From: Desulfobulbaceae bacterium
GTDB taxonomy: Bacteria > Desulfobacterota > Desulfobulbia > Desulfobulbales > VMSU01
Reading direction: 5' to 3'
NCBI GenBank assembly: GCA_013792005.1
Contig: VMSU01000140.1
Span: 1-37,307, forward strand
Length of the DNA: 37,307 nt
Made by a program: the position numbers and the translations under genes. Positions 1 through 37,307 of the stretch are shown piece by piece. The notes below the pieces were generated by a model. That model had not been told where the DNA came from. It ran no database searches and was given only the letters and a program-made list of their open reading frames with translations. How positions within the stretch are numbered: the stretch's first letter is position 1; each line of letters begins with the position of its first letter.

Positions 1-650
1 GCCATGGTACCGACCAACCGTCGCACCAAGTGCCACAGAAAATGAGACGCCACCACCCGCACCAGGAGCATTCCAGCCACCCGCTCCAAACGAAGGGCCT
101 TGATCAGAACCAAGGTTGACTTTTTCAACTCCTGCTTTTCGGCAAAAGCGGCGCAATCATGCATCCCAACAAAGAGCGTGGCCGTCTGCTGCATCAAGGA
201 CAAATCAAGCGCTGCATCAAGATCCCAGACATATCTCCGAAAAAAAGCGCGCGGCTCCTCGGCTATCTGATAGAGATAACTTCGCCCCACACAGTGGTGC
301 CGGGCGTGGAATCGTGAGTCTGCCGGGACCAGCTCGAGAATAGCGATATCCCTGGGCAGTAAACGATTAAGTGCGTCCTTAATCTCATCAGGCGACAGGC
401 GCGTCACAACCTCAAGGTGAGCGGTATACTCCAGGGCATGAACCCCGGCATCGGTCCGGCCATTGCCCTGAAGATCGACCTTCCCCCCGGCAAAGAGTTC
501 GACAGCCCGTTCCAGGATCACCCCCTGCACCGTTCGCACCGACTTCTCCCCCTGCTTCTGCCAACCACGATACGCCGTGCCATCAAATTCAAGGACCACC
601 CGGAACCTCTGCCCGCCGCCGTCCCTTAGACCTTCACCCCTCTTGGCCAT
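1..650 (-). CDS. truA: tRNA pseudouridine synthase A, partial (C-terminus beyond window edge)
   Basis: Reading the complement from an ATG at 650, the frame is open for 216 codons and runs off the window edge, so the C-terminal part is missing. TruA isomerises uridine to pseudouridine at positions 38-40 of tRNA anticodon stems. Visible family motifs are EFDGTAYRGWQ (about residues 21-31), the catalytic loop GRTDAGVHA with Asp67, RFHARHHCVGRSYLY, and near the window edge ASHFLWHLVRRLVGTM, the usual core strand of the second half. The ATG overlaps the stop of the upstream cupin gene by one base (TGATG), so the two are probably translationally coupled. The only abnormality is the truncation by the window. 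Confidence 0.93.
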   Translation of the reverse strand, partial: MAKRGEGLRDGGGQRFRVVLEFDGTAYRGWQKQGEKSVRTVQGVILERAVELFAGGKVDLQGNGRTDAGVHALEYTAHLEVVTRLSPDEIKDALNRLLPRDIAILELVPADSRFHARHHCVGRSYLYQIAEEPRAFFRRYVWDLDAALDLSLMQQTATLFVGMHDCAAFAEKQELKKSTLVLIKALRLERVAGMLLVRVVASHFLWHLVRRLVGTM

Positions 651-1201
651 CAACGATCCCCACGGACCTCAGGCTGATCAAGATGCCCTTCGCGAATCAC
701 CCGGAACTTGCCGCTCACCTGGTCGAGGTCATAGATATTAAAATTGGTCCGGATGTCAAATCCTTGGTAGTGGACCGCAAAATTCAATGAAGCCGAACCC
801 TCCTCAGCGGTGCGAATCCGGTGAAAAACCCGACACGGCCAGACCAGCATCGCCCCACCCTGGACGATCACCTCACCATTCCGACGTATCTCGTTCGGTG
901 TGACCACAAACTCCTCGACCCTGCCATGCTCCGGGGTATAAATTTCGACATGACGAGTACCATGGAGCACGACCAAATTGTCGTCCTGTGACGGGTGCAT
1001 ATACCACGGCCTGGCCACCTCCTCCACTGGTCCCGGTGAAGTAGCGCCGCCCTCGTGCAGCACACGATCAATAGCATCAATCCTGGGAAGAAATTCCAGC
1101 GGCACGCAATCGAAAGTTACCTTCGAGGTGCTACGCAAAAGGGCCAAGGGAATAATACGGTAGAGCCCCGTCACTTCGTCAAGCACCGTTGTTTTTGACA
1201 T
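650..1201 (-). CDS. Cupin-like conserved hypothetical protein
   Basis: This encodes about 183 residues. I do not recognise a specific family. The middle has the feel of a small cupin barrel: a segment with HPSQDDNLVVLHGTRHVEIY, then a turn and GGAMLVWPCRVFHRIRT, where the histidines could be metal ligands, followed by SASLNFAVHYQGFDIRTNFN. Cupins of this kind are often sugar epimerase-like or sensor domains, but no function is claimed here. The start at 1201 is chosen because GGAGGAG (1207-1213, complement) sits 5 nt upstream. ATGs at 1204 and 1234 are also in frame. The gene ends in a one-base overlap with truA. No signal peptide or membrane segment is visible, so it is probably cytoplasmic. 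Confidence 0.7.
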   Translation of the reverse strand: MSKTTVLDEVTGLYRIIPLALLRSTSKVTFDCVPLEFLPRIDAIDRVLHEGGATSPGPVEEVARPWYMHPSQDDNLVVLHGTRHVEIYTPEHGRVEEFVVTPNEIRRNGEVIVQGGAMLVWPCRVFHRIRTAEEGSASLNFAVHYQGFDIRTNFNIYDLDQVSGKFRVIREGHLDQPEVRGDR

Positions 1202-1368
1202 CATCACTCCTCCATCATGAAAAATCATGGTCAATTATCGTAAATGATACCATCCAAAGATTAATAGTGATCAGCTCCTGGTCTAAGGTTAACAGACGCA
1301 CGAATATCAGTCATTGGTAGAAGTCATTAACCGTCAACTGACAACCGACACCCTAAACCGGAACCATA

Positions 1369-2289
1369 TCAAACAGAATGCAACCGTAACTCATACGACC
1401 GGATCATCCGTTCCGGGTAGTAGGAGCGTTTAGCCTGAGCAAGACCTTGCCGTCCCATATCACTCTCTTTGTTCACCCAGGTAAATCCTTGGCAAAGCGT
1501 CCGCGCGCACTCCCGGTCGAAGAACTGATACAATCCCTTGATGGTTTTGCAGGCCTTCTGGAATTGCAGCACAACCATTCCTTCTGTCAGAGGTGAAGCC
1601 AGAGCCAAGGCGCTGATAACCCCATCGATGCGCAAGGCAAGTCCCCGAACCGCCGTGCGCGGAACCAGCTCCAACATATTGACAGCTGCCTCCATCTCAC
1701 ACTCAAGGCTCGAATCACTCTGCTGAAAACAGCCCTCCTGTTCACACCACTCTTCAAGAAAGGCGATGCATTGACGGGTATTGATAATGGTAATCGGCTC
1801 AAAGATGAGCCTCTCCTGAGAGTGGACCTGCTTAAACTGCTTGATCAAATTCCTCTTTTTGGCATACCGATTCCCCTTCAACTCGGCAAGATCGCTGACC
1901 CGATACACATAGTCATGGTATCCAGACTGCTCAACGACCGCAAAAAATTGCGCCACCTCCTCAAAGCCGTAACGATCAAGGTAGCCCTGAGGGACAAACC
2001 AGTATCCCGGATAGCCGGCCTCTGCGGCAACCACTGCCAATTCCCGTGGAGTAGGCTCACTCACACTGCCCAACGGCAAGAGCAGATGCCGATATTCAGG
2101 ATGACCGGGATATTCGGCCCCAAGAATGAGCCGAGCACCGACAACAGCAGCACAAGGATAAAAAGAGGCGCTCGACCAAGCCAGGATGCCGGGAAGGCTG
2201 TATTCACATAACTCGTAGGGCTGTCCAACAAAAAAAGGGAACAACCGCTGGTAATCGCTAATGGATATCCGGGTAAAAATACAAGTCAT
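1369..2289 (-). CDS. DUF2156 / LPG-synthase C-terminal-like protein
   Basis: The 306-residue product has hallmarks of the phosphatidylglycerol lysyltransferase C-terminal (DUF2156) family, a tandem GNAT-like fold. Near 129-151 it has YRVSDLAELKGNRYAKKRN, the family's basic block, and near 272-294 VNKESDMGRQGLAQAKRSYY, the usual C-terminal signature. The N-terminal membrane region of full-length MprF is absent, so this is the stand-alone soluble form. Such proteins are thought to transfer an aminoacyl or acyl group, but their substrates are mostly unknown. The start codon ATG overlaps the stop of the upstream GNAT gene (ATGA, 4 nt), so two acetyltransferase-fold proteins are coupled in one small operon. 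A joint substrate is an inference only. Confidence 0.8.
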   Translation of the reverse strand: MTCIFTRISISDYQRLFPFFVGQPYELCEYSLPGILAWSSASFYPCAAVVGARLILGAEYPGHPEYRHLLLPLGSVSEPTPRELAVVAAEAGYPGYWFVPQGYLDRYGFEEVAQFFAVVEQSGYHDYVYRVSDLAELKGNRYAKKRNLIKQFKQVHSQERLIFEPITIINTRQCIAFLEEWCEQEGCFQQSDSSLECEMEAAVNMLELVPRTAVRGLALRIDGVISALALASPLTEGMVVLQFQKACKTIKGLYQFFDRECARTLCQGFTWVNKESDMGRQGLAQAKRSYYPERMIRSYELRLHSV

Positions 2290-2711
2290 GATAATGTCAA
2301 CAGCATAGGCTGGGAATTAACCATCTCCATAAAACCGAACTGTTCATAAAATGGCGAGGAACCACGCTCAGCGATCAGACCGATCCAGCCCAAGCCATCC
2401 TGTTTGAGTCGTTCAACAATCCGGCGAACAATACGAGAGCCGATACCCTGCCCACGCCAGAAGAGATCAACCGTCACGTCCTGAACATAGGCGTCACTGA
2501 CCCCGTCGCTGATCGCCCGCCCCATACCAATTAACTCCCCATCAACGATGGCGGCGGCAAAACAATGGCTTTGCTTGACCAACCGGGTCAGCCGTTGGTA
2601 ATCCTCGACCTCGGCTTCCGGCCACCACCCAGCCTGCCGATAAAGTCCGACAATAGCCCGGAGTTGGTCAGTAGACGGTTCGACAAGAAAAATAATCTGA
2701 ACTTCGCTCAT
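2286..2711 (-). CDS. GNAT-family N-acetyltransferase
   Basis: The 141-residue protein matches the GNAT fold. The acetyl-CoA pyrophosphate loop RGQGIG is at about 86-91, preceded by strand VQDVTVDLFW and followed by the helix SRIVRRIVERL. The C-terminal FYEQFGF (about 121-127) carries the usual general-acid tyrosine region. The substrate cannot be told from sequence. ATG at 2711 is preferred; a TTG two codons upstream (2717) is in frame, and neither has a convincing ribosome-binding site. Its stop overlaps the start of the DUF2156 gene by 4 nt. It is the first gene of a short minus-strand unit, and the decayed IS30 lies just upstream, so its native promoter may have been altered. Confidence 0.85.
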   Translation of the reverse strand: MSEVQIIFLVEPSTDQLRAIVGLYRQAGWWPEAEVEDYQRLTRLVKQSHCFAAAIVDGELIGMGRAISDGVSDAYVQDVTVDLFWRGQGIGSRIVRRIVERLKQDGLGWIGLIAERGSSPFYEQFGFMEMVNSQPMLLTLS

Positions 2712-2773
2712 AAACAATCGCAGAAAACATGGTGAAAAAAATCAGCAAATGGCATATTTCATCTAAGGCGGAT

Positions 2774-3660
2774 TCAAGAACGAAGTACAACCGCCCTTGC
2801 TGACGGGGCATAGCGCATAGTCTTATTAAAGAAAACATCACAAGGCAACCTGAAAAACAGGATGTTTCGAGGTCGATGATTAAGTACAGTCACTGCTGCT
2901 TGCACCTCTTCTTCTGTTACCGTTTCAAGCATAGTGCCTTTAGGGAAATACTACCGTAGCTAGCCATTAGTGTTCTCGTTTAACCCACGCTCCAGGAATG
3001 ATATGAATGAGCAAAATACACATCCAGCTTCAACTCTTTGGCGATCTCCTCATGGCCGGCAAACTCCTTACCATTGTCGAATGTCACAATATGGCGTTTG
3101 CGCTTATGTGGGCTCAACAGTCTCTTAACAACCGCAAGCACGCGGATGGAGTGCTTGCGGGGTAGCATAGTCGCAAGCGTATAGCGAGAGGCTCTGTCCG
3201 CCAGTGTGACCAACGCGCCTTTGTTTGTGATCCTTGCCTATCACCGTGTCACCCCCAATCACCGATTCGCCCTTTCAAATCTATTATTTTAGAACGGTCA
3301 TCGATGCTGATTCTGTTCTTCAGCGTTCCCCTTCACTCCTGGCCACTTCCATAGCGTTTCCGACAGCGCTTTTAACTGCAGAAATGAAGCCAAAATCACC
3401 TTTGGCACGCTTGTCATTATAAACGTAGAGGTTTCGTGACCGATTTTCAACGTTTTCTCCAGAGCCATGCGACCGGAAATTTGTTCAGGGATTCATTTTT
3501 CTCTTATCAATACATCAACTTGAGCCCAATCTTCAGGGGAAAAATTGTTTGCGTTTCGGCAAGCCAAGCGACGTGTTTCGCATCGTTGATTCGCTTAACG
3601 GCCGCAACCGAACAAGCCGTACGTTACGTTATTTGTCCCATATGGCAGCAAATCGTGAAG
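2774..3660 (-). pseudogene. Decayed IS30-family transposase
   Basis: On the complement, successive frames spell an IS30 transposase in order. RNVRLVRLRPL and ANQRCETRRLACRNANNF come first, then SPEDWAQVDVLIREK, a stop where IS30 has Trp, and IPEQISGRMALEKTLKIGHET. After a frameshift come YNDKRAKGDF and KNRISIDDRSKIIDLKGRIGDW, and after another frameshift GDTVIGK. Then ALVTLADRASRYTLATMLP and the catalytic-core piece VTFDNGKEFAGHEEIA are followed by YFAHSYHS, a shift, LERGLNENTNG, two in-frame stops, YFPKGT and a C-terminal VVLRS before TGA at 2774-2776. I count at least four frameshifts and at least five in-frame stops (several TGG or CAA codons changed to stops). The longest uninterrupted piece (2980-3213) is about 77 codons. 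It cannot make active transposase. Clean terminal inverted repeats were not found. Confidence 0.85.
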
Positions 3661-3662
3661 AT

Positions 3663-3737
3663 ATGATATATCTTAATCAATTGGCCTTGGATCAGAATTA
3701 TCAACTTGGTTGCAAAGCAGAACTAAAACACTCTCAG
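3663..3737 (+). pseudogene. Possible inverted N-terminal scrap of the IS30 transposase
   Basis: On the plus strand, opposite to the rest of the IS30 remnant, 3663-3737 reads MIYLNQLALDQNYQLGCKAE followed by LKHSQ. Ungapped, this resembles the typical IS30 N-terminus (L-T-L-E-Q-R-Y-Q-I ... H-S-Q), with roughly half of 19 positions matching from memory of the family. If real, the 5' end of the element was inverted relative to its body. The piece overlaps the last codon of wzz. It is short and could be chance. Confidence 0.3.
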
Positions 3738-5146
3738 TGTTTCACCTCGTCTTGGACTGGCTGGCAAAATGGGAGGGAAAGGGCTAAAATCATGGCGCAC
3801 AAGAATCCGACCATAACCGACAAAAACAGTATCAGCCGCGACCTTACAGGCAAGTCTTCCTGGGCTATTTGAGGTGAGTTGAGTGGTTTGAATAGTTCGC
3901 CGTGGTCTTGTCGGCAAGCCTGACGAGCTGCTAACAGCAGTGATGAATATTCTTTGACTAACACTGAATAATCGGCCGCTGCCTGCTGGATGAAATCAGC
4001 ACTTTTTATTGTCGGGGAATTGGTTTTCGAACGATCAATTTCAGTTTGTAGTGCCGCTTTTTGCGCAGCAAGATCGCGACGGGCGAGAAGGGATTGCTGA
4101 AGAAAGCTTGACATAGAAGCTTTATCTGAGAGATCGATGATCTGTTGGATAGTGTTGTCTCCTAATTGTACGGGGGCTTCACGTCCTGAAGTGGTGGCCT
4201 GTGGCTCTGCAGTTTGCGCTCGAAAGGAGTTGATATCGACAATGCTGCGATCAATTTCTCCGATATTGCTTGAAATTTCTTCAATCCGCAGCTGGGTTTC
4301 TACTAAAAATGTGGCTGCAGCCTGATCGGGATTTTCAAATAACCCGCCCAACATAGGCCGAAAATATATTTCGTTGAAACTCTCTAACCTGCTCTCCATG
4401 TCACTACTGTTCATCCCATTTTGACTGACAAGCATTTTGAGACGATTGTCCTCACCGATTAACCTTAATCCGTTTTTTATCCGAGTGAGAGTATGACGAG
4501 CGGTAAGAATATCCGATGTAGTGAGAAACGCTAATTTATCGTTGACAATTCCCGTATTGTCAAGTCGGGTGTCAATTAATATCCGGTATTTCTGACTGAA
4601 AATTTCGCTCCATGCCCCAGGCAAGGTACTCGCCAGAATGGTTCCTTGCTCGGACGACAAATTAAGCTCAGTGTGATCAACGATAATTTTCAACCCGCGC
4701 TCAAACACGCGCTTAAGCTCTTCTGTGTATTCGTTATTAATTTGTTCAATCTCGGATAATGAAATGTTTTTTGCTTTTAACCGCAACTGATATTTCTGCT
4801 GTATCCCTTCAGTCGTCGGTATCCCGTATTCAACCTGAATGGCATCGCGCAATTTATCAGTGACAGATAACCCTAGTTTTCCCGCGGCACGGGCGAGGAC
4901 CTCAGGAATGAGTAGGTCCTGGGGAGAAAACCTGGTGCCGTTGGGATAGGTCGACTTATCAATTCCCAATAATTCTACAAAATACACCGTCGATGTCTGG
5001 GCTGTCACCTTATTGACTAATAGAAAAATCCCTGCCCCCAGAAAAAAAATTACAGGGATGATCATTAGCAGTCCTCGGCGATGCCAGAGTTTTTGCAAGA
5101 TATCGGTGATGGATATTTCTTCCTGGTAGGTTTGATCTATTCTCAT
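3734..5146 (-). CDS. Wzz/chain-length determinant family polysaccharide co-polymerase
   Basis: The protein of about 470 residues has the two-membrane-helix Wzz layout. A short cytoplasmic N-terminus is followed by helix GLLMIIPVIFFLGAGIFLLV. A long, mostly helical and charged periplasmic region of about 400 residues comes next, then a C-terminal helix LILFLSVMVGFLCAMILALS and a short tail. Such proteins set O-antigen or exopolysaccharide chain length in the inner membrane together with a polymerase. There is no C-terminal tyrosine kinase domain. The start is uncertain: TTG at 5200 is in frame, but ATG at 5146 has GGAGA upstream (11 nt away) and is preferred. No glycosyltransferase or polymerase genes adjoin it. 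It diverges from the wsp operon, which makes it a plausible c-di-GMP-linked output (inference). The decayed IS30 lies directly downstream. Confidence 0.82.
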   Translation of the reverse strand: MRIDQTYQEEISITDILQKLWHRRGLLMIIPVIFFLGAGIFLLVNKVTAQTSTVYFVELLGIDKSTYPNGTRFSPQDLLIPEVLARAAGKLGLSVTDKLRDAIQVEYGIPTTEGIQQKYQLRLKAKNISLSEIEQINNEYTEELKRVFERGLKIIVDHTELNLSSEQGTILASTLPGAWSEIFSQKYRILIDTRLDNTGIVNDKLAFLTTSDILTARHTLTRIKNGLRLIGEDNRLKMLVSQNGMNSSDMESRLESFNEIYFRPMLGGLFENPDQAAATFLVETQLRIEEISSNIGEIDRSIVDINSFRAQTAEPQATTSGREAPVQLGDNTIQQIIDLSDKASMSSFLQQSLLARRDLAAQKAALQTEIDRSKTNSPTIKSADFIQQAAADYSVLVKEYSSLLLAARQACRQDHGELFKPLNSPQIAQEDLPVRSRLILFLSVMVGFLCAMILALSLPFCQPVQDEVKH

Positions 5147-5713
5147 TCTTAAAAAATCTCCGTCCGTAAAAGAGTATTGGGTCAGTAAGTCAATCTCCAA
5201 GAAAATATCCCGGCGCCATTTTCTAAAATTTCCTCACGTACTTTTCGAAAAACGCAGAAAATCGTTTTGCATAAAAAGTCCTCGGCTTGAATCAAAATAT
5301 CTGGTCAAAGAGGCCTATATTATATTACTAAATCTGAGACTTTTACCATATACCTTGATCCCTGCCTTGCTACAAGCAATCTTTTCCCTCACCACCACTC
5401 CCTCTATCTCGTAAAAATCATACCTCATAAACTTTTTCCAGCCTCTCCTCTCTCCCCTTCGACTCCGCTCAGAAAATGATCGCCTTGACGGTCTTGAGTG
5501 GCGCAGGGAGGGATCAGCAAAAGGCTTACGCTCTTCATGGAGAGCGATTTTTTTAATGTGTCGTCTGATGTATTAATACCACCCATTAAAAAAAAAATTT
5601 CCTTCTTTGTTCTGGGATAACAATTTGATAGAATGCTAACCAAGCACCTGGGTATGGAGTCGAATAGCCAACCCCAGTCCCTCTAAATTGCCTACAAAAT
5701 GAAGGACTCAACA
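5147..5713. other. Intergenic region between wzz and wspA
   Basis: This 567-bp divergent region must hold the promoters of wzz (minus) and wspA (plus), but I could not identify convincing -35/-10 pairs. It contains an intrinsic-terminator-like hairpin (5529-5554). Just after that, 11-nt complementary arms (5548-5558 and 5584-5594) allow the terminator's U-tract to pair with a downstream A-tract. Open frames here (for example 5425-5643, minus) have no recognisable similarity and no ribosome-binding site, and are not called. Confidence 0.5.
5529..5554 (+). terminator. Candidate intrinsic terminator in the wsp leader
   Basis: A perfect 6-bp stem CGCTCT/AGAGCG with loop TCATGG is followed by A and seven T residues on the plus strand. 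It has the form of a Rho-independent terminator. No plus-strand gene precedes it. It therefore either ends a small unannotated transcript or acts as a leader attenuator about 160 nt before wspA. Confidence 0.5.
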
Positions 5714-7381
5714 ATGTTTTATAAATCATTAAGCGTCAAACTCCGGCTCGTCGGTTTCGTCATCCTCTTGCTTTCTTTGTTCATAGGGTCCGGACTCTTC
5801 GGGATCATGGGCATGCGCAGCAGTAACAACTCCCTCTCCTTGGTCTACACCAACGAGGTCATTCCCCTCACCAAACTAGAACAACTCCACAGCCTTATCC
5901 ATGCCGAGATCATTCAGCAGGTTGACCGCCTGCTTTTTGAGCAAATCACCTGGGAGGAATGCCAACTCAAGGTAGAAAAGGCCAAAACTCAAATTAACAA
6001 ACACTGGCAGAGCCTGAACACCCTCAACTCATCGGAAAAAAATGTCAGCACAACCGAAAAATGGCAAGACTCCTACTCTCTCATGGCTAACACCACCGAT
6101 GACGTCCTGAACAATCTCACACTTTTGCTTCAAAGCCATGACCTTGAACGCCTAGACCTTTTCACGGACAAGAAACTCTACCCCTTAGGAGAACTCTATA
6201 GTGAAAAAATCGACCTGATGACCAGAGACCATCTGGCCATGATCGACAAGGAATACCAAATATCGCAGCAACGCTTTATCGTTGCAAAACAGAGCTTTAT
6301 CCTTGCTCTCCTGGTCGGCGTGGCTGTCTCTATCTTCCTCAGCTTCTTAATCATCAAAAGCATCAACACACCACTCTCCATGATCACCACCGCCATGAAA
6401 AATCTATCCCATGGCAATATCAGTGAAAAAATCAGCTATGACCGCCAAGACGAATTCGCCATCCTGACCAACGGTTTCAACCAGATGTCCACCTATCTCT
6501 CTGACCTGATCTCCGAGATCGAACGCTCAGGCATTCAGGTCACAAGTTCAATCACCGAAATTGCCGCCACCATCAAACAACAGGAGACCACGGTCAACGA
6601 GCAGGCCGCCACCTCCAATGAAATTGCCGCCTCTACCACCGAAATCGCCGCCACTGCCGAAAACCTGATGGAGACCATGTCCAAGGTCACCGACATGGCA
6701 CAACACACCGCCATGGCCGCGTCACAGAGTCATTCCCGCCTGAACAACATCAACAGCATCATGAAAAAGATGGAGGAATCATCGCAAACCATCGTCACCA
6801 AACTTTCCATCCTGAGCGAAAAGGCCCGCACCATTGCTGGGGTGACCAAGACCATCAATAAGATCGCCGACCAGACCAACCTCCTGTCCCTTAACGCCGC
6901 CATTGAAGCTGAAAAAGCCGGTGAATACGGCGCAGGGTTCTCGGTTGTGGCATCGGAGATCAGACGCCTCGCCGACCTGACGGCCGTAGCCACCTTCGAT
7001 ATCGAACAGATGGTCTCCGAAGTCCAATCCTCGGTAGCCAGTGGAGTAATGAATATTGAAAAATTTGCTGACGATGTCCGCCGCGGCTTTCAGGAGGTCC
7101 AGATCAGCTCCAACCAGATCTCTCAAGTCATTGATCAAGTCCAGGCGATACGACCACCGATCGAAACTGTCAACGAAGGTATTGCCGCCCAGTCCCTTGG
7201 CGCCAAACAGATCAGTGAATCCGTTGATCAACTAAACGAGGCGGCCCAACAAACCGCAGAATCGGTATCTCAGACCAGCCAGACCATTTTCCAACTGAAC
7301 AGAGCGGCCCTTATCCTCAGAGACTCGGTCGCCAAGTTCAAAGTCAAATCCGGCCCGATATCTCCAGATAACGAGTCATGA
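5714..7381 (+). CDS. wspA: Wsp-type methyl-accepting receptor (WspA-like)
   Basis: This is a membrane chemoreceptor of about 555 residues. TM1 (about residues 11-31) is followed by a helical periplasmic four-helix-bundle-type sensor (about 32-190), TM2 (about 195-215), a HAMP segment and a long cytoplasmic coiled coil. The signalling tip is ADQTNLLSLNAAIEAEKAGE, followed by GFSVVASEIRRLAD and TAVATFDIEQMV, the variant typical of WspA/FrzCD-like receptors. In Pseudomonas, WspA clusters on surface contact and activates the WspE kinase. ATG at 5714 is chosen because AAGGA lies 7 nt upstream; an earlier ATG at 5699 is in frame. It is the first gene of the seven-gene wsp-like operon. There is no CheR-docking pentapeptide at the C-terminus. 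Confidence 0.88.
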   Translation: MFYKSLSVKLRLVGFVILLLSLFIGSGLFGIMGMRSSNNSLSLVYTNEVIPLTKLEQLHSLIHAEIIQQVDRLLFEQITWEECQLKVEKAKTQINKHWQSLNTLNSSEKNVSTTEKWQDSYSLMANTTDDVLNNLTLLLQSHDLERLDLFTDKKLYPLGELYSEKIDLMTRDHLAMIDKEYQISQQRFIVAKQSFILALLVGVAVSIFLSFLIIKSINTPLSMITTAMKNLSHGNISEKISYDRQDEFAILTNGFNQMSTYLSDLISEIERSGIQVTSSITEIAATIKQQETTVNEQAATSNEIAASTTEIAATAENLMETMSKVTDMAQHTAMAASQSHSRLNNINSIMKKMEESSQTIVTKLSILSEKARTIAGVTKTINKIADQTNLLSLNAAIEAEKAGEYGAGFSVVASEIRRLADLTAVATFDIEQMVSEVQSSVASGVMNIEKFADDVRRGFQEVQISSNQISQVIDQVQAIRPPIETVNEGIAAQSLGAKQISESVDQLNEAAQQTAESVSQTSQTIFQLNRAALILRDSVAKFKVKSGPISPDNES

Positions 7382-7444
7382 CAGGTCAGGACAGCGCCAT
7401 AATGCAGAGTGCACAACGTCCAGAACACTCGGGGGACCTCATTC

Positions 7445-7885
7445 GTGCTTCTCGTACTCTTTAAACTTCAGAATGATGATTATGCCATTGACAGTAAACG
7501 CGTGGTCGAAATCATCCCATTTCTGCAGACGCAAAAAATTCCAATGACCCCCAAATACATCACCGGCATGGTCAACTATCGCGGCACCCCGGTACCGGTC
7601 ATCGACCTCGGCCTGCTCCTGAATGATCAAGTATGCCAACAGCTGTACAGCACCAGGATCATCCTGACCAGTGTCACCCTTGGGGGGAATCTCCGAAAAA
7701 TTGTCGGACTGCTTGCTGAAAATGTGACGGAGACCATTAAGACGGCCAAAGACTGGCGCCCCAAAGCAACTGACAAGGGACCACTCTTCCTCGACAACGC
7801 TTTACTTAATCATTCCATGGTCCGCTGGTTCGAGCCAGAGCAGATGCTCCCTGACGACATCCCTGGGCTCTCCTTCATGGATTAG
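7445..7885 (+). CDS. wspB: CheW-like coupling protein (WspB-like)
   Basis: This single CheW domain of about 146 residues begins LLVLFKLQNDDYAIDSKRVVEIIP and continues with ITGMVNYRGTPVPVIDLGLLL, the usual CheW core. CheW proteins bridge receptor and CheA kinase in the signalling array. By position between receptor and CheR it corresponds to WspB. The start is uncertain. GTG at 7445 has GGGGGA 8 nt upstream and starts right at the domain. GTG at 7409, which adds 12 unconserved residues, is also in frame but has no ribosome-binding site. It lies 63 nt after wspA. A 274-nt gap follows before wspC, unusually long for this operon. Confidence 0.85.
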   Translation: MLLVLFKLQNDDYAIDSKRVVEIIPFLQTQKIPMTPKYITGMVNYRGTPVPVIDLGLLLNDQVCQQLYSTRIILTSVTLGGNLRKIVGLLAENVTETIKTAKDWRPKATDKGPLFLDNALLNHSMVRWFEPEQMLPDDIPGLSFMD

Positions 7886-7934
7886 GCAAACTACTCAGGT
7901 TATCGGTTTTCGGAGTCTCGCAGGCTCGCTTACC

Positions 7935-7963
7935 TGCTTAGACATCCCGTGACTTTTTGCGAG
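7935..7963 (+). repeat. 29-nt dispersed repeat, copy A
   Basis: This stretch, starting TGCTTAG and ending GACTTTTTGCGAG, matches 36492-36520 at 26 of 29 positions on the same strand. It sits in the long wspB-wspC gap. The flanking CTCGCA (7918-7923) can pair with its TGCGAG end, giving a large-loop hairpin. Confidence 0.6.
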
Positions 7964-8159
7964 TTCATCATAATTCTTTTAACCGTAACCCTAGATAATT
8001 ACGACTAATCAACATAACGGCTTGCTTTGACAATTAAAAACCAACCGCATCGCCTCACCCTATACGGGCAGAAGGTTAGAGCCGCTAGAAACTTATCCAG
8101 TATATCTGGAACAGCTGCCAAGGGACTCCGTCTCTACGCTATTAACCAAACTACTCTAT

Positions 8160-9392
8160 ATGTCAGACAATAGCCTGATCTCCCTCATTCTTGACTCAGT
8201 GCTTAAAGAGGCCATGGGACTCAACATCTCCTCCATTGGCGCAAATTCACTCAAGCATGCCATTGGCAGGAGAATGCGGGCTCTGGAGATGGAAAACACC
8301 CTCCAGTATCTGAACCTGATCAAAAAATCGACCCCTGAACTTAATGAACTTATTGAGGAAGTTGCGGTGAACGAGACGTGGTTCTTTCGTGACGAAGCGC
8401 CGTTCATCGCCCTGCGCGAATACGCCACCGCCTTTTTCCAGCAGGGCAAGAATAAGTCGCTACGACTCCTGAGCATCCCCTGCTCGACAGGAGAAGAACC
8501 ATATTCCATGGCCATGACTCTGATCGAGGCCGGCATCCCCGCTCACTCCTTCACCATAGACGCCGTTGATATCAGTCGTCGCTCACTTGAGGTTGCTCGC
8601 CAAGGCATCTATCGCCCGAACTCATTTCGCACAACTTATGCCAAACGCTACCAAGGATATTTCTCTAAAACTAGACAAAGCTACGCCTTGGATAAATCCA
8701 TCAAAGGGCTCATCAGGTTTCACCGGGGCAACCTCCTCCACCTCACCCCGCCCCTGACCAAAACCACCTACAATGTGATCTTTTGCCGTAACCTGTTGAT
8801 CTACCTGGACTCAAGCTTTCACCAAAAAGCCATCGACACCTTCAGCGCCCTTCTTGATGATGCAGGACTGCTGTTCATCGGACATGCCGAATCAGGCATT
8901 TTCAGCCACAGTCGTTTCACTCAGGCCCCACACCCCAAAGCCTTCGCCTTTTATAAAAGGCCGGAAGAGTCAGAAAAAAAATCTTCCAAATACCTCTCTG
9001 GTAACGCCTCAGCAAACGCCAGTGCCTTTCTTTTTAAGAACTCTGTATCCTATGCCAATGCAACCATCACACACACTCCGACGAACCGCTACGGAGAACT
9101 CGACAGCTTGGATCACCAGATCAAGGCACACGAAGACCAGATCCAGAAACAGGGTCCAACCGCAGAAAGCTTCTACCAACTGGCAACTATTTTCGAACAA
9201 AAAAATGAGTGGAAAAGCGCGATCAGCATGCTGAAAAAAGCTATTTACCTAGACCCAAACTCCATCGAGGCAATTGACATGCTGGCAGCGATCTATCAAC
9301 GCCTTGGGGATGAGGCCAACTATCAATCCTGCCTCAACCGAGGACGTAGAATCATCACCCGTCTGGCCATGCCGACCGACCCTAATATATAA
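8160..9392 (+). CDS. wspC: CheR-type receptor methyltransferase with TPR tail (WspC-like)
   Basis: In this 410-residue protein the N-terminal helical CheR domain is followed by the SAM-dependent methyltransferase. Motifs are NETWFFRDEAPF (about 77-88), the SAM loop IPCSTGEEPYSMAM (about 109-122) and VIFCRNLLIYLD (about 208-219). The C-terminus (about 330-400) carries TPR-like helices, including FYQLATIFEQKNEWKSAISM and AIDMLAAIYQRLGDEANYQS. The CheR-TPR fusion is characteristic of WspC, which methylates glutamates in WspA's cytoplasmic helices to tune its activity. ATG at 8160 lacks an obvious ribosome-binding site. With the 274-nt gap upstream this suggests separate translational control, or an internal promoter. 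Confidence 0.9.
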   Translation: MSDNSLISLILDSVLKEAMGLNISSIGANSLKHAIGRRMRALEMENTLQYLNLIKKSTPELNELIEEVAVNETWFFRDEAPFIALREYATAFFQQGKNKSLRLLSIPCSTGEEPYSMAMTLIEAGIPAHSFTIDAVDISRRSLEVARQGIYRPNSFRTTYAKRYQGYFSKTRQSYALDKSIKGLIRFHRGNLLHLTPPLTKTTYNVIFCRNLLIYLDSSFHQKAIDTFSALLDDAGLLFIGHAESGIFSHSRFTQAPHPKAFAFYKRPEESEKKSSKYLSGNASANASAFLFKNSVSYANATITHTPTNRYGELDSLDHQIKAHEDQIQKQGPTAESFYQLATIFEQKNEWKSAISMLKKAIYLDPNSIEAIDMLAAIYQRLGDEANYQSCLNRGRRIITRLAMPTDPNI

Positions 9393-9438
9393 TAATAGCC
9401 TAATCCCGAGCCTGATCGCTTACCCAAGGAAGAAACCC

Positions 9439-10116
9439 GTGTCATTATCATACGCTGACCTTAACATTGACGACTGCTGGAACCAGATTGGTGTCTTCAG
9501 CAAGGAACAGAGCCGCTGTGAACGACTAGCAGAACTGGCCCACTGCCTGAACTGCGACCAGTACACCAGCACAGGCCGACTGCTCCTCAACCGCCCTCTT
9601 CCCGACGACTACCGCCGTGAACTCAGCGAACACTTGAGCCACCCCATCATCAAACAAGCCAAACGGACTCAATCGGCCTTCATCTTCAGAGCCGGCGATG
9701 AGTGGCTGGGCGTAACATCGACCATGATCAAGGAAGTGGTGGACATGGGCCCCATCCACTCCATCCCCCACAAGAGCAGCCGCATCTTTCGTGGTATCGT
9801 CAACATCCGTGGGCGACCGGAACTCTGCGTCTCCATTGGTGGCGTGCTAAGGATCGAACCAGGCACCAGACAACAGGGCACACCCGCGCCCGAGCGACTG
9901 ATCGTTGCCGCCAAAGACGGACAGAGTATCGTCTTTCCAGTCAGCGAAGTCATGGGGCCAGTGCTCTATGACGCCAGCATACTCAAGCCCCTGCCCATAA
10001 CCGTCTCCGGCTCAAAGGCGGTCTATACCAAAGGAATACTGAATATCAACGACCAAGAGGTCGGCATGTTGGATGACGCCATGCTGTTTCGTATCCTGAC
10101 CAGAAACCTGGGATGA
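9439..10116 (+). CDS. wspD: Second CheW-like coupling protein (WspD-like)
   Basis: GTG at 9439 with AAGGAAG 6 nt upstream gives a 225-residue protein. A longer in-frame ATG at 9274 would overlap wspC and add unconserved residues, so it is rejected. The N-terminus has the WspD signature: DDCWNQIGVFSKEQSRCERL, then CLNCDQYTSTGRLLL, a Cys-containing extension not found in ordinary CheW. From about residue 75 a CheW domain follows (IFRAGDEWLGVTSTMIKEVV, FRGIVNIRGRPELCVSIGGV). Having two different CheWs (WspB and WspD) is a hallmark of Wsp systems; they may differ in receptor binding and array position. Its stop overlaps the wspE start by 4 nt (ATGA). Confidence 0.9.
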   Translation: MSLSYADLNIDDCWNQIGVFSKEQSRCERLAELAHCLNCDQYTSTGRLLLNRPLPDDYRRELSEHLSHPIIKQAKRTQSAFIFRAGDEWLGVTSTMIKEVVDMGPIHSIPHKSSRIFRGIVNIRGRPELCVSIGGVLRIEPGTRQQGTPAPERLIVAAKDGQSIVFPVSEVMGPVLYDASILKPLPITVSGSKAVYTKGILNINDQEVGMLDDAMLFRILTRNLG

Positions 10117-12830
10117 CCATGACTGATCTCAACGACATGTCCCTTCTGGACCTATTTTTGATGGAGACTGGAAACCAATCCATTACCCTCACCCATGAGC
10201 TGTCGCTATGGGACAGCGACCATGGCGGGGACGGTCCTAACTTTACCGTCATGCACCGAGCAGTCCATTCCATCGCCGGTGCGGCCAGAATAGTCGACCT
10301 GCAAGAAATCATTGATCTGACTCAGGCAATGGAGAAGGGGATACGTGTAGCCTCGAGCCACCCCACCCCCGAAATTAGAAATCTTCTCGAAGCGGCAACC
10401 AACCACCTAGGCCATCTGACCACAAGTAATCCGAACCAAATCCAAGAGTCGCTTAAGGAGAAAGAGGGGCTACTTGCCGACCTGATCAAACAACTGCGGG
10501 CATTAAAGACCCCATCAATAGAGCCTGGCACAAGCACCCCTAAAACCAAAGCGCCTGCCGCCGCTCCCACCTCTTCCTTTGCTTCCAGCCAAGGGATGTT
10601 CCCGATCTTTACTGAAGATGCAGAAAACCACCTCGCCGTCCTCTCTGACAATCTTATTCAAATTGAAAAAAATCCCACTGCCATCGTCCTCCTTGAATCA
10701 TCGATGCGAGCGATTCACTCTCTTAAGGGGGCCGCCAGGGTTATCGGCTTGACCGACATCGTTACCCTGACCCACACCATGGAAGAACTCTTCATCGCGG
10801 CCCAAAACAAGATCCTCACCCTCACCTCGGACCATATTGATACTCTGTTCTCGGCTACCGATCTCATCCGCAGCCTAACCAAAGAAAATGAAGAGACCGC
10901 CCCCCAATGGTTTGAGAGCAACAAAAAACAGATCACCGCTCTGGCCGATCAAATATTCACCATCGTCGATAAACACGAACAAATCGTCGTTGAACCGGCT
11001 GCCCCAATTATCACCAAGACCTCCCCTGAACCAACAACTGAAGGAAAAGTCGTTGGTTCAGCAAAAAATGTGTCAGATCGGCTCCTGCGGGTTTCATCGC
11101 AAGGCATGAACCAGATCCTGGCCTTAGCCAGCGAAGCCATGGTCGAATCGCGCTGGCTGCCCAACCTGATTGCATCCCTCAATCGTCTGAAGAGGCAACA
11201 AGATACTGCCTGGTACACCCTGGAAAAGTTTCGGCTTCAATTACCGGAAACAGGAATGCCGATCGCCATCGCCCACGGCCTGGACGAAATCAGCGCTAAA
11301 CTCAAACGGAACCAGGACTTCCTCGGCACCCAAATTGCTGAACTCACAGAGCACAGCACTCATAGTGTCAGAATTTCCAATCGACTGCATAATGAGGTCA
11401 TCAACAACCGAATGCAGCCCCTGTCCGAAGGCCTGATCGGTATTCCCCGCTTAGTCCGCGAGTTGGCCCGCAAGCTCAATAAACCAGTCCGTTTCGAAGT
11501 CATCGGCGCCGACACCCTGATCGACAGGGACATTCTCGAAAAACTGGAGTCTCCCTTTACCCATATTGTCACCAATGCCATTGATCACGGGATCGAAACC
11601 CCGGCAGAGAGAGAAAAATCCGGGAAACCACCAGAGGCAACCATCCTCCTGAACGCCAGGCACCATGCCGGAATGATGGTTATTACCATCTGCGACGACG
11701 GGCGCGGCCTTGACTATGATGCTTTGCGCCAAAAAGCCGTGGAGAAACGCCTGGTTTCGGCCAAAGTCGCAGCAGAACTGACCGAAACGGAGCTTGCTCA
11801 TTTTCTGTTCTTACCGAACTTCACCACCAAGGCTGTCGCCGACAGTACATCAGGCCGAGGCGTAGGACTTGACATCGTCCACAACACCATTCGAGAAATC
11901 CGGGGCAGCATCGAACTCCACTCCACAGCCGGACAGGGATTGACCTTCGAACTCCAGCTACCGCTGACTCTTTCGATTATTCGCGGACTACTCATCGAAA
12001 TCAACAACGAACCATATGCCTTGCCGCTGATCAGCATCGACCATGCTGTCAGGTTACCCATCAGCGAGGTAAAGGAGATGGGTAACCGTCCATATTTCAT
12101 CTTTAACAACCGGAGATTCGGGCTCATCAGCGCACAGCAGACCCTGGAACTCAAGGAACAAACCAGGGACGATGACATCCTGTCCGTAATCGTCTTAAGT
12201 AGCGGAATCAACAGCTACGGCCTGATCGTCGACCGCTTTCATGGCATTCGAGATATGGTAATCCAACCATTAAACCAACGACTCGGCAAACTCAGAAGCA
12301 TAAGCGCTGCCGCCATTGCCGAAGATGGCACCCCGATCCTGATTCTCGACATCAATGACCTTCGTCAGACCATGGATCACCTGATCTCTGGCGACCGTCT
12401 CCACCGGATCACCCCCCAGATTATCCCAAGCGCCAGCCGTTCAACCCACAAACGAATTTTGGTGGTCGACGACTCGATCACCGTCAGGGAAGTGGAACGA
12501 AAAATCCTTACCGATCATGGTTTCCTGGTAGATATGGCGGTGGATGGTCTTGATGGCTGGGGGATGGTGCGGCGCAACACCTATGATTTGATTATCACCG
12601 ACATTGACATGCCCAACCTTGATGGCATCGAACTTCTGGTCCACATCAAAAACTCCAAAGAACACGAGAATATCCCAGTGATTATTCTTTCATACAAGGA
12701 TCGTGAAGAGGACAAAACGCGTGGTTTGGATGCCGGCGCCGACTACTATTTAACTAAATCAAGCTTCCACGACCAAGCTTTGATTGAAGCCGTGGAAGAT
12801 CTTATCGGTACACCTGGAGAATTTCGATGA
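10113..12830 (+). CDS. wspE: CheA-type hybrid histidine kinase with C-terminal receiver (WspE-like)
   Basis: This is a 905-residue cytoplasmic kinase. It has two HPt domains: His52 in AVHSIAGAARIV and His202 in RAIHSLKGAARVIG. Dimerisation and ATPase regions follow, with the N-box HIVTNAIDHGIE (about 484-495), G1 CDDGRGLDYDAL and G2 GRGVGLDIV. Next is a CheW-like P5 domain (about 640-770), then a receiver (about 785-900) with Asp830 in TDIDMPNLDG and a conserved Lys in YYLTKSS. In Pseudomonas, WspE phosphorylates WspR and WspF; the attached receiver may be a phosphate sink or modulator. ATGA overlaps on both sides couple it to wspD and wspF. A second in-frame ATG at 10119 is an alternative start. 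Confidence 0.93.
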   Translation: MTMTDLNDMSLLDLFLMETGNQSITLTHELSLWDSDHGGDGPNFTVMHRAVHSIAGAARIVDLQEIIDLTQAMEKGIRVASSHPTPEIRNLLEAATNHLGHLTTSNPNQIQESLKEKEGLLADLIKQLRALKTPSIEPGTSTPKTKAPAAAPTSSFASSQGMFPIFTEDAENHLAVLSDNLIQIEKNPTAIVLLESSMRAIHSLKGAARVIGLTDIVTLTHTMEELFIAAQNKILTLTSDHIDTLFSATDLIRSLTKENEETAPQWFESNKKQITALADQIFTIVDKHEQIVVEPAAPIITKTSPEPTTEGKVVGSAKNVSDRLLRVSSQGMNQILALASEAMVESRWLPNLIASLNRLKRQQDTAWYTLEKFRLQLPETGMPIAIAHGLDEISAKLKRNQDFLGTQIAELTEHSTHSVRISNRLHNEVINNRMQPLSEGLIGIPRLVRELARKLNKPVRFEVIGADTLIDRDILEKLESPFTHIVTNAIDHGIETPAEREKSGKPPEATILLNARHHAGMMVITICDDGRGLDYDALRQKAVEKRLVSAKVAAELTETELAHFLFLPNFTTKAVADSTSGRGVGLDIVHNTIREIRGSIELHSTAGQGLTFELQLPLTLSIIRGLLIEINNEPYALPLISIDHAVRLPISEVKEMGNRPYFIFNNRRFGLISAQQTLELKEQTRDDDILSVIVLSSGINSYGLIVDRFHGIRDMVIQPLNQRLGKLRSISAAAIAEDGTPILILDINDLRQTMDHLISGDRLHRITPQIIPSASRSTHKRILVVDDSITVREVERKILTDHGFLVDMAVDGLDGWGMVRRNTYDLIITDIDMPNLDGIELLVHIKNSKEHENIPVIILSYKDREEDKTRGLDAGADYYLTKSSFHDQALIEAVEDLIGTPGEFR

Positions 12831-13849
12831 AAATCGGCATAGTCAATGATTCAGTGATGGCGGTTGAAGTCTTACGTCGTATTATCGTGACCTGCCCCGA
12901 GCACCAGGTAGCCTGGTGCGCAGCAAACGGCGCCGAAGCCGTCGCTCTATGCCACCAAACCCCGCCCGACCTGGTCCTGATGGATCTGCTGATGCCGGTA
13001 ATGGATGGGGTCGAAGCCACCCGCCGGATCATGAAAACCACTCCCTGCGCCATCCTGATCGTCACCGCCAGCGTCACCGGCAACTCATCCCTGGTTTACG
13101 AGGCCATGGGTGCCGGAGCCCTTGATGTGGTAGCCACACCGGTCCTGGGATTGAGCGGAGCTGGAACAGCAGCCAATGAACTGTTACGAAAAATTGACAT
13201 AATCGGCAAATTAATCGGCTGCTCACCCAAGTCCACCCGGCGGCCCAAACCCCACCAAGAGAGCAAGCCCCCAAACCGCCCCCAAGATCCGCCCCTTATA
13301 GTCATTGGCGCCTCAACCGGAGGTCCGCAAGCACTCACGACCGTACTGACCAAATTCCCAGCCAACCTGCCCGCGGCAGTGGTAATTGTTCAGCACATGG
13401 ATAAAAAATTCACCCACGGATTAGCTACCTGGCTCAACCACCAGGTAACAATGCCAGTGAAAATAATCCACGAAAAAGATCGCCCCAAAAAAGGGATAAT
13501 CCTGGTGCCCAGCACCGAATACCACTTGATCATGACCAACAGTGGTTCCCTAATCTATAGCCAGGAACCAGTTGACAACTTTTATCACCCCTCGGTTGAT
13601 GTTTTTTTCCAATCCATCGTCAAAAACTGGACCGGAAAAATTATTGGCATCCTCCTGACGGGAATGGGCCGAGACGGCGCAACAGGACTTCTGTCCCTAA
13701 AAGAAGAAGGCCACCATACCATTGCCCAAGATGAAGCTACCTCAGTAGTCTACGGCATGCCTAAGGCCGCTATGCAACTTAACGCGACCAAAGAAATTCT
13801 CCCTATCCACGAAATTGGCGAGCGAATTGTCGCCCTGCTCGGGAGATAA
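12827..13849 (+). CDS. wspF: CheB-type methylesterase response regulator (WspF-like)
   Basis: In this 340-residue protein an N-terminal receiver beginning MKIGIVNDSVMAVEVLRR has phosphoacceptor Asp53 (LMDLLMPVMDG). The acidic pair is Asn-Asp rather than Asp-Asp, which is usual for WspF. After a proline-rich linker (about 130-155) the CheB methylesterase has all three catalytic residues: Ser163 (GASTGG), His190 (VQHMDK) and Asp283 (GMGRDGA). Phosphorylated WspF demethylates the receptor and shuts the system down; loss of WspF in Pseudomonas gives wrinkly, high c-di-GMP colonies. It starts inside the wspE stop (ATGA), with GGAG about 8 nt upstream. The frame is intact, so the pathway is probably adaptable rather than locked on. 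Confidence 0.93.
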   Translation: MKIGIVNDSVMAVEVLRRIIVTCPEHQVAWCAANGAEAVALCHQTPPDLVLMDLLMPVMDGVEATRRIMKTTPCAILIVTASVTGNSSLVYEAMGAGALDVVATPVLGLSGAGTAANELLRKIDIIGKLIGCSPKSTRRPKPHQESKPPNRPQDPPLIVIGASTGGPQALTTVLTKFPANLPAAVVIVQHMDKKFTHGLATWLNHQVTMPVKIIHEKDRPKKGIILVPSTEYHLIMTNSGSLIYSQEPVDNFYHPSVDVFFQSIVKNWTGKIIGILLTGMGRDGATGLLSLKEEGHHTIAQDEATSVVYGMPKAAMQLNATKEILPIHEIGERIVALLGR

Positions 13850-13852
13850 CCC

Positions 13853-14866
13853 ATGCAACCCAATCTCTTCAGCGACATTAAATCCATCAACACCTTCCGG
13901 ATCTCTGTCCTGCTCATCGATGACCAACCGATGATCGCCGAGGCGGTACGCCGCGCCCTGGAGGACGAGAAAGATATCGAGTTCCATTATTGTCAGGACC
14001 CCAGCAAGGCTATTAAAATCGCCAACCGGATTCACCCGACCATCATCCTCCAAGACTTGGTCATGCCGGAAGTTAACGGCCTGATGATGGTCAGATTTTT
14101 TCGGGTCAACAAAGAAACGAACCAGATACCAATCATCATTCTCTCCACCAAGGAGGATCCCAAGGTCAAAAGCGAGGCGTTCAGCTTAGGAGTCAATGAC
14201 TATCTGGTCAAACTTCCAGACAAAATTGAACTCATCGCCCGACTTCGTTACCACTCAACTGCTTACCTCTATCACCGGCAGCGCGACGAAGCCTTTGCCG
14301 CCCTTGAAGAGAGTCAGCGCAAGCTGCACGAAGCCAATCAGGCGCTCGAAAAATTATCTTCGCTGGATGGGCTGACCGGAATCGCCAATCGTCGTCAGTT
14401 CGATAAAGTCATAGCGAACGAATGGAACCGGGCGATTCGCAACTACAGCCCCATTTCCCTGCTAATGCTGGACATCGATTTTTTCAAACTCTACAATGAC
14501 ACCTACGGACACCAAAAAGGCGATACCTGCCTAAAACAGGTAGCTGAAGTTCTCAAAGCCAATGAAAAACGCCCGGCTGATCTCGCTGCCCGATACGGCG
14601 GCGAGGAGTTTGCCTTCATCCTCCCGGAAACCGACAAACACGGGGCTCTGGAAAAAGCCTCCTCAATTCTTAATATGCTCCGCGAGGCCAACATTCCCCA
14701 TAAGGCTTCAACGGTCCACACGATCTTGACCGCAAGCATCGGTGTCGCCACCATGAACGCTGAGCGGGGCACTTCGCCCGACAACCTAATCCTCCAGGCT
14801 GACAAGGCCTTATATATCGCCAAAGAACGCGGACGAAATCAACTGGTGGTATCCGGAGAAGAGTAA
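13853..14866 (+). CDS. wspR: Receiver-GGDEF diguanylate cyclase (WspR-like)
   Basis: The 337-residue response regulator has an N-terminal receiver (LLIDDQPMIAEAVRRALEDE) with phosphoacceptor Asp68 in LQDLVMPEVNG and LSTKEDPKVKSEAFSLGVND downstream. A helical linker (about 140-170) leads to a GGDEF domain with DGLTGIANRR and the active-site GGEEF at residues 249-253. The RxxD product-inhibition site (Arg240-Asp243) lies exactly five residues upstream. All features needed for phosphorylation-activated, feedback-inhibited synthesis of c-di-GMP from two GTP are present. Segments such as AARYGGEEFA and LSTKE match Pseudomonas WspR as I remember it. It begins 3 nt after wspF with GGGAG upstream, and is the last gene of the operon. 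Confidence 0.94.
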   Translation: MQPNLFSDIKSINTFRISVLLIDDQPMIAEAVRRALEDEKDIEFHYCQDPSKAIKIANRIHPTIILQDLVMPEVNGLMMVRFFRVNKETNQIPIIILSTKEDPKVKSEAFSLGVNDYLVKLPDKIELIARLRYHSTAYLYHRQRDEAFAALEESQRKLHEANQALEKLSSLDGLTGIANRRQFDKVIANEWNRAIRNYSPISLLMLDIDFFKLYNDTYGHQKGDTCLKQVAEVLKANEKRPADLAARYGGEEFAFILPETDKHGALEKASSILNMLREANIPHKASTVHTILTASIGVATMNAERGTSPDNLILQADKALYIAKERGRNQLVVSGEE

Positions 14867-14894
14867 CTGGGCAGGATGCGCGGTGAGTCTGAAA

Positions 14895-15683
14895 CTAAAG
14901 ATAGGACCGCCCGCCAAGAAATCGCTTCTGGAAATAAGCGGCGGAGAGTTTGGACTGTATTACGGTCTTTCCACTGCTGGGCGCATGGATAAATTGATCG
15001 CTGCCCAGATAGACCCCAACATGAGACGCCTGGCCACTTGAGTCGGTACGAAAAAATACCAGATCCCCTGGCCGCAACTGCCCCTGACTGACACTCCTCC
15101 CACTACGAAATTGATCACGGGAGACACGGGGCATATCCAATCCAATTAGCTGGTAGACCATCATTGCCAGTCCGCTACAATCGAAACCTAACACCGGCGA
15201 AGAATCACCCCACCTGTAGGGCACCCCGACAAACTGCCGGGCAATAGCAACCCCATGCTCCCGAAGTCGATCGGGTGTATCCTGATATAGCACGGCAGGG
15301 TACGACTCCGGTCGCACCACGATGAATACCTCAATAATCATTTCTTTTTTCAATCGGGAAGCACTGTCATAAGCCAAGTTATAACTTTGGTAATTGCCGA
15401 ACCGCACCCGATACAAATTGCCCTCACCACGGAAATAATACGCGGGAAGGCCTAAGAAAGAGAGACGCGTCGCGAGGCGAAAGGCATTTTTAGGATCAGC
15501 AAACGCCCCAACCTGTATCGTGTACCCCATGAATGGCAATCGCTGCTGAAATACCTGCCCTGATTGAGAATGGGACAAGACCGGAGGTTTAGCAGAATGA
15601 TGTGCAGCACACCCTCCAAGAAAGAAAAGGACAGGGACGAACCAAGAAAAAAACAGAAAAGAGTTGCGCAACAGACTGTTCAT
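14895..15683 (-). CDS. SPOR-domain and NlpC/P60 lipoprotein (peptidoglycan hydrolase)
   Basis: The 262-residue protein has a lipoprotein signal peptide (hydrophobic 8-22, lipobox FLGGC with Cys25). A SPOR domain (about 53-122, YTIQVGAFADPKNAFRLATR) probably binds denuded septal glycan. The C-terminal NlpC/P60 cysteine peptidase (about 143-262) has catalytic Cys169 (FDCSGLAMMVYQ), His221 (ASHVGVYLG) and a third polar residue at His233. It probably cleaves peptide stems (gamma-D-Glu-diaminopimelate bonds) in the periplasm at division sites. SPOR placed before NlpC/P60 on one lipoprotein is a compact septum-targeted hydrolase. It is convergent with wspR (28 nt between ends), and its upstream region is shared with the divergent thx gene. 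Confidence 0.9.
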   Translation of the reverse strand: MNSLLRNSFLFFSWFVPVLFFLGGCAAHHSAKPPVLSHSQSGQVFQQRLPFMGYTIQVGAFADPKNAFRLATRLSFLGLPAYYFRGEGNLYRVRFGNYQSYNLAYDSASRLKKEMIIEVFIVVRPESYPAVLYQDTPDRLREHGVAIARQFVGVPYRWGDSSPVLGFDCSGLAMMVYQLIGLDMPRVSRDQFRSGRSVSQGQLRPGDLVFFRTDSSGQASHVGVYLGSDQFIHAPSSGKTVIQSKLSAAYFQKRFLGGRSYL

Positions 15684-15802
15684 CTGGTTATATATCTATC
15701 CTTATTCTAAGATAGCGTAGAGTTTTTCTTATCAATGAGCCCCGCAGTGAAAAAAACACAATCCACAATATCATAACAGACTAGAACAACCGGAGGAATA
15801 CA

Positions 15803-15913
15803 ATGGGCAAAGGTGACGGACGCAGCAAGCGCGGTAAAATATTCAAGAAATCAAACGGGAACTCACGGCCCAGAAAAAAGGTCAAAGCAGCGCCAACAGA
15901 AGAACAGAAGTAA
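15803..15913 (+). CDS. thx: 30S ribosomal protein bTHX
   Basis: This 36-codon gene is preceded by a strong ribosome-binding site, GGAGGA (15792-15797), 5 nt before the ATG. The product begins MGKGDGRSKRGKIFKKSNGN and then reads SRPRKKV, the recognisable bTHX pattern (MGKGD-x-K-x-x-RGKI-x-x-x-S-x-G-x-x-RP). It is very basic and ends in an acidic tail, PTEEQK. THX binds in a cavity at the top of the 30S head, contacting 16S rRNA, and stabilises it. It stands alone on the plus strand between two minus-strand genes. At 36 codons it is below the size cut-off of many gene callers and easily missed. Confidence 0.85.
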   Translation: MGKGDGRSKRGKIFKKSNGNSRPRKKVKAAPTEEQK

Positions 15914-15924
15914 ATCTTACCCCT

Positions 15925-15966
15925 GAGCCGAGATCGCCCGGACTGATTTAGTTCTGGGCGTCGCTC
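15925..15966. terminator. Hairpin between thx and ftsK, weak terminator candidate
   Basis: The stem CGCCCGGA (15935-15942) pairs with TCTGGGCG (15953-15960), with one G-U pair in RNA. It is extended after an asymmetric bulge by GAGC/GCTC (15925-15928 with 15963-15966). It lies between the convergent ends of thx and ftsK, where a bidirectional terminator is expected. No T-tract follows on either strand, so this is tentative. Confidence 0.35.
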
Positions 15967-16010
15967 AACTCTTGTTACGCCAAGAAGCGATTGAATACCC
16001 TTTTAAATAA

Positions 16011-18146
16011 TCAGTACGTTCGACGTGTCAATACTTCTCGTGGTTTAGCCCCATCCGAAGGGCCGACAATCCCCTCTCTCTCCATGATTTCGATCATTCG
16101 AGCAGCTCGATTATAGCCAACCCGCAATCGCCGCTGAACCATGGAAATCGACGCTTGCCCAGACTCACAAACAAACTCCACCGCCTCGTCATACTTCTCG
16201 TCATAGTCCTGAGCAACCTCGTCGCTCCCTCCCTCTCCATTCGACTCTTCAGCAATTCGCATCACTGACTCATCGTAGTTCACCGGGCGTTGAGCCTTGA
16301 GAAAATCAACAATTCGACCAATTTCCTTCTCAGAGATATAAGCGCCGTGAATACGCTGCATCCGATTGGTCCCCGGGGCCATAAACAGCATGTCCCCCTT
16401 TCCCAGCAGGTGTTCTGCGCCAGAGGCATCAAGAATAGTCCGGGAATCAATTTTGGAGGAAACCTTAAAAGACATCCGGGTTGGGAAATTAGCTTTAATA
16501 AGGCCGGTAAGAACATCCACTGAGGGTCTTTGTGTTGCAAGGATTAAGTGCATACCCGCCGCTCTGGCCATTTGAGCCAAGCGGGCCACCGATCCCTCCA
16601 CATCCTTGGAAGCAACCATCATCAAATCTGCCAACTCATCAATAATAATGACGATGAGCGGCAATTTTTCATCTGCTGCCTCATTATAGGTAGCCAAGCT
16701 CTTGACCTTCAGCTCCTCCATCAGGCTGTAACGGCGTTCCATCTCCAGGACCGCCCACTGAAGAGCACGACTGGCCATCTTCGGATCAACGACCACCGGA
16801 TGGAGCAGATGAGGAATAGCCTCATAGGCCGACAGCTCGATCCGCTTTGGATCGACCATCAGCAAACGAACCTCGTCGGGTGTAGAATTTAAAAGGATAC
16901 TGCAAATAATGGTATTGATACCCACCGACTTACCGGCGCCAGTGGCCCCGGCGATCAGCAGATGAGGCATATCGATCAAATTGGCATACACCGGACGACC
17001 AACCACGTCCTTGCCGAGCCCCAAAGTCAACGGCCTTACACCCTTCAAAAACTTCTCGTTCCCTAAGATCTCGCGAATATAAACCATCTGCCGAATGGGA
17101 TTTGGGATCTCGATTCCGAGGGCGGCCTTACCTGGAATCGACCCGGCAATCCGAACGCTTTCGGTCTTCAGGACCATGGCCAAATCATTCTCCAGCGACA
17201 CAATTCGACTGATCTTGACCCCTGGCGCAGGTGAATACTCGTACGTGGTGATAACCGGACCCGGCGAAATCCCGACGACGTGGCCCTCAACCCCAAAGTC
17301 TTCCAGCTTAGATTCCAGCTTCTTACTCACCGCCAGGTAATGCTCCCGATCAACCTCAGGGGTAAGGGATTCGTCCGGCTTGTCTAGGAGAGTCACCGGT
17401 GGTAGGGCAAAATCACCCTCAGCCACAGGCAATGGCTTAAAATCGGTATCAAGATCGGTCGCAATACGAACCGGCTCATTGACCTTCGGAACCACCCCGG
17501 CGCGATCAGCATTTTGAAGATCTCGACGCTTCGGCTCTCTCTCCGTACTCTCACTCACCGCAGCAACCTTATCGTTAAAATAGCCGTTTTTACGACGCTG
17601 ATAGCTCGCAACCACCCACTCGGACACCACTGACATCAGCCGATAAGGAGAGAACTGAACAGTTATCATCAAAGAGATAAGACACAAAAAGAGACAGACA
17701 ACCACAAATCCGGGACGTCCAAGGAAAGGGCTGATCGTAGCAAACAACGAAGATCCGATCGTTCCCGCAACGGGATACGAACCGAAAAAAAATGAAATCT
17801 CCTGCACTGGGCACACCGCGAGCAAGGTGCTGGCAGAGAGCAAAAATAGTGTTCCACCGGCTAAGATTGCAGGGAGACGATCAATATTTTTCTTCTGGAA
17901 GAAAATCTGAAATGGGAAATAAAAGAAAAAGAAGACGAGCCAAAAAGCGCTTAACCCAAAGGTCCAGGTCAAAAGATTGGCGCAAAAATTCCCCAGCCAC
18001 CCTCCCCAGTTGGTGGTAGAAGAGCCGGAAAAACTCACCAGGCTGATCAACAAAAAAAGAGCGAAACAAAGCCCGGCGATTGCTATGATCTCCTGACCAA
18101 GACTAGGGCCGGAAATCGAGTCGGGGACGTTACTGGCTTTGGCCAT
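16011..18146 (-). CDS. ftsK: DNA translocase FtsK/SpoIIIE
   Basis: The 711-residue protein has an N-terminal membrane domain (about 1-175, four hydrophobic helices) and a short charged linker (about 180-250). The FtsK alpha/beta motor follows, with Walker A GATGAGKSVGIN (Lys406), Walker B LIVIIIDELADLMM and LILATQRPSVDVLTGLIKAN. The C-terminal gamma winged helix (about 645-705, VQRRLRVGYNRAARMIEIME) recognises KOPS. FtsK pumps the chromosome termini through the division septum and activates XerCD recombination. It is much shorter than E. coli FtsK because the linker is brief, and is typical in size for most bacteria. Its ATG lies within the end of nusB (17-nt overlap), making it the last gene of the large minus-strand block. 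Confidence 0.96.
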   Translation of the reverse strand: MAKASNVPDSISGPSLGQEIIAIAGLCFALFLLISLVSFSGSSTTNWGGWLGNFCANLLTWTFGLSAFWLVFFFFYFPFQIFFQKKNIDRLPAILAGGTLFLLSASTLLAVCPVQEISFFFGSYPVAGTIGSSLFATISPFLGRPGFVVVCLFLCLISLMITVQFSPYRLMSVVSEWVVASYQRRKNGYFNDKVAAVSESTEREPKRRDLQNADRAGVVPKVNEPVRIATDLDTDFKPLPVAEGDFALPPVTLLDKPDESLTPEVDREHYLAVSKKLESKLEDFGVEGHVVGISPGPVITTYEYSPAPGVKISRIVSLENDLAMVLKTESVRIAGSIPGKAALGIEIPNPIRQMVYIREILGNEKFLKGVRPLTLGLGKDVVGRPVYANLIDMPHLLIAGATGAGKSVGINTIICSILLNSTPDEVRLLMVDPKRIELSAYEAIPHLLHPVVVDPKMASRALQWAVLEMERRYSLMEELKVKSLATYNEAADEKLPLIVIIIDELADLMMVASKDVEGSVARLAQMARAAGMHLILATQRPSVDVLTGLIKANFPTRMSFKVSSKIDSRTILDASGAEHLLGKGDMLFMAPGTNRMQRIHGAYISEKEIGRIVDFLKAQRPVNYDESVMRIAEESNGEGGSDEVAQDYDEKYDEAVEFVCESGQASISMVQRRLRVGYNRAARMIEIMEREGIVGPSDGAKPREVLTRRTY

Positions 18147-18537
18147 TACTAATTGCGTCTAAAATACCATTGATAAATGACGGAGCATCATCAGTACTGT
18201 ATCGTTTAGCGATCTCTATGGCCTCGTTGATAGCCACAGTAGCCGGCACATCATCCCGAAACAAAACCTCAAAAACTCCAATTCTGATCAGGTTACGGTC
18301 GATGATCGACATCCGGCCCACCCGCCAATTTTTGGCATGCTTGGCAATGAGGGCATCTATTTCTGCTCCATGAACGCCAACGCCCTCGATCAAGGCATGG
18401 GCATAAGAAATAGCCTTTTTGTCAGCCTCAAAATTATCACAAAGAAGGGTGAAGTGCTCAAAAGGAGTCTCAACGCAAACTTCGGCCTGATAGAGTGCCT
18501 GAAGCGCCAACTCCCTTGATTTACGGCGATTGCCCAT
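18130..18537 (-). CDS. nusB: Transcription antitermination protein NusB
   Basis: The 135-residue all-helical NusB begins [20 protein letters not shown] and has MSIIDRNLIRIGVFEVLF and VAINEAIEIAKRYSTDDAPS followed by FINGILDAI, the family's core helices. NusB with NusE (S10) binds boxA RNA and supports rRNA antitermination. It starts in a one-base TAATG overlap with the ribH stop and overlaps ftsK by 17 nt. The ribH-nusB pairing is widespread in bacteria. Confidence 0.96.
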   Translation of the reverse strand: MGNRRKSRELALQALYQAEVCVETPFEHFTLLCDNFEADKKAISYAHALIEGVGVHGAEIDALIAKHAKNWRVGRMSIIDRNLIRIGVFEVLFRDDVPATVAINEAIEIAKRYSTDDAPSFINGILDAISNGQSQ

Positions 18538-19031
18538 TATTTTGTCCGATTCCCGCTATTTTTGGACGAGGGCAGCACATCAACCAGATTAACCATCTCG
18601 ATCGCAGCCACAGCACAGTCTGAACCTTTATTTCCAGCCTTAGTGCCGGCGCGTTCAATGGCCTGCTCAACCGAATCCGTGGTCAGAACGCCAAAAATCA
18701 CTGGCAAACCATGTTCCAGGCTGACTTGCGCCACTCCCTTAGCCACCTCTCCGGCTACATAATCAAAATGAGGGGTCGCCCCTCGAATAACAGCGCCGAG
18801 GCAGATAATGGCGTCATAACACTTACTCTGAGCCATCTTCAGCGCTGCAAAGGGAATCTCATACGCGCCCGGCACCTTGGCTACTTCGATATCATCTTCT
18901 GTTGCGCCTGAACGAAGCAGGGTATCAACAGCCCCTTCCAAAAGTCGATCACCGATAAATGAATTGAATCGTGCTACAATAATACCAAACTTTCTGCCTT
19001 TGGCCTGAAGGCCGCCTTCCATGATCTTCAC
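18537..19031 (-). CDS. ribH: 6,7-dimethyl-8-ribityllumazine synthase
   Basis: The 164-residue enzyme condenses 5-amino-6-ribitylamino-uracil with 3,4-dihydroxy-2-butanone 4-phosphate, the penultimate riboflavin step. Visible motifs are [47 protein letters not shown] (with the catalytic His) and [20 protein letters not shown] followed by GNKG. The start is GTG at 19031 with AGAGGA 6 nt upstream; an in-frame ATG at 19022 is possible. It lies 125 nt after ribBA and overlaps nusB by one base. Homologues assemble into 60-subunit capsids or pentamers. Confidence 0.96.
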
Positions 19032-19156
19032 TGTTGATCCTCTTTAATAATATAGGGGTTAAGCTAAATAAATTTATACTGGCGAAGTTACAATTCCCTA
19101 ACCGTCCTTGGCGAACAGGCCGCAGTCCAATCAGCAAATTAAGCCGGACTGTTCCC

Positions 19157-20359
19157 TCACACGTCCAGCATATGACCCATCTTTTCCTTCTTGGTCTTAA
19201 GGTAATTGATATTATCAGCATGGGCTTCAATCTGAACAGGCACCCGGTCAGTAACCTGGATACCGTACCCTTCCAGCCCAATAATCTTTTTGGGGTTATT
19301 GGTAATCAACCGCATTTTACGTACACCAAGCTCACGTAATATCTGGGCGCCGATTCCGTAGTCCCTGAGGTCAGCCTTGAATCCCAGATGTTGATTGGCT
19401 TCCACAGTATCCATCCCCTGATCCTGAAGGTTATATGCCTTGATCTTGTTAACCAGACCGATACCACGCCCCTCCTGATGCATATAAAGAACGACACCGC
19501 ACCCTTCCTTCGCCACCATCCGCATGGCAGCATGGAGCTGGCTCCCGCAATCGCAGCGCATTGAACCGAAGACATCCCCGGTCAGGCATTCGGAGTGAAC
19601 CCGGACAAGAATCTCTTTATCAGAGGAGATATCACCCTTAACCAGAGCCACATGCTCAAAATTATCCACATCGTTGGTGTAGACAATGGCTCTAAAATCA
19701 CCACCGAAAAAAGTAGGCAAATCGGCCTCGGCCGCGCGATGCACCAGGGTATCCATTTTCAGCCGATAAGCGACAAGGTCTGCGACAGTAGCTATCTTTA
19801 AATCATGAGTCTTAGCGAAGACTTTGAGATCGGGCATTCTGGCCATGGTGCCATCATCCTTCATGATCTCACAGATCACGCCGGACGGTGCCAACCCAGC
19901 CAGCCGTGACAAATCTACCGAACCTTCAGTCTGTCCAGTCCGGACAAGAACCCCACCTCTGCGGGCACGCAAAGGGAAAATATGCCCTGGACTGACGACA
20001 TCACCGGGCTGAACCTCAGGATCGGCTGCCACAAGAATTGTTCGCGCCCGATCCGCTGCGGAAATTCCGGTGGTCACCCCGGTACGGGCCTCAATACTTA
20101 TGGTAAATGCGGTGGAAAAGGGAGATTGGTTATCCTGGACCATCATCGGCAGCTTGAGTCGATCAATCTGTTCAGGATTCAAAGTCAAACAAATCAGACC
20201 CCGACCGTGAGTGGCCATAAAATTGACGGCCTCAGCCGTAATCATGGAGGCGGCCATGCATAAATCACCTTCGTTTTCACGATCCTCATCATCCACAAGG
20301 ATGATCATCTTTCCTGCGCGAATATCTTCTAATGCTTCTTCAATGGTATTAACTGTCAT
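19157..20359 (-). CDS. ribBA: Bifunctional DHBP synthase / GTP cyclohydrolase II
   Basis: The product has 400 residues. The N-terminal RibB half (about 1-200) has [20 protein letters not shown] and the end of the DHBP synthase fold, making 3,4-dihydroxy-2-butanone 4-phosphate from ribulose 5-phosphate. The C-terminal RibA half (about 205-400) has the zinc site [20 protein letters not shown] and HQEGRGIGL, opening GTP to the pyrimidine precursor. Both active sites look intact, so one polypeptide supplies both riboflavin branches. A purine-rich GGAAA precedes the ATG at 20359. It lies 57 nt downstream of ribE. Confidence 0.96.
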
Positions 20360-20416
20360 TATCGGTTTCCTGAAAATCCTTCTTCTTTCATGAATAAAGC
20401 ACGCTAGAGGGTGTCT

Positions 20417-21067
20417 CTATCGTAAAAATCCGTGCTCGGCCAGAAAGGCCATGTTGATCTTAGATGCCTTCCCTTGCTGATCATGGGTAAGCAGTTTCTC
20501 GACATATTTTCCAATGATATCGACTTCGATATTAACCGACCCTCCAGGGACAAGCTGGCCCAAGGTGGTAATAACCATGGTGTGAGGAATAATCGACACC
20601 GAAAAACTCCGGTCATCAACGTGATTCACTGTCAAACTGATTCCGTCAATAGTGATCGACCCCTTGTGAATAATATAGCGGCCATGCCCAGCAGGCACGG
20701 TAAAGGTGAACACCGTAAAATCCCCGATCCGCTCACGACTCAACAACTCACTGACTCCATCCACGTGACCGCTGACCAAGTGACCGCCCAAGCGATCACT
20801 GATTCTTAAGGCCCGCTCCAGATTAACAGCGCTGCCAACTTTGAGTCGGCCCAAGTTTGTCTTAGTCAGACTCTCTGGCGAGACATCGGCATAAAACCGT
20901 CGATCGCGGATGCCCTTGGCCGTCAGACAGACCCCATTAACCGCAATGCTCTCTCCCTCCTGAGGATCGGTGAGGTCGAAATCGGTCTCCAAGCCAACCA
21001 CCAAGCCGCCCCCTGATGGACGAGTCTCAAAAATTGATCCTTTTCCTTGAATGATGCCTGTAAACAT
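20417..21067 (-). CDS. ribE: Riboflavin synthase alpha chain
   Basis: The 216-residue enzyme shows the internal duplication of the family. MFTGIIQGKGSI and GESIAVNGVCLTA in the first half mirror HLVSGHVDGV and GSITIDGISLTVN in the second. It dismutates two 6,7-dimethyl-8-ribityllumazine molecules to riboflavin plus the pyrimidine precursor, usually as a trimer. It lies between ribD and ribBA in the riboflavin operon, 47 nt after ribD. The ribosome-binding site is not obvious. Confidence 0.96.
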   Translation of the reverse strand: MFTGIIQGKGSIFETRPSGGGLVVGLETDFDLTDPQEGESIAVNGVCLTAKGIRDRRFYADVSPESLTKTNLGRLKVGSAVNLERALRISDRLGGHLVSGHVDGVSELLSRERIGDFTVFTFTVPAGHGRYIIHKGSITIDGISLTVNHVDDRSFSVSIIPHTMVITTLGQLVPGGSVNIEVDIIGKYVEKLLTHDQQGKASKINMAFLAEHGFLR

Positions 21068-21114
21068 TGGGTTATAACAAATTGATCCGTAAAATTATCT
21101 AAGCTGAATCAAGA

Positions 21115-22236
21115 TCAGCCAACAAGTCCTTCTATCATCAGATCATCACCAAATCGCCGGTGATGGATGGAGGTAAGGCGCGGGGCCTGATCAACACGGT
21201 CAAGTCCCAAGGCAGAGATCAATGGGGTCCCGTCCGCACCTAAAATAAGCGGCCCGTAAAACAAGTTCACCTGATTAACCAGTCCCTGTGACCAGAAAGA
21301 GCAATGAACCCGGCTGCCGCCCTCAACCAGCACACTGGTGATCTGCCTCCTACCAAGGTAGAAAAGAACCTCATGCAAGTTAAGCAAGCCGTCACCACCA
21401 AGTCCAATCGGCAGAACAACAGCGCCCGCAGCCTCCAGCGCAGCCGCACGGTCAGGGTCAGCTTTAGGGCCACAACAAACCAAAGTTTGAGCAGTTGATT
21501 GCTGAGCAAGCATTCGGGCCTCGGGAACAAGACGAAGATCCCTATCAAGAACAACACGCAACGGATCACGGTGATTTCGCCCAGGCAACCTCGTAGTCAA
21601 CGACGGATTATCGGCAAGCGCCGTACCAATACCCACCAGGATAGCGTCGACTCTATCACGAAGTTGATGAACATATCGGCGCGACATCTCGTTAGTAATC
21701 CAACCGGAGTGACCGCTACGGGCGGCAATTCTTCCGTCCAGCGAAAGACCGGCCTTCATGATCACCCACGGCTTCCCTGAGGTGATCCAGTGGCAGAAAT
21801 GACGATTGACCCTCTGACAATCCTCGTTCAGAACACCACTCACCACCTCAATGCCTCGATCCTGAAGATAGCGAATTCCCTGTCCTGCTACCAAAGGATT
21901 CGGGTCTGTCATTCCTACCACCACCCGAGAAATACCGCATTGAAAGACTGCTTCACAACACGGCGGGGTACGTCCATAGTGACTACATGGCTCCAGAGTT
22001 ACATAAAGAGTCGCCCCGGTGATCAGCTCAGGCAAGGCCTTGGCAATAGCATTAATCTCTGCGTGAGGCGTTCCAGCTTTTCTATGGTACCCCGTTGCAA
22101 CGACCGCCCCATCTTTAACAATCACAGCGCCGACAAGAGGATTCGGCGATGTTCTGCCCTGCGCCCGAACCGCTTGCCGCAGCGCCAGTCGCATAAAGCG
22201 ACGGTCCTGGTCGCTATTTACCATCGCCATGGGCAT
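21115..22236 (-). CDS. ribD: Bifunctional riboflavin deaminase/reductase RibD
   Basis: The 373-residue protein has an N-terminal cytidine-deaminase-fold domain (about 10-150) with zinc ligands His58 (PHAE), Cys84 and Cys93 ([12 protein letters not shown]). The C-terminal NADPH-dependent reductase (about 155-373) has [27 protein letters not shown] and LVEGGSRVH. Together they deaminate and reduce the pyrimidine intermediate. The N-terminus overlaps nrdR by 23 nt if ATG 22236 is used; ATGs at 22230 and 22224 are also in frame and none has a clear ribosome-binding site. Translation is probably coupled to nrdR. Confidence 0.96.
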
Positions 22237-22699
22237 TTGACGTGCCGTTGCCGCCCAACATCCCCTTCAGCTCGTCCATAAACTCGTTAAGATCTTTAAA
22301 CTGCCGGTAAACGGACGCAAAACGGACATAAGCCACGTCATCAATCCGGCGCAACCCATCCATGATCTTTTCTCCAACGACTGCGATCGGAATTTCCCGC
22401 TCCCCCATATCCTGAAACTCACGTTCGATCTCATCGACAAACTCTTCAATCTGGCCCATGGACACAGGACGCTTCTCACAGGCCTTCTTCATCCCTTCCA
22501 CAACCTTAAGACGATCCCAGTTCTCTCGCCGGCCATCTTTCTTAACCAGCATTGGCATAGTAACTTCCAGCCGCTCATAGGTGGTGAATCTTCGCTCACA
22601 GGACTCACACAACCGCCGTCTCCGGGTAATGGTAAATTCTTTGTTCAGCCTGGAATCCACTACCCGATTATCGAGGTGACCACAATACGGACATTTCAT
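22214..22699 (-). CDS. nrdR: Transcriptional repressor NrdR
   Basis: The 161-residue regulator has an N-terminal zinc ribbon with two CxxC pairs (CPYCGH at 3-8, CESCERRF about 33-40). An ATP-cone follows (about 49-139, [20 protein letters not shown] onward). It represses ribonucleotide reductase genes according to the ATP/dATP state. A strong AGGAGGA lies 8 nt before the ATG. The tail ([13 protein letters not shown]) extends past the ATP-cone and overlaps ribD. No nrd genes or clear NrdR boxes were seen in the window. Confidence 0.96.
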
Positions 22700-22768
22700 A
22701 AAACTATCCTCCTGGGGTAAAGGGCAGAGTCTAAGAGCAGGAAACCTTGTTTCTATGATCAGTGACGA

Positions 22769-23230
22769 TCACACCATCTGAATCAAGGGGATTTGCGCTT
22801 CCGACAGTAAAAGGGAGGTGAGTTCATCCGGGTACCCTTCCTGGTAGCACACCTTCTCCAACTGGATGTTGATCAACATCTTGGTGCAGATCGAGCAAGG
22901 AAGGTTGGTACAATACAAAGTCGCACCACCAACGCTAAATCCATGCACTGCCGCTTGGATGATCGCGTTCTGCTCAGCATGGAGCCCGCGGCACAACTCA
23001 TGACGCTCACCGGAAGGAATCCCTTTCTGTTCCCGAAGACAACCGACATCAAGACAATGCTTAATGTTGGTTGGGGCTCCGTTATAGCCGGTGGCAATAA
23101 TTCGTTTATCACGGACCAAGATTGCCCCGACCCGACGCCTGATGCACGTTGATCGTTGCGCTACCATATGGGTAATGGCCATAAAATACTCATCCCATGA
23201 TGGACGGACTGTCATAACGTGATCTGCCAT
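22769..23230 (-). CDS. dCMP deaminase (ComEB-like)
   Basis: From ATG 23230 the protein has 153 residues and the zinc-dependent deoxycytidylate deaminase layout. HAE at 84-86 (His ligand, catalytic Glu86) is followed by PCSICTKML with Cys112 and Cys115. The extra Cys/His cluster typical of dCMP deaminases ([16 protein letters not shown]) is also present. It makes dUMP for thymidylate synthesis. A longer in-frame start at 23335 would overlap glyA by almost 100 nt and adds residues without family character, so it is rejected. Its place between glyA (one-carbon supply for ThyA) and nrdR (dNTP control) fits nucleotide metabolism. Confidence 0.9.
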
Positions 23231-23237
23231 GATCAGA

Positions 23238-24485
23238 TCAGACATCAAGATCGGGATAGAGCGGGAAACGCTCGCAGATAGTACGGACTTGCTGACGAAT
23301 TTGGGAAAGGACATCGGGCTTTTCGGCATTGGCAACAGCCATTTTGATCCAGTCTGCGATCTGCTCCATCTCGGGCTCCTTCAACCCCCGAGTCGTAACT
23401 GCCGCCGTGCCGATTCTAATCCCGCCGGTGACAAAACGACTCTGAGTATCAAAGGGGATGGCATTTTTATTAACGGTAAGGCCTGCAGCCTCAAGAGCCT
23501 CTTCAGCATCCTTCCCGGTAATGGACTTACTACTCAAATCCACCAACATAAGATGATTGTCAGTACCACCGGAAACTAGTCGAAAGCCATCTGTAATCAG
23601 TCGAGCAGCCAAACTGCGAGCATTTTTGACGATTTGAGATTGGTACTCTTTAAACTCCGGTGTCATTGCCTCTTTAAAGGCTACCGCTTTAGCGGCAATC
23701 ACATGAACCAAGGGACCACCCTGGATACCAGGGAAAATTTTACTGTTCAGTTGCTTGCCAAAGGCCTCCCGGGACAGGATCAAACCTCCGCGAGGACCCC
23801 GCATGGTTTTATGAGTGGTCGTGGTGACAAAGTCAGCGTAGGGCACAGGAGAAGGATGCACTCCTGCTGCCACAAGACCAGCGATATGGGCCATATCAAC
23901 CATAAAAAGCGCCCCCACCATGTCTGCAATCTCTCGGAAGGACTTGAAATCGATCACCCTGGGGTAGGCACTGGCTCCGGCTACAATCATTTTCGGCCGC
24001 TCACGACGCGCAATGGTCTCGACCTCGTCCATATCGATCATCTCGGTCTCCCGATTCAAACCGTACGAAACAAAATCAAAGAGCTGGCCGGAAAAGTTAA
24101 CCGCACTGCCATGGGTCAGATGACCACCATGAGCGAGATCCATCCCCAACACCTTATCACCAGGCTTAAGGACCGAAAAATAGACCGCCATATTGGCCTG
24201 GCTACCTGAATGAGGCTGGACGTTGGCATATTCAGCCTTGAAAATTGCCAAGGCCCGATCACGAGCCAGCGTCTCTATCTGATCAGCGTACTGGCACCCG
24301 CCGTAATAGCGTTTACCCGGATAGCCTTCAGCATATTTATTGGTAAATATCGAGCCCTGCGCTTCCAGCACTGCTCGGCTAACGATATTCTCGGAAGCGA
24401 TCAGTTCCAGTTGGTAGCGCTGACGCGCCAGTTCATCTTGAATGGCGCTGTGAATTTCCGGATCAGAATTCTTGAGAAAAGACAC
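23238..24485 (-). CDS. glyA: Serine hydroxymethyltransferase
   Basis: This PLP enzyme of about 415 residues converts serine and tetrahydrofolate to glycine and 5,10-methylene-THF. Motifs are [33 protein letters not shown], the PLP lysine in [13 protein letters not shown], and a normal C-terminus. GTG at 24485 has AGGA 6 nt upstream and gives the usual N-terminal length ([10 protein letters not shown]). GTG at 24500 is also in frame but less likely. It ends 7 nt before the preferred dCMP deaminase start and lies 134 nt downstream of rpiB. Confidence 0.96.
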
Positions 24486-24619
24486 GGGGATTCCTAACAC
24501 AGGTTGAAGTTTAACGATTGAGAAAAAAGACTCAGCGGAGGGGATAGTTTCCCCTTCTGCCTCGATATCCCTACTCTAAGAAGTGCTCACAGGAGCAAAT
24601 AACAAAACGCCTCGTACAC

Positions 24620-25042
24620 CTAGAACATTTCAATCCGACGGAGATGACGGCCACCCCCAAAATCGGTATTCAGCCACGTGCGAACCATCTCCAGGGCCAG
24701 TCCCGAACCAACAACTCGGGCGCCGACACACAGGACATTGGCATCATTATGTTCACGACTCATTCGAGCGGTAAACTGTTCGTGGCAAAGGGCGGCGCGA
24801 ATCCCTTTAAATCGGTTGGCCGCCATAGACATTCCTATCCCAGTACCACAAATCAAAATGCCTAACTCAGCTTCGCCATTCAAGATAGCGGAACATACCG
24901 ATCGAGCAAAGACCGGGTAATCAACTGAATCATCAGAGTAACAGCCCATATCCAGGACCTGATGCCGATCATGCTCTAAGAGTCTGACCACCTTTTTCTT
25001 TAACTTGATGCCACCATGATCGCTACCAACTGCCACCCTCAT
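24620..25042 (-). CDS. rpiB: Ribose-5-phosphate isomerase B
   Basis: This 140-residue RpiB/LacAB-fold enzyme interconverts ribose 5-phosphate and ribulose 5-phosphate. It shows VAVGSDHGGIKLK, the active-site region LICGTGIGMSMAANRFKGIR and HNDANVLCVGARVVG. The usual catalytic Cys lies in LICGTGIGMS. ATG at 25042 follows the fabF stop by 3 nt with GAGGA just upstream (inside the end of fabF), so it is co-translated with fabF. Ribulose 5-phosphate from this enzyme also feeds RibBA further down the block. Confidence 0.95.
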   Translation of the reverse strand: MRVAVGSDHGGIKLKKKVVRLLEHDRHQVLDMGCYSDDSVDYPVFARSVCSAILNGEAELGILICGTGIGMSMAANRFKGIRAALCHEQFTARMSREHNDANVLCVGARVVGSGLALEMVRTWLNTDFGGGRHLRRIEMF

Positions 25043-25045
25043 AGT

Positions 25046-26287
25046 TCAATCCTCATACCTTTTTACCACCAGCACCGCATTGGTGCCGCCAAACCCAAAC
25101 GAGTTAGAAATAGCGGCCCGAATCGACATCGGACGGCTGGTCTTGGGAACGTAATCAAGATCACATTCCGGACTTGGATTATCTAAATTTATGGTCGGTG
25201 GTGCTATCTGATGATAGACGGCAAGCGCAGTAAACACTGCCTCTATCCCACCTGCACCACCTAACAGATGGCCGGTCATAGACTTAGTGGAACTGACAGC
25301 CAGCTTATAAGCATGATCTCCAAATACAGTCTTCAAAGCCTTGGTCTCCCCTTGGTCATTCAGTGGAGTCGAGGTCCCATGAGCATTAACATAATCAATA
25401 TCTTCAGGGGTAAGACCTGAACTCTCAAGAGCCATGCGCATACAGCGAACTGCCCCCTCGCCATCCTCCGGCGGGGCTGCAATGTGATAGCCATCCCCAG
25501 AGAGACCGTAACCGGTTATTTCAGCATAGATTTTGGCGTCACGAGCCTTGGCATGATCAAGAGACTCAATTACCATAATGCCTGCACCCTCACCAATGAC
25601 GAAACCATCTCGATCACTGTCAAACGGACGGGAAGCCTTTTCTGGCTCGTCATTACGGGTAGACAAAGCTTTCATGGCATTAAATCCACCGACAGCCATT
25701 GGACAGATCACTGACTCACTACCGCCAGTAACCACGGCATCACAGTCTCCCCGAACGATGGAGTGGTACGCCTCGCCAACGGCGTGAGTTCCTGCGGCGC
25801 AGGCCGTAGTCACAGACAGGTTGGGACCTTTCAACTTAAAAATAATTGAAATCTGCCCTGCACCCATGTTAGGAATGACCATGGGGATAAAAAATGGGGT
25901 AATCTTTTTTGCCCCCCGCTCCAACATGATCTGATGATATTTTTCAATGGTGGGCAATCCACCCAGTCCGCACCCGGTAATTGATCCAATCCGGGTCGCA
26001 TTGTCAGTTGTGACCTCAAGGCCTGCATCATCTAGCGCCATTTTAGCAGCGGCAACTGCATACTGGACAAAAAGATCCATATGCTTAGCCGCCTTCTTCT
26101 CGATGTAGTCTTCAACCTGAAAACCACGGACCTCTGCAGCGATCTTGACATCTGATTCAGCCGTGTCGAAACGACTGATCAAACCGACCCCGCTCTTTCC
26201 GGCGCAGAGGTTACTCCAGCTCTTCTCGACCCCGATCCCGACAGGAGTCACTAATCCAAGGCCTGTGATAACGACTCTTCTCTTCAC
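25046..26287 (-). CDS. fabF: Beta-ketoacyl-ACP synthase II
   Basis: The 413-residue condensing enzyme begins MKRRVVITGLGLVTPVG, the family's standard start. This supports GTG at 26287 (GGAGA 8 nt upstream) over TTG one codon earlier. Catalytic residues are Cys163 (TTACAAGTH), His303 (NAHGTST), Lys335 and His340 (TKSMTGH), all at canonical positions. It elongates acyl-ACP with malonyl-ACP in fatty acid synthesis. It lies 12 nt after acpP. Confidence 0.97.
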   Translation of the reverse strand: MKRRVVITGLGLVTPVGIGVEKSWSNLCAGKSGVGLISRFDTAESDVKIAAEVRGFQVEDYIEKKAAKHMDLFVQYAVAAAKMALDDAGLEVTTDNATRIGSITGCGLGGLPTIEKYHQIMLERGAKKITPFFIPMVIPNMGAGQISIIFKLKGPNLSVTTACAAGTHAVGEAYHSIVRGDCDAVVTGGSESVICPMAVGGFNAMKALSTRNDEPEKASRPFDSDRDGFVIGEGAGIMVIESLDHAKARDAKIYAEITGYGLSGDGYHIAAPPEDGEGAVRCMRMALESSGLTPEDIDYVNAHGTSTPLNDQGETKALKTVFGDHAYKLAVSSTKSMTGHLLGGAGGIEAVFTALAVYHQIAPPTINLDNPSPECDLDYVPKTSRPMSIRAAISNSFGFGGTNAVLVVKRYED

Positions 26288-26299
26288 CAAGGCTGTCTC

Positions 26300-26533
26300 C
26301 TAGCCCTTAACCGACTGAATGTGAGTGATTGCGTCCTGAACGGTAATAATCTTTTCAGCTACCTCATCTGCAATCTCCACCTCGAATGCCTCTTCCATTG
26401 CCATGATCAACTCGACCAAGTCCAAGGAATCCGCACCAAGGTCATCTACGAACGAGGCAGCCGGAACTACCTTCTCTTTGTCAACACTGAGTTGTTCGGC
26501 GATGATATCGATCAATTTATCCTGCACAGACAT
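26300..26533 (-). CDS. acpP: Acyl carrier protein
   Basis: This 77-residue acidic four-helix carrier has phosphopantetheine attachment Ser36 in the [14 protein letters not shown] motif (preceded by VDDLGA). AGGAG precedes the ATG by about 7 nt. It carries growing acyl chains and is a substrate for FabF, FabG, FabH and PlsX, all encoded nearby. Confidence 0.97.
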
Positions 26534-26623
26534 GGCTTTTCTCCTTTGTTATTAAGTTTCTGTAAAATTATGGTTTGTTTGCACACAGGGGCAACATCAG
26601 CCGTGGGCTTCCCCTATGCCATA

Positions 26624-27373
26624 TCACATATACATCCCACCATTGACATGAATCGTCTGGCCGGTTACGTACGAAGCATCATCACTGGCAAGATAGGCAA
26701 CCGCAGCAGCGACATCAGCAGGATTACCCAAACGAGCCAAGGGAATCTCGGACATCAACCTGGCGGTCACTTCTTCCGACAGACCACTGGTCATTTCGGT
26801 TTCAATATAGCCCGGAGCTACAGCATTAACAGTAATTGCCCGAGATGCCAACTCTCTAGCCACAGACTTGGTCAAACCGATAAGCCCGGCCTTGGCCGAG
26901 GCATAATTGACCTGTCCTGGGTTCCCGGCAAAACCGATCACCGAGGAGATGTTAATAATCCGCCCCCCCCGCTGCTTCATCATCACTCTGGACACTGCGC
27001 GGATGCAGTTAAATGCACCTTTGAGGTTGGTATCCAGCACAGCATCCCAGGCCTCGTCTTTCATTTTGACCAACAAGCCATCCCGTGTGATCCCGGCATT
27101 ATTAACCAAAATATCAAGCCGTCCTTCGTCTGCGACTACAGACTGAAGGGCTTCTTGGGTTGCAATGCCGTCTGCGACGTCGAATTTGAGCGCCTTGGCG
27201 TCACCCCCCGTAGCCTTGATCATGGCTACGGTTTCCAAGGCAGGCTCAGCACGATTCACGTAATTAACAATTACCTTGGCTCCAAGGGCTCCCAACCGTA
27301 GACTTACGGCCTGACCGATACCTCGGCCTCCGCCAGTTACTACGGCCACTCTTCCACTTAGTTCCATACTCAT
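26624..27373 (-). CDS. fabG: 3-oxoacyl-ACP reductase
   Basis: This 249-residue short-chain dehydrogenase has the NADPH-binding TGGGRGIGQAV (about 14-24) and NNAGIT. The catalytic triad is Ser (NISSVIG), Tyr and Lys (YASAKAGLIGLTKS), and the C-terminus GQTIHVNGGMYM is typical of FabG. It reduces beta-ketoacyl-ACP to beta-hydroxyacyl-ACP. Two close ATGs (27373 and 27367) are both served by AAGGA/GAGGA sequences. The gene precedes acpP by 90 nt. Confidence 0.96.
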   Translation of the reverse strand: MSMELSGRVAVVTGGGRGIGQAVSLRLGALGAKVIVNYVNRAEPALETVAMIKATGGDAKALKFDVADGIATQEALQSVVADEGRLDILVNNAGITRDGLLVKMKDEAWDAVLDTNLKGAFNCIRAVSRVMMKQRGGRIINISSVIGFAGNPGQVNYASAKAGLIGLTKSVARELASRAITVNAVAPGYIETEMTSGLSEEVTARLMSEIPLARLGNPADVAAAVAYLASDDASYVTGQTIHVNGGMYM

Positions 27374-27496
27374 CCTTCATCCTCTCGGTTTCAATCTTGG
27401 TTCCGTTACCTTGGGCAATCTATAATAATCAAAAGAACTGAGCAATTCAATCCTGACAATGAATCCGGCCACCAGGACAACCCCAACTCACCATGA

Positions 27497-28684
27497 TTAC
27501 AACTTCTTCGACCGCAAATTATCAATCAATTTAGGGAGCACCTCAAACAAATCACCAACAATGCCATACGTTGCAATGTCAAAGATCGGTGCATTCGGAT
27601 CCTTATTAATAGCGATGATAGTATCCGATGAACTCATCCCCACCAGATGCTGAATCGCCCCTGAAATTCCGCAGCAAATATAAACCTTAGGTGCAACGGT
27701 CTTGCCGGTCTGTCCGACCTGATGGGGATAGTTGATCCATCCGGCATCAACAGCAGCCCTTGATGCCGCCACAGCGCCGCCCAGAATATCAGCAAGCTCC
27801 TGGATCAAGGCAAAACCCTTGGCATCACCAACACCTCGACCACCAGCAACAACGATATTGGCTTCGCTCAGATTAATCTTGTCCTCATCTTCCAGGATCG
27901 AGCTGAGAACCTCAACCCGCGAATGGAGCCGCAAATCTTTGGGATCAAGGACAACGATCTGACCAATCCGAGTGGTGACTTTCGGCAGCGCCTTCATTAC
28001 CAAAGGCCGAACAGTAGCCATTTGAGGACGGGTATCAGGACAGACGATTGTCGCCATAATATTACCGCCAAAGGCTGGTCTGGTCTGAAGGAGATGTCCT
28101 TCTTCATCAACAGCAAGATCGGTACAGTCCGCGGTAAGGCCTGCGCCCAGGGCAGTCGCCACCTTAGGGATAAAAGAACGGCCAATGGCAGTTGCCCCCG
28201 CCAGAACGATCTCAGGCTTATGCTGAGCAATCAGATCTTCCAGAACATTGGCGTAGGCATCATCGGTAAAAGGGGCGAGTTCCGGGGCGTCGGCCACATA
28301 CACGGTGTCAGCGCCGTGAGCGATCAAGGTCTCAGCCTGGCCGGCCAAGCCTTCCCCAAGCAACACCGCAGATAAGGTGACCCCCTTCTGGTCGGCTATC
28401 TGCCGGCCAATGCCAAGGAGTTCCAATGCCACAGGGGCGAGAGCGCCATGACGATATTCGGCATATACCCAGACTCCGGAATAGGCTGTCAGATCAACTC
28501 CGGATGCCTGATCTGCCTTCTCGATAAAAAGGGCGCCAGGCTCGCAGTTGTCCACGCAATTTCCGCACAAAGTACACTTATCATTCACTTCAGCGATCCC
28601 AGCAACCACAACAATCGCACCGAAGGAACACTGATCCTCACATACCCCGCAGCCTATACATTTTTCCGTATCAATCGTAAGCAT
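27497..28684 (-). CDS. etfA: Electron transfer flavoprotein alpha subunit with N-terminal 2[4Fe-4S] ferredoxin domain
   Basis: The protein has about 395 residues. From ATG 28684 the first 50 residues form a bacterial-type ferredoxin with eight cysteines (C9, C12, C15, C19 and C37, C40, C43, C47; CIGCGVCEDQC and CTLCGNCVDNC). The ETF alpha N-terminal domain follows (about 66-250). The FAD-binding C-terminal domain (about 270-395) has GGRGVGDAKGFALIQELA, DAGWINYPHQVGQTGKTVAP and VYICCGISGAIQHLVGM. ETF shuttles electrons between acyl-CoA dehydrogenase and other carriers. The fused ferredoxin suggests exchange with low-potential iron-sulfur partners, seen in some anaerobes. GTG at 28690 is also in frame. 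It lies 125 nt after etfB in an acd-etfB-etfA cassette. Confidence 0.93.
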   Translation of the reverse strand: MLTIDTEKCIGCGVCEDQCSFGAIVVVAGIAEVNDKCTLCGNCVDNCEPGALFIEKADQASGVDLTAYSGVWVYAEYRHGALAPVALELLGIGRQIADQKGVTLSAVLLGEGLAGQAETLIAHGADTVYVADAPELAPFTDDAYANVLEDLIAQHKPEIVLAGATAIGRSFIPKVATALGAGLTADCTDLAVDEEGHLLQTRPAFGGNIMATIVCPDTRPQMATVRPLVMKALPKVTTRIGQIVVLDPKDLRLHSRVEVLSSILEDEDKINLSEANIVVAGGRGVGDAKGFALIQELADILGGAVAASRAAVDAGWINYPHQVGQTGKTVAPKVYICCGISGAIQHLVGMSSSDTIIAINKDPNAPIFDIATYGIVGDLFEVLPKLIDNLRSKKL

Positions 28685-28809
28685 GATCACACTAAGCTGT
28701 TATAAATAATTGTAGCATCACAATACTGGAAACGGCACAAGGGGCCGCACAAGAAATAGTTAGAGATGTATAACCGCCCAACTGCATCAGACCATAAGAG
28801 AACTGATAG

Positions 28810-29601
28810 TTATTTGGTAACGGACCCTAACGACTGAAGGATGGTAGCCAACTGGCTCACCTGTTCATGAATCGGCCCCTCCAGCATAGTCCGATCTCCA
28901 CGTAACTCAGGAGCAAAGACCTTGAATACCTTGGTCGGCGATCCCGCCAAGCCTAAACAGGCCGGATCAGCTTGAATTCCCGCAGCATCGAGACGAAGGA
29001 TTTCTACCTTCTTGGCCCGCATTTTCCCTTTAAGAGATGGAATTCGGGGCTCGTTAATCTCCTTAACGACGGTCAACAGGGCTGGCAGGGTGATTTTCAA
29101 CTCATCATAACCGTCATCCATCATCCGCTGCAAAAGCAAGACACCATCTTTCACACCATGAACCTTGCGAGCATAAGACGCATAGGGCCATCCGAGTCGA
29201 TGGGCCAAACCAGGGCCAACCTGAGCGGTATCGCCATCAATGGCTTGCTTGCCACACAATACCAGATCACAGCCGCCTATGGTCTTAATGGCTTGGGCCA
29301 AGGTATACGTAGTTGCCCAGGTGTCAGAACCGGCAAAGGCTCGATCAGAAACCAATACAGCCTCATCCGCGCCGCACGCCACAGCTTCACGCAACATCTC
29401 TTCGGCCTGAGGGGGACCCATGGAGAGAGCCACTACGGTACCGCCGTACTGTTCCTTTAACCGCACCCCTTCTTCCAAGGCGTGACGGTCATAGGGATTC
29501 ATGATACTCTGCACCCCTTCCCGACTCAAGGTATTGGTTTTGGGATCAAGTCGGACATTCTTGGCGTCCGGGACTTGCTTCAGGCAACAAACAATCTTCA
29601 T
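28810..29601 (-). CDS. etfB: Electron transfer flavoprotein beta subunit
   Basis: This 263-residue ETF beta begins MKIVCCLKQVPDAKNVRLDP and has the family features MNPYDRHALEEGVRLKE, GKQAIDGDTAQVGPGLAHRL and LPALLTVVKEINEPRIPSLK followed by GKMRAKK. It binds AMP, or a second FAD in bifurcating ETFs; which one cannot be told by eye. The start overlaps the acyl-CoA dehydrogenase stop by 4 nt (ATGA), pointing to a coupled complex. Confidence 0.94.
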   Translation of the reverse strand: MKIVCCLKQVPDAKNVRLDPKTNTLSREGVQSIMNPYDRHALEEGVRLKEQYGGTVVALSMGPPQAEEMLREAVACGADEAVLVSDRAFAGSDTWATTYTLAQAIKTIGGCDLVLCGKQAIDGDTAQVGPGLAHRLGWPYASYARKVHGVKDGVLLLQRMMDDGYDELKITLPALLTVVKEINEPRIPSLKGKMRAKKVEILRLDAAGIQADPACLGLAGSPTKVFKVFAPELRGDRTMLEGPIHEQVSQLATILQSLGSVTK

Positions 29602-30749
29602 GAAGTATATTCCTTATTCAGGGCCTGACCAACGACATTGCGCTGGATTTGATTAGTCCCCTCATAAATTTGCAGAATCTTGGCATCACGCATCATTTTC
29701 TCAACCGGATATTCTCTCATATACCCATAACCAGCGAGGACCTGGACCGCATCAACGGTAACCTTCATGGCTACGTCGGTGGCAAAAACCTTGCACATCG
29801 ATGATGCCTTGGACATATCTCCTGGGTGAGCGTCGATATGCTTGGCTGCCTGATAGACCAAAGCCCGGGCAGCCTCGGTCTGGATCGCCATATCAGCGAG
29901 CAGATGCTGCACTGCTTGAAATGCGATGATCGGCTTACCGAACTGAACGCGCTGCTTGGCGTAAGTGACAGCCTCATCCAAGGCTGCCTGAGCCAGGCCA
30001 ACTCCTAAGATGGCGATGCCAGGACGGGACTTATCCAAGGTCTTCATGACTGTAATAAAACCGGAGCCAGGCCTGCCAATCATTCGATCTATAGGAATGC
30101 GGCAATCCTTAAAGATCAATTCACGGGTCGACGAAGCGCGGATACCAAGTTTCTTCTCCTTCTGGCCGTATGAAAAACCGGGGTCAGTATCCTCCACGAC
30201 AAACATGGATGCCCCTCTCGGACCTTTGCTCCGATCCGTGATCGCGATCACAGAATAAATATTTGCTTCACCGGCATTGGTAATCCATTGCTTGGTGCCA
30301 TTCAACACCCAATGATCACCATCAAGAACAGCGGTGGTCTGGATCCCGGAAGCGTCACTTCCGGCATTAGGCTCGGTCAAGGCAAAAGCCGCCATCTTCT
30401 CACCGCTGGCAAGTGACGGCAGATACTTGCTTTTAAGCTCAGCAGAGCCTGAAAGAATAATGGGATACGCGCCCAGGGCATTAGCAGCAAAACTGGTGGC
30501 AATACCAACACACCCACGGGCAAACTGTTCAAGTGCCAGCACGATATCATAACTGCCGCCACCATAGCCGCCATACTCCTCTTCTATATAAAGGCCCGCG
30601 AGATCAGCCTGGGCAATCGCCTGAATAATCTCTGTTGGAAATTCCTCTTTTTCATCCAATTCAGCCCTGATGGGGATGATTTTCTCATCCGTGATCTGCC
30701 GTGCCACATCAACGATCAACTGCTGTTCTTCAGTTAAAAAATAATCCAT
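29598..30749 (-). CDS. Acyl-CoA dehydrogenase (short-chain/butyryl type)
   Basis: This 383-residue flavoenzyme has the standard fold: helical N-domain, FAD/substrate strand FALTEPNAGSDASGIQTTA and WITNAGEA. The C-terminal helices have RVQFGKPIIAFQAVQHLLAD and MREYPVEKMMRDAKILQIYE. The catalytic base is Glu363 in YEGTNQIQR. It interconverts acyl-CoA and trans-2-enoyl-CoA with ETF as electron partner. GGGGAG lies 5 nt before the ATG. It is coupled to etfB by a 4-nt overlap. Its place between fabH and fabG, where fabD usually lies, is unusual. Whether it works in oxidation or in enoyl reduction is unknown. Confidence 0.94.
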   Translation of the reverse strand: MDYFLTEEQQLIVDVARQITDEKIIPIRAELDEKEEFPTEIIQAIAQADLAGLYIEEEYGGYGGGSYDIVLALEQFARGCVGIATSFAANALGAYPIILSGSAELKSKYLPSLASGEKMAAFALTEPNAGSDASGIQTTAVLDGDHWVLNGTKQWITNAGEANIYSVIAITDRSKGPRGASMFVVEDTDPGFSYGQKEKKLGIRASSTRELIFKDCRIPIDRMIGRPGSGFITVMKTLDKSRPGIAILGVGLAQAALDEAVTYAKQRVQFGKPIIAFQAVQHLLADMAIQTEAARALVYQAAKHIDAHPGDMSKASSMCKVFATDVAMKVTVDAVQVLAGYGYMREYPVEKMMRDAKILQIYEGTNQIQRNVVGQALNKEYTS

Positions 30750-30883
30750 TTTACTCCCCTGATCAAAAACTTACATTTTCGTTATCATCTACTTCCATAT
30801 ATAATGAGCTAGCCTCGCGGGATATTCTGACTACGGCCTATCTCTCTTTTGTTAGTTTCATAATGCCATGTATTGGCACGCCC

Positions 30884-31855
30884 CTACCACCGAATGATAG
30901 AAGCGCCCCAAGTAAATCCGCCACCAAAAGCACAAAACAGCAGGAGATCGCCCTGACCAAACCTGCCCTCCCGATTGGCTTCATCCAAGGCAATAGGGAT
31001 ACTGGCTGCCGATGTATTACCATATTTGTCTATATTAACATAGATTTTTTCTGGCGCGACTCCAAGCCGTTCAATCAGGCTATTAACGATACGAATATTG
31101 GCCTGATGGGGGATGATCAGGGTAATATCATCGGCAGTCAAACCCGCCATAGTAAGAACATGATCAACGGCCCCGGCCATGGCCCTGACCGCATAACGGA
31201 AGACATCACGCCCGGTCATCGTAATAAACGATTCCTGATTGTGAAAATTACCGAGATCTGGATTCATGCCCTTGGCTGAGTCCATACTCAACAGATCATA
31301 CAGTCGGCCATCCGAAAACATCTTACTAGCCAGCACTCCTCCAGGGCTGCCCCCGGTCACCAGACAGGCTCCGGCGCCATCACCAAACAAGACACAGGTA
31401 TTGCGATCCTGCCAATTGACACGAGTAGACAGAGTTTCTGCGCCAATCACCATTATCTTCAAAGAAGGATCACGCGTCAGATAGGCATCTGCCATGTCAA
31501 GCGCATAGAGAAAGCCGGAACAGGCGGCATTAAGATCATAGGCAAAGGCATTGACGGCACCCAATTCTTTTTGTACCAGACAGGCACACGACGGCATGCT
31601 CATGTCACTGGTGATGGTGCCGAGCAAGATAATATCGATATCAGCCGGGGTCAGTCCCGCCATGGACAGGGCTTGGCGGGCCGCTCCTGCAGCAAGCTTT
31701 GATGTCTCCTCCCCCGGTCCCGCGATCCTCCGGGTTTTAATGCCGGTACGTGATGAGATCCACTCGTCCGAGGTATCGACCATGCTCTCTAACTCGGCAT
31801 TGGCCAAAACCCTCTTCGGCAAGCAGGAGCCAGTTCCAAGGACAAAAGAATTCAT
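30884..31855 (-). CDS. fabH: Beta-ketoacyl-ACP synthase III
   Basis: The 323-residue enzyme starts fatty acid synthesis by condensing acetyl-CoA with malonyl-ACP. Counting from ATG 31855, Cys112 (NAACSGFLYALD) sits at the canonical position, followed by the His of IPHQANIRIV and the Asn of YGNTSAASIP. In-frame GTGs exist upstream at 31867 and 31876 (the latter overlapping the plsX stop). ATG 31855 fits family length best, although a GGGGAG 8 nt before 31867 argues for that codon. A 134-nt gap separates it from the acyl-CoA dehydrogenase. Confidence 0.95.
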   Translation of the reverse strand: MNSFVLGTGSCLPKRVLANAELESMVDTSDEWISSRTGIKTRRIAGPGEETSKLAAGAARQALSMAGLTPADIDIILLGTITSDMSMPSCACLVQKELGAVNAFAYDLNAACSGFLYALDMADAYLTRDPSLKIMVIGAETLSTRVNWQDRNTCVLFGDGAGACLVTGGSPGGVLASKMFSDGRLYDLLSMDSAKGMNPDLGNFHNQESFITMTGRDVFRYAVRAMAGAVDHVLTMAGLTADDITLIIPHQANIRIVNSLIERLGVAPEKIYVNIDKYGNTSAASIPIALDEANREGRFGQGDLLLFCAFGGGFTWGASIIRW

Positions 31856-31872
31856 GGTCTGCGGCACAGCGC

Positions 31873-32946
31873 TCACTCCCCTTCCTGATCAACAACAAGG
31901 GCCTCTGAGGCTCCAAGCATCTCTATAATCCGCTCGTTCATCTTATTGTTGACTAATTCTCCAGCCACCCTGATGGCATTTTTTATCGCCATCGCGTTAG
32001 ACCGCCCATGACAGATGATCCCGGTGCCGTTAAAACCGAGCAGTGGACCGCCGCCGTATTCGGCGTAGTCAGTTCGCTTTTTGATATTGGCGTATGCTTT
32101 TCTGGTCAACAGGTAACCGACTTTGGATTTCAGACTCCTCTTCAGCTCTTCTCTGAGCATGGAGACCAAGGCCTCTGCCAGCCCTTCACTCAACTTCAGA
32201 CAAATATTACCGACAAAGCCATCGCAAACCATCACATCAACATCGCCGCGAAAGACATCGCGCCCTTCGACGTTGCCGATATAATTCAGCGTACTCTGCC
32301 GTAAGATTTCATGAGTGCTTTTAACCAAGGCATTGCCTTTGCCCCCCTCTTCGCCGATGCTAAGCAAAGCTACCTTAGGGTGCTCAATGCCAAACAGTGC
32401 TTTGGAGAAGGCGGTGGCCATAATCGCAAATTGAAAAAGATGCTGGGGGCGACAATCGACATTGGCGCCAACATCCATCATGACCAACGGTTGCTTTAAA
32501 GTCGGGAAAATACCGGCGATACCGGGACGGGAGATGCCGGGCAAACGGCCAACTTCTTTAACTGCCGCAGCCAAGGTGGCGCCGGAATTTCCGGCGCTGA
32601 CCACAGCTTCAACCTGATGCTGACGAAGAAGTTGAAAAGCGACCCGGATTGAAGAATCTTTTTTCTTGCGGATACCATCCATAGGCGACTCTTCCATGCC
32701 CACAACCTGAGTGGTGTGAACGATGGAAATTTTCGCCAGATGTTCGTTTCTGTCACGAGCGCACGCACCTTGACCGGAACATTGGATCAAATGCTGCTTG
32801 ATCTGCTGATCCAGCAACTGCTGCAACGTCTGCTGATCCCCGACCAGCACGACCTGATGACCATAAACGCAAACGGCCTCTAAAGCACCTGCAATCAGCT
32901 GATCAGAGCCATGATCACCACCCATGGCGTCTAAGGCTATACGCAC
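31873..32946 (-). CDS. plsX: Phosphate acyltransferase PlsX
   Basis: The 357-residue enzyme makes acyl-phosphate from acyl-ACP for phospholipid synthesis. GTG at 32946 with GGAGAG 5 nt upstream gives the family start MRIALDAMGGDHG; a TTG six codons earlier is in frame but unlikely. Other motifs are VVSAGNSGATLAAA, MMDVGANVDCRPQHL, VCDGFVGNICLKLSEG and GFNGTGIICHGRSNAMAIKN. It lies between rpmF and fabH in the classic lipid-initiation order, with its stop 18 nt before the preferred fabH start. Confidence 0.96.
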   Translation of the reverse strand: MRIALDAMGGDHGSDQLIAGALEAVCVYGHQVVLVGDQQTLQQLLDQQIKQHLIQCSGQGACARDRNEHLAKISIVHTTQVVGMEESPMDGIRKKKDSSIRVAFQLLRQHQVEAVVSAGNSGATLAAAVKEVGRLPGISRPGIAGIFPTLKQPLVMMDVGANVDCRPQHLFQFAIMATAFSKALFGIEHPKVALLSIGEEGGKGNALVKSTHEILRQSTLNYIGNVEGRDVFRGDVDVMVCDGFVGNICLKLSEGLAEALVSMLREELKRSLKSKVGYLLTRKAYANIKKRTDYAEYGGGPLLGFNGTGIICHGRSNAMAIKNAIRVAGELVNNKMNERIIEMLGASEALVVDQEGE

Positions 32947-33070
32947 AGAATCTCTCCGGCGCAAGAATCCCTGTTCATTGCCATTATCACTATCCAGGCA
33001 TGCATCACGGCAGCGCCCAGGGTATCAACCCGGTTTAGGGCCGCACGGTATCGCGTCATGATTGAACTAA

Positions 33071-33262
33071 TTACTCAGCAGTCACTTCCTCAAATTTCAC
33101 TACTGTCCGTCCGTGATAAACACCACATCCGCCACAGAGGCGATGGGGCTGCTTCGGTTCGTTACAGTTAGGACAGACAGATACATTGGGAGCGGTCAAA
33201 AAATCATGGGCGCGTCGTGTTCTGGTGCGACTATGGGAGTGTCTTCTTTTCGGTAATGCCAT
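33071..33262 (-). CDS. rpmF: 50S ribosomal protein L32
   Basis: This 63-residue bL32 has the basic N-terminus MALPKRRHSHSRTRTRRAH. Its zinc-ribbon cysteines are CPNC and CGGC (CPNCNEPKQPHRLCGGCGVY), so it is the zinc-binding (C+) form. GAGGT precedes the ATG. The yceD-rpmF-plsX order is conserved across bacteria and links ribosome assembly to lipid synthesis. Confidence 0.97.
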   Translation of the reverse strand: MALPKRRHSHSRTRTRRAHDFLTAPNVSVCPNCNEPKQPHRLCGGCGVYHGRTVVKFEEVTAE

Positions 33263-33368
33263 GGTGATACCTCGTTATGTTAAAGTCCCGTATCGGGGTG
33301 AGAGTTAATATGTTCTAATGAAAAAGTATAACTATTAAGGTCAATTGCCAGAAAGGAGAGAGGCAACA

Positions 33369-33893
33369 TTATTTACCTTTTATTTGGGCCAGGGCCTTAA
33401 ATGGCGAATTAGACTCATTTTCCCGACAGGTACATGGGGCCTTATTCAAATTCTTACCGCAATGGGAGCAAAGCCCACGACAGTTGTCTGAGCAGACACG
33501 CTTGACGGGAAGCATCAATAGCACCTGCTGCTCCAGTATGTTTTCAACATTAAGAGCTGGTTCCCGTATAAATACGACATCCATCTCTTCTTCTGGACAT
33601 TCATGCTCTCCAGCATCCACTGACCAATAAGGATCATCGGATGGAAGATATTCAAACTCAATTTGGAAACATTCGTCATACCTGTCTTCATAAGCCTCAA
33701 GACAGCAATCACACTCAACCCGGATAACAAATTGCAACCTACCATCCAAAACAACCTGTCGGTTTCGACGGGTCATCAACAGATCAGCCTGAACCGGACC
33801 AACGCTTGACCAATCACCCTCTGGAAACCATGAAGCGTCGTGGATCCCCAAAGTCAGTCCCGTCTCAGGGATTTCATCAAAAAGTATTTTCAT
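33369..33893 (-). CDS. yceD: DUF177 / YceD family protein
   Basis: The 174-residue protein is of the DUF177 family. It has the CDCCLEAYED segment (about 60-69) and a C-terminal cysteine cluster, CSDNCRGLCSHCGKNLNKAP followed by CTC, which looks zinc-binding. It is found upstream of rpmF in most bacteria and is implicated in 23S rRNA/ribosome accumulation; the molecular role is not settled. The ATG at 33893 lacks a strong ribosome-binding site. It is the first gene of the long minus-strand block. Confidence 0.92.
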   Translation of the reverse strand: MKILFDEIPETGLTLGIHDASWFPEGDWSSVGPVQADLLMTRRNRQVVLDGRLQFVIRVECDCCLEAYEDRYDECFQIEFEYLPSDDPYWSVDAGEHECPEEEMDVVFIREPALNVENILEQQVLLMLPVKRVCSDNCRGLCSHCGKNLNKAPCTCRENESNSPFKALAQIKGK

Positions 33894-34178
33894 GGCCAGA
33901 CACTAGGGGCAGATACCGCTCATCAAAGGCCAACCAGGCGGCTGACAACTCACCCTCTCCATGGCTGAGGCAATAATTCGATTCGAAAGAACAGAGGAAT
34001 ATAAGAAATTACGTCCCGATGTCAAGCATTTTAAGCAGAGGAGGCATTTTCATGTAAGGTCTACTCAGATCTGGCCTTCTACAGGCTCAGGCCGAACTGG
34101 AAAATATAACTATATTTGTGAAACGATTTACTGATAGAAACAATTATAGAATGAGCTTGAATTTAAGTGGTTAAGTTC
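33894..34178. other. Intergenic region upstream of yceD
   Basis: These 285 bp of AT-rich sequence must contain the promoter of the yceD-rpmF-plsX block (minus strand). I see no clear promoter, tRNA or open frame with recognisable content. Confidence 0.4.
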
Positions 34179-34224
34179 ATTAAGCGAAGGAAGTGGCCTC
34201 TTGTGGCCACTTCCTTCGCTTAAT
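34179..34224. terminator. Perfect 20-bp hairpin downstream of mcp
   Basis: ATTAAGCGAAGGAAGTGGCC (34179-34198) and its exact complement (34205-34224) flank a 6-nt loop. It lies 26 nt after the mcp stop and also faces the yceD promoter region. No long T-tract follows, but the A/T-rich stem base supplies a short one on both strands, so a bidirectional terminator is likely. Confidence 0.65.
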
Positions 34225-34249
34225 AGACCAGTCTTGACAGTGGATTTGC

Positions 34250-35911
34250 TCAGAAGTCCTCGAAGGAATCTTCATTGTCCAGGGGGATGACGGATTTCGG
34301 ATTGATGGCCTTGGGCTTGACTGGCGGTTTTTGAGGAGAGCTTTTGGGTTGGGGGAGTACTGTCAGTGCCGGTCTTGCCGGTATTTTTTTGATCGAACTA
34401 GGGATGGTTGAAAGTCTTGTAGAGGGTAATTTTTGTGCCGCAGGCGATTGTTTTGCGGTGCTTGCTCCTTTACCATCGATCAAGGAACGTAGATCTATGA
34501 CGGTATCGATCATACTTGCTGCTTGACTGCTTAACTCTTCGGCCGCTGCCGCAGATTCTTCGGATGAGGCGGCGTTTTGCTGAGTGACCGAGTCCATCTG
34601 TGAGATAGCCAGATTGATCTGACTAAGTCCCTGGGATTGTTCCTTGGAAGCATCGCTGATTTCTGAGAGCAGACCTCCGACCTTGGTGCTGCTGATAGCG
34701 ACTTCTTTAAACGCCACCGTTACGGTGCCAACGATCTCTTTGCCAGCTGCTACTTTTTGAACTGTTTGTTCGATGAGTTGGGCGGTATTCTTCGCAGCAT
34801 CGGTAGCTCGCATGGCCAGGCTTCTGACTTCGTCGGCCACGACCGCGAATCCTGCCCCGGCCTCACCGGCACGAGCGGCTTCAACTGCAGCGTTTAAAGC
34901 CAGGAGGTTGGTTTGAAAAGCGATTTCGTCAATGGTTTTGATGATCTTGTAGGTCTGCTCACTTGCCGAGGAGATATCTGCCATTGAGCGGTCCATGGCA
35001 TCCATTGCCGTGTTGGTTTCTCCGATGGTAGACAGTGACTGCTTCATCATGATATCGGCTTGGGCCGCATTGTCCGCGTTTTGTTTGATCATGGAGTTCA
35101 GTTCTTCCATGGAAGCGGATGTTTCTTCGAGGGCTGAGGCCTGCTCGGAGGCGCCATCTGCCAAGTTCTGACTGGAGTCGGAGATCTGGTTTGCCGCTGC
35201 CGCGATCTGACCTGCGGCGCTGTCCAGTTTTTTGACGCTTTCATTGATAGGGTTGGTGATGTTGCGCGTCAGGAGATAGGCAATCAACATCGCGACTGCG
35301 GCTGAGAGGAAGGTAATAATGGTAGCCATGGTGATGTTTTTGGTCTTGACCGTGTCAAAGAGTGCGTCTGCTTCTTTGGCGTCGTTCTCCAGGGAGAGGA
35401 TGATCCTGGCAAGTGGGGCATCGGCATTGGAGCGTTTTTCGACGATTCGATCAGCCATGGCGCGAATAGAAATCCTGGTGGCCTCATCAAGAACAGCATC
35501 GTTTGCTTTGGCCTCCAGTGTCGGGAGTATTTCATCCCTGAATATGGCTATGTAGGCTTTGAAGTTGGTGATATACTCGTTAGCCCAGCCTTTTTCTTCA
35601 TCGGTGTCCACCAGGGAGAGGAGGGTCATTGCGTCAGTGGCTGCTTGGCGTTCCAATTCGGCTAATTCCTCTTTACTTGTATCAAGTTTCCGGTTGATGA
35701 TGGCATCGGCCACTGTGCCGTAGGACATGTCCAGGGTTTCCATGACATGACCAACTTCGAGGACATCGGTAGACTTTTGCATTCCTATGTCCTGGAGGCT
35801 CGCTAGTTCCTTCATCGCTTGAATTTGGGCGGCAACGGCCGCGCTCAGCATTAAGACCACGAACAGAAAACCGCAGATTATTTTTTGACTCATTCTCAGG
35901 CGTGAAAACAT
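34250..35911 (-). CDS. Methyl-accepting chemotaxis protein
   Basis: This is a 553-residue chemoreceptor. TM1 (about 9-29) is followed by a helical periplasmic four-helix-bundle-type sensor (about 30-195), TM2 (about 197-217), a HAMP-like stretch and a long coiled coil. The signalling tip is [20 protein letters not shown], followed by [20 protein letters not shown]. The last 60 residues are a Pro/Lys/Ser-rich flexible tail ending SFEDF, reminiscent of the xWExF pentapeptide that tethers CheR/CheB. It has its own promoter and a ribosome-binding site (AGGGAA 7 nt before ATG). Its receptor class differs from WspA, so it probably serves another array. The ligand is unknown. Confidence 0.95.
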
Positions 35912-35981
35912 ATAATTTTCCCTTTTTTGTTGTTAAGGCAAATGGAAAAAGTGAGCACTAGGAGCTATAAGGGTTGCTAGT

Positions 35982-36011
35982 ATTACATCACAGGCTTTAT
36001 CATTAAGTCAA
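35982..36011 (-). promoter_or_regulatory. Sigma70-type promoter of the mcp gene
   Basis: On the complement, TTGACT (36006-36011) and TGTAAT (35982-35987) are separated by 18 nt. Each matches the consensus at five of six positions. Transcription would start near 35975, giving a leader of about 64 nt before the mcp ATG at 35911. Confidence 0.55.
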
Positions 36012-36020
36012 TTATTTTCC

Positions 36021-36036
36021 TGATTAGCGCTAATCA
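36021..36036. promoter_or_regulatory. 16-bp perfect palindrome upstream of the mcp promoter
   Basis: TGATTAGCGCTAATCA is a perfect inverted repeat ending about 10 bp upstream of the predicted -35 box. This is a typical position for a dimeric regulator's operator. No regulator gene is adjacent. Confidence 0.45.
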
Positions 36037-36134
36037 TCCACAGCGCAGTTTGTGTAATCGTCCACCAGAAGCTTTGAACGTGCGGATTTCACCGGACTGT
36101 AAACGTTTACCGGGTGCCCCAGATGCACGATTTA

Positions 36135-36189
36135 TATTGACCCGCTTCGTCGGTCAATAAAGCGGTCTGCGAAGTGTGCTAATTGCACA
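36135..36189. repeat. Nested inverted repeats before the IS1595-like remnant
   Basis: There are three perfect short inverted repeats in 55 bp. TATTGACC/GGTCAATA is at 36135-36142 and 36152-36159. CCGCTT/AAGCGG (36142-36147 and 36160-36165) interlaces with it. TGTGC/GCACA is at 36175-36179 and 36185-36189. They lie just upstream of a transposase remnant and may be its terminal or leader sequence, or regulatory sites. Confidence 0.35.
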
Positions 36190-36223
36190 TGAGCTGGCCG
36201 CTAACAAAGCCAAGGAGATCGTC

Positions 36224-36364
36224 ATGAAGATGAATAGAATTCAGTTTCAACAGGGTTTAAGCTTGAATCAGTTTCTTGCTCAGTATGGGAAAGAGCAGCA
36301 ATGTGAATACACAACATCGGGTATGAATGATGCCCAACATTTGATGGCGTCGCAAAAAGTCTGA
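36224..36364 (+). pseudogene. N-terminal remnant of an IS1595-like transposase
   Basis: With AAGGAG 6 nt before ATG 36224, the product starts MKMNRIQFQQGLSLNQFLAQ followed by YGKEQQCE. This is the characteristic opening of IS1595-family transposases (NRIQFQ-x-G-x-SL-x-x-FL-x-x-YG-T-E-x-QC). After that similarity is lost and a stop comes at 46 codons. The zinc ribbon and DDE domain are not recognisable downstream. It is a relic, although the intact start signals may still allow a short peptide to be made. Confidence 0.6.
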
Positions 36365-36491
36365 TCTACTGCGTCCCCGTCCAACACCAGCGGGGATTGA
36401 ACTGAATTGCGTGGCGGTTTTGCTCGTTCGGCATACCATATGTATGGCCTCACTCACAAAACACACCCCGCTCCTTGTGTATCGCACTTTT

Positions 36492-36520
36492 TGCTTAGCC
36501 ATCCCCGGACTTTTTGCGAG
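36492..36520 (+). repeat. 29-nt dispersed repeat, copy B
   Basis: Identical to 7935-7963 at 26 of 29 positions (TGCTTAG ... GACTTTTTGCGAG), same orientation. It lies between two transposase remnants. Confidence 0.6.
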
Positions 36521-36555
36521 ATTGTCAACATTTGGAGGTGTGTCCAAACTGAAAG

Positions 36556-36733
36556 TTTTCACCAACGATTAAGACCGAACTGACTCATCCCGAACGCTAT
36601 AAAACACAGGGACAAAGCAAAGAACAATATTTTCGAATACATTGAGGTCTGTTACAATCTCCAGAGGTATCACTCAGCTATAGGTTGTTTGAGTTCAGCT
36701 GTCGATGAAGCGGCTTATCAAAAAGCTGCGTAA
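36556..36733 (+). pseudogene. C-terminal remnant of an IS3-family transposase (OrfB)
   Basis: The first frame reads FSPTIKTELTHPERYKT. A frameshift leads to RDKAKNNIFEYIEVCYNLQR, then YHSAIGCLSSAVDEAAYQKA and a TAA at 36731-36733. This is the well-known end of IS3-type OrfB (…KTELTH-x-ERY-K-T ... IFEYIE-x-xYN-x-xR-x-HS-xxGYLSP). The catalytic DDE core upstream is missing, so it is inactive. It abuts the 3' end of dgkA. Confidence 0.8.
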
Positions 36734-36760
36734 TTATTTGTCCGGCAAAGTCTTGCCCGA

Positions 36761-37150
36761 TCATGCACAAATGACCTGCCAAAGGCGAATAAGCTCACCA
36801 CACAGGATGACCGCCCAAAGAAGGATACTGATTCCGGCCGCCGCGGCAGATATATCTTTAATTACTTTGATCTTATGATTTTCATGCGTTTCGATAAAAT
36901 CGCACAAGGCCTCAATGGCGCTATTGAACATCTCGGCAATAAGCACCAAGGCAGTTGCAGCCATAATTAAGAGAAAATCAACCCATTGCCGTAAAAAAAA
37001 GCAAATGATAAGGGTAATGACCGACAGGTACACTTTGTAGGCGACACTAAAATCATAATGTACAGCATAACGCAGACCCGACAAGCAAACCCGGATCTTG
37101 CGCAATGGATGATACCCCTTCTCTCCGGTTCCAAGAAATTTATTGTACAT
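36761..37150 (-). CDS. dgkA: Diacylglycerol kinase (DgkA type)
   Basis: From ATG 37150 the protein has 129 residues with the small integral-membrane DgkA fold. A short amphipathic N-terminus has an Arg in SGLRYAVHYDFS, and three hydrophobic helices follow. The conserved active-site segment is EMFNSAIEALCDFIETHENH with KVIKDISAAAAG, which includes the family's Glu, Asn, Glu, Lys and Asp. It phosphorylates diacylglycerol to phosphatidic acid, recycling lipid released during envelope glycan synthesis. The ATG is chosen for length and a GAGGG 8 nt upstream. The frame stays open upstream past 37249 to the window edge, so a longer or fused protein cannot be excluded. Confidence 0.88.
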   Translation of the reverse strand: MYNKFLGTGEKGYHPLRKIRVCLSGLRYAVHYDFSVAYKVYLSVITLIICFFLRQWVDFLLIMAATALVLIAEMFNSAIEALCDFIETHENHKIKVIKDISAAAAGISILLWAVILCGELIRLWQVICA

Positions 37151-37307
37151 TGTCATGACCCTCATAGTGAATCGTGGTAAACCGCTGTGTGGAAATAACC
37201 TGATCATTCCCAAGAGCCGAATCGGCATAAGGAGCCGTAAAGGTGCCATCAGTAGTCCACAGATTATTTTATAACGGCGCCTAAATGGTTTTTGGTCCTC
37301 AATCTCC

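Follow-up and report, generated by a model that had tools for sequence, protein, structure and literature searches.

Does a run of seven chemosensory genes in a Desulfobacterota genome constitute a genuine Wsp system, of the kind that in Pseudomonas couples contact with a surface to the biofilm signal c-di-GMP, and, if so, how did the lineage come by it? According to Kessler et al. 2021 (PMC8552884), Wsp is exclusive to betaproteobacteria and gammaproteobacteria and arose in the former, in Azoarcus. The host of the present locus belongs to neither class and therefore lies outside the published range of Wsp, which is a reported distribution and not a defining trait. An earlier note on this DNA had proposed a complete Wsp operon here and had left its source as either transfer or an older origin. 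On the evidence below, we are highly confident that the locus encodes a genuine and probably functional WspABCDEFR system of the diguanylate cyclase output type that has long been resident in this Desulfobacterota lineage.

The wsp locus and its host genome

The window, that is, the whole 37,307-nt stretch of DNA analyzed, corresponds to contig C140 in a draft genome of 4.0 Mb (252 contigs, 97.6% complete). Seven wsp genes occupy positions 5699 to 14866 on the forward strand in the order wspA-B-C-D-E-F-R. Pfam matches and a residue check show that every product has the domains expected of it and that the catalytic residues are intact. The features are as follows.

5699–7381, + strand: wspA, membrane chemoreceptor with two transmembrane segments, a periplasmic four-helix sensor, HAMP and an MCP signaling domain (Pfam TarH, HAMP, MCPsignal)
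7409–7885, + strand: wspB, CheW-like coupling protein (Pfam CheW; 30% identity to Pseudomonas)
7908–7971: dispersed genomic repeat of about 63 bp, inside the wspB–wspC spacer
8160–9392, + strand: wspC, CheR methyltransferase with TPR at the C terminus (Pfam CheR and TPR; CSTGEE motif)
9439–10116, + strand: wspD, CheW-like protein with an N-terminal four-Cys motif and a GTG start (CheW fold by structure model and Foldseek)
10113–12830, + strand: wspE, CheA-type kinase, Hpt-Hpt-HATPase-CheW-REC (Pfam)
12827–13849, + strand: wspF, REC-CheB methylesterase (PRK12555, tree, catalytic residues)
13853–14866, + strand: wspR, REC-GGEEF diguanylate cyclase with an RxxD I-site (match to WspR 3i5a)

The operon claimed by the earlier note is borne out by the ORFs, by Pfam and by 30 to 51% identity to the Pseudomonas proteins. 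For WspA through WspF and WspR, the identities to the Pseudomonas locus (L048) are 37, 30, 31, 39, 41, 49 and 51%, such that all seven proteins reach the rule of at least 30% identity used by Kessler et al. 2021, with WspB borderline. The span had been given as 5714 to 14866; its end stands, and its start is corrected to the wspA ATG at 5699, position 5714 being the next in-frame Met. The wspD gene most likely starts with the GTG at 9439, where an AAGGAAG-like site can be read upstream, and we rejected the mechanically called ORF from 9274 as over-extended.

The spacer between wspB and wspC is enlarged to 274 bp and holds the dispersed repeat, which has at least 39 further matches elsewhere in the same genome; in the relatives L117 and L119, wspB and wspC nearly abut. 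The repeat might split the wsp transcript. Scans for promoters and terminators gave signals no better than chance. Two further genes in the window were noted. A Wzz-like gene (3734–5200, − strand; below the Pfam cut-off) is divergent from wspA and is unmatched in L117, a genus relative in which both flanks are nevertheless present. A second MCP-domain protein, in which no HAMP was detected, is encoded away from the wsp operon (34250–35911, − strand).

The host genome carries two dsrA loci above the cut-off, scoring 584 and 496 bits (G000:C231:23317-24549 and G000:C28:25793-26935, each adjoined by a second dsr-like match), and the host is therefore a sulfate or sulfite reducer, in keeping with the anaerobic, probable Desulfobacterota host that had been proposed from the sequence. 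Matches to 24 GGDEF, 19 PilZ and 3 EAL domains indicate that it can make, bind and degrade c-di-GMP.

Domains, residues and the WspD cysteine motif

The diagnostic traits listed in the earlier note (a CheR-TPR fusion, a Cys-bearing WspD N terminus, a CheA-REC hybrid, a WspF with an Asn-Asp pair and a REC-GGDEF cyclase) were all found, and its claim of intact catalytic residues held when WspC, WspE, WspF and WspR were checked. Three observations go beyond it, namely a second Hpt domain in WspE, the four-Cys form of the WspD motif and the existence of alternative output genes.

WspA has hydrophobic transmembrane segments by hydropathy at about residues 10 to 39 and 192 to 224, a divergent sensor region and a signaling tip of the WspA type (NLLSLNAAIEAEKAGEYG). 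WspE keeps its N-box and G-boxes, ends in a REC domain and carries Hpt domains at residues 21 to 100 and 161 to 246, with His52 and His202 as phospho-acceptors. The number of Hpt domains varies among WspE proteins, from one in Pseudomonas and two in the window to as many as four elsewhere (L043); multiple-Hpt forms were noted in the window and in L043, L044, L100, L101, L167, L170 and L171. WspF scores 458.9 bits against PRK12555 (curated cut-off 342), retains D53, S163, H190 and D283, and has the N7-D8 pair that is present in nearly all WspF proteins. The alignment of WspR (residues 7 to 332) with WspR of Pseudomonas (PDB 3i5a; E 4e-108) runs end to end, and the phospho-Asp D68, the GGEEF motif (249–253) and the I-site R240xxD243 are intact. 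Note that an Asp in the GHxxGD motif (WspR D226) separates diguanylate cyclases from Hypr cGAMP synthases, which carry Ser or Thr there (PMC6456294). Because the window's WspR keeps this substrate-selecting Asp (GHQKGD), we rejected a Hypr identity for it.

The N-terminal pattern C-x(10-18)-C-x(6-9)-C-x2-C was found in 101 of 105 WspD proteins and in no WspB, the exceptions being two Phycisphaera-type loci, Pandoraea and one truncated ORF. In the window the residues are C13, C27, C36 and C39, plus H35, encoded within positions 9439–9560; a 25-row alignment that spans several phyla shows no variation in the four Cys and hardly any in the His beside the third. This pattern suggests a metal site. 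A structure model and Foldseek confirm a CheW fold for WspD, and Foldseek shows that fold only; model confidence is low around residues 17 to 22, in the loop of the Cys region. WspD has no sequence relative in the PDB, and our literature search found no paper discussing the four-Cys motif.

Among known systems, the locus most resembles the Wsp R-system of Pseudomonas, with which it shares gene order, domain architectures, a REC-GGEEF WspR with I-site, the WspD Cys motif and the WspF Asn-Asp pair. It differs in having two WspE Hpt domains rather than one, in the 30 to 51% identity of its proteins, in its placement in a clade of its own phylum in a rooted tree and in the repeat between wspB and wspC. 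The H-system of Burkholderia (PMC8552884) has the same wspA-F core, but its output is the WspH histidine kinase located 5′ of the cluster; we rejected the H type for the window because its output is REC-GGDEF and lies at the 3′ end. Halomonas chemosensory cluster 2 and its Geobacteraceae variants (PMC5907407) likewise combine a core containing a CheA-REC kinase and CheR-TPR with a diguanylate cyclase, but in another gene order, with an Hpt-REC-REC-GGDEF cyclase and with an extra CheY.

Phylogeny, genomic position and distribution

Every part of a Wsp system is a homologue of a chemotaxis protein, and the cluster could in principle be an ordinary chemotaxis cluster, serving flagella or pili, whose domains happen to look like those of Wsp. 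However, a concatenated WspE, WspC and WspF (E+C+F) tree, for which three further chemosensory systems of the same genome served as the outgroup, separates the Wsp clade from those systems with 100/100 support. In the WspF tree, too, all WspF proteins form a single clade (SH-aLRT 99) apart from the remaining CheB proteins of the order. The WspD four-Cys motif is present, the output is REC-GGDEF, and a Pfam domain survey found no CheY-only gene within the operon. Given these results, an ordinary chemotaxis cluster is barely conceivable. Chance assembly of the order is excluded because the complete A-F order recurs in many loci.

The same trees bear on the alternative that the operon was recently acquired by horizontal transfer from Pseudomonas or another beta- or gammaproteobacterium. 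Such a gift would fit the published record, in which Wsp occurs only in those classes and transfers are inferred among them (PMC8552884), and also the patchy occurrence within the phylum, where a WspF profile matched 25 of 395 genomes (E ≤ 1e-90); two of these matches are weak, which leaves about 23 of 395 counted as carriers. In contrast, the WspF proteins of all 15 order members group together (SH-aLRT 89), those of the family do so as well (97), and the branching tracks kinship. In the E+C+F tree, the window falls in a clade made only of its own phylum (98/97), and its WspF and WspR are only about 50% identical to those of Pseudomonas. The clades of the window's order and of beta/Pseudomonas are recovered in the WspR tree as well.

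Moreover, the wsp operon of the genus relative L117 lies at the same chromosomal place with the same neighbors, which comprise GNAT and LPG-synthase genes upstream and NlpC-ftsK-nusB-ribH downstream. These shared neighbors also led us to reject an assembly chimera. Recent transfer is unsupported because of the own-phylum clade, the branching by kinship and the common neighbors in the genus, and we regard it as very improbable. The gene trees, which follow kinship through genus, family, order and phylum, support the older origin among the two sources that had been proposed. An old transfer into the order or the phylum may nevertheless have occurred.

Pseudomonas is sister to Cupriavidus inside Burkholderiaceae in the E+C+F tree, as Kessler et al. 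inferred, and the group is a nested tip. AU tests rejected a root on the Burkholderiaceae/Pseudomonas branch (p = 7e-6; Azoarcus/Rhodocyclales lay outside this sample) and a Massilia-first root (p = 0.002). Deep branches among the Wsp clades are partly unresolved, and the outgroup branch is long. A betaproteobacterial origin of Wsp is thus weakened and not disproved, Azoarcus being outside the sample.

The operon is not peculiar to this genome. By taking as orthologues those proteins with E at most 1e-97 (other CheB proteins stand clearly apart at 1e-68 or weaker), we found WspF in 19 of the 58 sampled genomes of the order, the window's own included, and in 9 of 10 from its family. A scan with named taxa recovered WspF relatives in gammaproteobacteria besides Pseudomonas (Chromatiales, Thiotrichaceae, Tenderia, Methylococcaceae), in Alphaproteobacteria (Bosea, Sphingomonadales) and in Cyanobacteria, Planctomycetota, Verrucomicrobiota, Acidobacteriota, Elusimicrobiota, Deltaproteobacteria and betaproteobacteria; many of the non-Pseudomonas records are metagenome-assembled genomes (MAGs).

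The Wsp core therefore occurs in about seven phyla, and the complete A-F order in four. Of 58 Pseudomonadota loci, 49 have this complete order, as do 29 of the 37 loci retrieved from relatives inside the window's phylum (several others end at contig edges); Planctomycetota (Kuenenia) and Verrucomicrobiota contribute one locus each. Loci elsewhere in the phylum had the complete A-B-C-D-E-F in 17 of 20 cases, and those from other families of the order in 8 of 9. The order is rearranged or incomplete in loci of Cyanobacteria, Acidobacteriota and Elusimicrobiota. Individual departures include a split operon in which wspF-R lies on the strand opposite to wspA-E and diverges from it (L122, G017), a locus with wspA between wspE and wspF (L086, order B-C-D-E-A-F) and Burkholderia anthina (L047), where wspF and wspR are present and no wspA-E was detected in about 9.6 kb upstream.

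This locus and its relatives contradict the beta/gamma exclusivity of Wsp. The published search used MultiGeneBlast on the BCT division of GenBank with at most 2,000 hits (PMC8552884), and MAGs and unfinished genomes were probably under-represented in it. Earlier work had described CheR-TPR genes and ACF-type pathways in Deltaproteobacteria (PMC3447774), and HMM annotation has assigned single wsp-like genes in MAGs and environmental metagenomes (PMC8921683, PMC10608953). Our literature search turned up neither a report of a full Wsp operon beyond the beta- and gammaproteobacteria nor a description of collinear Wsp operons in Deltaproteobacteria.

The cue and the exchange of the output gene

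The gene 3′ of wspF encodes a REC-GGDEF protein both in the window's order and in Pseudomonas. Elsewhere this position is taken by a REC-SpoIIE gene (a Desulfovibrio MAG, Elusimicrobia, Phycisphaerales, Sphingomonadales and several families of the window's phylum; L043, L046, L054, L058 and L104), by a REC-class III cyclase (Moorena, Microcoleus and some Deltaproteobacteria; L038, L056, L100 and L171) or by a REC-histidine kinase (Verrucomicrobia and Acidobacteria; L042, L085 and L090). Representatives of the three types (L043, L100 and L042, respectively) share the core order and the WspF/WspE phylogeny with the window, but their output is a phosphatase, a cyclase or a kinase instead of a GGDEF enzyme. 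In four loci (L101, L170, L171 and L174), a class III cyclase gene and a SpoIIE gene occur together.

In the E+C+F tree, the users of SpoIIE and class III cyclase outputs form one clade (98/98) together with a single GGDEF user, Pseudanabaena. Because the branches nearest the root carry REC-GGDEF, a diguanylate cyclase output may be the ancestral state, although the outgroup branch is long. The wspA-F core is an old signaling chassis common to several phyla, whose output gene is a cyclase here and has been exchanged in other lineages. A broader proposition, to which we give even chances, is that wspA-F is an ancient chassis indifferent to its output, which predates the systems of betaproteobacteria and Pseudomonas and extends over at least seven phyla. 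Its output would have been swapped among diguanylate cyclase, SpoIIE-type phosphatase, class III cyclase and histidine kinase, the four-Cys (probably metal) site of WspD would be needed for function, and the Desulfobacterota copy would be one old branch.

The genes and their order, their domains and residues, the phylogeny and the genomic position are observed here, and the phosphorelay, c-di-GMP output and surface cue are modeled on Pseudomonas. By this analogy, WspA in the inner membrane would sense an envelope or surface cue and, with WspB and WspD, would control how WspE autophosphorylates at its two Hpt domains. This kinase would hand phosphate to WspR and to WspF, and WspR would make c-di-GMP, limited by its I-site. 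Methylation of WspA by WspC and demethylation by WspF would set the sensitivity.

Since the WspA sensor region is divergent, the cue may not be surface contact. A Wsp-family system whose cue or role is something other than attachment, such as redox, metal or envelope stress, with the WspD Cys acting as a metal or redox site, agrees with the identification above on membership and mechanism and competes with it on the cue only. We consider such a cue a real but lesser possibility. It is favored by the sensor being the most variable part of Wsp (PMC8552884), by the four WspD Cys that are invariant across phyla and by the coupling of the same core to quite different outputs in other lineages. Weighing against it, the metal or redox site is itself deduced, in a region where model confidence is low (residues 17–22).

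With its membership established as a cyclase-output Wsp system, the locus is a further member of a known family, and what is new is its evolutionary setting, by which the known range and age of Wsp are corrected. The exchangeable output, the multiple Hpt domains of WspE and the WspD Cys motif are further points of interest. A natural set with one core and different outputs makes the specificity between WspE and its response regulators, as well as the WspA cue, open to testing. Sulfate reducers form corrosive biofilms, and this locus is a concrete candidate for c-di-GMP control of their attachment.
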